This document shows, in pieces, positions 1-64,000 of a stretch of 64,000 nucleotides of DNA. The notes under the pieces were generated by a model. That model ran no database searches, was not told where the DNA came from, and saw only the letters and a list, made by a program, of their open reading frames with translations. Position 1 is the first letter of the stretch, and every line of letters begins with the position of its first letter. The position numbers and the translations under genes were made by a program. The stretch is from Bacteroidota bacterium. Lineage in GTDB: Bacteria > Bacteroidota > Rhodothermia > Rhodothermales > UBA10348. Location: NCBI GenBank assembly GCA_027622005.1, contig JAQBZH010000002.1:5001-69000 (forward strand), in the 5' to 3' direction.

Positions 1-1848
1 CGTGTGCGGTATCTATTCGATGGCGTCGTTCGAGGCATTGGCGACTACGGCAACTCTTTTGGAGTGCCTACGGTAGGCGGGGAGGTTTATTTCGATCCAT
101 CGTACGAGGGAAACCCGCTCGTAAACGCGATGAGCGTTGGTATCATTGAAAAGGGCCAAAAAACGGCTTCCGCAATTGCTGAGGGTGTGGGGAATCCTGT
201 CTTTATAGTTGGTTCAGCCACAGGGAGAGATGGTATTCACGGAGCAACATTTGCCTCCGAGGAAATATCGGAAGCCAGCGAAGCCAAGCGCCCCAGCGTT
301 CAAGTAGGAGATCCATTTACTGAAAAGCTTCTGCTGGAAGCCACTCTGGAAGTGATAAACAGCGGGGTTGTGGTCGGTATTCAGGACATGGGAGCAGCAG
401 GTATTACATGCTCCTCCTGTGAAATGAGTGAAAAAGGCAACTCGGGAATGATCCTGCATATCGACAAGGTTCCGATCCGCGAGACGGGAATGTCACCCTA
501 CGAAATTATGCTTTCCGAGAGTCAGGAGCGCATGTTAATTGTGTGTCACAAAGGCAAAGAGGCCGCTTTATTAGCCATATTTGACAAATGGGACCTCCAT
601 GCAGCCGAAATTGGCCACGTCACAGACGACGGTCGGGTGAAAGTAATGTGGCACGGAGAAATGGTAGCAGATGTACCCGCGGAGCACTTGGCACTCGGCG
701 GTGGTGCTCCGGTTTATATCCGTGATACTCAACGACCTGCCTACTTGGATGAAACGGGAGCATTCAGGACCGACAGTGTTGATGACCTAAAGGCAGAAAA
801 TGGAACGGACGTGCTCCTGAAGCTGTTGGGATCCCCGAACATCGCGTCGAAGCGTTGGGTGTTCGAGCAATATGACACCATGGTCCGGACAAATACGGTC
901 ATCGGGCCAGGACCTTCCGATGCAGCCGTGGTTCGTTTGAAAGATTCCAAGAAAGGCCTTGCCGTCAAGACTGACTGCAATGCGCGCTACGTCTATCTGA
1001 ATCCTCGCAAAGGCGCTCAAATCGCCGTAGCAGAAGCAGCTCGAAACGTCGTTTGTGCGGGCGGAAAACCACTTGCCATTACCAACTGTCTAAATTTCGG
1101 AAATCCTTATAAACCGGAACAGTATTGGGTATTTAAGGAAGCGGTCAGTGGTATGGGAGATGCATGTCGTGTGTTGGACACGCCGGTTACGGGAGGAAAC
1201 GTTTCATTTTACAATGAAAGCCCTGCTGGATCTGTATTTCCGACTCCAACGATTGGAATGCTTGGCGTTGTGGAAGATGTGGAAGCACACGCTACAACCT
1301 TTGATTTCAAGGCAGAAGGGGACGTCTTGCTTCTCCTTCAGCCTTCTGTTATTGAAAAGGCATGCATTGAAGGGTCAGAGTACTTGGTCCTGATGCATGG
1401 CCTTACAGCTGGTGATGCCCCTTGTTTTGACCTTAAATCCGAAAAGAGGGTTCAGGACGCTTGTCTGTCCATTATCCAAAGCGGATTGATCAACAGCGCG
1501 CATGACGTATCGGATGGAGGCTTGGCCGTTTGTCTAGCAGAAATGAGTCTCGCTTCCCAAAACCTCGGAGCCGAAATCAGCCTTTCATCGATGGGGGATT
1601 CACGCTTTGATACAACCCTATTTGGCGAAGCACAGTCTCGAATTGTGCTTGCAGTGCCTTCGAAACACGCTGAAACGGTGCAGGACATTGCTGCCGAAAA
1701 CGGAATCGCGGCCATTGGAATTGGAAAAGTGGCGGGAACCAGGTTCACGATCGAGGTAGACGGGCAATCCGTGATTTCTACTTCGCCGTCCGTGATGCGT
1801 GAAGTGTATGAAATGGCTATCCCGAAGCTGATGTCCAAGAAGAGGTAG
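1..1848 (+). CDS. purL: phosphoribosylformylglycinamidine synthase PurL, 3' part
   Basis: Large glutamine-dependent FGAM synthase subunit (purine pathway), converting FGAR to FGAM with ATP and ammonia. The frame is open from the first base, so the gene begins upstream of the window; the GTG at position 4 is internal. About 615 residues are visible against roughly 740 for a full small-type PurL, so about 120 N-terminal residues are missing. Visible AIRS/PurM-like features are the repeated Gly-rich ATP-binding stretches, a [12 protein letters not shown] segment near 390-420, [10 protein letters not shown] near 1192-1220 and [11 protein letters not shown] near 1500. The last belongs to the second PurM-type C-terminal domain. 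The stop is TAG at 1846. The next gene, trxA, is about 130 bp downstream and functionally unrelated. Family assignment is secure. Confidence 0.96.
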
Positions 1849-1980
1849 GTGAATCGTTGTTGAAGGACACCGTTTTCGGCACCATCTGGTCTGCTTCGGT
1901 GTAACACTTTGATCGCCGGAGTAACCTATAGCTCCAAATGAATTTTATTGAACGATAACGCAGAAAGTAAAAGAAAAAAC

Positions 1981-2325
1981 ATGGCAGATAACGCAAAATA
2001 TGTAACGCTAACGGATGCCAACTTTGGCACCGAAGTTTTGAACTCGGAGCTCCCGGTACTCGTGGACTTTTGGGCGACCTGGTGCGGTCCTTGCCGGATT
2101 ATTGCACCGGTCATCGAAGAGCTCGCTTCTGAACTCGAAGGACAGGCCGTGATTGGAAAATTGGATGTAGATCATAATCCTCAGACGGCGATGAATTTTG
2201 GCATTCGATCCATTCCAACGCTGTTGTTTTTCAAAAACGGTGTAGTTGTGGATCAAATGGTCGGAGCAGCCCCCAAAAAGGTTTTGGCTGCTAAATTAGC
2301 CGCTCTTTCAGGACAGCCTGCTTAA
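1981..2325 (+). CDS. trxA: thioredoxin
   Basis: Small cytoplasmic dithiol carrier that reduces protein disulfides and supplies ribonucleotide reductase and methionine sulfoxide reductases. The 114-residue protein has the active site W-C-G-P-C at residues 34-38 and the conserved cis-proline segment RSIPTLLFF, both diagnostic of classical thioredoxin. I chose the ATG at 1981 because it gives the usual family length; an in-frame TTG at 1948 would add 11 non-conserved residues. trxB starts 8 bp after the stop, so the two form a complete thioredoxin/thioredoxin reductase pair, very likely cotranscribed. msrA and msrB further along the window are probable clients. Confidence 0.96.
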   Translation: MADNAKYVTLTDANFGTEVLNSELPVLVDFWATWCGPCRIIAPVIEELASELEGQAVIGKLDVDHNPQTAMNFGIRSIPTLLFFKNGVVVDQMVGAAPKKVLAAKLAALSGQPA

Positions 2326-2333
2326 TAAACCGT

Positions 2334-3287
2334 ATGCAAGGGATAGATTTCAAAGATGCTGAGCATCGAAAAGTGACGATCATTGGAACGGGCCCAGCCG
2401 GTCTAACCGCCGCGATATATTCGGCTCGAGCCAATTTATCGCCGCTGGTTATTCAGGGTCCGGAGCCTGGTGGTCAATTGATCACAACAACGGATGTTGA
2501 AAACTATCCTGGATTCCCCGACGGTATCATGGGACCCGATATGATGCAGAAGTTTGAAGCCCAAGCCGAAAGGTTTGGTGCTGAGCTTCGCTGGGGATCG
2601 GTCACGTCGGTCGACTTTACGGTTCGACCTTTTAGGATGATCGTGGATGAAGAAACTCCGATCGTGTCGGACACCGTGATTATCTCGACGGGAGCATCCG
2701 CTCGTTACTTGGGATTGGAAAATGAAGCCCGCCTACTCGGGCACGGCGTGTCAGCTTGTGCCACCTGCGACGGAGCCTTTTTCAGAGAACAAGAAGTGGC
2801 CATTGTGGGGGGTGGGGACACCGCCATGGAGGAGGCTCTGTTTTTAACCCGTTTTGCGTCCAAAGTATACGTTATTCATCGTCGGGGTGAATTTCGGGCT
2901 TCACAAATCATGCAGGATCGGGTATTAACACACGCCAAAATCGAAGTGATTTGGAATACGGAAGTGATTGATGTCTTGGGTGATAAACTCGTAAGCGCAG
3001 CCGTCCTTCGGAATACCGATGGCTCAAATGAAAGAACTCTACCCATTCAGGGATTTTTCGTAGCCATTGGCCATCGCCCAAACACCGATATATTCGCCGA
3101 TTTTCTGGATCGGGACGAAACGGGGTATATCATCACCAAGCCCGATTCTACCTATACTAATATCGAAGGCGTTTTCGCCTGCGGCGATGCACAAGATCAC
3201 GTATACCGACAGGCGATTACGGCCGCAGGAACGGGGTGTATGGCGGCCATTGACGCCGAACGATGGTTGGCAGATCAGGAAGCGTAG
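2334..3287 (+). CDS. trxB: thioredoxin-disulfide reductase
   Basis: NADPH- and FAD-dependent flavoenzyme that re-reduces TrxA. The 317-residue length is standard for the low-molecular-weight bacterial type. The FAD-binding GTGPAG lies at residues 18-23, the redox-active C-A-T-C at 142-145 and the NADPH-binding GGGDTA at 159-164. Near the C-terminus GVFACGDAQD is the second FAD motif. The order FAD half, NADPH domain with CxxC, FAD half matches the family. It lies 8 bp downstream of trxA in the same operon. Nothing is missing or unusual. Confidence 0.96.
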   Translation: MQGIDFKDAEHRKVTIIGTGPAGLTAAIYSARANLSPLVIQGPEPGGQLITTTDVENYPGFPDGIMGPDMMQKFEAQAERFGAELRWGSVTSVDFTVRPFRMIVDEETPIVSDTVIISTGASARYLGLENEARLLGHGVSACATCDGAFFREQEVAIVGGGDTAMEEALFLTRFASKVYVIHRRGEFRASQIMQDRVLTHAKIEVIWNTEVIDVLGDKLVSAAVLRNTDGSNERTLPIQGFFVAIGHRPNTDIFADFLDRDETGYIITKPDSTYTNIEGVFACGDAQDHVYRQAITAAGTGCMAAIDAERWLADQEA

Positions 3288-3386
3288 GTATGGTTTTAGC
3301 CGGCCTTAAAGACAATGGCTCGGTCTTGGTGACCTGCTAGATCAGGCGCTGCCACTAACCCATTCAAAGACGTTCATCCTGGAAGG

Positions 3387-4244
3387 CTACTTTCTGAACA
3401 TATTGGACAGTACGAACCATACATTTTCCTTTCGCTCCCGAAGTCTTCTGGAGAAGTACGGATACCACATGTCCCCAAAGGGGACATAAACGCGCATTCC
3501 AAATCCTTCGGCGGCAATGGACTGCTGCGTATCCGTCCGAATCCCAAACAGCATCTGGAATTCAAACCGATCGGAAGCAATCCCGTTTTGAGAGACATAT
3601 TGCTTAACGGCGCCGATCAGGATATCGTCGTGAGTAGCAATTCCAGGGAAGCGTCCTTTGGTGATAAGCGTTTCCATGTGCTCCAGGTATCGCTCTCGGA
3701 TGGTCGGCATATCTTGGAAGGCTAGGTGGGCAGGCTCTTTATACGCCCCCTTGCATAAGCGCACCCGCGCTTTCAGTTCGCACATGCGGGCGATATCGTC
3801 TCCGGTACGTTTGAGATACGCCTGCAGCACGATCCCAACATTCTCCGGATATTCCGGATGAACGCGTTCAAAGAGAGAAACAGTGGATTCGGTTACGTCC
3901 GTGCCTTCCATATCCAGACGAACAAACGTGTTCGTTTCTTTCGCGACCTGGAGGACTTCATACAGATTATCCAGGCAAAAAGACTCATCAATCTTTTGCC
4001 CTAACATGGACAATTTGATAGAGATATTTTTGTCGATCGCTCCGCCTGACGAGTGGATTGCCTTAACAAGTGAGATATACGAGTCTTTGGCCTGCGTAGC
4101 CAATTTTGGGTCGCTGATATACTCTCCCAGCAAATCCAACGTGGTCGAAAGCCCAGTAGCTCGTAAAGCAGCGGCTACGGGTAACGTTTTTTCGACCGTT
4201 TCCGCGGCCACAAACTTACGTGCTAGGAAAAAGGGGAGCTTCAT
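3387..4244 (-). CDS. proline dehydrogenase (monofunctional)
   Basis: FAD-dependent oxidation of L-proline to pyrroline-5-carboxylate, passing electrons to the quinone pool. The 285-residue protein is the single-domain type, with no P5C dehydrogenase fused as in PutA. Family motifs visible in order are SIKLSMLG (75-82), LDMEGTD (110-116), VLQAYLKRT (139-147), VRLCKGAYKE (161-170), EFQMLFGIR (228-236) and YPYFSRRLRER (261-271). The last carries the Arg pair that binds the proline carboxylate. The gene runs opposite to trxAB and stands alone, with no P5C dehydrogenase gene beside it. Proline catabolism would feed the quinol-oxidising chain encoded at 35-48 kb. Confidence 0.93.
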   Translation of the reverse strand: MKLPFFLARKFVAAETVEKTLPVAAALRATGLSTTLDLLGEYISDPKLATQAKDSYISLVKAIHSSGGAIDKNISIKLSMLGQKIDESFCLDNLYEVLQVAKETNTFVRLDMEGTDVTESTVSLFERVHPEYPENVGIVLQAYLKRTGDDIARMCELKARVRLCKGAYKEPAHLAFQDMPTIRERYLEHMETLITKGRFPGIATHDDILIGAVKQYVSQNGIASDRFEFQMLFGIRTDTQQSIAAEGFGMRVYVPFGDMWYPYFSRRLRERKENVWFVLSNMFRK

Positions 4245-4373
4245 GCGAAAGAATTTGAATCCGAAAAAAGGACGGAGAACGCAATAACCGAGGGGCGCGG
4301 CAAACTACAACAGCCGGGTCCCCCGATCAACCAAAAAGCATTCATAAGCCGCAAATGGGAGCCTTTCCGTCCG

Positions 4374-5522
4374 TTATTTCTGGACCAACTGAAGCGCTTG
4401 ATTGAGATCTGCAATCAAATCATCAACCGACTCAAGTCCGACGGAGATCCGAAGTAGATTTTGCGGCGTCGTGGACGAGGGTCCTTCGATCGACGCCCGA
4501 TGCTCTATCAATGACTCTGTACCTCCCAAGCTGGTCGCGTTGGCAAAGTAGTACAAATTGCTAGCCACCTGTTTGGCCCCTTCCGGAGAGCCTTTAATTC
4601 GAACAGAAAGCATGCCACCATACATTTTCATCTGTCGAGAGGCCACTTCATGTCCGGGATCCGTCGAAAGTCCTGGGTAGTGAACTTGTTCAATGGACGG
4701 ATGGGCGGAAAGATATTCGGCTAAGATCATCGCAGATCGACATTGTCTTTCTAATCTCACTGCTAGGGACCGAATGCCCCTCATGGTCAGCCAGCATGAG
4801 AAGGGGTCTAAAACGGCCCCTGCCTTTTGTTGGATAGCGCTTACTTTGGAACACATGTCGTCGTTTTCAGCAAAAACCAAGGCCCCGCCAAGTACATCGG
4901 AGTGTCCGCCAAAATATTTGGTGATGGAATGCAAGACTACGTGCGCTCCAAACTCAAACGGTCTCGTAATTAAGGGTGTAGACCAAGTGTTGTCTACAAG
5001 TACCGTCGCCCCTACCTGTCGAGCCGCAGTGCTGACCGCTCTGATATCAGTTATGCTGACTTGCGGGTTCGAAGGAGTCTCTAGCCATACCAACCGTGTC
5101 GCGACGGTCAATGCTTTTTTAACATTCGACAGGTCCCTCATGTCGACACATTCCACAACTAACCCCCAACTTCCAAAAAAGTCGACAGCCAAAGACTTGA
5201 CGCCGTAATAAATATCGTGTGGGAGAAGAATTCTGTCGCCGGGTTTAAGAGCTTGAAAAATAGCATTAGCAGCTGCCATACCCGAGGAAAAAGCCATTGC
5301 TTTGGCTCCGCCTTCCAATTCTGTCAGTGCTAATTCGAGCTTCTGCCTAGTTGGATTTTCGAGACGGGAATAGACAAAACCGCCGGAATGGTTACCTGAC
5401 TGATCCCTTGCAAATGTAGTCGCCAAATGGATTGAGGGAGATAGGGCCCGAGTTTCGAGATCTGGTTCGGTGCCCACCCTCGCTGCGATCGTTTCTAGAC
5501 TTGATTTCATCGCGAATGTCAT
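4374..5522 (-). CDS. Cys/Met metabolism PLP-dependent enzyme (cystathionine gamma-synthase/lyase family)
   Basis: Fold-type I pyridoxal-phosphate enzyme of the trans-sulfuration family, 382 residues, the normal length. Visible motifs are YSRLENPT (51-58), the phosphate-binding SSGMAA (79-84), LETPSNP (147-153), VLVDNTW around Asp177 and the Schiff-base lysine K202 in HSITKYFGGHSD. The C-terminus has the family SVGLE and DLIADL segments. Sequence alone does not separate cystathionine gamma-synthase, cystathionine beta-lyase and gamma-lyase, so no symbol is given. A second ATG at codon 5 is an equally good start. A purine-rich stretch with GGAGC lies about 12 nt before the ATG. metK, ahcY and metF elsewhere in the window suggest a role in methionine or cysteine metabolism. 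Confidence 0.9.
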   Translation of the reverse strand: MTFAMKSSLETIAARVGTEPDLETRALSPSIHLATTFARDQSGNHSGGFVYSRLENPTRQKLELALTELEGGAKAMAFSSGMAAANAIFQALKPGDRILLPHDIYYGVKSLAVDFFGSWGLVVECVDMRDLSNVKKALTVATRLVWLETPSNPQVSITDIRAVSTAARQVGATVLVDNTWSTPLITRPFEFGAHVVLHSITKYFGGHSDVLGGALVFAENDDMCSKVSAIQQKAGAVLDPFSCWLTMRGIRSLAVRLERQCRSAMILAEYLSAHPSIEQVHYPGLSTDPGHEVASRQMKMYGGMLSVRIKGSPEGAKQVASNLYYFANATSLGGTESLIEHRASIEGPSSTTPQNLLRISVGLESVDDLIADLNQALQLVQK

Positions 5523-5937
5523 CTGTTTTAAAATGCTCCTTTCCTTCCAATCTAGTCCAGAACCTCAAAAATGACCCCCCAAAGGGCACGAATTCAAGCA
5601 TGTAGAAAAATCTACCCTGCTCAATTTTACTGGATTAGCCGATCTTTCTAAAATATACAGTACGTAGCGTAACCTTTAAATATTCGGGCTGTCTATTGTG
5701 TAACTATGGTGCAGAACGTGCCGTAGAGATTAGTGCGTCTTCCGATGAGTGGTGGGGGGTGCTGGCAATGGGCAGTTTTCTGCAAATCGCCGGCGCCCCC
5801 CGACCATTTTATACCGATCTGTTTTTAGTTTTCTGAAAATTAGAGCGGCCCCGATTTCCATTTCGAGATTCAAAGAAATCACCGATCAGTCGTACTTCGA
5901 ATTACCATTTGATGATGTGGTTGCCTATGTTCATCGT
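5523..5937. other. 415-bp intergenic region between divergent genes
   Basis: This stretch separates the PLP enzyme (minus) from the DUF721 gene (plus). The DUF721 frame stays open back to a GTG at 5749, but the extra 63 codons resemble no family and their first part overlaps a strong hairpin at 5754-5801. I therefore treat it as non-coding. A small hairpin (GTAGA/TCTAC arms) lies at 5600-5613 on the minus-strand leader of the PLP enzyme. I recognise no riboswitch class or tRNA. Confidence 0.5.
5754..5801. other. long near-perfect hairpin
   Basis: A 48-nt inverted repeat. The arm starting with six G (5754-5759) pairs through 5766 with the arm ending in six C (5796-5801), giving 13 consecutive pairs of which two are G-U. 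After one mismatch and an internal loop, GCAG (5772-5775) pairs with CTGC (5780-5783) around a TTTT loop. No T-run follows on either strand, so it is not an ordinary intrinsic terminator. It lies 137 bp before the DUF721 start. It could be a leader structure or part of a small RNA; its function is unknown. Confidence 0.6.
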
Positions 5938-6231
5938 ATGCAACGATCTAGAACACCTCAAAGAATTGGCGATATTTTAGGCGAATGGGTACGAACCATG
6001 GGGTTCGCTGGGCCTTTTGCAAGAGGAACGGTCATTGCCAAGTGGGAGGGAATGATGAGCGATCAAATGTCTCAGCACATCGAACGGTCTTGGATGAAGG
6101 GCGACAAACTATTTGTACAGGTCCGGTCCGCGGCCTGGAGACAAGAATTGCACTTTCAGAGGGAGGATTGGCGTAAAAGACTCAATTCAGAATTGGGGTC
6201 CGAAGCCGTAAGGGAGATTGTTTTTAAGTGA
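5938..6231 (+). CDS. DUF721 / DciA-like protein
   Basis: A 97-residue protein of the DUF721 family, which includes DciA, a replicative-helicase loader or helper in bacteria lacking DnaC. Visible family features are the N-terminal RSRTPQRIGDILGEWV, a mid-region IAKWEGMM, and the C-terminal KLFVQVRSAAWRQEL (58-71) with the typical S-x-x-W-x-x-E-L. The ATG at 5938 gives the short form usual in Bacteroidota. The longer frame from GTG 5749 would place a strong hairpin inside the coding sequence, so I rejected it. A recF neighbour is common in related genomes but is absent here. The stop is TGA. Confidence 0.8.
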   Translation: MQRSRTPQRIGDILGEWVRTMGFAGPFARGTVIAKWEGMMSDQMSQHIERSWMKGDKLFVQVRSAAWRQELHFQREDWRKRLNSELGSEAVREIVFK

Positions 6232-6252
6232 GCGGAGCCGATCGTTTGACGA

Positions 6253-6618
6253 CTATTCCTCGTCCCGATGAACCGTGCTAGGCGCGAAGGCTGGCAAACA
6301 CACCGCTATATAGTCTGCTCCACCGTCGAAGGGGCTGGAATACCTGATCCATTCTCCGGGAGCACAGTGTACGGCCTGACCGGCCTGAACGTCGAGGGCG
6401 CCGGAATTTGACTCCACCCTTAGGCATCCTTTCAGAACCAGGGTGAATTCGTCAAATTCGGGGGTCTGACCCGGCTCAGTCCAGCCTTTGGGGCTATTCA
6501 TATGAGCAATACTTACTTCGGAATGGCCTGTATTGACGCGACCGACCCACTCTTCAATCCTTTTTGGAGGAACTCCGGCCGCTTCAATGACCGTGGCGGA
6601 AGAGATTAGTACGGGCAT
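6253..6618 (-). CDS. small cupin-domain protein
   Basis: A 121-residue single-cupin protein. The conserved beta-barrel motifs are visible as a GWTEPGQTPEFDEFTLVLKG segment (cupin motif 1, Glu-rich) and DVQAGQAVHCAPGEWIRY (motif 2 with PGE). This resembles the EutQ-like or general cupin_2 proteins, but one of the usual metal-binding histidines is replaced, so metal binding is uncertain. The stop lies 21 bp past that of the convergent DUF721 gene. On the same strand it follows fabF by only 7 bp, so it is probably the last gene of an acpP-fabF-cupin transcript. Substrate unknown. Confidence 0.75.
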   Translation of the reverse strand: MPVLISSATVIEAAGVPPKRIEEWVGRVNTGHSEVSIAHMNSPKGWTEPGQTPEFDEFTLVLKGCLRVESNSGALDVQAGQAVHCAPGEWIRYSSPFDGGADYIAVCLPAFAPSTVHRDEE

Positions 6619-6625
6619 TCGAAAG

Positions 6626-7885
6626 TTATTCTGAGTATTGACCGAAAATCACACTGGTGTTGTGGCCACCAAAGCCGAACGCATTCGACATGGCCACTTT
6701 TACTTCGCGCTTCACCGGCTTGTTGAACGTGTAGTTCAAATCACAATCTGGATCTGGGTGCGCAAAATTAACGGTCGGGGGGATGATTTGATGTGTTATC
6801 GCACCAATCGTAGCCACTGCCTCGGCAGCACCAGCCGCGCCCAACATATGTCCAGTCATACTTTTGGTAGACGACACGTTCATTTTATAAGCGTGATCAC
6901 CAAAAACAGCCTTGATCGCATTGGATTCAGCTATGTCGCCAAGGCCGGTTGATGTACCGTGCATATTCAGGTAATCAATATCAGAGGTAACCAAACCGGC
7001 ATCTGCAAGGGCCGCTTTCATTGCGTTTCTGGCGCCCAATCCGGAAGGATCTGGCGCCGTTATGTGATAAGCGTCTCCGCCCATCCCCATACCCAGGATT
7101 TCAGCATAAATGCGGGCTCCACGAGCTCTGGCGTGCTCCAACTCTTCGACATACAGCGACCCGGCTCCTTCTCCCAACACAAAGCCATCCCTGGTGGCAT
7201 CAAAAGGCCGAGAAGCGGAGGCTGGATCGTCATTTCTGGTGGAAAGAGCTTTTAAAGCATTAAATCCGCCTACTCCCAATTCAGAAATGCTGGCTTCACT
7301 ACCCCCGGTAATGGCCGCGTCCATGTGTCCCAACTTAATCAACATGAAAGCATCGCCAATGTTGTTATTGCCTGTAGCGCACGCACTTACACAGGAATAA
7401 TTGGGTCCGCGAAGTCCGTATCGGATGGAAATCTGTCCCGGGGCGATATCCGGAATCATCATCGGAATGAAGAACGGAGATACGCGTCTAGGGCCGTTAT
7501 CAACTAGGTTTCTGGCCTGATCAAACAGTACCTGCAAACCTCCAATACCGGAACCAAAAATGACTCCAATCCGCTCCTGCTGCTCGGTACTCAGTTTTTC
7601 ATGGTCAATCCCGGCATCAGCTAAGGCTTGTCCGGCCACGACCATTGCGTACTGACAGAACGGGTCCATTCTGCGAGCTTCTTTTCGATCAAGAAAGTCG
7701 CCTACGTCAAAATTCTTCAGCTCGCACGCAAAATTGGTCGCGTACGCAGCTGTATCAAAATACGTAATGGGGGCGGCGCCACTCTTTCCTGCCATCATAG
7801 CATTCCAGAAGGAAATGGGGTCATTTCCGATGGGAGTAAGGGCGCCCATCCCTGTAACTACTACTCTCCGAGTAGGTCGGCTCAT
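6626..7885 (-). CDS. fabF: beta-ketoacyl-ACP synthase II
   Basis: Condensing enzyme of fatty acid elongation, joining malonyl-ACP to acyl-ACP. The 419-residue protein has the thiolase-fold catalytic triad Cys169 (in SACATG), His309 (in MHGTSTGLGD) and His346 (in GHMLGAAGA), together with the GFGGHN segment at the C-terminus. Length and motifs point to FabF and not FabB or FabH. It is transcribed with acpP, 54 bp upstream, its direct substrate carrier; accA at 30.4-31.4 kb serves the same pathway. Starts with ATG at 7885. Confidence 0.96.
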   Translation of the reverse strand: MSRPTRRVVVTGMGALTPIGNDPISFWNAMMAGKSGAAPITYFDTAAYATNFACELKNFDVGDFLDRKEARRMDPFCQYAMVVAGQALADAGIDHEKLSTEQQERIGVIFGSGIGGLQVLFDQARNLVDNGPRRVSPFFIPMMIPDIAPGQISIRYGLRGPNYSCVSACATGNNNIGDAFMLIKLGHMDAAITGGSEASISELGVGGFNALKALSTRNDDPASASRPFDATRDGFVLGEGAGSLYVEELEHARARGARIYAEILGMGMGGDAYHITAPDPSGLGARNAMKAALADAGLVTSDIDYLNMHGTSTGLGDIAESNAIKAVFGDHAYKMNVSSTKSMTGHMLGAAGAAEAVATIGAITHQIIPPTVNFAHPDPDCDLNYTFNKPVKREVKVAMSNAFGFGGHNTSVIFGQYSE

Positions 7886-7939
7886 ACCTAACGTCCAATA
7901 ATTATAAATTAATGGGTGATGTTCGAAATACGAGGAGCC

Positions 7940-8179
7940 TTATTTGCCAGAGTTGGCTGTCAAATAAGTAACTGCGTCACCAACGGTTGCAATTTTTTCA
8001 GCATCTTCGTCTGGAATCGTAAGGTCAAATTCCTTTTCGAATTCCATGATGAGTTCAACAGTGTCAAGGGAATCTGCGCCTAGATCATTGGTGAACGATG
8101 CGTCGGGGGAAATATCTGACACATCAACGCCAAGTTTCTCGACGATAATAGCGTGTACCTTGTCTGCGATTTCGGACAT
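7940..8179 (-). CDS. acpP: acyl carrier protein
   Basis: Acidic 79-residue four-helix carrier of fatty acyl chains. The phosphopantetheine attachment site is Ser37 in [10 protein letters not shown], and the helix III segment [12 protein letters not shown] is typical. I chose the ATG at 8179 because it gives the canonical [12 protein letters not shown] start and is preceded by AGGAGAACAGGAT, one of the few clear Shine-Dalgarno sequences in the window. A longer frame from 8215 adds 12 unrelated residues. It precedes fabF in the same operon and has a good promoter at 8271-8301. Confidence 0.96.
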
Positions 8180-8270
8180 ATCCTGTTCTCCTGCTTGTGA
8201 TAGGTGTTTGAGCATGCTTCATTGTTACGAAGCAAACTAATATTTTCGCCTCAACCGGGCGTTCAAAACG

Positions 8271-8301
8271 CAAAATTACGGGTCTAATAGGGTAGAAGCA
8301 A
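8271..8301 (-). promoter_or_regulatory. promoter of acpP-fabF (Bacteroidota type)
   Basis: Reading the minus strand there is TTG (8301-8299), 20 nt, then TAATTTTG (8278-8271), matching the Bacteroidota sigma-ABfr pattern TTG-N19-21-TAnnTTTG. It lies about 90 nt before the acpP start. Pattern match by eye only. Confidence 0.6.
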
Positions 8302-8304
8302 TTT

Positions 8305-8312
8305 TAGCTTTG
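8305..8312 (+). promoter_or_regulatory. candidate -7 box of metK
   Basis: TAGCTTTG fits TAnnTTTG and lies 82 nt before the metK ATG, back to back with the acpP promoter. No TTG is found at the expected -33 distance, so this is weaker than its neighbour. Confidence 0.35.
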
Positions 8313-8394
8313 TACTTGATACAGACTTCGTAATTAAAAGAAACTTCTCGTCTTATCTTATGCCGATTCGCTTCATTTTAAAACGCCCTTAAGC

Positions 8395-9564
8395 ATGTCT
8401 TATTTATTTACGTCGGAGTCGGTTTCAGAAGGACACCCTGATAAAATTTCAGATCAAATTTCGGATGCCGTCCTCGACGCCATGCTGAAAGACGATCCCA
8501 ACAGTCGTGTTGCGGTCGAAACGCTATGTACTACCGGTCTTGTCGTATTGTCGGGCGAAGTGACGACTCGTGCCTATGTCGACGTGCAGGAGATTGCGCG
8601 CGGCGTAATCCGCAGCATTGGTTATACGGACCCCCTTCTTCGATTTGATGCGGATTCATGCGGAGTTCTGACTACGATCCACGAACAAAGCGCTGATATT
8701 GCCCAGGGGGTTGACGATGACAAAGGTCTTCACGAAGAACAAGGCGCTGGGGATCAAGGAATGATGTTTGGCTATGCATCGCGGGAGACAGAATCGCTCA
8801 TGCCGATGGCTTTGAGCTATTCCCATGCGTTGATGCGGGAACTCGCTAGCATTCGGAAAAATGAATCCATTATGCCGTACCTCAGACCGGATTCAAAGAG
8901 TCAAGTGACCGTTGAATATGAGGACGATGGGAAGACGATCAAGCGTGTGCACACGGTAGTAGTTTCCACGCAGCACGGTCCGGACGTTCAAATAGCTAAA
9001 ATCAAGTCGGACGTCAGAGAATATCTACTTCCGCGCGTCATCCCAGCGCATCTCATGGATGATAAGATGATTCTGCATGTGAACCCGACCGGTCAGTTTA
9101 TTATCGGGGGTCCGCACGGAGATACCGGCTTAACCGGGCGTAAAATTATCGTGGACACCTACGGCGGAAAAGGAGCCCATGGCGGCGGCGCTTTTTCAGG
9201 AAAAGATCCATCGAAAGTTGACCGTAGTGCAGCTTATGCAGCGCGACACGTAGCTAAAAACCTAGTGGCCGCCGGACTTGCTGACGAAGTGCTTGTTCAA
9301 TTAGCCTATGCTATTGGCGTTGCCGAACCGGTGTCCATTCACGTAAACAGCTATAGGACAGGCCGGATTGCTGATCATTTATTGGTGGATATCGTAAAGG
9401 AAGTATTCGACCTCCGCCCTAAAGGCATTATTGATTCGTTGGATCTAAAGCGTCCGGTATATCGACCAACCGCCGCCTACGGCCATTTTGGCCGCTCCGA
9501 GTTCACATGGGAAGCTCTAAATAAAGTTGAGGACATCCGCCAGGCTGCACAGGTACTATCGTAG
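8395..9564 (+). CDS. metK: S-adenosylmethionine synthetase
   Basis: Makes S-adenosylmethionine from methionine and ATP in the cytoplasm. The 389 residues have the standard three-domain layout. [15 protein letters not shown] (7-21) is the ATP/methionine-binding start, [12 protein letters not shown] (about 117-128) is the signature loop, and a [19 protein letters not shown] stretch is the second signature, with the phosphate-binding Lys and the K+-site region. It stands alone, divergent from acpP and followed by an intrinsic terminator. ahcY, encoded 4.4 kb downstream, recycles the SAH formed when this product is used. No known SAM riboswitch was recognised in the 215-bp upstream region. Confidence 0.97.
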
Positions 9565-9591
9565 TACCCGACCCCGGGTTGGGTATTTTTT
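9565..9591 (+). terminator. intrinsic terminator of metK
   Basis: Hairpin starting at the base after the stop codon: TACCCGACC pairs with GGTTGGGTA (one G-U) around a CCG loop, followed by six T. A textbook rho-independent terminator. Confidence 0.85.
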
Positions 9592-9603
9592 AAGTATAGA
9601 TTT

Positions 9604-9621
9604 TACAACCAAACGGTTGTA
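9604..9621 (+). repeat. short inverted repeat before the peptidase gene
   Basis: TACAACC and GGTTGTA form a perfect 7-bp inverted repeat around AAAC, 27 nt before the peptidase ATG. It could be an operator or a leader hairpin; nothing identifies a regulator. Confidence 0.35.
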
Positions 9622-9648
9622 CGGCCTTCAGGGGCGAATATCTCACTT

Positions 9649-12600
9649 ATGGCCAAAAACACCCGCCCGATGCAGCTCGTAGCTTCAAGAAAGGTCCTTG
9701 CGTTGGCCATTGCTTTTGTTTTGACCATTACTTTTGTCTTGGTCGATACCGTTTCGGCCCAGGACGCTCGCCGGGTAGATCGGGTTCGAGAAATAGAATT
9801 TAAGACAGTAGATCGTCAAGGCGGAACGATAGAGGTTTCGACGGGGCTTGTTAGATCAAAATACAGACTGTTCGAAAATAAGGAGTATCGATCTCCTACT
9901 CAGTTCCTTCGAGCCGAAGGCGCGGCATTCGGCTGGAAGGAGCCGGAAAGGGACTTAGTTCTCATCAGTGATCTTCAAAGCGGCTCCAGCCGGCACGTAA
10001 CCTATCAACAAACGTTCAAAGGCCTACCCGTCTTGGATCACCGAGTACGGGTCAATATGGACGCTGAGGGCCGGGTAAGCATGGTTTTGAGCGCCTTTTC
10101 GCCCATGGCAGCGGACGAAGGGACTTTTAATGCGACCCCGTTGATAACGGGACCAGATGCTGCCGAGCGTGCGTTTTCCCAGTATGCTGACGGGAGTGGA
10201 CTTCATTCGCAGGCCAAACTAGGCATTATCAGGCCGGATTCGCCGGTTTTGGTTTGGGAAGTACTCGTTTGGCCTGAAAACGAGCCGGCCGAATTCCGTG
10301 TACACGTGGATGCTCGAACAGGAATCGTCATTAGGGCGATAAATCAAGCGATCTCGTTGGGCGATAAAGGAGTCCATCACCCGAAAAATAGCGGCTATAA
10401 TTCGATCGTTTCGGCCGATTGGAATTCGGTAACTCCCTGGTGGGGAAAGTCGGCGGATACAATCCTTCGCGACAAGATGGAATTCCCAACAGGCTCGTAT
10501 TTGGGTGTTGAGAAATCCGTAGTGAGTCGTGCCGATGGGCTCGGTACGGTCTACGATCCCAGTCCTCTTCACGTGGCCAATGTCGTTTACGGAGGGGCTT
10601 ATGTGGACGGAGACAATACCACGACGAGTGCTTTGGACGCCGCTAGAAAAACCGTTACGCTCGCCGGAATTACCCTGAATTCGGCCAATAAGTATGTCTT
10701 AAAAGGTCCAAATGTATCCATTACCGGTTTAAATCAGAGCGGTACCGAGGTGTATACACCGCCTGCCGAATCCCTTTTGGACGGATTTCAATACACGCGG
10801 GCTCATTCGGGGTTTGAAGCGGTCAATGTCTACTTTCATGTAGACAAAAGTCAACGTTATGTTCAAAGTCTCGGAATTATTGGACGCCTTGCAGGACCGT
10901 TTTTGGTGAATCCACAAGGGCTTACTCGCGACGATTCCTTTTTCTTTCCATCGTCAAACATGATTCTTTTTGGAACGGGTGGAGTTGACGACGCCGAAGA
11001 TCCAACGGTAGTCTGGCATGAGTATGCGCATGCCCTGTTGGAGGCTGCTTCACCCGGAATATTGTCCACTCAGGAAGGGAGCGCCTTTCATGAAGGATGG
11101 GCGGACTATTGGGCCGCCTCTTACTTGCGGTCTCAGGTGGAAAGTGGGGACGCTAAAAGGACGGATTGGAGAAAGCTTTTTGCCTGGGATAGTGGAGATG
11201 GTGCCTTATGGGACGGTCGAACGCTCGATCATTCAGGTATTTATCCCCAAAGTCTTTGTGTGACAACGGGTGGGAGTTGTAGTGTCCACAACGACGGCAG
11301 AATGTGGGCTACCACTATGATGGAAGTTTACGATCGACTTGGACGAGCCACGACTGATAGATTATCTCTACTCTCGCACGGGTACCTAGTCGCACCTGTC
11401 AAGTTTTCGGATGCGGCGGAAGCCGTGCTTCAAGCCGATTTGGATTACAATGGGGGTGCCAATATCACCACCTTGATCAGCATATTTTCGGCCCGGGGAT
11501 TAGTTAGCGCATCCAATTATGCCCCCATCGTGGTCCATTCGGCGTTGGCGGATACAGAGATGTTGGGAGGGACGATTGTGGTTGAAGCGCGTGCGACCGG
11601 AATATCAGCCCAAATCGCGAACTTCAAGTTATTTGTTGAGACGGGATCCGGAGGATCGCAGATCATCTCTATGGCTGAAGCAAGTTCAAACCTTTACCGA
11701 GGCTCTCTCACGCTTCCAGCTCAAGTGGATAACGTTTTTTATTATTTGAGAGCGGAGGACTTAGACGGGCGGGTTACTGTATTGCCGGAAGGCGCACCAG
11801 GAATCCGTTTTCGGTTTGCGGTGGGTCAGGATTTTCACGCACCCGTTATAGTACATACACCACTTTCCTCCTCGGCATTGGTCGATTGGCCGCTTTCGAT
11901 TCAGGCCCAGGTAACCGATAATTTTTCTATTAAATCGGTCGTTGCAGAATATTCTTTGCTCAATCCGGACGGAACGACTTCGCTTTCCGGGGAGATGGCG
12001 CTCGGAGCTTCGGGATCTACCTACTCGGCGCAACTAAGCGTTCCGTTTGAGCATCTTTTTAGGGGTTCAACCCTCAGATATGCTCTTGTGGCGGTTGATA
12101 ATTCTCTAGCTAAAAATACCGGCCGTTATCCTGCTACTGGATTTATCGAAGTTGCCGTGTCGGCGGTAGGAGAACTGCGTCGTCTCTCTTTTGAAGCGAC
12201 CGAGAAAAGTCAATGGACCAGCTCGGGTCTCTGGCAAAACGGATCACCAACGTTCGGCCGGTCACGAGCTTTTCAAGCTTCCGAGGTCGTTTCTACAGGG
12301 CTTCAGGGGGCCTATCCTGCCGAGGCCGGAATGAGCTCACTTGAATTGCCACCCATCAATCTAAAACTAATCGGAGTCTCCAAACTGTCTTTTTGGCATT
12401 TTTACGACACTGAAAACGATGGAACGGTAACCCCGAGTTCGGTGGCAGGCTTGATACAAGATGGGGGATTCGTCCAGATTAAATCGAATGATATTTCCGA
12501 ATGGACGACCCTAGTTCCAAAGGGGGGCTATCCAGGACGAATAGGAAATGACCCGTCCAATCCGTTCCGCGGTCAAGACGCATTTGGAGGCTTTAGCTAT

Positions 12601-13845
12601 GGTTGGCGAAGGGCCGAATTTGATCTTCCTGCATCGGATAGGGTGCGCATTCGTTTTGTTTTTGCTACTAATGCGTCTAATTCCGAGTATTCCGAGGCTT
12701 ATGCTGGCTGGATGTTGGACCAATTATCGATCAACACGATGGCTTTGGTAGATAATAGTCCCCCCGTTGTAATCGAAGGGCCCGCTTCCCAAATCGTTGT
12801 TTCTGTCGATGAGACACAGCCCTCTATACAGTTGCGCGCGGAAGACTTGGTTGGGGTCCAAGATGTTCTTCTAAATTGGCTCTTTGTCAGCAAAACGGGG
12901 AAAATGTCCGGTAAGACGCGGTTTTTTCAACACCCCGATGATCCTACCATCTTTTCTGCCGCACTGACCATGACATCTGGGGCGCAGGCCGGGGACGAAT
13001 TGATCTATTCCATTGAACTTTTGGATCCTTCTGGGAATTCGACCAGAATACCCGCTTCGGGCGAGGACCATAAGGTGGTTTTTCGGATTCGCGGAAGCTC
13101 AAATGCGTTGATATCGGTCGCAACATCCGGGAGCTGGCAGAAAATAGGAAGTGTAACTAGCATTTCAGGAAGCTCCGAAGCTGGACTTTCCTCCCTGAAT
13201 TTAAGTCTTATATCCATTCCTGAGAATTCAACCGCAGCCAAACTGGTCTTGGATCATTCATTTCAGTTTGATACTCACATGGCCGGTCGTGTTGAGCTAT
13301 CATCGAACGGCGGTAAAAATTGGCAGGGAATCGCGCCTGAAGGGGATTACCCCGGGACCTATACGGGTGTCGGAGTGCCTTCGATGAATGGGGAAAAAGC
13401 TTTTGTGGGTACCTCTAATGGACAGCTCAGTTCGGTGTTCGATCTCCAAAATTGGAGCGGTCAGCAGGTCCTCTTGAGGGTAACCGCAGGTGTTGGTTCC
13501 GACTCAAACTTCAGCTCAAACTGGACCATTAGAGAAATTAGGGTCGTTTTTGAATCAGATGAGGATGCGTTCGATGTTAATCCGAAGTTTGAAATCCTTC
13601 CCATTTTCCCCAACCCATTCCAGGACCGAGCAACCGTCCCGTTTATCCTTTCGGACCCGGAAGACGTCGAAATTGGTCTGTATGATCTTATGGGAAGGGC
13701 AGTTTCTTTCATTCAGTCGGGAACGCTAGGTTCAGGATCGCATCAAGTGGTCATCGAACGAGGCCATCTTGTACCCGGGGTCTACTTCCTTCGAATCCGG
13801 GCTGGTAGGGATATTCGAGTGCGAAAAGTGGTCATTGTCAATTAG
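9649..13845 (+). CDS. secreted FTP/M36-like metallopeptidase with T9SS sorting domain
   Basis: A 1398-residue exported protein. A signal peptide ends at about VSA-QD (residue 38). A fungalysin/thermolysin propeptide (FTP) domain follows, recognisable by TFKGLPVLDHRVRVNMD. The zinc site is H457-E-Y-A-H461 with the third ligand region in FHEGWADYW (Glu482), and the M36-like segment HNDGRMWATTMMEVYDRLG comes next. Several beta-sandwich domains follow (FxxPxxxF-type acidic loops, repeated Gly/Ser-rich strands). The last 80 residues form a T9SS C-terminal sorting domain: FPNPF near 1319, LYDLMGR, and a VPGVYFLRIRAG ending. The protein should cross the inner membrane by Sec and the outer membrane through the SprA channel, and act outside the cell on protein. 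It stands alone between metK and ahcY. Confidence 0.88.
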   Translation: MAKNTRPMQLVASRKVLALAIAFVLTITFVLVDTVSAQDARRVDRVREIEFKTVDRQGGTIEVSTGLVRSKYRLFENKEYRSPTQFLRAEGAAFGWKEPERDLVLISDLQSGSSRHVTYQQTFKGLPVLDHRVRVNMDAEGRVSMVLSAFSPMAADEGTFNATPLITGPDAAERAFSQYADGSGLHSQAKLGIIRPDSPVLVWEVLVWPENEPAEFRVHVDARTGIVIRAINQAISLGDKGVHHPKNSGYNSIVSADWNSVTPWWGKSADTILRDKMEFPTGSYLGVEKSVVSRADGLGTVYDPSPLHVANVVYGGAYVDGDNTTTSALDAARKTVTLAGITLNSANKYVLKGPNVSITGLNQSGTEVYTPPAESLLDGFQYTRAHSGFEAVNVYFHVDKSQRYVQSLGIIGRLAGPFLVNPQGLTRDDSFFFPSSNMILFGTGGVDDAEDPTVVWHEYAHALLEAASPGILSTQEGSAFHEGWADYWAASYLRSQVESGDAKRTDWRKLFAWDSGDGALWDGRTLDHSGIYPQSLCVTTGGSCSVHNDGRMWATTMMEVYDRLGRATTDRLSLLSHGYLVAPVKFSDAAEAVLQADLDYNGGANITTLISIFSARGLVSASNYAPIVVHSALADTEMLGGTIVVEARATGISAQIANFKLFVETGSGGSQIISMAEASSNLYRGSLTLPAQVDNVFYYLRAEDLDGRVTVLPEGAPGIRFRFAVGQDFHAPVIVHTPLSSSALVDWPLSIQAQVTDNFSIKSVVAEYSLLNPDGTTSLSGEMALGASGSTYSAQLSVPFEHLFRGSTLRYALVAVDNSLAKNTGRYPATGFIEVAVSAVGELRRLSFEATEKSQWTSSGLWQNGSPTFGRSRAFQASEVVSTGLQGAYPAEAGMSSLELPPINLKLIGVSKLSFWHFYDTENDGTVTPSSVAGLIQDGGFVQIKSNDISEWTTLVPKGGYPGRIGNDPSNPFRGQDAFGGFSYGWRRAEFDLPASDRVRIRFVFATNASNSEYSEAYAGWMLDQLSINTMALVDNSPPVVIEGPASQIVVSVDETQPSIQLRAEDLVGVQDVLLNWLFVSKTGKMSGKTRFFQHPDDPTIFSAALTMTSGAQAGDELIYSIELLDPSGNSTRIPASGEDHKVVFRIRGSSNALISVATSGSWQKIGSVTSISGSSEAGLSSLNLSLISIPENSTAAKLVLDHSFQFDTHMAGRVELSSNGGKNWQGIAPEGDYPGTYTGVGVPSMNGEKAFVGTSNGQLSSVFDLQNWSGQQVLLRVTAGVGSDSNFSSNWTIREIRVVFESDEDAFDVNPKFEILPIFPNPFQDRATVPFILSDPEDVEIGLYDLMGRAVSFIQSGTLGSGSHQVVIERGHLVPGVYFLRIRAGRDIRVRKVVIVN

Positions 13846-13987
13846 CTCACTACCTACCCACTGCCATTGATTTTAGTCGGTTTTTTAATTTTTTACTAAG
13901 ACAAAACAGACGGACGGTTGATGACGTTTCAGTATCTGTTATTTGCCCTTGACTTTAGTCATCACCAGCCTAGGAAAAGAGTTTTAT

Positions 13988-15301
13988 ATGTCAGCCACTA
14001 CGGAAACGTTACCATTCAAGGTTAAAGACATCACGCTTGCTGCCTACGGGCGGAAAGAGATTGAACTGGCCGAAGCAGAAATGCCGGGTTTGATGTCGCT
14101 CCGTGAGCGTTACAAAGACGAGCAGCCGTTTCAGGGTGCTCGGATTGCGGGATGTTTGCATATGACCATTCAAACGGCCGTTTTGATCGAAACCCTGATT
14201 GAGTTAGGGGCCGAAGTATCGTGGTCATCCTGCAACATTTTTTCAACGCAGGATCATGCGGCTGCGGCAATTGCACATGCCGGAATTCCCGTTTTTGCAT
14301 GGAAAGGGATGAATGAAACTGAATTTGACTGGTGTATTGAAAAAACCTTGTTTGCTTTCAAAGACAACCTGCCACTGAACATGATTTTAGACGACGGCGG
14401 TGACCTGACGAATATGGTGTTGGATCGTTTTCCAGAGCTTGTGGGCGGCATTCAAGGCATCACGGAAGAGACGACGACCGGCGTACATCGTTTGTATGAA
14501 AGAGTTGAAAAAGGAACACTTCCGCTGCCGGCCATCAACATCAATGACTCCGTTACAAAGTCGAAATTCGATAACAAATACGGATGTAAAGAATCGCTGG
14601 TAGATGCCATTCGCCGCGCCACCGATATTATGATGGCGGGTAAAGTAGCTGTGGTTGCCGGTTACGGTGACGTAGGAAAGGGTTCCGCCGCCTCCTTGAA
14701 GGGAGCTGGCTGCCGTGTTATCGTCACCGAAATTGACCCTATCTGCGCACTCCAGGCCGCTATGGATGGTTTTGAAGTCAGAAGGATGATCGATGCCGTT
14801 CCGCGTGCAAACATCATTGTCACGGCAACGGGCAATAAGGACATTATTTCAGCCCCCCATTTCAAATTGATGAGGGATAAGACGATTGTCTGCAATATCG
14901 GCCACTTTGACACTGAAATTGACGTCGCATGGCTGAAAAAGAACCACGGACACACACGGGTGGAGATCAAGCCGCAGGTTGATAAATACACGGTCGACGG
15001 AGTTGACGTCATCTTATTGGCGGAAGGAAGACTAGTCAATCTGGGCTGCGCCACCGGGCATCCTTCTTTCGTCATGTCCAATTCATTCACCAATCAGGTG
15101 TTGGCGCAACTCGAATTGTGGCTCAGCAATGAGAAGTATGAAAACAAGGTCTACATGCTGCCGAAGCACCTCGATGAGGAAGTGGCGCGACTTCACCTAG
15201 CCAAAATTGGTGTTGACCTTGAAGTGTTGCGTCCGGATCAGGCGGAATACATCGGTGTCAAACCGGAAGGCCCTTTTAAGCCGGAGTATTATCGCTATTA
15301 A
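13988..15301 (+). CDS. ahcY: adenosylhomocysteinase
   Basis: NAD-dependent hydrolysis of S-adenosylhomocysteine to adenosine and homocysteine, keeping methylation running. With the ATG at 13988 the protein has 437 residues. The frame continues upstream to 13943, but those 15 residues are not conserved. Visible motifs are [39 protein letters not shown], the NAD-binding GYGDVGKG at 225-232, [10 protein letters not shown] and the C-terminal [13 protein letters not shown] containing the catalytic Lys-x6-Tyr tail. It is monocistronic with a strong terminator. A weak 7-bp pairing (13919-13925 with 13958-13964) lies in the leader; I do not recognise it as a known SAH riboswitch. Confidence 0.97.
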
Positions 15302-15333
15302 GAGCGTGCATCGGCCTGGATGAAAGTTAAAAA

Positions 15334-15362
15334 GGGGCGCCCGGATGGGCGCCCCTTTTTTT
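15334..15362 (+). terminator. intrinsic terminator of ahcY
   Basis: A perfect 9-bp GC stem (15334-15342 with 15347-15355), a 4-nt loop and seven T. It lies 33 nt after the ahcY stop. Confidence 0.9.
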
Positions 15363-15443
15363 GTAGGTTTCAATAGGCTTTAGAAGGAGGGAAAAGACGA
15401 GTAGTCTACACTTTTCGACGCCTTCATTTTTTGCTAAACGAGA

Positions 15444-15791
15444 TTAGTCCGTTTCCCAAGTCAAAATATCCTGCTCAGATTTTTCTTTGGTAGCCCATGC
15501 TTCAGAGTCGGGCAAAGGATCCCCTTTTTCCGTAATGTTTTTGCCAAGAGCTTGCCACTGGTTAGCCAAATAGGTATTCCACTCCGCGTAATGCGCCATT
15601 TCTGCCGGAAGCTCGTCGTCAGCATAAATGGCTTCTACTGGGCATACCGGGACGCATGCATTGCAGTCAATGCATTCATCAGGATGAATTACGAGGAAGT
15701 TTGGACCTTCATAAAAGCAGTCCACAGGGCAGACTTCCACACAATCAGTGTGCTTGCAGTTAATACATGCTTCAGTTACAACGTATGGCAT
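15444..15791 (-). CDS. fdxA: 7Fe ferredoxin (FdxA type)
   Basis: Soluble low-potential electron carrier with one 3Fe-4S and one 4Fe-4S cluster. The cysteine pattern is C9, C12, C17, C21 (with C25), then C40-x2-C43-x2-C46-x3-C50-P. It follows the spacing of Azotobacter ferredoxin I, in which the C-x7-C-x3-C set with a distant Cys holds the 3Fe cluster. The 115-residue length includes a C-terminal extension with conserved [10 protein letters not shown], usual in this family. Redox partner not evident: no oxidoreductase gene is adjacent. It is transcribed away from the DUF2752-TM2 gene pair. Confidence 0.93.
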
Positions 15792-15908
15792 AATTTACCA
15801 GTATCTTTCAGGTGTTTGGGTCCCTTGACAGTCAATGCGTCAACAATCCTCGAAAAGTATCGTACCGCTGGCTAGCAGTGTTTTTCGGCTAAAGTCGTGA
15901 CGACACCG

Positions 15909-15940
15909 TCAAGATAGCACTAGATTGAAACGAACGCCAA
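15909..15940 (-). promoter_or_regulatory. candidate promoter of fdxA
   Basis: On the minus strand TTG (15940-15938) is followed after 21 nt by TATCTTGA (15916-15909), close to TAnnTTTG with one mismatch. It lies about 118 nt before the fdxA ATG. Visual match only. Confidence 0.3.
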
Positions 15941-15958
15941 CTCTTTTGCCAGTGCTTT

Positions 15959-16261
15959 ATGAGCAGATTGCTAAATTTAAAGACTTTTCGAGGATCGCCT
16001 CGGTTTGAAGCGGGGATTTGGATAGCCGGATTGGTCGCGGTTTGTTTAGCCGATCCAACTCAAAAATCGGCGGTCGATTTGTGTCTTTTCAAGTTAATCG
16101 GATTTTTGGGCTGTCCTGGATGAGGCTTAGGACATGCGCTTGGCTTTTTGGCTCGCGGAGAATGGATATTGGCCATGAAGAGCCATTGGATGTCCCCGGC
16201 TGTCGCGATCATTCTAGTAACGCGAATTTATACCCTTGTTTTTAGAAAAGCCGTAGTTTAG
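15959..16261 (+). pseudogene. DUF2752 membrane protein with in-frame TGA at a conserved Cys
   Basis: Reading from ATG 15959, the frame encodes a small membrane protein with the DUF2752 pattern LCLFKLIGFLGCPG, then TGA at 16121-16123 (codon 55), then GLGHALGFLARGEW, and continues open for 45 more codons to TAG at 16259. In DUF2752 the motif is normally C-P-x-C-G-L, so TGA sits exactly where the second Cys belongs. TGA is one base from TGC and TGT, so a recent nonsense change or sequencing error is the simplest explanation; selenocysteine is the alternative. I see no convincing SECIS hairpin just after the TGA. The TM2 gene starts 34 bp downstream, a pairing I recall from other Bacteroidota genomes. 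Confidence 0.65.
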
Positions 16262-16295
16262 GATTTCGAAACCGTTTGTTGTCAACCAATGAGTT

Positions 16296-16667
16296 ATGTC
16301 TAAAATAATCAAGTATTTACCTGAGCTTCAGGGGGAAGAGCAGTTGTTAGTGGCACAAGTCATAACGACGATGACAGAAGAACAAGCTGAGCAGTTTGCC
16401 CATGTGTACCGTCAGCGCCGGAAGGACGACGTATCGGTTTTATTGTTAACGTTGACCGCATTTATTGGAATTGCGGGGGCCAATCGATTTTATCTGGGGC
16501 AAGTGGGGATGGGAGTGGCCTATCTCTTTACTTTTGGTTTTTGCCTGATCGGCACCATTGTGGACTTGTTCAATTATAAATCGTTGACTGCAGCATTCAA
16601 CGAACGACAAGCCCTCGAAGTGGATACCTTGATACGCGGGGCGTTTCCAGCATTACCGGCGGCATAA
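16296..16667 (+). CDS. TM2 domain protein
   Basis: A 123-residue inner-membrane protein. After a charged N-terminal helix (residues 1-45), the TM2 domain shows two hydrophobic segments with the signature GANRFYLGQ (61-69), GVAYLFTFGFCLIG and TIVDLF with the conserved Asp at 90. TM2 proteins have no established biochemical role in bacteria. It lies 34 bp after the interrupted DUF2752 gene and overlaps the next gene's start by one base (TAATG). The three are thus probably one transcript. Confidence 0.85.
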   Translation: MSKIIKYLPELQGEEQLLVAQVITTMTEEQAEQFAHVYRQRRKDDVSVLLLTLTAFIGIAGANRFYLGQVGMGVAYLFTFGFCLIGTIVDLFNYKSLTAAFNERQALEVDTLIRGAFPALPAA

Positions 16668-17860
16668 TGGGTGCTCGTGCTTTTCTGGGATTTATTTTAT
16701 TTTGGCTGATAGGCTTCGTGGGTGCCAGTTGCGCTGACGAGGCAACCAACCTGACTTCCGAAGACCTTTTGCGAGTAAAGCTTCCCGTTGGTTTTTCGAT
16801 ATCCGTTTACGCTTCCGGAATTTCTAACGCCCGGAGTCTTGCCCTCAGTCCTGGCGGTACTCTGTTCATTGGGACTCGTCAAAAAGATCATATTTATGCC
16901 GTTCGCGATCTAGACGATGACGGAATAGCCGATCAAGTCTTCCACATTGGGCGCAGCCTGGAAGTACCCAATGGCGTTGCTTTTAAAGACGGTGCGCTCT
17001 TCGTCGCGGAAGTCAGTCGCATTATCCGATATGACAATATCGAAGCCTTGTTGGACGAAGCAGTAAAAGTCACGGATGGTACCAAAAGTGCTGGAAATCT
17101 CACCCAGTTTGACCTTTCCGACATCGATTTTTCGGCAGTAGTTACTGATCAATTGCCAAGCGATCGTCACCATGGATGGAAATACATCGCGTTTAGCCCC
17201 GACGGGAAACTCTACGTGCCCATTGGAGCTCCATGCAATGTCTGTAATCGGGGAGATCCGTACGCGACCATTTCTCGGATGAACCCGGACGGATCGGATT
17301 TTGAAATCGTTGCCCGTGGAGTGCGTAATTCCGTTGGCTTCGACTGGCATCCGGAATCAGGCGACTTGTGGTTTTCTGATAACGGCCGGGACAATTTGGG
17401 AGATAACATCCCTCCGGACGAAATCAACCGGCTTCGAGGTCCGGAAGGCCATTTCGGATTTCCTTTTGTGCACGCCGGGACAATTTTAGACCCTGAATTT
17501 GGACAAGAGCAAACCCCCACAGATCTTCAAGCCCCGATGCACATGCTTGGAGCGCATGTTGCCCCGTTGGGGATGGAATTTTATAAGGGAGCGAGTTTTC
17601 CCGACGCGTATCGCGGTCAGCTATTTGTGACTGAACACGGCTCTTGGAATCGGTCTTCCATGGTGGGGTATCGAATCGCTACGTTAAGAGTCGATCCAGA
17701 TTCGTTGAGTCCCGTTTACTCTTCGTTTGCAGAAGGCTGGCTGACCGGAGAGTTGGCTTGGGGGAGGCCTGTGGATGTGGAGATGATGTTCGACGGTTCA
17801 CTCCTAGTCTCAGACGACCTTGCGGGTGTTATATATCGAATTGCCTACACAGGTCAATAA
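16667..17860 (+). CDS. PQQ-type soluble sugar dehydrogenase (sorbosone/glucose dehydrogenase family)
   Basis: A 397-residue beta-propeller of the GSDH/sorbosone dehydrogenase family, periplasmic judging by the N-terminal hydrophobic segment ending near VGASCADE. The Cys there gives only a poor lipobox. Family motifs are RHHGWKYIAFSPDGKLYV, GAPCNVCN, RGVRNSVGFDWHP, LWFSDNGRDNLGDNIPPDE and FVTEHGSWNRS. These supply the Ca2+ and PQQ site residues in characterised relatives. Known relatives oxidise aldoses or other polyols and pass electrons to the respiratory chain. The substrate here is unknown, and some members bind no PQQ. It overlaps the TM2 stop by one base. Confidence 0.82.
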   Translation: MGARAFLGFILFWLIGFVGASCADEATNLTSEDLLRVKLPVGFSISVYASGISNARSLALSPGGTLFIGTRQKDHIYAVRDLDDDGIADQVFHIGRSLEVPNGVAFKDGALFVAEVSRIIRYDNIEALLDEAVKVTDGTKSAGNLTQFDLSDIDFSAVVTDQLPSDRHHGWKYIAFSPDGKLYVPIGAPCNVCNRGDPYATISRMNPDGSDFEIVARGVRNSVGFDWHPESGDLWFSDNGRDNLGDNIPPDEINRLRGPEGHFGFPFVHAGTILDPEFGQEQTPTDLQAPMHMLGAHVAPLGMEFYKGASFPDAYRGQLFVTEHGSWNRSSMVGYRIATLRVDPDSLSPVYSSFAEGWLTGELAWGRPVDVEMMFDGSLLVSDDLAGVIYRIAYTGQ

Positions 17861-17923
17861 AGGTCCGTTGAGGAGCTTGCGGTATCCTGCCTTAGTCGGG
17901 AACGTCAAAGCGAAGACGATCGC

Positions 17924-19864
17924 TTACTTCAGAAGCGTCATCAACCGGGTTTGTATCCCGTTTGGCGTCGTGAGCCGGACTAGATAGGCACCTGATGACC
18001 ATCCCGATGCATCCAGATTAAAGGTATGCGAACCGGTCGAAAACATTCCTTGTGCTAATACCGCATGGCTTCTTCCTAACGCGTCAAAAACCTCCAAAGA
18101 GATGGTTGATGGTGCGCTTAAATGAATCGGAATGGTGGTCTGAGGATTGAACGGATTGGGGTAATTCAAGCCAAGCATCCAGTCCTGAGGCCCCTCGGCC
18201 GCATTTTCAATTGACGTGGCTAGAGAAGCCGGGGTCCAGTCCGCTTTCATTTCTGTCCGGTCCCCGGTCGCTATTCCCGGATTGTTATGGACGAAAATGA
18301 ACAGAATCCAATCGAACTTTCCATCGATGGTCCGCATTTCACCCGATGGTTGAATTTCCGAAAACTCAATGGTATTCGAATTCATCCTCTTAACAGCGAT
18401 GCGAGCTGAATTTCGAACTCTTGCAAGTAGCTGCGCGGCATTGCCAAAAATGGGGTCAATCGGAACGTCGTAGGTGTAATTAAAATTGGCCACACTATTG
18501 TAGCGTCGATACTTCACTGCGCCTGAATTTATCGACTCGAAAAAGGCATCTTCAAAGCCGCCTTCGCCGGCGCCGGACATCAATTCTCCATTTATCGGGG
18601 CATTGGTTAGCGGCGTATGATGAGCCGATCGTTCCGGTTGTTCAAAGCCGAATCGGGGGTCTAAAGTTCGGTCATTAAAAAAATTAGCCGTGTGGAAATC
18701 CCGAATCACCTCAGCCAACCTCGTTCCATTCACCGTCAAAACAGAATCGATTGCCCGGGCGCCTTTGAGTTTTACGCTTCGTAACATGTCCCCCACGACG
18801 TGCGTTCCCACGCGACTGGCCAAATAGGTTACAAACAAACCGGCACGCTCGTAATCTCGGACGTCCTGGCTTCCATCAGCTGCCCTTCTCCAGGTAAACA
18901 AGTTCTGGGTTACTTCAGAAACGGTAGCCGGGTAAGTCGTCCGGCGCCAGTAATACCCGTTGAAATCGATGGCGAATTCAGCATAGCCTTCGGACAAAAA
19001 ATCCTCGTCATATCCGTAAGCCTGATGAATGAGGTGCGTATACTCGTGCGCTGCTATAGCGGCCAAAGTATTCAAATTTCGTGTTCCCTGGTCTGAATCC
19101 AGGTACAGAATATCACGACCGTTACCGGTTCCGTCCGTCGGGTTAATAACTAAATCTAACGAAGAAACATATCCGAGCGTGGTTCCGGTGCCTCGTCCGA
19201 TGTCGTACATGAGCAAGTCGACGATACCATCTCCATCGACATTAGGCGGTTGGCCGTACACATCATGGTTATTGGCAAAAAAGCCCTTGGATGGGTTGAT
19301 AGATCTCGTTGGGGACGAACCCAGTGCCACCTGACGCAAATTGGCGATGACTGTAGTATTGACGTGGCCATTGGTGATCTCGGCAATCTCTGCCCACAGA
19401 TGGTAAAGGCTGGTCTTCTCGACCAATCGAAAGTTGATAGAAATCCAGTTGCTATTTTCAGACACCCTGAACGGCAATTCGTCTCCCACTTCTGGCATCT
19501 TTCTATTTTTGGACGCGATCGGATATAGTCCGGCAGCCTTGTCGGCGGCGTATTTCGCCAATGCGGCTTTTGATGCCGACGAGCTGAAGTCTGTCCCACA
19601 AAAATGTTCAGGATCTAGGACATGTCCAACATGTAGCGTCCCGATCGTAGCGGTGTTCGGGCCAAAAGTCCGGAGCGAAATGGGAGGAGATAAATAATCG
19701 GGGATTGGAGCAGAAAACGAGGGCACGGAGTAAAAAAAGAGACCCAGGATGAGGATGGCGCGCCTAAAACTCGATATTGTACTCCAGTCTGATCCAAATT
19801 TCTTGCCGGAAGTAAACTGGGAAGTAGCAAGAGTTAACGAATGGAAGCAGCGAGTCAAATACAT
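17924..19864 (-). CDS. T9SS-exported HExxH metallopeptidase-like protein
   Basis: About 646 residues from ATG 19864. I preferred this start because the longer frame to 20056 would run into the divergent lipoprotein gene. A hydrophobic segment near FFYSVPSFSAP serves as a signal peptide. The zinc motif is H273-E-Y-T-H in AAIAAHEYTHLIHQ, followed by FLSEGYAEFA, which supplies a Glu ligand. Before it stands DGDGIVDLLMYD, an acidic, possibly Ca2+-binding loop. The C-terminus is a T9SS sorting domain: LNYPNPFNPQTTI, LEVFDALGR and a GAYLVRLTTP ending. It shares this plan (acidic loop, HEYxH, SEGxAE, CTD) with the gene at 20292-22733. Predicted to be secreted through SprA. Peptidase activity is inferred from motifs only. 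Confidence 0.82.
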   Translation of the reverse strand: MYLTRCFHSLTLATSQFTSGKKFGSDWSTISSFRRAILILGLFFYSVPSFSAPIPDYLSPPISLRTFGPNTATIGTLHVGHVLDPEHFCGTDFSSSASKAALAKYAADKAAGLYPIASKNRKMPEVGDELPFRVSENSNWISINFRLVEKTSLYHLWAEIAEITNGHVNTTVIANLRQVALGSSPTRSINPSKGFFANNHDVYGQPPNVDGDGIVDLLMYDIGRGTGTTLGYVSSLDLVINPTDGTGNGRDILYLDSDQGTRNLNTLAAIAAHEYTHLIHQAYGYDEDFLSEGYAEFAIDFNGYYWRRTTYPATVSEVTQNLFTWRRAADGSQDVRDYERAGLFVTYLASRVGTHVVGDMLRSVKLKGARAIDSVLTVNGTRLAEVIRDFHTANFFNDRTLDPRFGFEQPERSAHHTPLTNAPINGELMSGAGEGGFEDAFFESINSGAVKYRRYNSVANFNYTYDVPIDPIFGNAAQLLARVRNSARIAVKRMNSNTIEFSEIQPSGEMRTIDGKFDWILFIFVHNNPGIATGDRTEMKADWTPASLATSIENAAEGPQDWMLGLNYPNPFNPQTTIPIHLSAPSTISLEVFDALGRSHAVLAQGMFSTGSHTFNLDASGWSSGAYLVRLTTPNGIQTRLMTLLK

Positions 19865-19882
19865 TTTGGCACGTTTGATGCT

Positions 19883-19890
19883 TAAATTTG
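19883..19890 (+). promoter_or_regulatory. candidate -7 box of the small lipoprotein gene
   Basis: TAAATTTG matches TAnnTTTG and lies 23 to 38 nt before the two possible ATG starts of the plus-strand gene at 19913/19928. No good -33 TTG at the usual spacing. Confidence 0.35.
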
Positions 19891-19912
19891 GTTCAGACGA
19901 CCTCTTGATCCA

Positions 19913-20281
19913 ATGACGGTACTTGATATGAGTTTCTACATCCTCCATTTTGACCCTTTCCATGCCAACAAATGGCGATATGGCTCTTTTTTGACAGTTT
20001 TGCTTATTGGAGCGATGGTAGGTTGCGTTTCTGTCGCTCCTACAGCCCAAAACCAAATAACCGTAGAAGGGCGAGCAGTGGTAATGGGAAACGTTCCGTT
20101 TGCCAAACTCATTCTAGAAACGTCTGACCGCAACTCGTACATCCTTGAAATGAGTCGTGAAATGAGGGATAGTCTAATGACTCCCGCTCAGATTCGCGTA
20201 ACAGGCAGCCTTTCCGTGGGAGCTTGGAATGGCCGGCCGTTTGCTCAGATTCAAGTGTCAGACCTCAAACACGTTCACTAG
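19913..20281 (+). CDS. small putative lipoprotein, unknown function
   Basis: A 122-residue protein (117 from the second ATG at 19928). A hydrophobic stretch FLTVLLIGAMVGC, ending in Gly-Cys at about residue 38, suggests a lipoprotein signal. The remainder, NQITVEGRAVVMGNVPFAKLI onwards, looks like a small beta-rich domain; the repeated RVTG and IQVSDLKHV segments recall OB-fold-like proteins, but I do not recognise the family. It lies between two minus-strand metallopeptidase genes and runs opposite to both; its stop is 10 bp from that of the downstream one. Coding is supported by the signal sequence and a clean frame. Confidence 0.6.
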   Translation: MTVLDMSFYILHFDPFHANKWRYGSFLTVLLIGAMVGCVSVAPTAQNQITVEGRAVVMGNVPFAKLILETSDRNSYILEMSREMRDSLMTPAQIRVTGSLSVGAWNGRPFAQIQVSDLKHVH

Positions 20282-20291
20282 AATCCGGGCC

Positions 20292-22733
20292 TTACTTAAT
20301 CAGAGTCATGGTACGGGTTAGTTTTTGACTGCCTACCTGAAGGGTGTACAGATATAGCCCCGAATTTAACCGCGATGCATCGAATTGAACAGAATGCGTT
20401 CCTGGTAACATAACGCCATTTTGCAAAGTTGCTACCTGTCGTCCCAACAGGTCGTACACATTGAGTTTGACCAGCGCAGCAGTCGGATTTGAAAACTGGA
20501 TCGAAGTGGTTGGATTGAAAGGATTCGGGTAGTTCTGGTCTAACGAAATGAATTGAGGCAATTCCACGTCAACAGCCTTCGAAGTCGAGCCTGCATTGAG
20601 ATTAATTCTGCCCCTAATCGGAAGAACCTGACCCGGAAACGCAGGTTGACCCCCGCTCCCGCTAGTCAATGCATCAAACGATGCCCATCGCTGGGTTCCC
20701 GTACCAAAACGATTAAACATATAGGAAGGCGATGTCGTCTGATTGGGAGCATACGCCACGATGAAATACATATAATTGTTGTCCGTACCAGCGTTTTCGA
20801 TACTTACGTAAATGGGGCCGGTGGCCGATTTCAGAACGTTTTGGTACGGTAACAAGCTAATGGTCTGGAAGGACAACGTAGGGGCTGTATTTCCGCCGGT
20901 ATAGGTAAAGACGTCCGACACTAATACGGATCCGGGTTTTCCTGCGTTATCATTCCAAACCGAGAGCCTAAAATCCTTTACACTAGAATTGGTAGCGGAA
21001 GGATTTAGATCGCTGATAAACATCATAGAAACCGAAGTCTCAATCAGCGCCGCGCCAGCCGGTACGGTAAACTTGTTGGCAAATTTGTCGGTTAAAGCAA
21101 ATGTGCCACCCGGAGCCGAGGGGACGGTATTTCCAATAATCAGAATACTATTTCCACTTACTTCATGGTGAACAGTGCCATTGTCATAAACCACGTTTTC
21201 AAAACTGGCTGTACCTGTATATGCAGACCAAGTAGCTTCGTAATTAAAAGAAACTGTTTGGGAAGAGGACAAATCAACGTGTGGAATAACGAGTTGTACG
21301 GACGTGAAATTTCCAACTTTTTGGACTCCTTCGCCGCCGGGAGAGAGCTCTGCAAAGCTCCGCGTCCCATTTGCAGCATCAAAAATCAAAATGGGCTTCA
21401 AATCGGCTTTAAACGCCTGATTTGTTACGGTCATCGTAAAATTAAACGAACCCACATCGGTCCATTTTTGATACACGACGGCTCCGGGACTGACCGTTCC
21501 GCTTTTTGCCGTACCAACCGCCGTTTTCCCGTCAATTTCAGGGATGCCCTGTACACGAATCGACTGCCGCGACGGCGAAGTGTATCCAAAGTTGGGAATG
21601 GCTGAATCGTCGTTGATTAGGTTGGCGACGTGAAAGCCTTGTAAGTAGTCTTCCAAGATGGAAACAGGAATATTAACGGCCGGCGAAGTAAGCCAACTGA
21701 CATACGTCGTATATCCGGTTCCCTGTGTTCGAGCAATTCTTCCGACCGTTGCGTAACCCAATCGGTCTGCCAGGTAATTCGTCCACAATCCGCCGCGTTG
21801 GTAATCCTCAGAGTCGGGTCCTCCATAGGGTTGATCCTCCCGAAACGAAAGCAGGGAGCGAGAGCGCTCAAAGGAGAAATTCAAATAGTTAATGGTTCTT
21901 GGCGTGTATCCGTTGACCAATTCCGCCCATTCCGCCATGCCTTCGCTTATGAAAGAGGACTCTGTTCCCTTGTTTGCCTGCATTATCAGGTGCTCATATT
22001 CATGGGCCAGCGTCTGGTGCAAATCAGTTTGAGATTTAGGAACACCCGATTTGCTATACATCCCGGGGACCGTATCCAGATGAATAATGTCCTGTCGATT
22101 GGGAATTTGAAGATCCTTTGGGTAGAAAAATCCACCGACGGCTGAATTGACCCCATTGTCCGGATCGTAAAAATCTTGAATGTCATGGAGCAATACGTCC
22201 ATCTTTCCGCTACCGTCCACATCAGAAGGGGGGCCAAAGACCATTTCGTCGACGGCAACAATCCCTTTTGAAGGGTCTACGGAGCCTGATGGTGTTTGAG
22301 AACCAATAGCTTGTGCAAGGGCCGCAATATCGTTTGCGGTGACACGCCCGCCACCAGCCACCAACTGAGCTGTTTCTACCCAGAGATTAAATTTGGTCCC
22401 TTCCGCCATAAGGGTGAATTCTATGGGGGACTCCGTATTCGACCGAATATTTAAAACGGAAAAATTCTTTTTTTCACCAATGGGCTGTTGGCCACTTTTG
22501 GGCGCTGGGAGCAGGCCGTTTTCCTTCAGATAATGATATTCAGCGATGGCCGCTTTTCCCGCTTCAGAATTCATGAGCTGGGGAGTGATGTGCACCCACT
22601 GAACGGAATCAGGCGAAATCGAAGTAGTGGATTTTTTGGCTGAAGACAGATTGATCTCTTGTGCAGAAGCGGTTGCTACCACAAAAAGGGATAAAAAAAC
22701 CAGTTTAACCGAACATGAAAGTCGACTTCGCAT
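20292..22733 (-). CDS. T9SS-exported HExxH metallopeptidase-like protein, larger paralogue
   Basis: About 813 residues from ATG 22733, which gives a compact signal peptide ending TASA-QE; an upstream ATG at 22772 would add 13 residues. The zinc motif H244-E-Y-E-H in TLAHEYEHLIMQ is followed by FISEGMAEWAELVNG. Upstream stands DVDGSGKMDVLLHDIQ, the same acidic loop as in the 17.9-19.9 kb gene. The middle holds beta-sandwich domains, and the end is a clear T9SS sorting domain (LDQNYPNPFNPTTSI, LNVYDLLGR, GLYLYTLQVG). The larger size comes from extra beta domains between the peptidase unit and the CTD. Secretion through SprA is inferred; substrate unknown. Confidence 0.82.
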   Translation of the reverse strand: MRSRLSCSVKLVFLSLFVVATASAQEINLSSAKKSTTSISPDSVQWVHITPQLMNSEAGKAAIAEYHYLKENGLLPAPKSGQQPIGEKKNFSVLNIRSNTESPIEFTLMAEGTKFNLWVETAQLVAGGGRVTANDIAALAQAIGSQTPSGSVDPSKGIVAVDEMVFGPPSDVDGSGKMDVLLHDIQDFYDPDNGVNSAVGGFFYPKDLQIPNRQDIIHLDTVPGMYSKSGVPKSQTDLHQTLAHEYEHLIMQANKGTESSFISEGMAEWAELVNGYTPRTINYLNFSFERSRSLLSFREDQPYGGPDSEDYQRGGLWTNYLADRLGYATVGRIARTQGTGYTTYVSWLTSPAVNIPVSILEDYLQGFHVANLINDDSAIPNFGYTSPSRQSIRVQGIPEIDGKTAVGTAKSGTVSPGAVVYQKWTDVGSFNFTMTVTNQAFKADLKPILIFDAANGTRSFAELSPGGEGVQKVGNFTSVQLVIPHVDLSSSQTVSFNYEATWSAYTGTASFENVVYDNGTVHHEVSGNSILIIGNTVPSAPGGTFALTDKFANKFTVPAGAALIETSVSMMFISDLNPSATNSSVKDFRLSVWNDNAGKPGSVLVSDVFTYTGGNTAPTLSFQTISLLPYQNVLKSATGPIYVSIENAGTDNNYMYFIVAYAPNQTTSPSYMFNRFGTGTQRWASFDALTSGSGGQPAFPGQVLPIRGRINLNAGSTSKAVDVELPQFISLDQNYPNPFNPTTSIQFSNPTAALVKLNVYDLLGRQVATLQNGVMLPGTHSVQFDASRLNSGLYLYTLQVGSQKLTRTMTLIK

Positions 22734-22971
22734 AAATAAATTGCAGGTAGGCTTGGCTAAAAACGGACTCATAAGTAAGTCAACTGCTTATTAAAAGTCA
22801 GTTAATCACGCTGAATGAACTAATATTACGGTTCATCGGGCAACAATCGGACCAATCTCAAAATGATTCTTCCAAAAAACAAAGAAGTGGACCTCTGTCG
22901 ATGCTGGCCTTCCTACCTTCTTTGCAACTCCAAAGTGATATGGTTGGTAACACCTCTCCGTCCTTCTCCTC

Positions 22972-23012
22972 TAAACTCGAAGCAACGTGGCAGGTTGCTT
23001 GCCGTGAGTTTA
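22972..23012 (+). other. structured leader before msrBA
   Basis: TAAACTC (22972-22978) pairs with GAGTTTA (23006-23012). Inside, AAGCAAC (22980-22986) pairs with GTTGCTT (22994-23000) around GTGGCAG. That gives two 7-bp perfect stems separated by a 1x5 internal loop, ending 23 nt before the msrB ATG. No T-run follows, so it is a leader element and not a terminator. No known riboswitch class recognised. Confidence 0.5.
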
Positions 23013-23035
23013 AAACGCCTTAGATAACACCCCCG

Positions 23036-23398
23036 ATGAATAAATTATCGCAAGAAGAAGAACGCGTCATTGTCCACAAGGGAACGGAAAGGCCCTATTC
23101 TGGCGAATATGATTCGTTTTATGCCGACGGAGTTTATATCTGCCGGCGCTGTGAAGAGCCGTTGTACACATCGGATTCAAAATTTTCGTCCGGGTGCGGA
23201 TGGCCGAGTTTTGACGCGGATATTTCTAAAGCCGTCCTTCGAATTCCTGATTCGGACGGTAGACGTATCGAAATTGTTTGCGCCAATTGTCAGGGACATT
23301 TAGGTCACGTGTTCGAAGGGGAACGATTTACCCCAAAAAACACGCGCCACTGTGTAAATTCCATCTCCATGAAGTTCATTCCCGCCTCTAAAATATGA
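23036..23398 (+). CDS. msrB: peptide-methionine (R)-S-oxide reductase
   Basis: Repairs R-methionine sulfoxide in proteins using thioredoxin. The 120-residue protein shows the zinc cysteines C36-x2-C39 and C82-x2-C85, the GCGWPSFD loop with Cys54, and the catalytic Cys106 in [11 protein letters not shown]. All key residues are present. The stop codon overlaps the msrA start (ATGA), so MsrB and MsrA, specific for opposite diastereomers, are translationally coupled. A structured leader precedes the gene. TrxA/TrxB at 2-3.3 kb would supply electrons. No signal peptide, so cytoplasmic. Confidence 0.95.
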
Positions 23399-23889
23399 CA
23401 CCTACATTGACCCAACGTGCCATTTTCGCCTCTGGATGCTTTTGGGGCACTGAATATCATTTTCAAAAACAGGCTGGAGTGTTGGCGACTTCCGTGGGAT
23501 TTACGGGCGGCCATATCAAGAACCCAGCCTACCGAGAAGTTTGCAGCGGAACGACGGGCCACGCAGAGGCGGTTGAAGTCGTGTTTGATCCCGATTTGGT
23601 GAGTTACGAAACGTTAGCCAAGCTCTTTTTTGAGACCCACGATCCTACGCAGCTCAACCGACAAGGCCCCGATGTGGGAACGCAGTATCGTTCGGAGATT
23701 TTTGTGCTGGACGAAGCACAGCAAACCATCGCGCTTCAGTTAGTCGATCAATTGGTCAACGATGGGCTCGAAGTTAAAACCCGGATTTCGCCGGCGGGGC
23801 CGTTTTACAGGGCGGAAGAATATCATCACGATTATTACAACAAAACGGGTGGCAGTCCTTATTGCCACGTATACACGAAGCGGTTTTAA
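23395..23889 (+). CDS. msrA: peptide-methionine (S)-S-oxide reductase
   Basis: Reduces S-methionine sulfoxide. The 164-residue protein has the catalytic Cys15 in [12 protein letters not shown], then [32 protein letters not shown], followed by [23 protein letters not shown] and a C-terminal [11 protein letters not shown], all diagnostic. It overlaps msrB by 4 nt. Its TAA stop also overlaps the TAA of the convergent FG-GAP gene in a shared TTAA, so two genes terminate within the same few bases. No signal peptide. Confidence 0.96.
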
Positions 23890-25286
23890 GGTCGATTAAA
23901 ATCCACCGAGTAGACCTGACCGGGCGTATTTTCGGATGATTGGCCGATAACTGCGGTTTTCCCAGTGAACGATAGGGCAGATCCAAAAAAGGGATTTCCG
24001 ACGTCGAGGGTGTTGCGTTGGCGCCACTCACCCATGGAATTGTGAAAGACGTAAACCACTCGATCGACATTGATGCTGAGTTCGAGTTGTTCATCAAATC
24101 CGACAATTAGCACATGATCTCCACTCATCGACACCAGGGTGCCAAAAGCGCCGAAGTCGTATGGAAGAGCGGGGCTAAACGTCGTTTTTAGATTCCATTT
24201 CTGATCGGCTAGTTCAAAAAGTCGGGCGCGTCCAGATTGATTTCGGCCGGCGTTGCTTTCGCCGATCAAAAGGCGGTCACCCGAAAGATCCAGAGGCATA
24301 AAAAACGACACCACGTCTTCGATGGTATCCGTAACGCGCCAGTCGTTCGAATCAGGGTCCAAATCATATATGGCGATTCTACCCGGTTTTCCCGGTGTAT
24401 AGGATGATGACGAAATGACCAGCCGATCGCCATCTAAATCGCAAGAAGTCCCAAAAACACCATTGAATCGTAATTGGTCGGCGGTTAAGCGAGAAGAAAG
24501 GAGCCACTGGCCGTTTTTCTGTAGATCAAAAACGTACCCGGCTCCTCGCGATTGATTGCCTTCTCGATGGCCGGCGGCAGTGACCAAAAGTCGATTGTGA
24601 TCCAGCGAAACGGCGGTTGCAAAAGTACCAAATTCGCCTCGATCAGGGTCTGAAATGCGCGTTTTTTGCTTCCATCCGCGTCCGGTCAGGCTAGAGAGAT
24701 TGATCGTATTCGTTACGGAGGTCACAGAAACGGTATCCGGCGAAGCCGCGACTTCTTGAGCGTTTTCATCCGACTTTCCGACGTTGGAGGGGGTGTCAAG
24801 CGAATCTGAGGGTATGGAAGCCACACCGACCGCATTACTGGGGCCAAGGTCAAAAACATCACCCGAAAAAGACTCGTCCCGCTCAAAAATGTAAACCCCG
24901 TTTGATTCTCGTTGGTTGAAGGAAGATCGGAAAGACGTGACCAAAATGCGGTTACCGCTTACCGCAACGGTTTTTCCAAAAAAATGGTCTTCTTGGCAAT
25001 CGGATGGTTGGAGGACCGATGTCAGCTTCCACGTTGAGTCTGGATGGCGCTGGTATACAAAAGCGGCCCCCGAATTCGTCCCACAAGAATCGAAACCGGA
25101 GCTTCCTACTACGGCAAGGTCCCCATCCACGGCCACGGCGCTGCCGAAAAAATTGCCCGATAGGTTACCTGGGGTTGGGAACGTAAATATCTGCCCTACA
25201 ACGAGTTGGGGCAAAAGGGCCAGACCTGCCAACCATATGATGACTCGAATATTCAAAGCGAAAAAACGTAAAGGTTGAACGAACAA
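23886..25286 (-). CDS. exported FG-GAP-like beta-propeller protein
   Basis: A 466-residue protein with an N-terminal signal peptide (IIWLAGLALLPQLVVGQ, cleavage near residue 31). The rest is a series of about seven repeats of the form FG-x-A/T-V-x-L/V-x-G-D-x-L-L-V/I (FFGSAVAVDGDLAVVGS, FFGKTVAVSGNRILVTS, FGTFATAVSLDHNRLLVTA and so on), as in FG-GAP/integrin-like propellers. A Ser/Thr/Asp-rich non-repeat insert of about 60 residues interrupts the second and third repeats. The start appears to be TTG; no ATG is available before the signal sequence. No T9SS sorting domain is present, so it may stay periplasmic or at the surface. Function unknown. Confidence 0.75.
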   Translation of the reverse strand: MFVQPLRFFALNIRVIIWLAGLALLPQLVVGQIFTFPTPGNLSGNFFGSAVAVDGDLAVVGSSGFDSCGTNSGAAFVYQRHPDSTWKLTSVLQPSDCQEDHFFGKTVAVSGNRILVTSFRSSFNQRESNGVYIFERDESFSGDVFDLGPSNAVGVASIPSDSLDTPSNVGKSDENAQEVAASPDTVSVTSVTNTINLSSLTGRGWKQKTRISDPDRGEFGTFATAVSLDHNRLLVTAAGHREGNQSRGAGYVFDLQKNGQWLLSSRLTADQLRFNGVFGTSCDLDGDRLVISSSSYTPGKPGRIAIYDLDPDSNDWRVTDTIEDVVSFFMPLDLSGDRLLIGESNAGRNQSGRARLFELADQKWNLKTTFSPALPYDFGAFGTLVSMSGDHVLIVGFDEQLELSINVDRVVYVFHNSMGEWRQRNTLDVGNPFFGSALSFTGKTAVIGQSSENTPGQVYSVDFNRP

Positions 25287-25417
25287 TGGTTCTGATTCCT
25301 TTCTCGCCCCCTATCCAGAAACTACCTAGTCAGACGAGGACCTGATCGTTTACAGAATACGTTCAAATAACATGCCTTTAATAAAAAACGGTATGAACGG
25401 TCAAAATAGAGGTAGTT

Positions 25418-27478
25418 TCAGGCCAGACTTCGCGAGCTCATCTCCGAAGCCAACTGTTCCCATTGTTTATTCAGGTCCGCGAGTTTCTTTTGTGACGTCT
25501 CGAAATCGGATAAAAGTTTGGTGCTTTTAGATGGGTTGGCAAACGTAGTTGGATCGGCCAATTCTGCTGCCATAGCTTTTGTCACAACTTCCAATTTTTC
25601 GACTTCGGCTTCTACTCGTTCGTACTCGTTCTTGAGTTTAAAATTGTTGAGGCCCCCGAACTTTGACGGACTTTTTGAAGTCAGTTTCTGCCGGGCCAAC
25701 TCTCGCTCTTGAGCCTCCAAACGCTTCTGCTCTTTGGACTTTGGGCCGCCGCCAGTGGGCGTGTTAGAAGCGGTGCCATTTGCTTTCCCATTCCCCGAGC
25801 TGGTGTTAGAAGAACTAGTTGACTGCGTACCCGGATCGATGAATGCGCGCGCCGTTCCATGCTCAATTTGCCAAGAATAGTCCGAAAAATTGCCGTCAAA
25901 CTGGCGAATGGTGCCATCCTCTACACGCCAAACTTTGTTGACCACCCGGTCAAGGAAGTGCCGGTCGTGCGAGACGACCACAAACGTCCCCGTGTATTGT
26001 CGAAGTGCCTCGGTTAATACCCCGATCGAATGAATATCCAAGTGATTGGTGGGCTCGTCGAGAACGAGAAGGTTGGCCGGGGAGGCCAGCGTACGGGCCA
26101 ATGCGACCCTGCTTCTTTCCCCACCTGAAAGAACACCAATGGTTTTGAATACATCATCGCCACTAAACAAAAATGCGCCGAGCAACGTGCGGAGTTCGGT
26201 TTCGCTACTGCCACTGGAAACCGAACGGAGGGAATCAAGTGGAGTTTCTCTACGATCTAGCGATTCGGCTTGATGTTGGGCAAAAAACGTCATCGCCACA
26301 TTATGTCCTTCAATCCGTTCGCCTTCGAAGGGCTCGGAGCCCAACAACATGCGGGCCAGTGTCGACTTTCCGGCTCCGTTTTTACCAATCAGGGCAATTT
26401 TATCGCCGCGCTCAATCATTAGGGGTCCGGCCTTATCAAATACGTTGATGACGCCTTGATCCGTTTCGTACTTTTTCGAGCATTGCTGGATTTCAATAAC
26501 CGTTCGGCCGGAGCGGGGCGGTTCAGGGAATCGAAAGGATATTTTGGCTTCGTCGGCGGGAGGGGGTGGGATCCGCTCGAGCTTGGCCATCATTTTGACT
26601 CTGGATTGGACCTGGGTGGCTTTCGAAGCCTTGGAACGGAAGCGCTCAATAAACCGGTCGTTTTCAGCAATAAATTTTTGCTGGTTGATGTATCCTGCTC
26701 GTTGATGTTCGCGTCGGAGCGTTCGGTCTTCCAGGTAAAAAGCGTAATTACCTGCATATTCCGTTAGTTGCCCCTGTTGCAGTTCTACCGTCGTATTAAC
26801 CATCCGATCGAGGAAGTAGCGGTCATGCGAAACGAGCACAACGGTTCCAGGATAGGCCTTCAAATACTCTTCCAGCCAATCGATGCTGTCGATGTCCAAG
26901 TGGTTCGTGGGCTCATCGAGTAGCAATACGTCGGGTTGGCGAAGAAGTAGCTGAGCAAGCGCCACTCGCATGCGCCATCCCCCGGAAAAAGTGGATAGCG
27001 GTCGGTCAAAATCAGCGTCCTTGAAGCCGAGTCCGCTTAGAACCGATTCGGTACGGGGCTTGATCATATGGACATCTGAAGCCAAAAGGAGCTCGTGCAC
27101 CCGGTTGAAATCGACCATCACTTTGTGATAAGCGTCGGTTTCGTGGTCGGATTCCGCTTCCATGCACTCAATCAAACGGTGCTCTTCTGCTTCCAGCTCC
27201 AGGATTTCAGAAAACGCCTGCATAGCCTCTTCCAGCACGGTTTTCGTGGCCTCAATTTCCTCCGTTTCCTGTTTGAGGTAGCCGACACTCATTCCTGAAT
27301 ATCCGATACTGCCCTCATCAGGTGGGAATTCACCAGCTATAAGTCTCAAAAGAGTGGTTTTGCCGGCACCATTGGGTCCTACCAGGCCATAGCGTTTTCC
27401 GATCCGAATTACCCATGAGGTACGATCGAGAATAACCTGTCCGCCGAAGGCCAGCGATATGTTTTGAATCTGAATGAT
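25418..27478 (-). CDS. ABC-F family ATPase (Uup/EttA-like), non-ATG start
   Basis: Soluble tandem-ATPase ABC-F protein, a class acting on ribosomes. Taking ATC at 27478 as codon 1 gives 686 residues, beginning I-IQIQNISLAFGGQVIL where homologues begin M-I. Walker A1 GPNGAGKTT is at 34-42; the first signature FSGGWRMRVALAQ and DEPTNHLD follow. The second half has GKNGAGKST, LSGGERSRVALAR and DEPTNHLD. A charged linker and a C-terminal coiled coil (about residues 590-686) complete the Uup-like plan. No ATG, GTG or TTG exists upstream of Walker A1: the first TTG at 27349 would delete it. The frame is continuous with the stop of the upstream sugar transferase gene, 12 nt before ATC. Regulation through this start, or an error, is possible. 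Confidence 0.85.
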   Translation of the reverse strand: MIQIQNISLAFGGQVILDRTSWVIRIGKRYGLVGPNGAGKTTLLRLIAGEFPPDEGSIGYSGMSVGYLKQETEEIEATKTVLEEAMQAFSEILELEAEEHRLIECMEAESDHETDAYHKVMVDFNRVHELLLASDVHMIKPRTESVLSGLGFKDADFDRPLSTFSGGWRMRVALAQLLLRQPDVLLLDEPTNHLDIDSIDWLEEYLKAYPGTVVLVSHDRYFLDRMVNTTVELQQGQLTEYAGNYAFYLEDRTLRREHQRAGYINQQKFIAENDRFIERFRSKASKATQVQSRVKMMAKLERIPPPPADEAKISFRFPEPPRSGRTVIEIQQCSKKYETDQGVINVFDKAGPLMIERGDKIALIGKNGAGKSTLARMLLGSEPFEGERIEGHNVAMTFFAQHQAESLDRRETPLDSLRSVSSGSSETELRTLLGAFLFSGDDVFKTIGVLSGGERSRVALARTLASPANLLVLDEPTNHLDIHSIGVLTEALRQYTGTFVVVSHDRHFLDRVVNKVWRVEDGTIRQFDGNFSDYSWQIEHGTARAFIDPGTQSTSSSNTSSGNGKANGTASNTPTGGGPKSKEQKRLEAQERELARQKLTSKSPSKFGGLNNFKLKNEYERVEAEVEKLEVVTKAMAAELADPTTFANPSKSTKLLSDFETSQKKLADLNKQWEQLASEMSSRSLA

Positions 27479-27490
27479 AAAGTCGTCCGA

Positions 27491-28900
27491 TTAATAGGCG
27501 TTTTCGTGGACAAATCCGCTCCAAAGCGTCATGAGCATGATTTTGAGATCCATTCGAAGAGACCAATTCTGTATATAATAGAGGTCGAATTCAATACGTT
27601 TTTCGATCGAAGTGTCTCCTCGCCAGCCATTTACCTGAGCCCATCCCGTAATTCCGGCTTTCATCTTATGACGAAGCATGTATTTGGGGACCTTGTTTTT
27701 AAACTCGTCAATAAAGACGGGTCGTTCGGGCCGAGGTCCTACAACGGACATATCACCCTTTAACACATTGATAAACTGCGGTAACTCATCTAGCGATGTT
27801 TTGCGCAGAAACGCTCCGACTTTAGTGGCCCTGTTTTCTCCAGAAGAGGCCCAAACAGCGCCGGTCGAGTTTTCCACGTTAACGGGCATCGATCGAAACT
27901 TCAACATCTGAAAATGATGTCCGTTCAGTCCCATTCGCTGTTGACGGTAGAAAATGGGCCCCGGAGATGACAATTTCACACCAATTGCAATAAAGGCTAG
28001 CAGTGGAGAGATGAGAAATAGGATTAAAAACGAAAAAACGACGTCGATGACCCGTTTTACTGCTCGTCTAAAATCTAGAGGTGCTTCGTCAATCAAGTGG
28101 ATGACGGGCATTCCTCCAATATCGGTGACTCGACTGTTTACGATATCGAGTTGAAATAAGTCCGGGACCAAGCAGACGTGGGCCAGTCGGGTTGATAGTT
28201 CATTCGACAGTTTTACAATCTGATCCATCGCCGAAAAAGGGAGGGCGATATAGACATATTGAATGGGAGTTCCAGCCTGTTCAAACCGATCCAAGACAAC
28301 AGATACATCTGCCGTTGAACCCAAAAGCGTTTCCGTTTCGGATGGGGTATCGTCCAAAAATCCGACGGTATCGAATCCCATCCACGGAAAGCTGGAAAAG
28401 GAGTCCTTTAAACGCTGGCCTACAGGTCCCGCCCCGATTATCAGTACACGACGCAGATATTTCCCTTGTCTTCGGCCGTTTCTCAGATAAACCAAAATGG
28501 CCACTCGAAGGGCGACCAACAATAATGGCGTATACATCCCGAACAACAGCATGTGTAACCGGGAGAAATAGAGGGCGCGATAAAACGACAAGGACGCAGC
28601 CACAATCAAGATGCCTAGAATGATGGCCTTAGCAACGGTATACACCAGGGTGGACAGCCTTTGGGCTCTATCGGGTACGTATAGGCCCGACGCCCAAAAG
28701 ACCAACATCGAGATGATGATGACCCAGGGCAGGAAACTGAGGTATCGGGTCAGCGGAAGCCATTCCGGGAGCGGAAAGACGCCGATGGCCGGAAAGACCT
28801 CAAATCGGGTGTAATAGGCCAGAATCCAGCTAACAACTATTATAACAGCGTCGGCGAAAAATAGGAGTCGTTGAAAAAGGCGACTTTGCTCCTGGAGCAT
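27491..28900 (-). CDS. undecaprenyl-phosphate glycosyl-1-phosphate transferase (WcaJ/exopolysaccharide type)
   Basis: Integral membrane initiating enzyme for exopolysaccharide or O-antigen, moving a sugar-1-phosphate from UDP-sugar to undecaprenyl phosphate. The 469 residues have four or five N-terminal membrane segments (15-150) and a CoA/NAD-like fold (RVLIIGAGPVGQRL near 155). After a further membrane re-entrant helix comes the catalytic domain: KRVIDVVFSFLILFLISPLLAF, SPGPIFYRQQRMG, FRSM, LRKTSLDELPQFINVLKGDMSVVGPRPE, then GITGWAQVNGWRGDT. All conserved catalytic residues are present. The ABC-F gene follows at a 12-nt spacing in the same frame. The degenerate relative fused to a glycosyltransferase lies at 31.5-33.6 kb. 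Confidence 0.9.
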   Translation of the reverse strand: MLQEQSRLFQRLLFFADAVIIVVSWILAYYTRFEVFPAIGVFPLPEWLPLTRYLSFLPWVIIISMLVFWASGLYVPDRAQRLSTLVYTVAKAIILGILIVAASLSFYRALYFSRLHMLLFGMYTPLLLVALRVAILVYLRNGRRQGKYLRRVLIIGAGPVGQRLKDSFSSFPWMGFDTVGFLDDTPSETETLLGSTADVSVVLDRFEQAGTPIQYVYIALPFSAMDQIVKLSNELSTRLAHVCLVPDLFQLDIVNSRVTDIGGMPVIHLIDEAPLDFRRAVKRVIDVVFSFLILFLISPLLAFIAIGVKLSSPGPIFYRQQRMGLNGHHFQMLKFRSMPVNVENSTGAVWASSGENRATKVGAFLRKTSLDELPQFINVLKGDMSVVGPRPERPVFIDEFKNKVPKYMLRHKMKAGITGWAQVNGWRGDTSIEKRIEFDLYYIQNWSLRMDLKIMLMTLWSGFVHENAY

Positions 28901-29008
28901 CGCTGATTTCGGTTTGGGTGATGCGGGCTTTCAATGGCCCAACAAGAAAAACAGATTGGTAACGCTCTGGCGAATCAAAAACGGGTTGGTGACGCCGTAA
29001 GATACGGA

Positions 29009-29965
29009 TTACTCATCAATGGTAATGAGTAGGGAGAAATCCATGGCCTTCACCGAATGGGTCAGTGCGCCACTGGATATGTAATCAACACCGCTCCGTC
29101 CGATCGCACCCAATGTATCGAGAGTTATGTTGCCCGACGCTTCCGTTTCCATTTGGCCGTTGACCATTTTAACGGCGTGATCGAGTCTTGAAGTATCGAT
29201 GTGGCCGGAAGCATCTATCACCACAAAATTGTCCAACATCACCCGATCAGCCCCGCCATGGGCCAAAACGCGCGTTAACTCTTCGATAGAAGTGACTTCG
29301 ATTTCGATTTTGATATCGGATGGCGACGTGCCTCCTTTGCCAGAGCCAAGATGTGGGGTCTTCTGCGTTTCGATCTGCTCCAGACCTAATCTCCATTCGT
29401 TAGCCCGGTTCAATGCGTTTTCAATGCTCCCGGCCGCCGCGATATGATTTTCTTTGATGAGCATCATATCAAATAAGCCCACGCGATGATTGAATCCGCC
29501 CCCTAGTAAAACGGCCCATTTGTCTAGCATTCGCAGCCCGGGCGCCGTTTTTCGGGTGTCTAAAAGTTTGCAGTTGGTTCCGTTGAGGGCCTGAACCATG
29601 CGGTTGGTAAGTGTTGCAATCCCCGACATGCGCTGGAGGAAATTCAAGGCCACGCGCTCAGCCATTAAAATGGATCGGGCGGGGCCGCTGATCGTACCGA
29701 GAATGGCTCCTGATGAAATGTGATCTCCGTCCGACTGCGTCCACTTTGATTCGATCGATCGGTCGACTTCGTTGAGGACCGCCTCAAAAACCTGCAGACC
29801 TGCTATAATTCCCGCTTCCTTAGCCTTGAGGATGGCCGTGGCATGCTTGTGGGCCGGAATCGTAGCAATCGACGTAATATCACCCGAGTCAACATCTTCC
29901 CCGAGTGCCGCTTGGATCAAGGTTTGGAGCCGATCTGGGCGAACGTAAGCTGGTAGGTTTTTCAT
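29009..29965 (-). CDS. nadC: nicotinate-nucleotide pyrophosphorylase (quinolinate phosphoribosyltransferase)
   Basis: Converts quinolinate and PRPP to nicotinate mononucleotide in de novo NAD synthesis. The 318-residue protein shows GEDVDSGDITS at the N-terminus, RVALNFLQRMSGIAT, the active-site DTRKTAPGLR, GGGFNHRVGLFDMMLIKENH, and the phosphate-binding VMLDNF plus ISSGALTHS. It is slightly longer than the usual 280-290 residues because a Gly/Ser-rich insert (about residues 207-222, containing LGSGKGGTSPSD) precedes the IEIEVTS strand. Its start overlaps the thioesterase stop by 4 nt (ATGA), giving an accA-thioesterase-nadC operon. Confidence 0.95.
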   Translation of the reverse strand: MKNLPAYVRPDRLQTLIQAALGEDVDSGDITSIATIPAHKHATAILKAKEAGIIAGLQVFEAVLNEVDRSIESKWTQSDGDHISSGAILGTISGPARSILMAERVALNFLQRMSGIATLTNRMVQALNGTNCKLLDTRKTAPGLRMLDKWAVLLGGGFNHRVGLFDMMLIKENHIAAAGSIENALNRANEWRLGLEQIETQKTPHLGSGKGGTSPSDIKIEIEVTSIEELTRVLAHGGADRVMLDNFVVIDASGHIDTSRLDHAVKMVNGQMETEASGNITLDTLGAIGRSGVDYISSGALTHSVKAMDFSLLITIDE

Positions 29966-30390
29966 GCGTTTCCGGCGCCTAACGCTTGTTGCAGCAGAAT
30001 CGGTGCGGGGACGGGTCTCGTCCGACCATTTTCAATAAAACACAGCGTTACATGGCCCGTAACCAACAGCCGTAAGTCGGCTTGTCGTAGGATGCGGTAG
30101 GAACAGGTGAGTCGCAATTTTGACTCAGACAACAGGGGGCGTGTTTCTATGATGATCAGGTCGTCGTACCGGGCGCTTTCATGGTACTTAACAGCCAAAT
30201 CCACGACTGGAAGTGTAGTCCCGCTGTCCTGGATGACTATGTACGGTAGGCCCAATTCCCTCAGGGCCTCCGTCCGGGCGTATTCAAACCAATCCAAATA
30301 ATGCGTATGGAAGACAATCCCCATCGGATCGCATTCACGAAATCGAACCCGATAGGTGAAACGATGGGGCATACGTTCGCTGCTTGGCAT
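29962..30390 (-). CDS. acyl-CoA thioesterase (4HBT hotdog fold)
   Basis: A small hotdog-fold thioesterase, about 142 residues from ATG 30390 (the frame continues to 30423, inside accA). The catalytic region is RFRECDPMGIVFHTHYLDWFEYARTEAL, where the Asp of CDPMG-x-V-x-H-x-x-Y is the nucleophile or general base in the 4-hydroxybenzoyl-CoA and YbgC-type enzymes. The YLDWFE segment is typical of YbgC. Its ATG follows the accA TAG by one base (TAGGATG), and its stop overlaps nadC. Substrate chain length cannot be read from sequence. Confidence 0.85.
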   Translation of the reverse strand: MPSSERMPHRFTYRVRFRECDPMGIVFHTHYLDWFEYARTEALRELGLPYIVIQDSGTTLPVVDLAVKYHESARYDDLIIIETRPLLSESKLRLTCSYRILRQADLRLLVTGHVTLCFIENGRTRPVPAPILLQQALGAGNA

Positions 30391-30391
30391 C

Positions 30392-31387
30392 CTAAACTTC
30401 CGAAAATGTGCCCATGGCGTCAAATTTGGCCAGTCTGTTGTCCAGTAGTTCCTGTGTCGGCACCGACAAGAGTGGCGTTAGATTTTCAACAATGGCCCTT
30501 CCAACCGCCTCAAAGGTGGTTTCAGGATCTCGATGAGCCCCGCCGATAGGTTCGGCGATAATTTGATCCACAATTCCGAAAGGAATAAGGTCGGGTGCGG
30601 TCAATTTCAGCGCGCGTGCTGCCTCTTCCTTGTAGTCCCAGGAACGCCATAAGATGGAGGAGCAGCTTTCAGGCGAAATCACGGAGTACCAGGCGTTTTC
30701 CAACATTAAAATTCGATCACCGACGCCAATGCCCAGAGCGCCGCCGGAGGCTCCTTCACCAATGATCACAACCACGATCGGAACCGGAAGCCGGGCCATT
30801 TCAAACAAATTCCGGGCGATCGCTTCAGCCTGACCACGTTCTTCAGCCTCTAATCCCGGGAAAGCGCCGGTCGTGTCCAGAAGCGTGATGACTGGAATAT
30901 CAAATCGGGCCGCCATTTTCATCAACCGAAGCGCTTTTCGGTAGCCTTCCGGATTGGGCATACCAAATCGACGGAATTTACGGGTCTTCGTATCACGACC
31001 TTTTTGATGACCCAAAATCAGAACCGTTTGATCTTTTCCTCCGTACCGGGAGCCTTTAAACGTTCCAAATCCCCCGACTATGGCTGGATCTTCACCAAAC
31101 AGACGGTCCCCGTGAAGTTCGACAAATCCCTCTGTCAACGCGTCGATATGATCCAGGGTATAAGGACGATCTGGGTGACGAGCAATTTGAACCCGTTGCC
31201 AACGCGTCAGGTTTTTGTAAATGGACTCCCGTAGTTCGTCAACTCGTTCTTCCAAGGCTTGTAAAGTCTTGGACAGGTCGGACCCAGTATCTTCATGACT
31301 CAACGCGCGCATTTCTTCGAGCTTCTGCTCGAGTTCATAAAGCGGTTTTTCGAATTCTAAAAGATTGAGTTTGATGTTCTGCGACAT
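30392..31387 (-). CDS. accA: acetyl-CoA carboxylase carboxyltransferase subunit alpha
   Basis: Alpha half of the carboxyltransferase that makes malonyl-CoA for fatty acid synthesis. The 331 residues show the N-terminal coiled coil ([12 protein letters not shown]), the [27 protein letters not shown] segment, [27 protein letters not shown]-like [18 protein letters not shown] (here [10 protein letters not shown]) and [15 protein letters not shown] forming the oxyanion holes, then [13 protein letters not shown]. It heads the accA-thioesterase-nadC operon. accD, the beta subunit, is not in the window; fabF and acpP at 6.6-8.2 kb use the malonyl product. Confidence 0.96.
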
Positions 31388-31490
31388 GCAGTTGGGTGGG
31401 TGGTGAAAGAGGTTCCGATCCTGACTTCAATCATTGGATCGACATGACTAAGAAACTAGCCCGGGAATTGGCAATCAAGATCTACTCATT

Positions 31491-33593
31491 TCAAGAGCGC
31501 CTAATAGACGACAAAATGATCTCGAGATCGAGCCCTGGTGTCTGGTGGGTAACATAATACCAATAGGCTCGTGCCAGTTCGTCCGGCTTTAACTCCTCGG
31601 TTTTCAAGGTGTTCGTCACCGTGAAGATACCGATGGGCACGTTCCAGGTTTCTGGAATGATGGAAAGCTCCTCAGGTTTGCATCCCACTAACGAAATGGA
31701 ATTAGTTAATACCTGAGGCGTTTTTAGGAAAAGGCCCATTTTCTGATGAATTAGACTGTTTTTGTCGATCAATCGTAGGCTGAGCCAGATCAAAGGAAGA
31801 AAAGGGAGCACAAGCAAAGCGATACTTTTGTCAAAAATCGCTTTGGACACTGGGGATCGTAGGGAGACCACCTCCGTCACATCAGCTTGCAAGGAGCTGA
31901 GAGACAGATGGCTGATCACCGACTTCCCAATCACATGTTCTTGGCCCTCTTGGAGCATCCGAAATTGGACAGAAAGGTCCTTAAGTGTCCGCATGATCCC
32001 AAAAATGACGTGATTAGGGATGTCGCGGGAAGCAAAGACGATATCATCAAATCCACGAAGGCGAACCAGGTCTCGGAGGTGGGAAAAGCGGCCGAGGTAG
32101 GGAATGGTTCCGTTCCCTGACTCCTTTTCCGATACATAACCGTTTAATCTAAAAGGAGGTCGGGGGTGGCTGCTTAGTAAATTGGAAAGGCGTACGGCTT
32201 CGGCGTACTCACCCACTAAAAGGGCCCGGCGTGGCCCCCGCCGAGATCCGCTCAAAACACCGCGTAAAATCAACAGGACCCCGAAACTCAACGGCACCGA
32301 AAGACCCACCACCATCCGTGAAAAGGCGATATCCGGGACGAAATAGGCCAGACTTGCGACGGACATAAATCCCATAATCACGCCGATAAAGACTGGCTCA
32401 ACACGCCTTTTTTTCTCCACTCGGTAGCCGCCCGCTAGCGCAATCCCTAACACCGTGCAAACCGCAAACGCAGGGCCAATCGATGCAAAAAACAACGGTG
32501 TAGAATTCACCTCGGTCTGCCAAAATCGGACGGCGCCCAGGGCGCTAACGGAGGCGTAAACCCCGATCAGATCTTTCATGATCGGTGAAGCCATTCCAAT
32601 CCAATTGCCAACCATAGAAAGGGAGGCTCGAAACACGATTCCAACACGTAAAAGAAACGTTAAAACGGTGGAATGCTGGAACTCCAAGTGTTTTTGGGTG
32701 AATAGGAGCATCGCGCCATAGAACAACATTACATATTTGAGCTCCCCTTTTTTGGTGCTTTCTCCTTTGTAATGGATGATTTGGGTATCTGGCGTATACC
32801 AGACTTTCCAACCGGCTTTCTGAATGCGAAAACACAGATCTAAATCTTCGCCGTACATAAAAAAGTCCTCATCAAAAAGCCCAGATCCTATCGCGGAATC
32901 GGGGCCCTTCGAGGAACCGGATCCTATCGGGGAATCGGATCCCGTCGAAGAACCGGGGCCAAAGAGGGCCTCCCTTCGAAGCATCATACACGACCCGCTA
33001 AGGGCGTCGACCTCGCATGCTTTATCGCGCGGCAAATAGGTCAGATTGTACCGGCCGAATCGTTTGCTCCGCGGGAAAAGAGCGGACAGACCAATCATTC
33101 GATAGAACGCAATCTGTGGGGTTGGAAATGATCGGCGGCTTTCGGGGGCAAACGTGCCATCTGGATTTAAAATTTGGCAACCCAATGCACCGCACTCCGG
33201 GTGCAATTTCATGAAGTCAACCATCATCCGTAAGGAATCTTCTTGCAGGATGGTGTCTGGGTTCAAGATCAGAAGGTGGCTCCCTTTGGCTACTTGAATA
33301 GCCTGATTGTTGGCCGCGCCAAAGCCGACATTTTCGGAGTTTGCCATCAACCGAACCGAAGGATACTCCCGCTTTACCATGCTGACGGAGTCGTCAATGG
33401 AGTTGTTATCGACCACAAAGACTTCAACAGATAGGCCTTCCGAGGCTTGATAAACCGAGCGGAGGGCCTGAGATAAAAAGTCCTTTACGTTGTAGTTAAC
33501 GATGATAATGCTAACGTCCACAACGGGGGGAACGTCAACCTCTAGCCCTGAAAGGGCTTTTTCTACAGATGCTGAAAAAGTAGGATCAGGCAT
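31491..33593 (-). CDS. GT2 glycosyltransferase fused to a degenerate polyprenyl sugar-transferase module
   Basis: A 700-residue two-part membrane protein. Residues 25-330 are a rhamnosyltransferase-like GT2: DVSIIIVNYNVKDFL, VVDNNSIDDS, NVGFGAANNQ, LNPDT (110-114, in place of a strict DxD) and FDEDFFMYGEDLDLCFRIQ (240-258) with the base. Residues 211-238 are a Gly/Ser repeat encoded by a 36-bp tandem repeat. Membrane segments follow at about 315-440, then a Rossmann-like region (RALLVGEYAEAVRLS, near 460) as in WcaJ-type proteins. The end is a remnant of the sugar-transferase domain: KAIFDKSIALLVLPFLPL, SLVGCKPEE where active enzymes have SLVGPRPE, and a TPGLDLEIIL tail. Key Arg and Asp residues are absent, so this half is probably inactive or structural. 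A cell-surface polysaccharide role is likely. Confidence 0.82.
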   Translation of the reverse strand: MPDPTFSASVEKALSGLEVDVPPVVDVSIIIVNYNVKDFLSQALRSVYQASEGLSVEVFVVDNNSIDDSVSMVKREYPSVRLMANSENVGFGAANNQAIQVAKGSHLLILNPDTILQEDSLRMMVDFMKLHPECGALGCQILNPDGTFAPESRRSFPTPQIAFYRMIGLSALFPRSKRFGRYNLTYLPRDKACEVDALSGSCMMLRREALFGPGSSTGSDSPIGSGSSKGPDSAIGSGLFDEDFFMYGEDLDLCFRIQKAGWKVWYTPDTQIIHYKGESTKKGELKYVMLFYGAMLLFTQKHLEFQHSTVLTFLLRVGIVFRASLSMVGNWIGMASPIMKDLIGVYASVSALGAVRFWQTEVNSTPLFFASIGPAFAVCTVLGIALAGGYRVEKKRRVEPVFIGVIMGFMSVASLAYFVPDIAFSRMVVGLSVPLSFGVLLILRGVLSGSRRGPRRALLVGEYAEAVRLSNLLSSHPRPPFRLNGYVSEKESGNGTIPYLGRFSHLRDLVRLRGFDDIVFASRDIPNHVIFGIMRTLKDLSVQFRMLQEGQEHVIGKSVISHLSLSSLQADVTEVVSLRSPVSKAIFDKSIALLVLPFLPLIWLSLRLIDKNSLIHQKMGLFLKTPQVLTNSISLVGCKPEELSIIPETWNVPIGIFTVTNTLKTEELKPDELARAYWYYVTHQTPGLDLEIILSSIRRS
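32884..32955. repeat. 36-bp imperfect tandem repeat inside the GT2 gene
   Basis: Two direct copies (32884-32919 and 32920-32955) both starting GATCCTATCG and ending GAACCG. They encode two 12-residue Gly/Ser/Asp/Pro units between EALFGPG and LFDEDFF. The unit length is a multiple of three, so copy number can change without breaking the frame. Confidence 0.85.
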
Positions 33594-33831
33594 TCGATGC
33601 GGTTAGGAAGTCACAATCCGGCGAGGATCTCGCTACGGCGGCAAGATACGGAATCAACCCTTGGTTCGTTCGCTAATCGTCTCGGTCAGGGAACGAAGTT
33701 CCGCCTATGGGTTTGAGAGACACGCTCCGTACGTTACGCTGGAATTTTGGTCACTCGGCAAAATTTTGGGTCAAACGAGCCCGTTTTAATCATGTTGGGG
33801 ACTTGGTAGCTTCGGCTAGCCCTTTCGACGC

Positions 33832-35199
33832 ATCAATCTTATTCATACTTGGTCTGCATATCGTACGGAAGGAAAAGCAACGCTGATTTTGGCTGCGCCG
33901 ATTGTCGTTACCCAACTCGCCCACATTTCGTTGAGTTTTGTAGATACCGTGATGGTGGGTCGGCTCGGGCCTGCGGCCCTCGCCGGAGTTTCCCTAGGAA
34001 GTACGGTCTTTTTTAGCGCCATGATCTTTTGCATGGGCATTCTCTTGGCAGTGGGCCCCATGGTTTCCCAAGCTTTCGGGGCTGACGACGAGCAATCGAT
34101 CGGGCGAAGTGTGCGCCAGGGGCTTTGGATGACCGTTGTCCTGACTATTGCCGCGTTTACCTTTGTCCAAAATGGAGAGCATGTGCTTCGCCTCCTGGGA
34201 CAGTCGGAAGTTAATATTGAAGCGGCTGGATCCTATTTATTTGCTATTTCCTGGGGAATCCCTTCGTTTTTGGGTTTTATCACCCTCCGGGCATTCATGG
34301 AAGCCGTTTCGAGACCCCGTATCGTGACCGTTGTGGCCGTTGTCGGTGTATTCCTGAACATCATTTTGAATTACGTATTGATGTTCGGCAAACTTGGGTT
34401 TCCAGCCATGGGGTTGGTTGGGACAGGATGGGCATCGAGCATCGTTTTCACTATCAATTTTTTGGTTTTGCTGACTGTTGTCGCGAAGCAAAAAGCCTTC
34501 AAACGATATCATATTTTTTCCAAACTGGGACGTCCTGATCCAGCCTACTTTAAAGACTTATTTCGTATTGGGTGGCCCATTGGCTCTTCCATGGGGGTTG
34601 AAATGAGTTTATTCATGCTCACCGTTTTTATGATGGGCTGGCTCGGAACTACAGAACTGGCCGCCCATCAGGTGGCCATTCAATGTGCTTCTTTCACGTT
34701 TATGGTTCCCTTAGGCATTGGAATGGCAAGCTCGGTCAGGGTGGGGCAAGCTATTGGAAATAAAGATCTTAATGGAGCTGCTATTGCCGGTTTTACCGGC
34801 ATCGGGTTCTCCGTCATCTTTATGATGGTGGCCGCCTTATTTTTCTGGGTGGCGCCGCGGATTATAATCTCGCTTTATTTGGATTTGGATTTGCCGGCCA
34901 ATTTCGAAGTTGTTGAAATGGCCGTCGGCTTGTTGATGCTAGCTGCCATTTTTCAAGTTTTTGACGGGATTCAGGTATCAGTAATGGGAGCATTAAGGGG
35001 GATGAAAGATACCAAGCAACCCATGTATATCTGTCTTTTTGCCTACTGGGGTGTCGGGTTGACAACGGGTTATTTATTGGCTTTTCAATTTGGCTATGGC
35101 GAAAAGGGTTTGTGGTGGGGTCTGGTTGTAGGACTCGCCGCGGCATCGGTGCTTTTAACCAGGCGATTTTACCGTTTGAGCCGGCCGCGGCAGTTATAA
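33832..35199 (+). CDS. MATE family multidrug/Na+ efflux transporter, uncertain start
   Basis: Twelve-helix inner-membrane antiporter. The body, from ALAAPIVVTQLAHISLSFVDTVMVGRLGPAALAG onward, is a clear MatE protein with two six-helix halves (second half from about LFRIGWPIGSSMGVE). The first ordinary start, TTG 33889, begins inside helix 1. The frame is open back to a TAG at 33817, and the upstream residues YRTEGKATLIL fit the conserved E-(G/x)-(R/K)-x-T-x-x-LA start of the family. I therefore extend it to ATC 33832 (455 residues), with TTG 33889 as the alternative. A hairpin with a UUCG loop (33805-33821) ends 10 nt before the ATC. The substrate is unknown; it stands alone. Confidence 0.8.
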   Translation: MNLIHTWSAYRTEGKATLILAAPIVVTQLAHISLSFVDTVMVGRLGPAALAGVSLGSTVFFSAMIFCMGILLAVGPMVSQAFGADDEQSIGRSVRQGLWMTVVLTIAAFTFVQNGEHVLRLLGQSEVNIEAAGSYLFAISWGIPSFLGFITLRAFMEAVSRPRIVTVVAVVGVFLNIILNYVLMFGKLGFPAMGLVGTGWASSIVFTINFLVLLTVVAKQKAFKRYHIFSKLGRPDPAYFKDLFRIGWPIGSSMGVEMSLFMLTVFMMGWLGTTELAAHQVAIQCASFTFMVPLGIGMASSVRVGQAIGNKDLNGAAIAGFTGIGFSVIFMMVAALFFWVAPRIIISLYLDLDLPANFEVVEMAVGLLMLAAIFQVFDGIQVSVMGALRGMKDTKQPMYICLFAYWGVGLTTGYLLAFQFGYGEKGLWWGLVVGLAAASVLLTRRFYRLSRPRQL

Positions 35200-35317
35200 A
35201 GTTTTGCACTTTACAAAGTGTTCATCGATCAGGAAAAAACCTTAGTCTTGTATTAATTAACGACTTAAGTCACATTGATACTCGTCAGTTTTAGCCTGAA
35301 ATTCAAGTGTTTACTCC

Positions 35318-35325
35318 TATCTTTG
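35318..35325 (+). promoter_or_regulatory. candidate -7 box of the act-cox cluster
   Basis: TATCTTTG followed by CGG matches the Bacteroidota TAnnTTTG box, 69 nt before actA. The -33 region is less clear. It is the only good match in the 194-bp gap before the respiratory operon. Confidence 0.5.
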
Positions 35326-35393
35326 CGGCTTCATAATCACTAATTTTTTGCCCATTCTGTGATTTCACGAATCGACTCAACTCCACCTACTGG

Positions 35394-36041
35394 ATGCCGC
35401 AGATTTTTTCCCGGAAGGTTAACTCCCTTCCAACCCTAACGCTTTTGGGTACGTTGGCAGGGGGTGTTTTCGCCGTCCTGTTCGTTTGGTACTACTTTTC
35501 TCCCAAGTTCACCGACGTTGGATACGCTCCGCAACAGCCGGTAGAATACAGCCATCGCCTGCACGTAGGTCAACTTGGACTCGATTGCCAGTACTGTCAC
35601 ACCAATGTCAAGAACGCCAATCATTCCAACGTACCGGCTACTCAGACTTGTATGAATTGCCATAGCCAGGTTCGAACGGAATCTCTAAAATTGCTACCCG
35701 TTCGGGAAAGTTGGGCAACTGGAGAGCCCATTGAGTGGATTAAAGTGCACAAACTGCCTGATTACGCGAACTTCAGCCACTCCGTACATACCAACAACGG
35801 AGTTGGATGCGAATCATGCCATGGCAGAATTGATCAAATGGAAATTGTGGCTCAAGCTCAGCCTTTATCCATGAGCTGGTGTATTGATTGCCATAGGAGC
35901 CCTGAGCAGTTTTTAAGGCCAAACAGCGAAATAACTACCATGGGATATGATTATCCGGAGGATTTCCTCACCGCTAATTTGGCCCGAATTGTTTCTGAAG
36001 ATATTCAGCCACCCACCAACTGTTCAGCTTGCCACTACTAA
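35394..36041 (+). CDS. actA: alternative complex III subunit A, pentaheme cytochrome c
   Basis: Periplasmic multiheme cytochrome anchored by one N-terminal membrane helix (LTLLGTLAGGVFAVLFVWYYF, about 13-33). Five CxxCH haem-c sites are visible: CQYCH, CMNCH, CESCH, CIDCH and the terminal CSACH, the last only one residue before the stop. Five haems and 215 residues match ActA of the Rhodothermus marinus complex, where it passes electrons from the FeS subunit ActB towards ActE or a cytochrome c. First gene of an unbroken actABCDEF-sco-cox run. Starts at ATG 35394. Confidence 0.94.
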   Translation: MPQIFSRKVNSLPTLTLLGTLAGGVFAVLFVWYYFSPKFTDVGYAPQQPVEYSHRLHVGQLGLDCQYCHTNVKNANHSNVPATQTCMNCHSQVRTESLKLLPVRESWATGEPIEWIKVHKLPDYANFSHSVHTNNGVGCESCHGRIDQMEIVAQAQPLSMSWCIDCHRSPEQFLRPNSEITTMGYDYPEDFLTANLARIVSEDIQPPTNCSACHY

Positions 36042-36095
36042 TCGATCGCCCAGGTATTTTATCCGGGTTTTACACGATTCGATAACAACTAGATT

Positions 36096-39000
36096 ATGAT
36101 CGAGCTTCCAATCATAGATTCTGCCGCTGCAAACGAGCAAACGCCTCGTGCCCGCTACTGGCGCAGTGTTAGTCAATTTGAGAATTCTACCGAATTCCAA
36201 CGAGTCTCGGGAGAGGAATTTATCCCCGGTGCTTCTAACGCTCCAGAAGGTGCTACCCGTCGGCAATTTATTCAGTTGATGGGGGCCTCTATGGCTATGG
36301 CGGGCCTCACGGCTTGTCGAAAACCGATTGAGACCATTGTGCCCTTTTCGCACATGCCGGAAGATCGTGTAGAAGGAATTCCCGTTTATTATGCCACCTC
36401 GATGCCTTTTAGAGGGGCGCTTCGTCCGGTTTTGGTTGAAAGTTATGACGGAAGGCCGCGCAAAATTGAAGGTAACCCAGAGCATCCCGACAGCTTAGGC
36501 ACCTGTTCGTCTTTCGAACAAGCTTCCATTTTGGGCATGTACGATCCGGACAGATTGTCCGTGTTTAACCATAAAGGTGCTACGTCAGATTGGGGTTCTT
36601 TTAAGTCGTTCGCCGGTCAACTAGCTGCAAGTTCGAGAATCGTTGTCTTAGCCGAAGAATCGTCTTCGATGACGCTTGCCGCGACGCGCCGCCGCCTTGA
36701 ACAAAAGTTTGCCTCGGTAAAGTGGATTGATTATTCCGGTGCTGCTGGAAACGCGTCAACCCGAGGAGTTAATGCTGCTTTTGGTAAATCAGCACGAGCC
36801 GTTCATTCCTTCTCAAACGCAAAAGTTATTGTCAGCCTGGATGCTGATTTCTTAGGTTCAGTCGATTCAGATTCAGTCGTGAATGCCAGGGGATATTCCG
36901 CCAGCCGCAATGTGGACGGCACTAGCGATGTTAGCCGTTTATACGTCATCGAAAGTGGATATTCCATCACAGGTGGTATGGCTGACAACCGTTTACGGTT
37001 GAAATCGTCCGAAATTGCCTCTTTTGCGGCTTCTCTCGGCTCCGGTTTAGGTGTTTATGCCGGCGATACCGGGGTTCACTCGTCTCACCCATGGATTGGC
37101 GAACTGGTATCCGATTTGCAAGGAGCCGGATCCGGAGCGGTCGTAGTAGTAGGGGACAACCAGCCGGCTGGTGTTCACGCACTTGCTGCGGCCATGAACG
37201 CAAAGTTGGGCGCTGTGGGTACCACGGTTCGGTATTTGGACGCTGGGGACTCCGCCGCTGACTTTTCGGCTGAAATGACGGCTGTCATTGGTGAAATGAC
37301 CGCCGGGAATGTGGATGTCGTCATAACACTCGGCGTAAATCCAGTGTATGATGTACCGAGTTTTTCTGATGCCTATGCTAAGGTGACTGAGCGGATTCAC
37401 GTCAGCTTGCATCAGGATGAAACAGCCCAAGGGGCCACTTGGAGCATTCCTCAAACCCACTTTTTAGAAGAATGGGGAGATGGTCGCAGTCAAAGCGGCC
37501 TCAAAGCCATTGTTCAGCCGCTCATCGCTCCGTTGTATGAAGGCGCGCATTCAAACCTGGAAGTGATTGCTCTTTTGGCTACCGGGGCTGAGCAGTTTGG
37601 TTATGATTTGGTTCGGGAAACTTGGCGTTCCGAGCTTTCTGGCAATTTTGAAACGGCTTGGCGCAAAGTGGTTCATGACGGATTTTATCCCAGTTCTGGG
37701 TTTTCCGTTCTTTCGGCCTCGGCTTCTGCTGCAGGCATTGAAAGTGCCATGTCCAACGTTTCGGTTTCAGCCCATCAGGGGATTGAAGTTGTAACTCGAC
37801 TCGACCCGAAAATCTTAGATGGTCGTTTTGCCAACAATGTTTGGCTGCAGGAACTACCAGACCCGACTACCAAGGTTGTTTGGGACAATATCGCCCAGAT
37901 GAGCCCCAAAACGGCTGAAAACCTCGGACTGCATTACAAATTAAATGGCGGTAAGTATATCACTGATATCGCTAAGATTGAAGCAGGGGGAGTAAGTGTA
38001 GAGTTACCTGTTTGGATTCAGCCGGGATTGGCAGAAGATTCGATTCAGGTGACAACGGGGTATGGTCGCAATATTCTAAGTGACCGCGAAATCCGCTCGA
38101 CCAACTTTTTTGACCGCGACGACCACACCGATGTTTACGGGCATGGAGCGGTAGCAACAGGTGTTGGAAGTAGTGTAGCGGCCCTTTCCGCCCGAATCGT
38201 AACGGCGACGATCACGAAATCAGGTTCAGGCTACATGGTGGCCTCGACTCAGGATCACGGCGCTATCGAAGAAGAAGGGAAAATCGTCCAGAAGCGTGGC
38301 CTTTTCCGTCAAGCGACGGTCGAAGAGTATCGCGCCAATCCAAAATTTGTGGCCGGTGGCGAGCCCAAACCAATCCGCGAGGACTGGGCTGATTATCCTA
38401 CCCTTTGGGAGGAGCGCCACCCTGCGAATACGGATGTCATTACCCAGTCGAACTACCACGATTACCAATGGGGAATGGTTATCGACCTGAATACCTGTAC
38501 GGGATGCAGTGCTTGTGTGGTTGCTTGTCAGTCTGAAAACAACATTCAGGTGGTCGGAAAGGACGAAGTGAGTCGCGGACGCGAAATGCATTGGATTCGT
38601 ACCGACCGCTATTTTGTAAGCGGAGACGGCGCCTCTTATGATAGTCCACAGATGGTCATTCAGCCGCTTCCTTGTCAACACTGCGAAAACGCCCCATGCG
38701 AGCAGGTTTGTCCGGTAGCTGCGACCGTTCATTCACCCGACGGCACCAATCAAATGATTTATAATCGTTGTATTGGTACCCGGTATTGCGCGAACAACTG
38801 CCCGTACAAAGTTCGTCGCTTCAATTTTTACAACTGGACCAAAACTCTTCCAGATACGATTCACATGGCTCACAATCCCAATGTGACCGTTCGTTCGAGA
38901 GGGGTTATGGAAAAATGTTCTTTCTGTATTCAGAGAGTTCGCCAGGTGAACAAAACGGCAAATATTGAAAGCCGTCCGATTGAAGATGGAGAAGTAGTTA

Positions 39001-39182
39001 CAGCTTGCCAACAAGTTTGTCCTGCGAGAGCCATCACGTTTGGAAACGTAGCAGATCCTAACAGCGCGGTTTCACAAATGCGAACTTCGGATCGCAGGTA
39101 TGAATTGCTGGCTGAACTAAACGTTAAGCCTAGGGTCAGTTATTTGGGCAGAATTCGGAATCCGAATCCAAATCTGGCCTAA
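36096..39182 (+). CDS. actB: alternative complex III subunit B, FeS protein fused to a molybdopterin-like domain
   Basis: A 1028-residue fusion. Residues 45-70 hold a Tat-type start, RRQFIQLMGASMAMAGLTAC, whose final Cys forms a lipobox. The large N-terminal part (to about 750) is related to molybdopterin oxidoreductases but in characterised ActB carries no cofactor. The C-terminal part is an NrfC-like ferredoxin region with CTGCSACVVACQSENN, CQHCENAPCEQVCPVAATV, CIGTRYCANNCPYKVRRF and CSFCIQRV...CQQVCPARAITFG. It probably binds three 4Fe-4S and one 3Fe-4S cluster. It takes electrons from quinol oxidised in ActC. Lies 54 bp after actA. Confidence 0.94.
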   Translation: MIELPIIDSAAANEQTPRARYWRSVSQFENSTEFQRVSGEEFIPGASNAPEGATRRQFIQLMGASMAMAGLTACRKPIETIVPFSHMPEDRVEGIPVYYATSMPFRGALRPVLVESYDGRPRKIEGNPEHPDSLGTCSSFEQASILGMYDPDRLSVFNHKGATSDWGSFKSFAGQLAASSRIVVLAEESSSMTLAATRRRLEQKFASVKWIDYSGAAGNASTRGVNAAFGKSARAVHSFSNAKVIVSLDADFLGSVDSDSVVNARGYSASRNVDGTSDVSRLYVIESGYSITGGMADNRLRLKSSEIASFAASLGSGLGVYAGDTGVHSSHPWIGELVSDLQGAGSGAVVVVGDNQPAGVHALAAAMNAKLGAVGTTVRYLDAGDSAADFSAEMTAVIGEMTAGNVDVVITLGVNPVYDVPSFSDAYAKVTERIHVSLHQDETAQGATWSIPQTHFLEEWGDGRSQSGLKAIVQPLIAPLYEGAHSNLEVIALLATGAEQFGYDLVRETWRSELSGNFETAWRKVVHDGFYPSSGFSVLSASASAAGIESAMSNVSVSAHQGIEVVTRLDPKILDGRFANNVWLQELPDPTTKVVWDNIAQMSPKTAENLGLHYKLNGGKYITDIAKIEAGGVSVELPVWIQPGLAEDSIQVTTGYGRNILSDREIRSTNFFDRDDHTDVYGHGAVATGVGSSVAALSARIVTATITKSGSGYMVASTQDHGAIEEEGKIVQKRGLFRQATVEEYRANPKFVAGGEPKPIREDWADYPTLWEERHPANTDVITQSNYHDYQWGMVIDLNTCTGCSACVVACQSENNIQVVGKDEVSRGREMHWIRTDRYFVSGDGASYDSPQMVIQPLPCQHCENAPCEQVCPVAATVHSPDGTNQMIYNRCIGTRYCANNCPYKVRRFNFYNWTKTLPDTIHMAHNPNVTVRSRGVMEKCSFCIQRVRQVNKTANIESRPIEDGEVVTACQQVCPARAITFGNVADPNSAVSQMRTSDRRYELLAELNVKPRVSYLGRIRNPNPNLA

Positions 39183-39226
39183 TCAATCATTATTAATCAC
39201 TTTTCGACACATTGGCTCCCGTGAGT

Positions 39227-40666
39227 ATGGATAAGACTCTCGCACATTTAGCAGACTTCCACGACGAAGCACCGCTTGTAAAAGGGAATCTCACGTTTCA
39301 CGACATTACTGAGATTGTCTCTTCTCACACCGAGAAGAAAACCCCGTTGCAGTGGTACGGCGCATTTGGATTGGCTCTTTCGGGGCTGATGCTCATGATC
39401 GTGATGATAGCCTACTTGTTCTGGAACGGAACAGGCGTTTGGGGTCTAAATAACCCAGTTGGCTGGGGTTTTGCCATCGTAAACTTCGTGTTTTGGGTTG
39501 GTATTGGTCACGCGGGTACCCTGATTTCTGCTATTTTATTTCTGTTTAGACAGCAGTGGAGAACGGCCATCAACCGATCCGCAGAGGCAATGACGCTGTT
39601 TGCGGTTGTATGTGCTCTCGTCTTTCCGGGAATTCACGTTGGACGCGTTTGGGCCGCCTATTGGATGCTTCCTATTCCAAACCAAATGGGCATGTGGCCG
39701 CAGTTCAAGAGTCCGCTATTGTGGGACGTGTTTGCGGTTTCGACCTATTTTACCGTTTCCGCTGCCTTTTGGTACGTAGGATTGATACCGGACTTGGCCT
39801 CGCTAAGAGACCGTGCGACCGGACTTAGGCGGAAAGTGTTTGGCGTTTTAGCCATGGGATGGACGGGTGCCAACCGGCACTGGCGCAATTACGAGAAAGC
39901 TTATCTGCTGTTGGCAGCACTCTGTACTCCGCTGGTTCTTTCGGTCCACTCGGTGGTTTCTTTCGACTTTGCTGTTTCTATCGTTCCGGGTTGGCACACG
40001 ACCATTTTCCCGCCCTACTTCGTGGCTGGCGCCATTTTCTCCGGTTTCGCGATGGTTATCACCCTAATGGTGGTGGCCCGCAAAGTGTACAATGTCGAAA
40101 ATATCATCACGATTGATCATCTCGAAAAGATGAACATTGTGATTTTAGTTACGGGCTCGATGGTCGGTTTTGCCTACATCACCGAGTTTTTCATCGCCTG
40201 GTACTCCGGCGTTCAGTACGAACAATATGCGTTTACAAACCGCATGTTTGGTCCATACGCTTGGGCTTACTGGACTATGATGACGTGTAACCTGTTTTTC
40301 CCACAATTTTTCTGGATTAAGAAACTACGACGCAGCATTCCGTTCATGTTTGCCATTTCCATATTTGTAAACGTCGGGATGTGGTTCGAGCGCTTTGTTA
40401 TCACAGTGGTTTCTCTCCACCGAGATTACCTACCAAGTGCCTGGGATTATTACACTCCGACCTGGGTAGACGTTTTGACATTTGTCGGCACGTTTGGACT
40501 TTTCTTCACCTTGTTCCTTCTGTTTTTGCGGTTCCTACCAATGGTAGCTGCTTCAGAAGTGAAAGGGGTATTGCCAGAGGCTGATCCGCACTTTTATGAT
40601 CATGAAGGGGATGGGCACGGAGCGGACCACACCCTTGGTGTGGCAAAATCAAAAACGGCTCACTAA
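39227..40666 (+). CDS. actC: alternative complex III subunit C (NrfD/PsrC-like)
   Basis: Integral membrane quinol-oxidising subunit, about 479 residues with ten predicted helices. The NrfD family appears in [33 protein letters not shown] and in [14 protein letters not shown]. Also present is [29 protein letters not shown]. The ATG at 39227 is preferred to the upstream GTG 39221 and TTG 39212. Lies 44 bp after actB. ActF is a second NrfD-like subunit. The His-rich C-terminal tail ([15 protein letters not shown]) may bind metal, but no role is known. Confidence 0.93.
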
Positions 40667-40744
40667 TCGTTAACTGCCTGAATTCAGGCGTTGCATGCAC
40701 ACGCAGTTATGCTGAATCAAATTGCAAGCGAAGTAAAAGCTACC

Positions 40745-41311
40745 ATGAGCATCTATGAAGCTCAGGAAGACGCCCTGTACGGGGTTGTAGCTGAGTTTGC
40801 CCATCCGGGAGAGTTACTTCATGCGGCCGGGGCAGTTCGGGAAGCTGGGTACCGCCACTTCGATACGCATAGTCCTTTTCCAATCCATGGTATGGACAAA
40901 GCCATGGGTCTTGGGAATTCCATTATCGGGTTTATTACGCTGGGAGGCGGCATCATTGGCCTTTCGCTAGCAACGCTGATGCAATGGTGGATGAGTGAAG
41001 TGAGTTATCCAATTAACATTAGCGGTAAACCCTTTTTCGCTGTTGAACCTTCGATTCCGATTATGTTTGAGCTTACGGTGCTCATTGCCTCGCTTTCTAC
41101 GGTGATCGGCATGTTTGCGCTGAACGGACTTCCCAGGCCGTACAACCCGTTGTTTTATTCGACCAACTTTTTGCGTGTCACTGACGATGCTTTCTTTTTG
41201 CACATCGCAGCCAGTGACAAACAGTTCGATCTAGGTGCTACTCAAAAATTGTTGAAGGACCTGGGTGGAAAGAATATTGAAACCATTCGTGATTCCGGGG
41301 AGGAGGACTAG
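40745..41311 (+). CDS. actD: alternative complex III subunit D (DUF3341)
   Basis: A 188-residue membrane protein with the family start LYGVVAEFAHPGELLHAAGAVREAGYRHFDTHSPFPIHGM. Two helices follow (IIGFITLGGGIIGLSLATLMQWW and IMFELTVLIASLSTVIGMFAL) and a C-terminal soluble tail. The ATG at 40745 gives the usual DUF3341 length; the frame continues upstream to 40691. ActD tethers the periplasmic and membrane parts of the complex and has no cofactor in the known structures. Confidence 0.92.
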   Translation: MSIYEAQEDALYGVVAEFAHPGELLHAAGAVREAGYRHFDTHSPFPIHGMDKAMGLGNSIIGFITLGGGIIGLSLATLMQWWMSEVSYPINISGKPFFAVEPSIPIMFELTVLIASLSTVIGMFALNGLPRPYNPLFYSTNFLRVTDDAFFLHIAASDKQFDLGATQKLLKDLGGKNIETIRDSGEED

Positions 41312-41356
41312 ATTTTCGGTAAGGACCCTTTCACCACCGAAGAGCCATTCATAACG

Positions 41357-41962
41357 ATGAATCGAATAAAATCTGAAATTGGACTTTTTGCTTTGGTACT
41401 TGCAGCCTTCGTTTTTGCGGGCTGTCAGGGCTCCATTTCCGAGAAGTCACCCATCCATATCAACCCGAATATGGATAGACAAGAACGTTTTGAAGCCCAG
41501 GAAGCCAATCCGTTTTTTGCGGATGGACGGGCCATGAGACTACCAGTGAACGGAACGGTAGCACGCGGTTTTCTAAAAGAGGATGTTGCGCTTTGGACAG
41601 GAAAAACGGAATCAGGTGACTTTACGTCGATTCCAGTTCCCGTGACCTTGGAATTGCTAGAACGAGGACGTGAGCGTTACCAAATTTATTGCAGTGTGTG
41701 TCATGGGATTGCTGGAGACGGTCAAGGGATCATCATGAAGGGTGGATACGGTTTCGTACAGGCACCGACCTATCATTCTGATATGCTCAGAGCCCAGCCA
41801 GACGGATATTTCTACGACGTGGTTAAAAACGGCGTCAGAACAATGGCGGGATACGGATCTCAAGTCCCTATGAAAGATCGATGGGCTATTGTGGCGTATG
41901 TAAGGGCACTTCAAAGAAGTCAGTACGCTGACGTCAATGATGTGCCAGAAAATGAACGATAA
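41357..41962 (+). CDS. actE: alternative complex III subunit E, monohaem cytochrome c lipoprotein
   Basis: A 201-residue periplasmic cytochrome c. Signal region ending FVFAGC is a lipobox, so the protein is probably lipid-anchored. One CxxCH site stands in YCSVCHGIAGDGQGI, with the axial Met probably in the AGYGSQVPMKDRW segment. In Rhodothermus ActE takes electrons from ActA and passes them on to the oxidase. Start ATG 41357, 45 bp after actD. No unusual features. Confidence 0.92.
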   Translation: MNRIKSEIGLFALVLAAFVFAGCQGSISEKSPIHINPNMDRQERFEAQEANPFFADGRAMRLPVNGTVARGFLKEDVALWTGKTESGDFTSIPVPVTLELLERGRERYQIYCSVCHGIAGDGQGIIMKGGYGFVQAPTYHSDMLRAQPDGYFYDVVKNGVRTMAGYGSQVPMKDRWAIVAYVRALQRSQYADVNDVPENER

Positions 41963-42013
41963 AATTGATTCGATATCTGCCTTTTTTATGGCGGGAAAAA
42001 GAGCGAACGATGT

Positions 42014-43276
42014 ATGTCTGAGACAGTAAAAAGAAATAATCCATTGTTCTGGCTGATTGATCCAATGCGATCAACGGCTAGTCAGGCGGATCCAGCTTAT
42101 CGATATTCCTGGTCTCAAATGGCCTGGATGTTACCCTTGGCAATTGGGATTGCCGGCCTCGTGGTAAGTGCAGTGGGTTGGGCAACTAACTCACAGCAGT
42201 TTTATTTTTCCTATTTAATAGGATGGGCATTCTGCCTTGCCCTTACGGTGGGAGCATATTTCTTTGTAATCATCCAGCATTTGACCAAAGCCAGATGGAG
42301 CGTAGTGATTCGTCGTATTCCAGAAACGTTGATATGGTCTTTCCCTCTTCTAGCCGTTTTGGGCATTCCTGTGCTTTTGGGAATGCACGACTTGTATCAC
42401 TGGACCCACCACGATTTGTTTGATCCGACCAGCGAAAACTATGACGCCGTCTTAGCAGGAAAAGAGAGCTATTTGAATACCCCATTCTTTCTGGCCCGCG
42501 TTGCGTTTTATTTCATTTTCTGGACGTTTATATCCTTCAAACTGTACACGTTAAGTGTTAGACAGGACAACGATCCAGACCCGGCCATACCGAAGCTTCA
42601 GCGAAAATATTCGGCAATTGGACTAGGCGTGGGAGCAATCGTTGTTTCTTTTGCAGCTTTCGACATTTTGATGTCGCTTGATCCACATTGGTTCTCGACC
42701 ATTTTTGGTGTCTATTTCTTTGCCGGTTCGTTTATGTCCATCATGGCAGTGATGATTTTGGTCTCGATCACGCTGCAAAAGAACGGGATGTTAAAAAATG
42801 AAATTAAACTGGATCACTACCAAGATCTAGGTAAGTTTTTGTTTGCATTCACCGTGTTTTGGGCATACATCGCTTTCAGCCAGTACATGCTTATTTGGTA
42901 CGGAAACCTCCCGGAAGAAACGGTATGGTTCCGTCACCGCATGGAACATGGATGGGAAGGGTACTCCGCTGTTTTGCTTTTAGGACATTTTATCCTGCCT
43001 TTTATGCTATTAATCGGCCGATGGGGCAAGCGTTGGTTGCCTTATCTGGGGTTCATGGCAATCTGGATGCTCACGATGCAGTGGTTTGACATGTTTTGGT
43101 TGATCAAACCAGTAATGGAAGCCGAGCACGCTTCCTTGAGCTTATATGACATTTCGTCCTGGTTCGGCCTGTTTGGGGTTTTCGCTGCGGCCTTTATGTA
43201 CCGTTTCAGTCGTCATGCTCTGGTACCGCAGCGTGATCCTAGACTTCACAAGTCGCTATCTTTCACCAATTCGTAG
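42014..43276 (+). CDS. actF: alternative complex III subunit F (NrfD/PsrC-like)
   Basis: A 420-residue polytopic protein with about ten membrane helices, homologous to ActC. Visible segments are FWLIDPMRSTASQADPAYRYSWSQMAWMLPLAIG, WTHHDLFD, the conserved FDILMSLDPHWFSTIFGVYFFAG, and IAFSQYMLIWYGNLPEETVWFRHRM. The FDxLMSLDPHWFST motif is characteristic of ActF. In known structures ActF provides a possible second proton route. Lies 51 bp after actE. Confidence 0.93.
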   Translation: MSETVKRNNPLFWLIDPMRSTASQADPAYRYSWSQMAWMLPLAIGIAGLVVSAVGWATNSQQFYFSYLIGWAFCLALTVGAYFFVIIQHLTKARWSVVIRRIPETLIWSFPLLAVLGIPVLLGMHDLYHWTHHDLFDPTSENYDAVLAGKESYLNTPFFLARVAFYFIFWTFISFKLYTLSVRQDNDPDPAIPKLQRKYSAIGLGVGAIVVSFAAFDILMSLDPHWFSTIFGVYFFAGSFMSIMAVMILVSITLQKNGMLKNEIKLDHYQDLGKFLFAFTVFWAYIAFSQYMLIWYGNLPEETVWFRHRMEHGWEGYSAVLLLGHFILPFMLLIGRWGKRWLPYLGFMAIWMLTMQWFDMFWLIKPVMEAEHASLSLYDISSWFGLFGVFAAAFMYRFSRHALVPQRDPRLHKSLSFTNS

Positions 43277-43339
43277 ACATCATCCACTTTTATGGGTCCG
43301 TCGATTTTCGACAGGCTTCATTTTTACGAAAGCTCTTAT

Positions 43340-43648
43340 ATGTCATCACACGATTCAAATTTAATAGAAGTCGAGCCCGAAGGCCTCAGTATTCCCTCGA
43401 TTTTCGGAAGCATGGCTGTTTCCGTAGTCGTGGTCGTGGTGTTGGTAATAAGTGGACTTACGTTTGCCAAGTATAGCTTTCACCAAGCGAGTATGGAATC
43501 GACACAAGTCACCGGATATCCTACAAAGCATGAAACCGCTTTACTAGGCGCATCGAAGTTGACCAGCTACGGGAAGTCAGAAGGGGGTCGTTACACGATT
43601 CCTATCGAACGAGCCATGGAATTGGAAGTCATTGACGCTACGAAATAG
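43340..43648 (+). CDS. small single-helix membrane protein of the respiratory cluster
   Basis: About 102 residues from ATG 43340 (the frame continues to 43292). One hydrophobic helix, SIFGSMAVSVVVVVVLVISGLTF, is followed by a hydrophilic C-terminal tail with conserved-looking TSYGKSEGGRYTIPIERAMELEV. It sits between actF and the SCO gene, 63 bp after actF. The tail recalls the accessory proteins often encoded between alternative complex III and the oxidase, and it could be an extra small subunit of the complex, but I cannot assign it by name. Confidence 0.7.
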   Translation: MSSHDSNLIEVEPEGLSIPSIFGSMAVSVVVVVVLVISGLTFAKYSFHQASMESTQVTGYPTKHETALLGASKLTSYGKSEGGRYTIPIERAMELEVIDATK

Positions 43649-43658
43649 CTATACCTGA

Positions 43659-44495
43659 ATCGCTATTTGTTCTTTCTCAACATATTGTAAGCTCGTTTTT
43701 GCTCTGGTTTTGGCAATAGCCATACCCGTTCAAGCACAGACAGGTTCTCTTCCAACGTCCCTTGGTGGCGTGGGTTTAGAAGAGATGCTTGGCGATACGA
43801 TTCCTTTGAATACGGAATTCCTTAACGAAAGTGGTCAACGTGTACAACTGACGGACTATTTCGATGGGAAAACACCCGTAATCATCAATTTTGTGTACCA
43901 CAACTGTCCCATGCTTTGTAGCGTGGTGCTTGAATCGCTGACGGAAACGCTTAAACTCATTCCTTGGGTGCCAGGGCAGGAGTTCAAGGTATTAACGATC
44001 AGTTTTTCTGCAGTTGAAACGCCGGAAATGGCGTCCCAAACAAAGGAAAGGATTCTGTTGAAGCTGGGAAAACCGGACGCACGAGACGGCTGGCATTTTT
44101 TGACGGGGAGCGAAGAAAGCATTTCTGCGCTAACCGAGTCGGTAGGATTCAAGTTCAAATGGGTTGAGTCCACGCAAGAATTTGCCCATCCTTCGGCTTT
44201 GATTTTTGTAAGCGGTGACGGGCTTATAACACGATATTTAAATGGAATTAATTACCCTAGCGCGGATGTGCGACGGGCAATTATGGAAGCATCGGAAGGC
44301 ACGGTAGGATCTCCTCTGGAGCAGGTTTTACTTTATTGTTACCGGTACGACCCGAATTCAAATTCTTATGTACTACATGCCACCAACCTGATGAAAATTG
44401 GCGGTTTGTTTACACTCATCATGATTGGTTTTGGACTTTTTGTCTTCTGGCGACGGGAACGTCAAAAGCAGACGGAATTGATGTCCAAAGCTTAA
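43659..44495 (+). CDS. SCO-family copper chaperone, non-ATG start
   Basis: Thioredoxin-fold membrane-anchored protein that inserts copper into the CuA site of cytochrome oxidase. The copper ligands are CPMLC (in NCPMLCSVVLESL) and the His of FAHPSALIF. A C-terminal helix (LFTLIMIGFGLFVFW) follows. The first TTG at 43710 cuts into a signal sequence whose charged end and hydrophobic core, YCKLVFALVLAIAIPVQAQ, lie upstream in the same frame. That frame opens just after a TGA at 43656 and contains no ATG, GTG or TTG, so the start is probably ATC 43659 or ATT 43665. It directly precedes coxB, whose CuA site it should fill. Confidence 0.82.
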   Translation: MAICSFSTYCKLVFALVLAIAIPVQAQTGSLPTSLGGVGLEEMLGDTIPLNTEFLNESGQRVQLTDYFDGKTPVIINFVYHNCPMLCSVVLESLTETLKLIPWVPGQEFKVLTISFSAVETPEMASQTKERILLKLGKPDARDGWHFLTGSEESISALTESVGFKFKWVESTQEFAHPSALIFVSGDGLITRYLNGINYPSADVRRAIMEASEGTVGSPLEQVLLYCYRYDPNSNSYVLHATNLMKIGGLFTLIMIGFGLFVFWRRERQKQTELMSKA

Positions 44496-44535
44496 TCGAC
44501 AGTTCTGAACTCAAGACTAATACATAGTATCTAAC

Positions 44536-45462
44536 ATGGGCGATAAAGGAGTTTTCTGGTTACCAGATGCCATGTCGACCTTCGCAGGCGAAGTCGACGC
44601 CCTGTTCTGGTTCGTTTTTTGGACTAGTACGGTTTTATTTGCTGCCGTAGTGGGAGCAAAGTTCTACTTCATGTTCCGTTACAAGCGGAAAGACGAAACA
44701 AGCGTACCCGACGCGGTGCACGAAAGCAAACTCCTTGAGTCCGCTTGGATTGTTGTGCCGACGGTCCTCGTCTTGTTCGTGTTCATTTGGGGATTTGATG
44801 TCTATCTCGATATGAACAGTGCCCCGCCAGACTCGTACCAGATTACGGTTCGAGGTAAGCAGTGGGCATGGGAATTTGAATACGCGGAAGGTGTTACCAC
44901 TTTTGAGGAAATGGTTGTGCCTGTCGGTCGTCCGGTTAAGCTGATGATGAGCAGTTCGGATGTATTGCACAGTTTCTTTATCCCTGCTTTCAGAGTAAAG
45001 ATGGACTTGGTACCCAATCGGTATACTTCGTTGTGGTTTGAAGCCACACAAACGGGGGAATATCAGATATTTTGTACCGAATATTGTGGAACCACACATT
45101 CAGGAATGTTGGCCAAAGTCAGGGTGGTTTCAGAGGAAGATTTTGCGTCTTGGATTGCAGAACAGAGTCAAGATTTACCACCTGAGCAGCTAGGTGAGCA
45201 GCTATTTGCGCAATGCGCGGCATGTCACGCTGTTGATGGCACCGTGAAAATTGGCCCGGCCTTGAACGGCATCTTTGGTACGCAGCAGAAATTAGCCGAT
45301 GGCACATCGGTCTTGGTAGACGAAAATTTCATTCGCGAATCCATCTTGAATCCGGCCCTCCAGGTCGCTGAAGGATTTCAGCCCATCATGCCGGCTGGGT
45401 ATACCAGCATGACTCCCAAACAAATAGACGGTCTGGTGGCTTATATCAAGTCACTGAAGTAA
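44536..45462 (+). CDS. coxB: caa3-type cytochrome c oxidase subunit II with fused cytochrome c
   Basis: A 308-residue subunit II. Two N-terminal helices (WFVFWTSTVLFAAVVGAKFYFMF and SAWIVVPTVLVLFVFIWGF) precede the cupredoxin domain with the CuA ligands: His in DVLHSFF, then C-T-E-Y-C-G-T-T-H-S-G-M. A C-terminal haem-c domain with CAACH (in FAQCAACHAVDGTVKIGPALNG) and an axial Met in QPIMPAGYTSM makes it the caa3 form. It accepts electrons from the ActE or ActA cytochromes. The domain order, helices-CuA-cyt c, is normal. Confidence 0.95.
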   Translation: MGDKGVFWLPDAMSTFAGEVDALFWFVFWTSTVLFAAVVGAKFYFMFRYKRKDETSVPDAVHESKLLESAWIVVPTVLVLFVFIWGFDVYLDMNSAPPDSYQITVRGKQWAWEFEYAEGVTTFEEMVVPVGRPVKLMMSSSDVLHSFFIPAFRVKMDLVPNRYTSLWFEATQTGEYQIFCTEYCGTTHSGMLAKVRVVSEEDFASWIAEQSQDLPPEQLGEQLFAQCAACHAVDGTVKIGPALNGIFGTQQKLADGTSVLVDENFIRESILNPALQVAEGFQPIMPAGYTSMTPKQIDGLVAYIKSLK

Positions 45463-45502
45463 TCCTAGTACGTTATTAGTTACCCGATAACCCTCAATCG
45501 AA

Positions 45503-47158
45503 ATGAGTGAATCTGCTTCCGGAACGATCAATTATCTAAGCCACGATAAGTCTATTAAGTCTTGGTTATTTACGCTTGACCACAAGCGAATCGGCATCAT
45601 GTATTTGATAGCCGTATCCCTCGCCTTTCTAGCGGGCGGCATTTTGGCACTGTTAGTTCGGATCGAATTGATGGCACCGGGCGAAACGATTATGAGCGCC
45701 GACGCCTATAATCAGACCTTCACGCTTCATGCAGTGTTAATGGTCTTCGCGTTTATCATCCCCGCTGTCCCCGCCGTGATGGGTAACTTTGTGTTACCGC
45801 TGCAGATTGGCGCCAAGGACGTCGCGTTTCCAAGGCTGAATTTGTTGAGTTTCTACCTTTACGTGGCAGGTGCCGTTATTGCACTGGCCGCGCTGTTAGT
45901 TGGTCGCATTGATGGTGGTTGGACCTTTTATACTCCTTACTCAACCAGTATTGGAGATGGGATTTTGTATGTCTCGACTGGCGTATTTGTGATGGGATTC
46001 TCGTCCATTTTGACGGGTTTGAACTTCATCGTGACCGTTCACAAAATGCGTGCTCCGGGGCTTACTTGGAACCGCTTGCCTCTCTTTTTGTGGTCGATTT
46101 ACGCAACCGCTATTGTGCAGGTACTTGCCACGCCGGTTATCGGTATCACCATGGTGCTGCTTTTCCTTGAGAAGTTTATGCACATTGGAATCTTCGACCC
46201 CGCACTCGGTGGCGATCCGGTATTGTTTCAGCACTTTTTTTGGTTTTATTCCCATCCTGCCGTTTACATCATGATTCTGCCAGCTTTTGGCATTGTTTCT
46301 GATCTGATGGGGACGTTTTCCCGTCACCAAGTTTCAGGATATAAATTTGTTGCCCTGTCTTCGGTAGCCATCGCGTTCCTGGGCTTCCTGGTTTGGGGGC
46401 ACCACATGTTCGTATCCGGCCAGTCTGCTACCTCTTCGGTTGTCTTCTCCCTTATTACCTACCTGATCGGTATTCCCACGGGTGTGAAGGTTATCAACTG
46501 GGTGTCGACTATGTACAAGGGAAGCGTTCAGCTTAAGACTCCGATGTTGTACGCCATCGCCTTCCTGTTTACGTTTTCGATTGGAGGATTTACCGGCATC
46601 ATGTTGGGTGTTCTAGCGATCGACATTCATTTGCATGACACCTATTTCGTCGTAGCCCATTTTCATTATGTGATGATGGGGGGCAACGTGATTGCCGCGC
46701 TTGGGGGTCTTCACTATTGGTGGCCGAAGATGACGGGCAAGATGTTCAATGAGACGCTGGGTAAGATTGCCGCTGGATTGGTGTTCTTTGGGTTCAACCT
46801 GACGTTCTTCCCTCAATTCATTATGGGCGCGCAGGGCATGCCACGTCGCTATTATGACTACCTACCGGAGTTTCAGGGATATCACCTGCTCTCGACCTAC
46901 GGTTCGTGGGTGCTCGGTGCGGGTATGTTCTTGATTTTGGGATACCTAGTTGCTTCGCTAATTAATGGCAAGAAAGCGGGTCTCAATCCTTGGGGAGCGT
47001 TGACGCTCGATTGGACGCACACTACGACTCCCCCGCATCCGCACAACTTCTTGGAAACGCCTATCGTAACGCGCGGTGCGTATGACTTCCATTTGGCAAA
47101 AGACTTGTTTGCCTCGGGTAAGGAAGTCTCGGAAGTAGTGACCTCAACAAAACATTAA
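45503..47158 (+). CDS. coxA: cytochrome c oxidase subunit I, A2 type
   Basis: Catalytic haem-copper subunit, 551 residues and 12 or more helices. Haem a ligand is His76 ([10 protein letters not shown]). The active site includes His251 and Tyr255 (the cross-linked pair of HPAVY), His300-His301 (WGHHMFVSG), and [17 protein letters not shown] near 376. In place of the Glu of HPEVY the sequence is FYSHPAVY (Tyr249-Ser250), the YS motif of A2-type oxidases such as Rhodothermus caa3 and the Thermus type. Lies 40 bp after coxB and pumps protons while reducing oxygen to water. Confidence 0.95.
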
Positions 47159-47168
47159 ACTGACCAAA

Positions 47169-47187
47169 TAGGACTTATTTAGTCCTA
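47169..47187 (+). repeat. hairpin between coxA and coxC
   Basis: TAGGACT and AGTCCTA form a perfect 7-bp inverted repeat around TATTT, 16 nt before the coxC ATG and 11 nt after coxA. No T-run follows. It may be an mRNA processing or stability element. Confidence 0.4.
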
Positions 47188-47203
47188 AATAAAGCATTTG
47201 ACT

Positions 47204-47878
47204 ATGGCAAACGCGCACTCTGATCACCCTGCACATCTGCAGCATCATTTTGTGTCATCGGAACAACAGTTCGATGCCGCAAAAATGGGCATGTGGCTGT
47301 TTCTAGTCACAGAGATCCTGCTATTTAGCGGGATGTTTGTCGCTTATATCGTGTATCGAACCTGGCACCCGGAAGTTTTTGTTAAGTCATCAGAGCTATT
47401 AGATCCGGTTATGGGCGGTATAAACACGATTGTACTGTTGGCTTCGTCGTTTACCGTGGCTCTCGGGATTCATTTTGCGCAAAAGGATAACAAGAAAGGG
47501 CTGGTCATCAATTTGGTTCTGACTTTTCTTTTTGCGCTTACGTTTTTGGTCGTTAAATACTTTGAGTACACGGCGAAATTTGAACATGGCGTCTTTCCGG
47601 GAGCTGCGTTTGATCCGCATGGAGTTTCCCACGGAGTTGACTACGCTACGTACAATATTCAGTATGCACGCCAATTCTTTTCAATCTATTTCGTGATGAC
47701 CGGGATCCACGGATTTCACGTTTTGGTAGGGATGGGCTTATTTACCTGGATAACCATTAAAGCTGTCAAAGGACAATTTTCGAGCGCATACTACACTCCG
47801 GTCGAGAATTGCGGTTTGTATTGGCACTTAGTGGACATCATTTGGATTTTCCTCTTCCCACTATTGTACTTGATATAA
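47204..47878 (+). CDS. coxC: cytochrome c oxidase subunit III
   Basis: Membrane subunit III, about 224 residues from ATG 47204 (an upstream TTG at 47198 adds two). Typical segments are KMGMWLFLVTEILLFSGMFVAYIVYR at helix 1, INTIVLLASSFTVALGIHFAQ, FFSIYFVMTGIHGFHVLVGMGLF with the conserved HGFHV, and a final YWHLVDIIWIFLFPLLYLI. It stabilises subunit I and contributes to proton uptake. A hairpin stands just upstream. Confidence 0.95.
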   Translation: MANAHSDHPAHLQHHFVSSEQQFDAAKMGMWLFLVTEILLFSGMFVAYIVYRTWHPEVFVKSSELLDPVMGGINTIVLLASSFTVALGIHFAQKDNKKGLVINLVLTFLFALTFLVVKYFEYTAKFEHGVFPGAAFDPHGVSHGVDYATYNIQYARQFFSIYFVMTGIHGFHVLVGMGLFTWITIKAVKGQFSSAYYTPVENCGLYWHLVDIIWIFLFPLLYLI

Positions 47879-47966
47879 CGATTTTCCGTGCTAGGCGGGT
47901 TACGATCCGTTCCTGAGCCGTATTTGAGTCCTTTACCGCATCACGCGATTATAAATAAAAGGTAAG

Positions 47967-48362
47967 ATGTCACACGCCGAACATCATGTTTCCTCGATTA
48001 AGATGCTCTCCATTGTGTTTGGGGGGTTGGTCTTCCTGACCGTCACTACAGTTTTGACTGCTCAGATCGACCTTGGGGCTTTCAACGTTCCGTTGGCTAT
48101 GACGATCGCTGTCATAAAAGCATCATTGGTCATTGTAATATTTATGGCTCTTAAATGGGACAATAAGGTGAATGCGGTGATATTTGGTCTAGGCCTACTA
48201 TTCGTCGCGGTATTTATTTCATTTGTCCTGTTTGACACCCTTTATCGTGGCGATATGAGTAGCACGACGAAGGGCACGGTACAAGACGAGGTTATTCGTA
48301 ATGAAGCACTTCAAAGCCGCGAGCCAGACCCGAGTTCACTACAGCCGGTTCACACGCCGTAA
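47967..48362 (+). CDS. coxD: cytochrome c oxidase subunit IV (prokaryotic CtaF-like)
   Basis: A 131-residue protein with three hydrophobic segments (MLSIVFGGLVFLTVTTVLTA, LAMTIAVIKASLVIVIFMALKW, AVIFGLGLLFVAVFISFVLFDTLYRG), matching the small COX4-like subunit of prokaryotic oxidases. The C-terminal 30 residues are hydrophilic. It lies 88 bp after coxC and ends the operon, with a strong terminator 36 nt past its stop. Confidence 0.88.
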   Translation: MSHAEHHVSSIKMLSIVFGGLVFLTVTTVLTAQIDLGAFNVPLAMTIAVIKASLVIVIFMALKWDNKVNAVIFGLGLLFVAVFISFVLFDTLYRGDMSSTTKGTVQDEVIRNEALQSREPDPSSLQPVHTP

Positions 48363-48397
48363 TTTTTTCGGCGGAAATAATTAGCTCATCGAGTTTA

Positions 48398-48432
48398 GGT
48401 GGGGCCGGCTATGCCGGCCCCACCTTTTTTTT
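48398..48432 (+). terminator. intrinsic terminator of the act-cox operon
   Basis: A perfect 12-bp stem (48398-48409 with 48413-48424) with a TAT loop followed by eight T. It lies 36 nt after coxD. Confidence 0.92.
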
Positions 48433-48439
48433 GGCGTAC

Positions 48440-48465
48440 CCGGCTACGCCGGCCCCACTTTTTTT
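48440..48465 (+). repeat. second, partial copy of the terminator
   Basis: CCGGCTACGCCGGCCCCAC plus seven T repeats the 3' part of the preceding terminator (48405-48432) with one base change and one deletion. It keeps a 5-bp CCGGC/GCCGG stem but has lost the outer GGTGGG arm. The upstream GGTGGGGCCGGC could also pair with this copy, forming an alternative larger hairpin. Confidence 0.7.
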
Positions 48466-48532
48466 AGTAACCCTTTTGAGGCCTAAAACGTCTAATGAAC
48501 GGCAGCTTTCATTCTTGCTATCTAACGCGGAT

Positions 48533-48841
48533 ATGCTACAGGTATTTTTAGTTGTAATTGGAGCCTCTATAGGAGTATTCGTAATGCTTTGGGTCATTGT
48601 TTACGTCCTGCAATTTATTCGACCTGATACTCCCATTGCCGCCCACAGAGACGCTCAGTTGATTCGAAGAATTCAGATGAAGGCCGGGAAGAAGACCGCA
48701 GTCCAATTTTCAGATATCCGATATCTTGAACGCGATCAGGTGCCGGTCGGCGATTACGAATCCCAATACCATTACTTAGATGGAAGCTCGGCCGGATTTC
48801 CGGACGCTTGGATCGACGATTTATACCATCGAACAAATTAA
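48533..48841 (+). CDS. single-helix membrane protein, unknown function
   Basis: A 102-residue protein from ATG 48533 (the frame is open to 48431, but that would put the terminator pair inside it). A strong hydrophobic helix, VFLVVIGASIGVFVMLWVIVYVLQF, is followed by a basic segment (AQLIRRIQMKAGKKTAVQF) and a soluble tail rich in Tyr and Asp. I do not recognise the family. It is downstream of the cox operon beyond the terminators, so it probably has its own promoter, although none is clear. Confidence 0.55.
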   Translation: MLQVFLVVIGASIGVFVMLWVIVYVLQFIRPDTPIAAHRDAQLIRRIQMKAGKKTAVQFSDIRYLERDQVPVGDYESQYHYLDGSSAGFPDAWIDDLYHRTN

Positions 48842-48924
48842 AACTTCTGCTAGACGAAGCTAATTTGGTAGAAATGATTGGAGTTCTGGAAGCTTGGCCC
48901 AATCAGCTAATAACTAATTGCCCG

Positions 48925-49539
48925 TTAGGGCACCGGCTGCATGGCCGCAAGATTAGCATGAAGGAAGTCAGCTAGCTTTTGATGTGATGCAGAAAGGGTT
49001 TTTCTAAAGTTTGGATCGTCAATTCCCATGTGACCCGAGACCACTTTTAGTATCTGGCAGCTAATGCCATGGGTGGCAGAAACATAAGCTGCTGCGTAGC
49101 CGGTCATGTCGCTGACATCGGCAATGCGTTGCCAATAGGACAGTTCAGTGGCTCCATGGACCGTGTGATCCTGCGTTACGAGAGTCACCTGGTCCAACTT
49201 TTCGAAAGTCACCGCCAAGGGCATTCTGGGGTAGGTGGGAGCTGATAATTCAATACGATCGCCTTCAAAGACCTGAGCCACAGAGACAACGGACCCGATT
49301 TTCAACTTGTCATTTAGTGCCGTACAGGTCCCTGCATGAATTAGGGTTGACACCTTATGCGATTCCAAAAGGCGTTCCGTTCTCAAGGCACCTTTAATTT
49401 TGCCTACTCCAAGAATTGAAACCAATACTTTATCATCATGAAAGCTTTCACTTTCTCCCAAGCCGTCGAAACGACCCCTTTCGTATTTGGCGAGAAAGGG
49501 TTGGGCTTCTTCTTCCGTTGAAAAAACTATTCCGATCAT
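48925..49539 (-). CDS. nucleoside phosphorylase-superfamily protein (nucleosidase-like)
   Basis: About 204 residues from ATG 49539 (the frame continues upstream to 49578). The fold is suggested by an N-terminal IGIVFSTEEEAQPF, the phosphate/adenine-pocket stretch STLIHAGTCTALNDKLKIGSVV, and the ribose-binding loop DVSDMTGYAAAYVSATHGI. In MTA/SAH nucleosidases and related enzymes this loop has Met-Glu; here residues 145-146 are Met-Thr, so the usual ribose-binding Glu is missing. This may be an atypical or inactive nucleosidase. Candidate relatives are MTA/SAH nucleosidase, futalosine hydrolase and hopanoid adenosyl nucleosidase; I cannot choose among them. It is divergent from metF. Confidence 0.62.
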   Translation of the reverse strand: MIGIVFSTEEEAQPFLAKYERGRFDGLGESESFHDDKVLVSILGVGKIKGALRTERLLESHKVSTLIHAGTCTALNDKLKIGSVVSVAQVFEGDRIELSAPTYPRMPLAVTFEKLDQVTLVTQDHTVHGATELSYWQRIADVSDMTGYAAAYVSATHGISCQILKVVSGHMGIDDPNFRKTLSASHQKLADFLHANLAAMQPVP

Positions 49540-49635
49540 TGAACAGGTGCTCTGGTAATTAACTGGTGGGGGTGACAATTAAATTGGACTATTTGAACAA
49601 TTTAACTGAATTGAATCTGGAAAATGAGTCTTAAA

Positions 49636-49668
49636 ATTTGGATCGCCGTACCTTGCCCCGGCGCAAAT
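49636..49668 (+). other. hairpin in the metF leader
   Basis: ATTTG (49636-49640) pairs with CAAAT (49664-49668), and CGCCG (49644-49648) pairs with CGGCG (49659-49663) with a 3-nt bulge on the left, giving a 10-bp stem with a 10-nt loop, 46 nt before the metF ATG. No known SAM or folate riboswitch consensus recognised. Confidence 0.4.
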
Positions 49669-49714
49669 ATTCTAGATTGCGTAGCTAACCTAAGAAACGA
49701 ATTAGCCAGACGGA

Positions 49715-50671
49715 ATGAAAGTTGTTGAGTTACTTAGAAACGACGGGATACCCAATGTATCGTACGAGATCGTCCCGCCTAAAAGGGGTGGATCCGTTTC
49801 TGAAATTTTAGAAATAATCGACCAATTGATGGAGTTTGATCCACCCTTCGTCGATGTTACATCTCATTCCGCCCAAATCTACTACGAGGAGCAACAAGAC
49901 GGTAGTTGGAGACGGCATATTAAGAGAAAAAGGCCCGGTACGCTAGGATTGTGCGCTGCTATTAAAGGTCGATTTGGAATCGAAACGGTACCCCACCTCT
50001 TGTGCAAAGGGTTTACCAGGGAAGAAAGCGAGGACGCATTAATCGAACTTAACTACCTCGGAATCCAAAATGTAATGGCCCTGCGCGGGGATGACAGCGG
50101 CTTTCAAAAGCCTATCCACGGCGATCGGACTAAAAATGAGTATGCCATTGACCTGGTTCGGCAAATACATGGCATGAATTCGGGACATTTTTTGGAAGAG
50201 TTGATTGACGCAGCTCCAACCGATTTTTGTGTAGGAGTGGCGGGTTATCCTGAAAAACATTTTGAAGCTCCCAACATTAAGTGGGATGTAAAGAACCTGA
50301 AGAATAAAATTGATGCTGGTGCCGAGTACATCACCACTCAGATGTTCTTCGACAACGACTCGTTTTTTGCATTTGAGAAAGCCTGCCGGTCTGCCGGAAT
50401 AACTGCCCCCATTATTCCTGGATTGAAAGTACTAACCAGCAAAAGTCAACTTCAGACACTGCCTTCGCGGTTTCACCTCCAAGTTCCAGAGGAATTAGCG
50501 TCAGAAATAGCTTCGGCCAAAGACCACGAGGTGCCAGAGATAGGCATCCGATGGGCTATAAAGCAGTGTGATGAGTTACTTAGCAGAGGATTTAGCAATC
50601 TGCACTTCTATATCATCCAAACCCCAAACCACGTGTCAAAAGTGGTTAAATCGCTGAGGAAGTTGGCTTAA
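49715..50671 (+). CDS. metF: methylenetetrahydrofolate reductase
   Basis: FAD-dependent reduction of 5,10-methylene-THF to 5-methyl-THF, the methyl donor for homocysteine. The 318-residue TIM barrel shows SYEIVPPKRGGS (the family's FE-x-x-PP start with the catalytic Glu), FVDVTSHSA, NVMALRGDD, FCVGVAGYPEKH and a barrel-end QMFFDND. The residue segments GLKVLTSKSQL and NLHFYIIQTPN complete the fold. Length is slightly above the usual 290-300. It is monocistronic with a structured leader, convergent with ybeY. Confidence 0.95.
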   Translation: MKVVELLRNDGIPNVSYEIVPPKRGGSVSEILEIIDQLMEFDPPFVDVTSHSAQIYYEEQQDGSWRRHIKRKRPGTLGLCAAIKGRFGIETVPHLLCKGFTREESEDALIELNYLGIQNVMALRGDDSGFQKPIHGDRTKNEYAIDLVRQIHGMNSGHFLEELIDAAPTDFCVGVAGYPEKHFEAPNIKWDVKNLKNKIDAGAEYITTQMFFDNDSFFAFEKACRSAGITAPIIPGLKVLTSKSQLQTLPSRFHLQVPEELASEIASAKDHEVPEIGIRWAIKQCDELLSRGFSNLHFYIIQTPNHVSKVVKSLRKLA

Positions 50672-50710
50672 AAGAGCAGATAATGGGGTCATAAGAAAGG
50701 TCCCAAAGCA

Positions 50711-50758
50711 GGCCCCAAACGGACAGGAGCCGTTTATATTGAACGGAAAGAAGGGGCC
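50711..50758. other. nested inverted repeat between convergent metF and ybeY
   Basis: Outer arms GGCCCC (50711-50716) and GGGGCC (50753-50758) enclose an inner hairpin AAACGG (50717-50722) and CCGTTT (50730-50735). It sits in the middle of the 95-bp gap between two stops. There is no good T-run, so its use as a two-way terminator is only a suggestion. Confidence 0.4.
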
Positions 50759-50766
50759 GAAGCGCC

Positions 50767-51189
50767 TTATGCCGCTAGGTATTTGTCTTCGAGCAGCTTC
50801 ATCGCCGTTTTTTCGTCCTCGGTTTCGTCGTCCAGACCAGTCAAGTGCAATAACCCGTGAACGATATATCGCTCAATCTCCTGAGTAATGGAGGTCGCGG
50901 CGAACTCAGCATACCTCTCACGGGCCGTTTCAATATCGACGTAAACTTCCCCTTCAATGGCATCGGGGTCGTCTTCCAGTAAAAAGGACAGGACGTCGGT
51001 GTGATAGTCGTGCTTAAGCCACTCTATATTCAAGTCTAGCACAGCTTGATGATCGGCCAAGACGACGCTGATTGCCTCCCATTTCAACCCTTCGCCTTTA
51101 AAGACGGAATTCACCAGAGATATCACCCGTTCTTCAGACGGGCAGTCCGAAGCATCTTCACTCGGTATTGAAAGAGAAAAGTCAGCCAC
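50767..51189 (-). CDS. ybeY: endoribonuclease YbeY (rRNA maturation factor)
   Basis: Zinc-dependent RNase needed for 16S rRNA 3'-end maturation and ribosome quality control. The 140 residues include DYHTDVLSF (61-69) and the metal site H111-G-L-L-H115-L-T-G-L-D-D121. The third ligand, usually His, is Asp here, which I recall is common in Bacteroidota and relatives. The start is GTG 51189. The preceding gene on the same strand ends 3 nt upstream, so the two are coupled. Confidence 0.93.
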   Translation of the reverse strand: MADFSLSIPSEDASDCPSEERVISLVNSVFKGEGLKWEAISVVLADHQAVLDLNIEWLKHDYHTDVLSFLLEDDPDAIEGEVYVDIETARERYAEFAATSITQEIERYIVHGLLHLTGLDDETEDEKTAMKLLEDKYLAA

Positions 51190-51192
51190 TGA

Positions 51193-51645
51193 CTATCCAA
51201 GATCGCCGAAGAGGTCTTCGGTAATGGATAACGCCAAACTGCTCATTATGAGCTCAGGAGCCAATAGAGTGAAATCGGTGGACAGGAGATTGGTATCCAC
51301 ATTCGCGTAAATGGAGCATCCCGCCTCGCGTTCAACCACGAGGCCATTGGCGGTTTCACCGCTTCTAGCCACAAATATGACTTCACCCAGATCTTTGCTC
51401 CCCCAAAATCCAGTACATCCCTGAAGCTGAAGGAAAGAACTTGCAGCATACACCGAAACCAACGAAGTCGATTCGCCGCTGCTGAGTCCTTGCGTTTTTA
51501 CAATCCGATGTATTTCCAGCGTGATACGACGGCCGCTTTTTTTGTCCGCCAATTCGAATCGGGCAAGCGTTTCGTCTTTCTTGGCTTTGACACCAAGCAC
51601 TTCTTCGATGCGTTCGATGTCTGCGTCGCTGAATGAAAATGACAT
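51193..51645 (-). CDS. conserved-looking hypothetical protein upstream of ybeY
   Basis: A 150-residue soluble protein starting MSFSFSDADIERIEEVLGV. No signal peptide or membrane helix. The body alternates beta strands (ITLEIHRIV, STSLVSVYAASSFLQLQG, EVIFVARSG) and ends in a helical segment SLALSITEDLFGDLG. I do not recognise a family. It is followed after 3 nt by ybeY, so it is probably translated from the same message and may act with ribosome maturation or RNA metabolism; this is only inference from position. Confidence 0.7.
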   Translation of the reverse strand: MSFSFSDADIERIEEVLGVKAKKDETLARFELADKKSGRRITLEIHRIVKTQGLSSGESTSLVSVYAASSFLQLQGCTGFWGSKDLGEVIFVARSGETANGLVVEREAGCSIYANVDTNLLSTDFTLLAPELIMSSLALSITEDLFGDLG

Positions 51646-51854
51646 ACTTTAAGTGGGTCGACAGATTAGAAAAACCAGTCAGTGGGCTTCAAGATAGAGG
51701 CTTTATTGGCCAAATCCAATGAATAATACGGACGGTTGATACGCGAAAAAACGATGCAAATGAAAAGGAGTCTCCCGAAGGATTCATCTCCGCACTTATT
51801 AAGATGTATGTTACGGGTTGTCCTCAGCTTGTTACAGAACCAAGTGTGAACTAG

Positions 51855-52238
51855 ATGTTAACTGGAAAAAAAATAGCCGTTTATGGTGCCATTTTGAGTG
51901 GATTGGCGGTGGTTCTCGGAGCATTCGGCGCCCATGCTCTTAAGGAAGTCCTAACTCCGGAACGGCTGGAAACTTACAAGACCGCGGTTTCCTACCTGGA
52001 ATGGCATGCGTTGGCGCTGCTCGGCGTTGGGATTCTCTTAGCACACACCGGGGAGCGGCTGTTTCGACTGGCGGCGATTACGCTTCTACTCGGTATGCTG
52101 TTTTTCAGCGGAAGCTTATTCGTGCTGGTCGGAACCGATATCGGATGGTTAGGCGCCATCACGCCATTCGGAGGGGTGCTTTTTATCGCTTCCTGGATGT
52201 TGGTCGCCCTCGGTTTACACCGCGGCCTCAAGAACTGA
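51855..52238 (+). CDS. DUF423 membrane protein
   Basis: A 127-residue protein with four predicted helices and the DUF423 (YgdD/TMEM256) signature: GAILSGLAVVLGAFGAHALKEVLTPERLETYKTAVSYLEWHALAL, where the GAFGAHxL and YxxWHA elements are diagnostic. It ends in GWLGAITPFGGVLFIASWMLVAL. Inner-membrane, function unknown. The 209-bp gap upstream has no clear promoter. It converges on the acidic protein gene with 8 bp between stops. Confidence 0.9.
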   Translation: MLTGKKIAVYGAILSGLAVVLGAFGAHALKEVLTPERLETYKTAVSYLEWHALALLGVGILLAHTGERLFRLAAITLLLGMLFFSGSLFVLVGTDIGWLGAITPFGGVLFIASWMLVALGLHRGLKN

Positions 52239-52246
52239 CGTAAGGA

Positions 52247-52603
52247 TTACGCCTCTTCCTCTTCAAACAATAGCGTAATGCTTGGCGCGAGGTTGTGTGC
52301 GCGGGCCAAAGCCAGTAACTCAGCGGCAACGCTTTCTGCCGACTCGTACGTTCCAATTTCGCGGCTGTCCACTGCCAGAGCGTATCCGATATCGTCCGCC
52401 TCACCTGGTTGGTATTCTTCCCACTCTGTCGCCTCTTCTAGCACAAAAACTCCGTCTTCTGGGGCAAAAGACGCTACAAAGCGTTCGCACTTTTCTTCGA
52501 GATCGATCAAGCTGAGATTACCGAGAGCCTCGTACTCTTCGTCGTAAAAAAGAGTCTCTGCAATCAGGCGGATGATGAATTGGTCGGAGTTGAAAGCTGC
52601 CAT
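52247..52603 (-). CDS. small acidic protein, unknown function
   Basis: A 118-residue protein rich in Glu and Asp (many acidic runs, for example EEATEWEEYQPGEADD, and a final LFEEEEA). No membrane segment. Predicted alpha/beta, with helices IRLIAETLFYDEEYEAL and VAAELLALARAHNL. I know no family. It follows lipB by 11 nt on the same strand as the last gene of the sprA-lipB group. Coding is supported by the tight spacing and the ATG start. Confidence 0.65.
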   Translation of the reverse strand: MAAFNSDQFIIRLIAETLFYDEEYEALGNLSLIDLEEKCERFVASFAPEDGVFVLEEATEWEEYQPGEADDIGYALAVDSREIGTYESAESVAAELLALARAHNLAPSITLLFEEEEA

Positions 52604-52614
52604 GAACTCGGCCT

Positions 52615-53391
52615 CTAGTTGCTTTTTGCGGGATGAATCGGTACTAAGACCTCTTCATCAAGATACGTCTGCAGAAATGCGCGTGCATCATTTTGGTCCA
52701 GGATTTGGGTCCGGGTATGGAAGACATCTGCAAAGTTCTTCGCAATTTCAGATTCAACGGCTGTTCGATCAACAGATGAAAGTTTTTCCATTTCCATCGA
52801 AGTAACGCCTCGATCCCCAATCCCGCAGGGTACAATCATCGAAAAGTGATCGATTTCTGTTGCTACGTTTAAAGCGAAGCCATGCATGGTGACCCATCGA
52901 CTGCACCGAATGCCCATCGCACAGATTTTGCGCTCCGATCCGGCCGGCGTTGTCACCCATACACCCGTTTTTCCATCAAAACGATCCGTTTCAATTCCAA
53001 AATGACGACAGGTCCGGATGATGATCTCTTCAAGGTCTCTAAGATATCGGTGTATATCGGTGTAAAATCTCCCCAAATCCAATATTGGATATCCAACAAT
53101 CTGCCCCGGACCATGATAGGTGATGTCTCCACCCCGATCGATTCTAACAAAACTTGCTCCTGCGGCTTCTAATTCGGCTGGTGTAGCAATTAGGTTTGAC
53201 TCGTTGCCACTTTTACCCAGCGTAAAAACTGGAGGGTGCTCAACTAGCAGACAGACATGCGGGAGATTTAGAGGATTATCGGATCGTTTATTATCGATCA
53301 GTCTTTGCTGGATACGCTGCTGTAATTCCCACCCTTCTTGATATGGGAGACGCCCCATTCTGCAAAAAATAATGGTCTGTTCAGCTTCCAT
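52615..53391 (-). CDS. lipB: lipoyl(octanoyl) transferase
   Basis: Moves octanoyl from acyl-ACP to the lipoyl domains of 2-oxoacid dehydrogenases and GcvH. The 258 residues show RGGDITYHGPGQIVGYPILDL (86-106, RGG-x-x-T-x-HGPGQ), the catalytic Lys155 in ERKICAMGIR, HGFALNV (170-176) and Cys189 in IVPCGI. All key residues are present. It begins 3 nt after the sprA stop, an unusual pairing of a housekeeping lipoylation gene with a surface-secretion gene. The substrate octanoyl-ACP comes from the AcpP/FabF pathway. Confidence 0.95.
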   Translation of the reverse strand: MEAEQTIIFCRMGRLPYQEGWELQQRIQQRLIDNKRSDNPLNLPHVCLLVEHPPVFTLGKSGNESNLIATPAELEAAGASFVRIDRGGDITYHGPGQIVGYPILDLGRFYTDIHRYLRDLEEIIIRTCRHFGIETDRFDGKTGVWVTTPAGSERKICAMGIRCSRWVTMHGFALNVATEIDHFSMIVPCGIGDRGVTSMEMEKLSSVDRTAVESEIAKNFADVFHTRTQILDQNDARAFLQTYLDEEVLVPIHPAKSN

Positions 53392-53394
53392 CCT

Positions 53395-56300
53395 CTAATT
53401 ATTGATGCTGACACGGATGTTAAACGTTCCGTTGATGTTCACAGCTGAAGGTTGTCTGGAGTCCTCAGAGTCAAACTTTTCGTACTTCAACGTAAAGTTA
53501 GCCTGGACCCGGTTGCTGAATTGATAGGAGATTTGCGGTGACACGATGAGCCTCGTATGTGCTGTTACGAGGGAAATGTTATCCCCTTTCAAAGCATCAG
53601 ACAACAAGAATTCAGGGTCCACGAGGGCATTTTCGAGCGCTCGACGAAGCCGCAAACGTTGGTCGATGGTATTAGAACGGGTAACCTTGACCGTAAAACT
53701 GGCCCGGTTGTTCAGTGCCTTCTTCAAAAATGGAAGCTTAAGCCCGGTTTTTTGATAGGTAATACTAAAATCAAGCTCATTGGTGTTGTTTTCGCTCACT
53801 TCAAAATTGGAGGTACTGAGCGAATACGAATTACTCTTACTCCACGAAGTCGTCGTTGATATTTTACCTTTCCAAGTGATGTCAACGCCCAAAAGAGGCT
53901 GATAACGTTCGTTTATTCGAACGTTGTTAATCTGAAACTCGTTTGGTGTAAAAAGAATTTTCTTATCACCAAGATCAAGCGATCGCTCACCATCGTCCTC
54001 TGAAAAAGAGGTGTTGGTATTGTAGTCTGCCGCATAATAGCCAGAATAAGAATGACGTAGCGCGACGGATTCGGTCAATAATCTGAACAGCGGCCATTTG
54101 GCGATTCCGGAATAGGTAATATTCCACGTCGGTTTTGGAAATGGCGCGATGCCCAAGTCATCTACAGTCGAGCCTCCGTTCACAAAAGCTTTTCTAAAGT
54201 CGTCCACTACCGACGAGTTAGTAAGGACGATTCGGCCATCTCCGTTGGCATCTGGGATGATGTTTGGATCATCTTCCGGAGACAATGCCGCGAAATCGTC
54301 CTTGAAAATGTTAAGCTGGCTTTCAAACATCGTCAGATAGTCAGAGCCAAAAGCCCAGATGCTCGCCTTATTGGTTCCACTCTGGGTAATCGTCGTGTCG
54401 ACACCTAAAAACATGCCGACGTCATCGGTAAGTGGTCGGAAGGTAAAATTCTCGCTATCCTGCAATTCCAGATTCCAATTAAGTGTCAACGAAAGTGCGG
54501 TTGAAGGATTTAGCGACGTGCGAGCCTGGAATCGATGCCCGTCATTGAGTAGGTCGCCTACTTGCAATGAAGGATCTACAAACCGGTCCTCAATGTCAAA
54601 ACCCCGAGCACGTCCGAACCGATAACCCAATGATGCTCCTCTTCCTCCAAAGGCGTCCAATAGGCTGTAATGGGTGTTGACACGTGCCAGACTACCGTCT
54701 TCATTGTACTCAGCCGTGCCGACGTTTGAGGAGGAGCTGGTTTGGGTGCCGCTATATGTAATATTGAAATCCCGAATCCCCGTTAATCCAAGCATCATCT
54801 GCCGACCTAGTGATTTCAACTTACCTTTAAATCCTAAGTCCACACTGGTTGAGGGGTTTTGTGCAAGCGGTTTTTTCTCGATAGGCAGCTCTTCCGGAAG
54901 CTCGACCCCCGCTTTTTCAGCTATTTTGCGAGCTTCCTCCAGTTTTTTCTTTTGATCTTTTTCGGTCTGGCGGGCCAAACGCGCTGATTCTTTCGCTTTT
55001 ACGTACAGCTGCTGTGCATCTTCAATCGATTTGTAAAAGCTGAATTTGCGCCACATGTCCTGGAATTTAAACGACAATCCACTTCTTATATCGACACTAT
55101 TACTAACGGCAGCGCCCGAATTTCTGCCAACTGGTCCGTTAGCCCAATCAAAATTAGCTCCATAGCTCAGATCTTGGAGCTGGATCCAGTTGATCGCCTT
55201 AATTCGTTCCAGTTTGGGTCGGAGCGCAGCTCCGAATCTTTGATTGTGACGTTCAGTGCGAGGCGTAAAGCCGCCTGAAAAGAACTCGCTAATCACGGTT
55301 GAACCCGGTATGACGGCCAACTGCGAAACTTCAAAAGCGTTACGAGCTTGGTCTTCCGTAAGCCATCCATTCAATAACGCGTCATCTAAACGAGTACCGA
55401 ATAAAGTAGTGTCCGGAGTTACGACGTTGAAGAGCGTATCGACGCCGGCCGTATTGAAGCTTTGATCCGTAGTCGTATTGAACGTGAGATTCAGGAACGA
55501 AAACGGGTTGTATTCCATCTGAAAATTGCGGCCGTGATTAAAGGCGTGCTTCTCACGAAGCGGGAAGCGAACATCTAATGGGGTTTGCAACGTGTCACTT
55601 GGAGAAACGATTGCACGCTCCCTGGTCTGACTGAAGTTTCTAGAAAACGTCCCACTCGTTGCAACCATCGTTGGAACGTACCCGAACGCCAAGCCGCTGA
55701 GTTTATTCAGAATTGGAATGGAATCAAGGAAAAACAGGGGTCGAAAGGTCTTGGGTTTTCTGGAATTAAAACGGTAGCTCAGTGTCGAAGCCCATCGCCA
55801 GGAATCGTTTAGGGCTTGAGAAGGGCTGCGTCCGTCAATAGTAGATTTTGAATAGGCCAGAGAAATACCATCCAGCGTGTTTCTAACCAGGATGTTGCGA
55901 GATCCGCTTTTTCCAAGCTGGGTCGACACTGATTTAGTAAATGTGTACGTCTGAGCAGATTCTTCGGCCTCTGTTTTCGCTGCAGACTTTTCCTGCGGGG
56001 TCAAATCCTCTCGTTCATCGATCTGGGTGAGCAGGTCTTCTAGTCGAATATCGCCCCTCGTAGGTGAGAATCGTGGGGTGGTCGTGTTAGACTGAACCTG
56101 AACGTTGACCGGAATATCCCATCCAAAGCGTTCTGGAAGCACTTTGTCCACGTTAATTTCAGAAGTGACGGTCCAGTTGTTGATACTGAGTTGCTCGCGT
56201 TCTCCAAGGCTAGATGAAAGCGATCCAAAACCATCGGTTTGGCGCTGGAAACTAGCCTTGATTCGGCCCAGATCTGCCAATTTTATGTCGATGTTGGATA

Positions 56301-59300
56301 GCGCAGCCCATCCGTTTTCAGAATCGTACCCTGAAACTCGAAGTTCGTTAATCCAGACCGAAACGTCCTCCAAAATGGTATCAAAGCCCGCTTGCGTTGA
56401 ATCCGCGGCGTTACGAATACCGATTACGATACTGTTTACTTTGCCAAGCGATGGCGTTCCCCGAATTCCGAGACGGGTTCCTGGAGGTGCAAACTGGGAA
56501 GCATCGGGAGAGTCAGGCGTGACCAATTCTCCGTTTTTAGTGTTGTAAAAAATACTGTCCGTAGGAAAAGCAATGCGATCTCGAGCCACTTTGAGTTGAT
56601 TCAGAGCTGTAAGTTCGATATTCATCGAGCCCAGATCCCGGAAAAGGCCCTCATAATCAACATTGGTTTGCCAAAGCACATCGGGGTTTCCAGAGGATTC
56701 AAAACTTGGAGTCAATGGCTGTTCGTACTCGTAATAGTCGTTCGTTTCATTCGACCCTAAGCGCACAAATAGTTTGGCCTTCGATCTTCCCTCCGCTTGG
56801 GGCAGAGCGGCCAGATCGGTTCCGTCGGCCAATTGCCCGTGCATATGCACAAACATGCGCAAGTTGGAGTATTTCAACAAATCAAGACCACTGTTCTGTG
56901 TCTTGAATATAGCTCGCTGTTTACCAGGGCGTAAATTCTCGGTTCGAATGACCAAAGACTGCTCACGAGCATTCTGAACCCTTCCGCTGGCTAGCCGGGA
57001 TTGACTGACTACCGCGGCTAACGGAGGTTGATACGTTTCTGCGTTCTCTTCATTGTTGATGCTAGAGATGGTCAGTCGAGTATCGACAGATGCCAAGTCA
57101 AATGCGGTGTCGTGTTCTCGCGCGATTTGATCCGATTTCTGCCACTGCGATCCAACCAATTCAAGAGAGGCAAACCGCATAGTGATCGGAACCTCATGAC
57201 CGGTGGTCCAGATTCGCATAAATTCGATCAACGAGAAATCTTGGATGTTCCCAACGCGACGAGAATACTGTTGAACGGGAATACGGACTTGATACCAACC
57301 AGTACCGTTTCCATCCTGGTCTGCAATTTCTCCTACGATATAATCATCGATGTTTTCAGGTGCTGCTAGAGAGTCCAGAGTGCTTTTGGAAAGCGGGATT
57401 TCGTATTGGAAATAGCTGTTATCGGTATCGACTGTCGAGTTTAGATTGCGGTCCTCAGAGTCAGGAAAGCGCGAGTTTCCGCGTTTTACGGAGGTATTTG
57501 AAGCTAATTTTGTTTGGGTTTCGAACGCATTGAGTTCGTGGCCGGCAAAGTATCTCGAAAAATGTTGCTGAAAAGAAGCCCTTTCCGGGAAAAACACGGA
57601 TGATTCGAAATACTGGCTGTTGCCAAAATAGTGATAGTCGTCGGCCGATGGATCCGCCATTGCTTTCGCAACTTCAGCCCGATACAGCGGGTCGCTTGAA
57701 CTTTGGTCGAGGGAGTTCAAGAAGTCCAGAAAATGGATTTCTTCAGTAGCATAAGGTGGATAGCTTCCGCTTCCACTCGCTAAACCATCGAGTCCCAAAT
57801 CTTCCGTTCGATTGGAAGCATCATCAATGTCTACGACGCTATTCTGTGCGCCCGTGGGTGTGCGTCCCCACTCTAGAATTCCCGCTTCGGAAACGGCCAC
57901 GGTGGAAAGACCGTCTTCGTTGTTGAGTTTTTCGTCAGGAAGGATATCTTCTGAAATTGAGCCTAAATCGACCAACAGCGAGGCATCGCGGCCCGCATCT
58001 TCACCCGGCTTTTCGGGGAAAGGACGAAAAACGAATTCTACGAAATCGATGTTTTTGAGGCCGAAGTCGGTAAAACCTTCCGGCAAACGCTGGGTCATAC
58101 CTCCCCACGCCGATTTTGGGTTGTTCAAAAACCCCCTTAAATTGCGGGTGTAATTGTAAGGACCCCGCTCGGAGGGATTGAAATAGATATCGAACGTTTC
58201 TAAGGTCGGATCAATCTCGGCCCGGGTATCTCGGTTTGGAAAAACCTCGTCAATCCTGAAAATCTTGATCGACTCCCCATTGTAGGTCAGGGCTGGTATT
58301 TCCCGAAGCATATTCGCATTGATTCTGTACCAGGCGAAGTTTCCCCTCCAATTGGTCCGCAACGAATCGGCTTTTGACCCCTCGACCACGCCACCTAGGT
58401 CGATCGCCCCAATCGAGTCAGGTGCCGCTGATAAGCCCCATGTGCCGGGCTGCATCAATGTAAACGTGTTTTCGAAGCCTTCGAAGTCATCGATATACGA
58501 TGTGCCGTTTAATTCATCCGACTTAAAATCTTGACCAGCATCCTTTAATTCCCTTCTGGTCCTATCAAACGCCACCGTTTGGGTGTTTGAAGGCCGAAGC
58601 TGTGCAAACTCTCCCGTTAGCGAGACGCTGCTCGGCTCTTTCGTTTGGAGCAGCGGAACGAAGTCAATGGCCCGGGTCATCCACCTCGGATTCAGTTTAA
58701 TGGCCCCATCTACTCCCCAAATCGTATTGGCAATGGGTTCTTCCCCAATGCGAAACTTGTCAATCGCGGACTTTTGCGTCATCCGCATGATCGTGGCTCC
58801 AAACGAGAAACGTTCATTTACGTAGTAATCCGCGCGCATCCCGATCAAGGTCTTTTTTTGGACATTGAAAAAGGAGTTTTGCTCAAATTCTATTGAGATA
58901 TCGCGTCCGGAAGACAAAAACGCGGGGTTGGTAATTTGGACCAAACCGGTTCCCGAATACTCCACGATAAAATCGGTGTTTTCCTGTAGTGGGGTGCCAC
59001 CCGAAGTCACCCTGACGGAGCCTGGAATAACGCCCGAAAAAGCATTGAGGTCGTATGACGACTGGACCGAGCCTTTATATGCGCCTCGAATGCGATACAC
59101 ATCGTGCTGACTGTTCCGTCGGGCATTAGCCTTTTTTTCCTGATACAGCGATTTGAAAACAAAAATATCTTCCAGTTGCTTTTGAGCCTCTGGAGAGCCC
59201 CCGCCTTCCTGGATGACATTTCGAAGACGACTGCCAAAGGGTTCCAAATAAGGAAAGATTAGGGTGCCATCTCCGGGTATAATGGTGTAGTTGACTAAAA

Positions 59301-61260
59301 AGTCAAACACGTCATCTGGAGTCAAAGCTTGATCTTCGTTGACTCGGTCGAGGCCGAGAATTTGGAGGACGGTCTGAGTTCCGCCCACTGCAGGAAGCGT
59401 TTTCGAGGCCGTTTTTCCCGGAGGCTCATAGTAAACCTGCAAGTCAAACTCGGTTGGAGAAATACTGCGGCCTGGAAGGCGGTAAATATTTCTCATTTCC
59501 AGATACCATGCAGCGGGATTAAACGAAGTTTCTAGAGCCGGCTGGCGAAGCTGAACCGGCCGAATGAGCTTCAAAACGATCTTGTTTTCGTTCTGGCCAC
59601 CATTCGACCCTCCGGTTTCGGTTGAAAAGTCACCAACCTGCGCTGTACGACCATTCGCGCGATATCTAAATGCTACCGCCAACGCTTCGCTTTCTTGAAC
59701 GCGTTGATTGAGCGTCAAATAGCCAAGTACGGGATCAATGTCGTAATCCCTCCCTTTTTCTAGGCGTTTGAATTTTCCAACCTGGAAATCGGAGGAGGAT
59801 AGATCTTTGACAGACTCCAAATATGATCCAGGAGCACCATTCCCGTCGCGCAATTTGGTGTCGAGTTCGCCGCCAGCCGAATCGTCGTACTGGTCAATAT
59901 TGCTGTTTGGAAGTGTCTGGGATGTGTAATTATTGGCCTGAAACAGGATGTCTGGTGCTTCGCCAAGGTCAACCACGGCAACTGCTTGCCTAACATTCTC
60001 TTCCTCAGGCCGGGTCGGCATGAGTTTCCAAACTTCAATTTCGGTAATCCGCTCAAATCCATTGGATACCCGAATGTTGGGTGGATCGACCAACGCGGAC
60101 TCAAAGCGATTTCGGAAGTAATACCCAATAAAAAAGTGGGTCGATTCGTCATAATCGGTTGGACGAAGGTCAAACTTGGTCTCTTCCGACCCTCCCTGAA
60201 TATTCAGACTGTTGGCCTGCCCTTCCTGCTGACTCATAACCGTGGTCAGTTTGACACCACCCAGCTTAAACTCACTTTTGATACCAAACAGGCTTTGTCC
60301 GCCCCGAATCAGCGTCGATGGGGTCTGTAAGAATACGTTTCCGGCCTCAATTTTCTGGATGATTTCGTCTTCGTAGCCCGTGTATTCCAGTTTGAGCTGA
60401 TTTTGAAAATCAAATTGATTTCTGGAATCGTAATTGACGTTTATTCGAAGTTTGTCTCCAATCGTTCCGGTTATTCCGAGACTTAGATCTTGCTTGAATT
60501 CCGGGTCCAACTGACTCGGTTTTCCGGTAATTGAGACTTGTTGGTCGCTCTTCCTGTAATCAAATCCTGCTCGAATGTCGGCGGTCCCGTTTACCCTGAG
60601 ATCGACGTCGCTCGTTCCAAAAATGGTGCTAAATGCACTTTCTCGGCCTCCCGGTACCACAATATTGAATCCAAGACCTCCTCGGCTCTGGCGGTCCTGC
60701 TCCCGGGATTTTTGTAGGATCAACTCTTGCCAATTTTGCTGCATATCTTTTTCCAACTTGGCCGTTTGGTAAGCAGCATAATCCAATTCAACAGGAAAAC
60801 GAACGTCTTCTTGGCCAACCTCTTCGTGAGTGGTGTACGTTAACGCCGTCGTATCAAAAACGACTTTGTACTGCCAATATCGGCCCAGCGGTGGTGAAAA
60901 AGGGAGCCGATCTTGCGGAGTCAATCGAGCGGTGTGAATATCACCCCTGAAAGCGGGGACATATCGGAACACTAAGGCGGTGTCGGGAAGCCAAAGCGAA
61001 TCAACCACTTGTCCCAATGAATCGGTCAACAGACTATCAAGTCCCAGCGAGTCCACGGCAACCGAATCGGTATCTGCACGTGCCACGTGCATGCGAGAAG
61101 TACGCCAAGCAGAAGGATCTAGCTTAGTTGATGCAGCGCTCACCCACACCATCGAAATCGCGAATAAACCCAACACGGCCCCAAGGACGAATTTTATAGT
61201 CGAACTTGAACGATGGACGCTTGAATCCTGAATTGCGATGTCTTCTTTTGGAATTAGCAC
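53395..61260 (-). CDS. sprA: SprA, outer-membrane channel of the type 9 secretion system
   Basis: A giant 2621-residue protein that forms the T9SS translocation barrel (SprA/Sov). After a signal region (FVLGAVLGLFAISMVWVSA, about 26-44), the SprA N-terminal domain is clear. It includes LPFSPPLGRYWQYKVVFDT, the GRESAFSTIFG segment, DVDLRVNGTADIRAG, and TGTIGDKLRINVNYDSRNQFDFQNQLKLEYTGYEDEIIQKIEAGNV. The middle and end are long runs of beta strands, interrupted by large extracellular inserts and a Lys/Glu-rich coiled coil (about residues 2080-2125, with EEARKIAEKAGVELPEELPIE). The C-terminus ends FNIRVSINN. The three CTD-bearing peptidases at 9.6-22.7 kb are likely cargo. lipB follows after 3 nt. 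Confidence 0.95.
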   Translation of the reverse strand: MLIPKEDIAIQDSSVHRSSSTIKFVLGAVLGLFAISMVWVSAASTKLDPSAWRTSRMHVARADTDSVAVDSLGLDSLLTDSLGQVVDSLWLPDTALVFRYVPAFRGDIHTARLTPQDRLPFSPPLGRYWQYKVVFDTTALTYTTHEEVGQEDVRFPVELDYAAYQTAKLEKDMQQNWQELILQKSREQDRQSRGGLGFNIVVPGGRESAFSTIFGTSDVDLRVNGTADIRAGFDYRKSDQQVSITGKPSQLDPEFKQDLSLGITGTIGDKLRINVNYDSRNQFDFQNQLKLEYTGYEDEIIQKIEAGNVFLQTPSTLIRGGQSLFGIKSEFKLGGVKLTTVMSQQEGQANSLNIQGGSEETKFDLRPTDYDESTHFFIGYYFRNRFESALVDPPNIRVSNGFERITEIEVWKLMPTRPEEENVRQAVAVVDLGEAPDILFQANNYTSQTLPNSNIDQYDDSAGGELDTKLRDGNGAPGSYLESVKDLSSSDFQVGKFKRLEKGRDYDIDPVLGYLTLNQRVQESEALAVAFRYRANGRTAQVGDFSTETGGSNGGQNENKIVLKLIRPVQLRQPALETSFNPAAWYLEMRNIYRLPGRSISPTEFDLQVYYEPPGKTASKTLPAVGGTQTVLQILGLDRVNEDQALTPDDVFDFLVNYTIIPGDGTLIFPYLEPFGSRLRNVIQEGGGSPEAQKQLEDIFVFKSLYQEKKANARRNSQHDVYRIRGAYKGSVQSSYDLNAFSGVIPGSVRVTSGGTPLQENTDFIVEYSGTGLVQITNPAFLSSGRDISIEFEQNSFFNVQKKTLIGMRADYYVNERFSFGATIMRMTQKSAIDKFRIGEEPIANTIWGVDGAIKLNPRWMTRAIDFVPLLQTKEPSSVSLTGEFAQLRPSNTQTVAFDRTRRELKDAGQDFKSDELNGTSYIDDFEGFENTFTLMQPGTWGLSAAPDSIGAIDLGGVVEGSKADSLRTNWRGNFAWYRINANMLREIPALTYNGESIKIFRIDEVFPNRDTRAEIDPTLETFDIYFNPSERGPYNYTRNLRGFLNNPKSAWGGMTQRLPEGFTDFGLKNIDFVEFVFRPFPEKPGEDAGRDASLLVDLGSISEDILPDEKLNNEDGLSTVAVSEAGILEWGRTPTGAQNSVVDIDDASNRTEDLGLDGLASGSGSYPPYATEEIHFLDFLNSLDQSSSDPLYRAEVAKAMADPSADDYHYFGNSQYFESSVFFPERASFQQHFSRYFAGHELNAFETQTKLASNTSVKRGNSRFPDSEDRNLNSTVDTDNSYFQYEIPLSKSTLDSLAAPENIDDYIVGEIADQDGNGTGWYQVRIPVQQYSRRVGNIQDFSLIEFMRIWTTGHEVPITMRFASLELVGSQWQKSDQIAREHDTAFDLASVDTRLTISSINNEENAETYQPPLAAVVSQSRLASGRVQNAREQSLVIRTENLRPGKQRAIFKTQNSGLDLLKYSNLRMFVHMHGQLADGTDLAALPQAEGRSKAKLFVRLGSNETNDYYEYEQPLTPSFESSGNPDVLWQTNVDYEGLFRDLGSMNIELTALNQLKVARDRIAFPTDSIFYNTKNGELVTPDSPDASQFAPPGTRLGIRGTPSLGKVNSIVIGIRNAADSTQAGFDTILEDVSVWINELRVSGYDSENGWAALSNIDIKLADLGRIKASFQRQTDGFGSLSSSLGEREQLSINNWTVTSEINVDKVLPERFGWDIPVNVQVQSNTTTPRFSPTRGDIRLEDLLTQIDEREDLTPQEKSAAKTEAEESAQTYTFTKSVSTQLGKSGSRNILVRNTLDGISLAYSKSTIDGRSPSQALNDSWRWASTLSYRFNSRKPKTFRPLFFLDSIPILNKLSGLAFGYVPTMVATSGTFSRNFSQTRERAIVSPSDTLQTPLDVRFPLREKHAFNHGRNFQMEYNPFSFLNLTFNTTTDQSFNTAGVDTLFNVVTPDTTLFGTRLDDALLNGWLTEDQARNAFEVSQLAVIPGSTVISEFFSGGFTPRTERHNQRFGAALRPKLERIKAINWIQLQDLSYGANFDWANGPVGRNSGAAVSNSVDIRSGLSFKFQDMWRKFSFYKSIEDAQQLYVKAKESARLARQTEKDQKKKLEEARKIAEKAGVELPEELPIEKKPLAQNPSTSVDLGFKGKLKSLGRQMMLGLTGIRDFNITYSGTQTSSSSNVGTAEYNEDGSLARVNTHYSLLDAFGGRGASLGYRFGRARGFDIEDRFVDPSLQVGDLLNDGHRFQARTSLNPSTALSLTLNWNLELQDSENFTFRPLTDDVGMFLGVDTTITQSGTNKASIWAFGSDYLTMFESQLNIFKDDFAALSPEDDPNIIPDANGDGRIVLTNSSVVDDFRKAFVNGGSTVDDLGIAPFPKPTWNITYSGIAKWPLFRLLTESVALRHSYSGYYAADYNTNTSFSEDDGERSLDLGDKKILFTPNEFQINNVRINERYQPLLGVDITWKGKISTTTSWSKSNSYSLSTSNFEVSENNTNELDFSITYQKTGLKLPFLKKALNNRASFTVKVTRSNTIDQRLRLRRALENALVDPEFLLSDALKGDNISLVTAHTRLIVSPQISYQFSNRVQANFTLKYEKFDSEDSRQPSAVNINGTFNIRVSINN

Positions 61261-61394
61261 GTAATAACGACCGCGACTTTTACTGCAGCTAAGTTCTGAG
61301 CAATCAGCCTACTATCTAGGGATTAAAGATTTAGAATAGTAACGATAGAAACGTATAAGGCTCAGAAGTTCTGTTGGAAACGTGCATTTTTAAA

Positions 61395-61427
61395 GTTGAA
61401 CGGGTCGGAATGCCCCACCGGTTCAAC
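61395..61427 (+). other. stem-loop upstream of the SDR gene
   Basis: GTTGAAC (61395-61401) pairs with GTTCAAC (61421-61427). After a 1x1 mismatch GGT pairs with ACC, then after a second mismatch GG pairs with CC around a 5-nt loop. No T-run follows. Confidence 0.45.
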
Positions 61428-61441
61428 TCCTATCCAGTATC

Positions 61442-61457
61442 GGCTGAAACTTCAGCC
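61442..61457 (+). other. second hairpin upstream of the SDR gene
   Basis: GGCTGAA and TTCAGCC are perfectly complementary and almost adjacent, giving at least 6 bp with a 4-nt loop (AACT). It lies 14 nt after the first stem-loop. Confidence 0.4.
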
Positions 61458-61654
61458 TGTGTAAGGGGCTGGATCGATTTGGGGATCCCGTCGGCTTACC
61501 TAACAAGCCTTTAATTGTTCTGTGTGTTAACTGATTGAAGTCCTAGTTAACATGACTAATACGAATCGAGTGGAAGAACTACCCAATGAGAGTTAGGGTA
61601 CTGTCAAACGATTCTGATCTTTATATCTTACGTTCAAAGAAAGAGGCATGTTTT

Positions 61655-62302
61655 ATGGATGATAAAGGATTAGTGGTCATAACGGGAAGCACTGGACGAT
61701 TAGGCAGTGTTTTAGCGGCCGGTTTTTTAAATGCTGGGTATCAGGTAGTTGGGCTCGATTTACCGAGCAACCAGGTAAAGGCATGGCCTCTAATTGAGGT
61801 GGACGTTTTAAGCGCCGCGTCGATTGAAGGCGCTTTTTCTGAGATCGCCAAGCGTTTTGGCGTTCCCACTTCGGTCATTCATACGGTCGGAATGTGGGGC
61901 ATGTCACCCTTTAAGGAAACCACATTACAAGCCTGGAACCTGATGTTGGACTTGAACTTGACGTCCAGCTTTCTTGTTTTCAAGCAGGCCATTCTTTCAA
62001 TGGGTGAAAAGGGGAGCTTGATAGGAATCGTCTCAAGGCAAGGCGCCGTTCGGGGAGCCAGTCAACAAGCAGGGTACTCTGCCTCAAAAGGAGGATTGGT
62101 TCGCCTCGTCGAAGCTATTGGCGCAGAATATGAAGGTTCGGATCTCCATGTCCACGCGATTGCGCCTTCTACGATATTGTTCGAATCGGGGCAAAAAGGC
62201 GGCATTCAAGCTTCCCAATTGCTTTCCTATTGTTTAATGCTTGCCAGCGATGAAGGCAAACAAACGAACGGCAAAATATTAGAAGCGTTTGGCGACGGGT
62301 AA
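61655..62302 (+). CDS. short-chain dehydrogenase/reductase
   Basis: An NAD(P)-binding SDR of 215 residues from ATG 61655 (the frame is open to 61586 but the extra 23 residues look non-coding). The cofactor motif is ITGSTGRLGS near the N-terminus. The catalytic Ser probably lies in GIVSRQGAV and the Tyr-x-x-x-Lys is QAGYSASKGG. The substrate loop is short and the C-terminus ends NGKILEAFGDG, without the usual longer tail. Substrate unknown. It converges on the saccharopine dehydrogenase-like gene with 11 bp between stops. Confidence 0.85.
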   Translation: MDDKGLVVITGSTGRLGSVLAAGFLNAGYQVVGLDLPSNQVKAWPLIEVDVLSAASIEGAFSEIAKRFGVPTSVIHTVGMWGMSPFKETTLQAWNLMLDLNLTSSFLVFKQAILSMGEKGSLIGIVSRQGAVRGASQQAGYSASKGGLVRLVEAIGAEYEGSDLHVHAIAPSTILFESGQKGGIQASQLLSYCLMLASDEGKQTNGKILEAFGDG

Positions 62303-62313
62303 TTTAAGCGCTC

Positions 62314-63459
62314 TCAGCTTTCGCATTTAAACTCAATTTGCAAACCACGTCTCTTCACATCATCCAGGAATGATGGAATTGGAATGATGCTTTCTGGGCC
62401 AGAAACACCACCCCCCGGTATGGCTCCACTGGCCAGAAAAACGGCAATTGAAGCAGCTGGAATGCCGGTACAGCGTTGAATGGCGCTCACTTTACGATCT
62501 TCTTGATAGACATCGACTAATTCGTATGAACAGGTCACTTGCTGACCATCTTTCAAACCGGATGCGGAAGCGCGTGCTAGGACTACGTCCTCAAACGGTC
62601 CTCCCAAACGCTGTTTAAGTCGGCGTGCTAAAACGTCTCGATAGGTCAGGTGGGTCTGGGCATCGATGGCTCGCTTTTCACCGAAGCCTAGGGAAAGCAA
62701 AAACCCCATTTGTTCGGCGTGTCCCGGCCATCGAATGGACTTATGGGTTAAGCTACTGAGCTGACTGTTAGACAGTTTCCAAAGCGTTTCGAGGTCACCG
62801 GCTGTGTAAAATGCTTCCATATTTGGGTAATCCGCGCCAAACGAAAGGTGCTCAATGCCTGTGAGAGGTGTTTTGAGCATCAGTTGGCCGTTTTCTACCA
62901 CCCTAACTTCGTTCGTGTAATCGTCAAGGAGTTTATCGGCTGACCAACCGATTCTGAAGTTAAATGGAGGCTGGGGGTGCAGAGGAACGTCGCCAACCCA
63001 AATTTGGGCGGACTCGGGTTTATCCAAATATTGGATGGCTGAATGACACAACATGTGGACGAGCCCTGGATCTAATCCACATCCCGGGACGACCCAAACC
63101 CCTTTGTCCTTGGCTAAAGGAGCCAATTTCACTTCTTCTCGGACGATGGCTGCAGCGCTTCCCAAATCACAATAATGGCTTCCGGCATTTACTGCAATGG
63201 TAGCCAGCAACGGATTGACTTCGGGAGAAGAACACCCCACGACACAGTCACTATCGTCTAACACGGCGGTTAACGTCCGTTTATTGCGTGCATCAACATT
63301 TACGGTCCGAACTTTTGGGCTGTCCAGACGCCTTTGAAGCTGGTCAAGAGCAGAGGACCGCGCGTCACAAATGCGAATTAACTCAATGTCATCGTTTGAG
63401 ACCAATTCATGGGCAATAGCGGAGCCCATATTACCGGCCCCTACAATCGATATTTTCAT
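62314..63459 (-). CDS. saccharopine dehydrogenase-family protein
   Basis: A 381-residue NAD(P)-dependent enzyme of the saccharopine dehydrogenase/lysine 6-dehydrogenase group. The Rossmann start is ISIVGAGNMGSAIAHELV (3-20), followed by DCVVGCSSPEVNPLLATIAVNAGSHYCDLG, the family's conserved central helix, and VVPGCGLDPGLVHML. The C-terminal half is alpha/beta with GHAEQMGFLLSLGF and PGGGVSGPE. Relatives act on saccharopine or L-lysine, or on other amino acids; the substrate is not clear here. The gene precedes the ABC permease stop by 22 bp on the same strand and may be in one transcript with it. Confidence 0.82.
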   Translation of the reverse strand: MKISIVGAGNMGSAIAHELVSNDDIELIRICDARSSALDQLQRRLDSPKVRTVNVDARNKRTLTAVLDDSDCVVGCSSPEVNPLLATIAVNAGSHYCDLGSAAAIVREEVKLAPLAKDKGVWVVPGCGLDPGLVHMLCHSAIQYLDKPESAQIWVGDVPLHPQPPFNFRIGWSADKLLDDYTNEVRVVENGQLMLKTPLTGIEHLSFGADYPNMEAFYTAGDLETLWKLSNSQLSSLTHKSIRWPGHAEQMGFLLSLGFGEKRAIDAQTHLTYRDVLARRLKQRLGGPFEDVVLARASASGLKDGQQVTCSYELVDVYQEDRKVSAIQRCTGIPAASIAVFLASGAIPGGGVSGPESIIPIPSFLDDVKRRGLQIEFKCES

Positions 63460-63481
63460 GTAGATCTAAAGGGTTCCAAAA

Positions 63482-64000
63482 TTATCTAACGATGCTCGAT
63501 CGACTGGATCCACCAAAATAGGTTACCAAAAGGGTGGCCGAGCCAATTAAAACCATCAACAGGACCGAGTAGGCAGCAGCTGCCCCAAAATCATACAATC
63601 GGAGCTGGGAAAGGATCTCCACCGAAATCGGTCGATTGTCAAACACGTAAAGTAGAATGGATGATACAAATTCGCCTAGTGCTGTTACAAACGTGAGGAG
63701 CGTTCCCGCCAAAATGCCCGGTAAAATCGAGGGCAAAACCACCTTTCGAAAGGTCAACAAACCGCTGGCACCGAGGTCAAGGGAGGCGTCGGTTAGTCGA
63801 TCGTCATACGTTTCGAGCGCGGCGACCGTCGAGCGAACAATGAGGGGAATGTGTCGAATAAAATAAGCAAGGGGAAGCAGCCACAGGCTTCCGACCAGAA
63901 TCGCGCCGCCAGCAAGAGGACTTGGGCTGCTAAACGTTACGATCAGGTTTATGGCAATCACGGTTCCAGGAATCGCAAAAGGGAGAATGGAGAGTAGGCG
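63482..64000 (-). CDS. ABC transporter permease, 3' part (FbpB/iron or thiamine type)
   Basis: C-terminal 172 or so residues of an inner-membrane permease; the gene continues past the window end, where the frame stays open to base 64000 (RLLSILPFAIPGT). The EAA loop is DRLTDASLDLGASGLLTFRKVVLPSILPGI, with the conserved EAA-G-x(9)-I-x-LP pattern, here D-A-S-x-x-L-G-A-S. This and the PFAIPGT segment point to the Fe3+ (FbpB) or similar type with duplicated permease halves. Cargo is not visible here. Confidence 0.8.
   Translation of the reverse strand, partial: RLLSILPFAIPGTVIAINLIVTFSSPSPLAGGAILVGSLWLLPLAYFIRHIPLIVRSTVAALETYDDRLTDASLDLGASGLLTFRKVVLPSILPGILAGTLLTFVTALGEFVSSILLYVFDNRPISVEILSQLRLYDFGAAAAYSVLLMVLIGSATLLVTYFGGSSRSSIVR

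Follow-up and report, generated by a model that had tools for sequence, protein, structure and literature searches.

A private in-frame TGA at a motif cysteine codon of a DUF2752 gene, probably a nonsense substitution in a dispensable gene

The in-frame TGA that interrupts a DUF2752 gene in this Bacteroidota genome is probably a lineage-specific nonsense substitution of a single base in a dispensable gene, and the stop is most likely an ordinary event. As the relatives show, the ancestral codon was a cysteine codon, TGC or TGT; the codon is now TGA and is read as a stop by the host, and translation is predicted to end after 54 residues, giving an N-terminal fragment that lacks the conserved C-terminal half of the protein. 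The mutation would be recent, the rest of the frame being undecayed, and since the gene is dispensable in the genus, its disruption is probably neutral or close to it. We infer that the population really carries this base, that the truncated product has no activity and that the loss is neutral. The original prediction had set out two readings of the TGA, as a selenocysteine (Sec) codon or as a nonsense mutation or error, and leaned towards the second; all of the tests run favour nonsense or error, and none favours selenocysteine.

The window, which is the whole 64,000-nucleotide stretch of DNA analysed, contains the following features around the TGA:

15444 to 15791, minus strand: ferredoxin gene (4Fe-4S), divergent, the conserved upstream neighbour
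15959 to 16261, plus strand: DUF2752 gene (PF10825) for a small membrane protein, interrupted by one TGA and otherwise open to 16258, with its normal stop at 16259-16261
16112 to 16138, plus strand: motif C-P-G-(TGA)-G-L-G-H-A
16121 to 16123, plus strand: in-frame TGA, at the second-Cys codon of CPGCGLGHA
16296 to 16667, plus strand: TM2-domain gene (PF05154), downstream and intact, 71-89% identical within the genus and adjoining DUF2752 in relatives
16667 to 17860, plus strand: glucose/sorbosone dehydrogenase-like gene (PF07995), the third gene of a block missing from two congeners

The translation of 15959-16261 reads MSRLL...GCPG*GLGHALGF...RKAVV*, and the single TGA at 16121-16123 means that the reading frame as a whole is not intact. 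With the TGA taken as a residue, the read-through frame scores 38.8 bits against Pfam DUF2752 (PF10825), for which the curated cut-off is 27 bits, and a whole-genome profile search recovers the locus at 31.1 bits with “1 TGA” inside. The translation and the Pfam match bear out the original claim that the frame from 15959 is intact on either side of the TGA, and its placement on the second cysteine codon of the family's CPxC motif also holds, since homologues have TGC or TGT there. Homologues from the same genus are 64-71% identical across the TGA site and align in a single frame without indels; in the three genomes that carry them (G001, G003 and G004) the DUF2752 gene lies in the same place and frame and has TGC or TGT at the codon. 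Because the homologues are collinear across the TGA and carry a cysteine codon there, the frame and the position of the TGA are real. That the stop falls on a cysteine codon is not surprising: if the ancestral codon is assumed to have been TGC or TGT, a single base change would turn 21 of the gene's 100 codons into TGA, and Cys is encoded by 4 of these, 2 of them in the motif.

A TGA on a Cys of a CPxC motif, in a frame that is intact on both sides, is nevertheless the pattern that would be produced by selenocysteine insertion at UGA, which would make DUF2752 a new selenoprotein family. This explanation is barely credible, because the decoding machinery it requires was not detected: searches of the host genome, which comprises 2.79 Mb in 96 contigs and is 97.5% complete, returned no SelA, SelB, SelD or tRNA-Sec. 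SelA had zero matches, and nothing scored above the curated cut-off for SelB in any of 27 genomes (the host and 26 relatives). The best SelB match of the host genome is EF-Tu, which scores 753-762 bits on the best EF-Tu models, and the best SelD match is thiamine-phosphate kinase, at 75 bits against a cut-off of 125, with the two remaining SelD matches at about 25 bits each. No host-genome match to tRNA-Sec reaches the gathering score of 47; the best, at 46.0 bits, is identified by ARAGORN as a tRNA-Ser with anticodon tga, and all 11 sub-threshold matches are likewise Ser, Leu, Tyr, Trp, Phe or Arg tRNAs. A 2006 survey did not detect the Sec-decoding trait in Bacteroidetes (PMC1794560).

The cis-acting signal for selenocysteine insertion was not found either. 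In published bacterial selenoproteins a stem-loop lies directly 3' of the UGA and carries a G in its small apical loop (PMC1088965). Over the 60 bases that start with the TGA, folding is no better than in shuffled sequences (z = +0.40), no hairpin after the TGA satisfies SECIS-like criteria for loop, G and distance (which were taken from general knowledge, except for the loop G), and an Rfam scan of the region gives no credible element. Since the same SECIS-like criteria are passed by 95 of 200 codon-shuffled versions, the hairpin test is not over-strict, and the earlier impression that no convincing SECIS hairpin follows the TGA is confirmed by the folding score, the hairpin criteria and the Rfam scan together. 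Because both the sel machinery and the SECIS element are missing, UGA is not readable as Sec here via the known route. Moreover, none of the other DUF2752 matches found in the class has a TGA at this codon.

The selenocysteine argument also depends on how strictly the second cysteine of the motif is conserved. Among 57 distinct genomes, each counted once, the residue at the TGA codon is Cys in 46, Asp in 6, Glu in 3 and His in 1, the remaining genome being the one with TGA, so that the TGA does align with Cys in most homologues, as it would in a selenoprotein family. The original claim of one specific conserved Cys accordingly stands in so far as most relatives have Cys there, but not in so far as Glu, Asp or His is found in 10 of the 57 genomes. 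Glu occupies the position in one genus of the family (G007, G015 and G022; L059, L060 and L070), His in G016 (L062) and Asp in a further genus, where six genomes have it (L016, L023, L024, L025, L027 and L028); the first Cys is retained in all of these. The substitutions indicate that the second position is tolerant and that Cys is not obligatory there, which weakens a selenocysteine argument built on a fixed redox cysteine, and that the DUF2752 CPGC motif does not conform to a strict CxxC redox pair. Across the 57 genomes the motif's first Cys is conserved in 56; in the exception, G013 (L063), it is Gly (GGT) and the second Cys is retained.

The distribution of the stop among relatives bears on whether the base itself is correct. 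A DUF2752 match is present in 139 of 245 genomes of the class, with 140 matches in all, and only the match described here contains an internal stop; in a phylum-wide sample, in which 203 of 395 genomes have a match, no internal stop occurs among the matches listed. With no other stop-bearing match in the class and none listed in the phylum sample, the TGA is private to this genome among the genomes searched. The comparison of homologues at this codon thus returned no second TGA, the other 139 class matches being free of stops. When a genome collection was searched for TGA within the CPG-GLGHA pattern, a single match emerged, from Arthrobacter, and it was attributed to chance since its frame is broken by stops. 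A search of a genome contig collection with the DUF2752 protein found no relatives, and no mention of DUF2752 was found in the literature searched.

A stop that is seen in one genome only, in a draft assembly of 96 contigs and with an undecayed downstream half, is also what would result from a sequencing or assembly error, or from a minority allele that has entered the draft consensus, in which case the organism's gene would be intact. This is the main rival explanation and carries an appreciable, though clearly minor, share of the probability. Against it, only one base is substituted, at a mid-contig position (G000:C3), with no indel or homopolymer error involved, the remaining conserved genes around the site are free of internal stops, and there is no stop in the sel-type matches listed for the host genome.

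The state of the frame after the TGA limits the age of a real mutation. The dN of this region against G003 is 0.154, while that of the intact gene of G001 against G003 is 0.137, and the post-TGA region therefore looks constrained, being about as conserved at the sequence level as in the relatives; the branch-wise counts, 8 non-synonymous and 4 synonymous changes in G000 after the TGA, involve too few changes and too much saturation for relaxed selection to be shown. A frame that is undecayed after its stop implies either that the TGA is recent or that it is a base error in one assembly. The lack of decay does not discriminate further, since it is equally expected from a recent mutation, from an assembly error and from expressed read-through.

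Read-through of the stop by a near-cognate tRNA at UGA-G would allow part of the protein to be made at full length, carrying a different residue there. The tolerance of the position, which takes Cys, Glu, Asp or His in relatives, and the undecayed downstream part are in keeping with such a process, but it is improbable, because no relative has a stop here, no sequence sign of programmed read-through is apparent and other ORFs in the window use TGA as a stop. A reassigned TGA code was considered and discarded, as TGA closes 8 of the 46 non-overlapping ORFs in the window that have 120 codons or more, and no internal TGA occurs in the other conserved genes near the site. That the TGA is in fact decoded as an amino acid, whether as Sec by unrecognised machinery or by efficient read-through, and that a full-length DUF2752 protein results, is thought very improbable.

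A nonsense substitution is the more readily accepted if the gene can be lost, and the neighbourhood of the gene provides evidence that it can. Relatives largely keep the gene order ferredoxin, DUF2752, TM2, dehydrogenase, secreted protein. In two species of the same genus, G002 (100% complete) and G005, neither DUF2752 nor TM2 was found; there about 200 bases separate the ferredoxin gene from the gene for the secreted protein, and the three-gene block between them is missing (L125, L123). The DUF2752-TM2-dehydrogenase block is thus missing in 2 of the 5 other species of the genus, and its absence as a unit from G005 and G002 suggests that the three genes were lost together. Because the whole block is missing in two congeners, the DUF2752 gene is, as judged from gene content, dispensable in the genus, and its break is tolerable. 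In G023, of the same family, the reading frame of DUF2752 changes immediately ahead of CPGC, which divides the gene (L073, about 2297-2538, minus strand), and TM2 too is matched in two pieces; this second broken copy may be genuine or may reflect an error of assembly.

The locus can be compared with three known systems. It resembles other point-mutation pseudogenes in having one stop, an undecayed remainder and a gene that is missing from some congeners, although here assembly error remains the main rival. It resembles other members of the DUF2752 family (PF10825) in that its read-through frame exceeds the curated cut-off and has TM2 as its neighbour, as it does in relatives, and it differs from them in its in-frame TGA, which was found in no other member in the class. 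Like bacterial selenoproteins with TGA/Cys pairs (e.g. PMC1088965), it has a TGA that aligns with the Cys of homologues in a C-x-x-C-like motif, but unlike them it has neither a SECIS element nor decoding machinery.

If it were true that this TGA is decoded without SelB, the result would be remarkable, but no evidence here points in that direction. As a stop in a dispensable gene, or as a base error, the TGA is of little importance in itself. The lesson to be drawn from it is that the sel genes, the SECIS element and the variability of the residue should be checked before a TGA at a motif cysteine is called selenocysteine.
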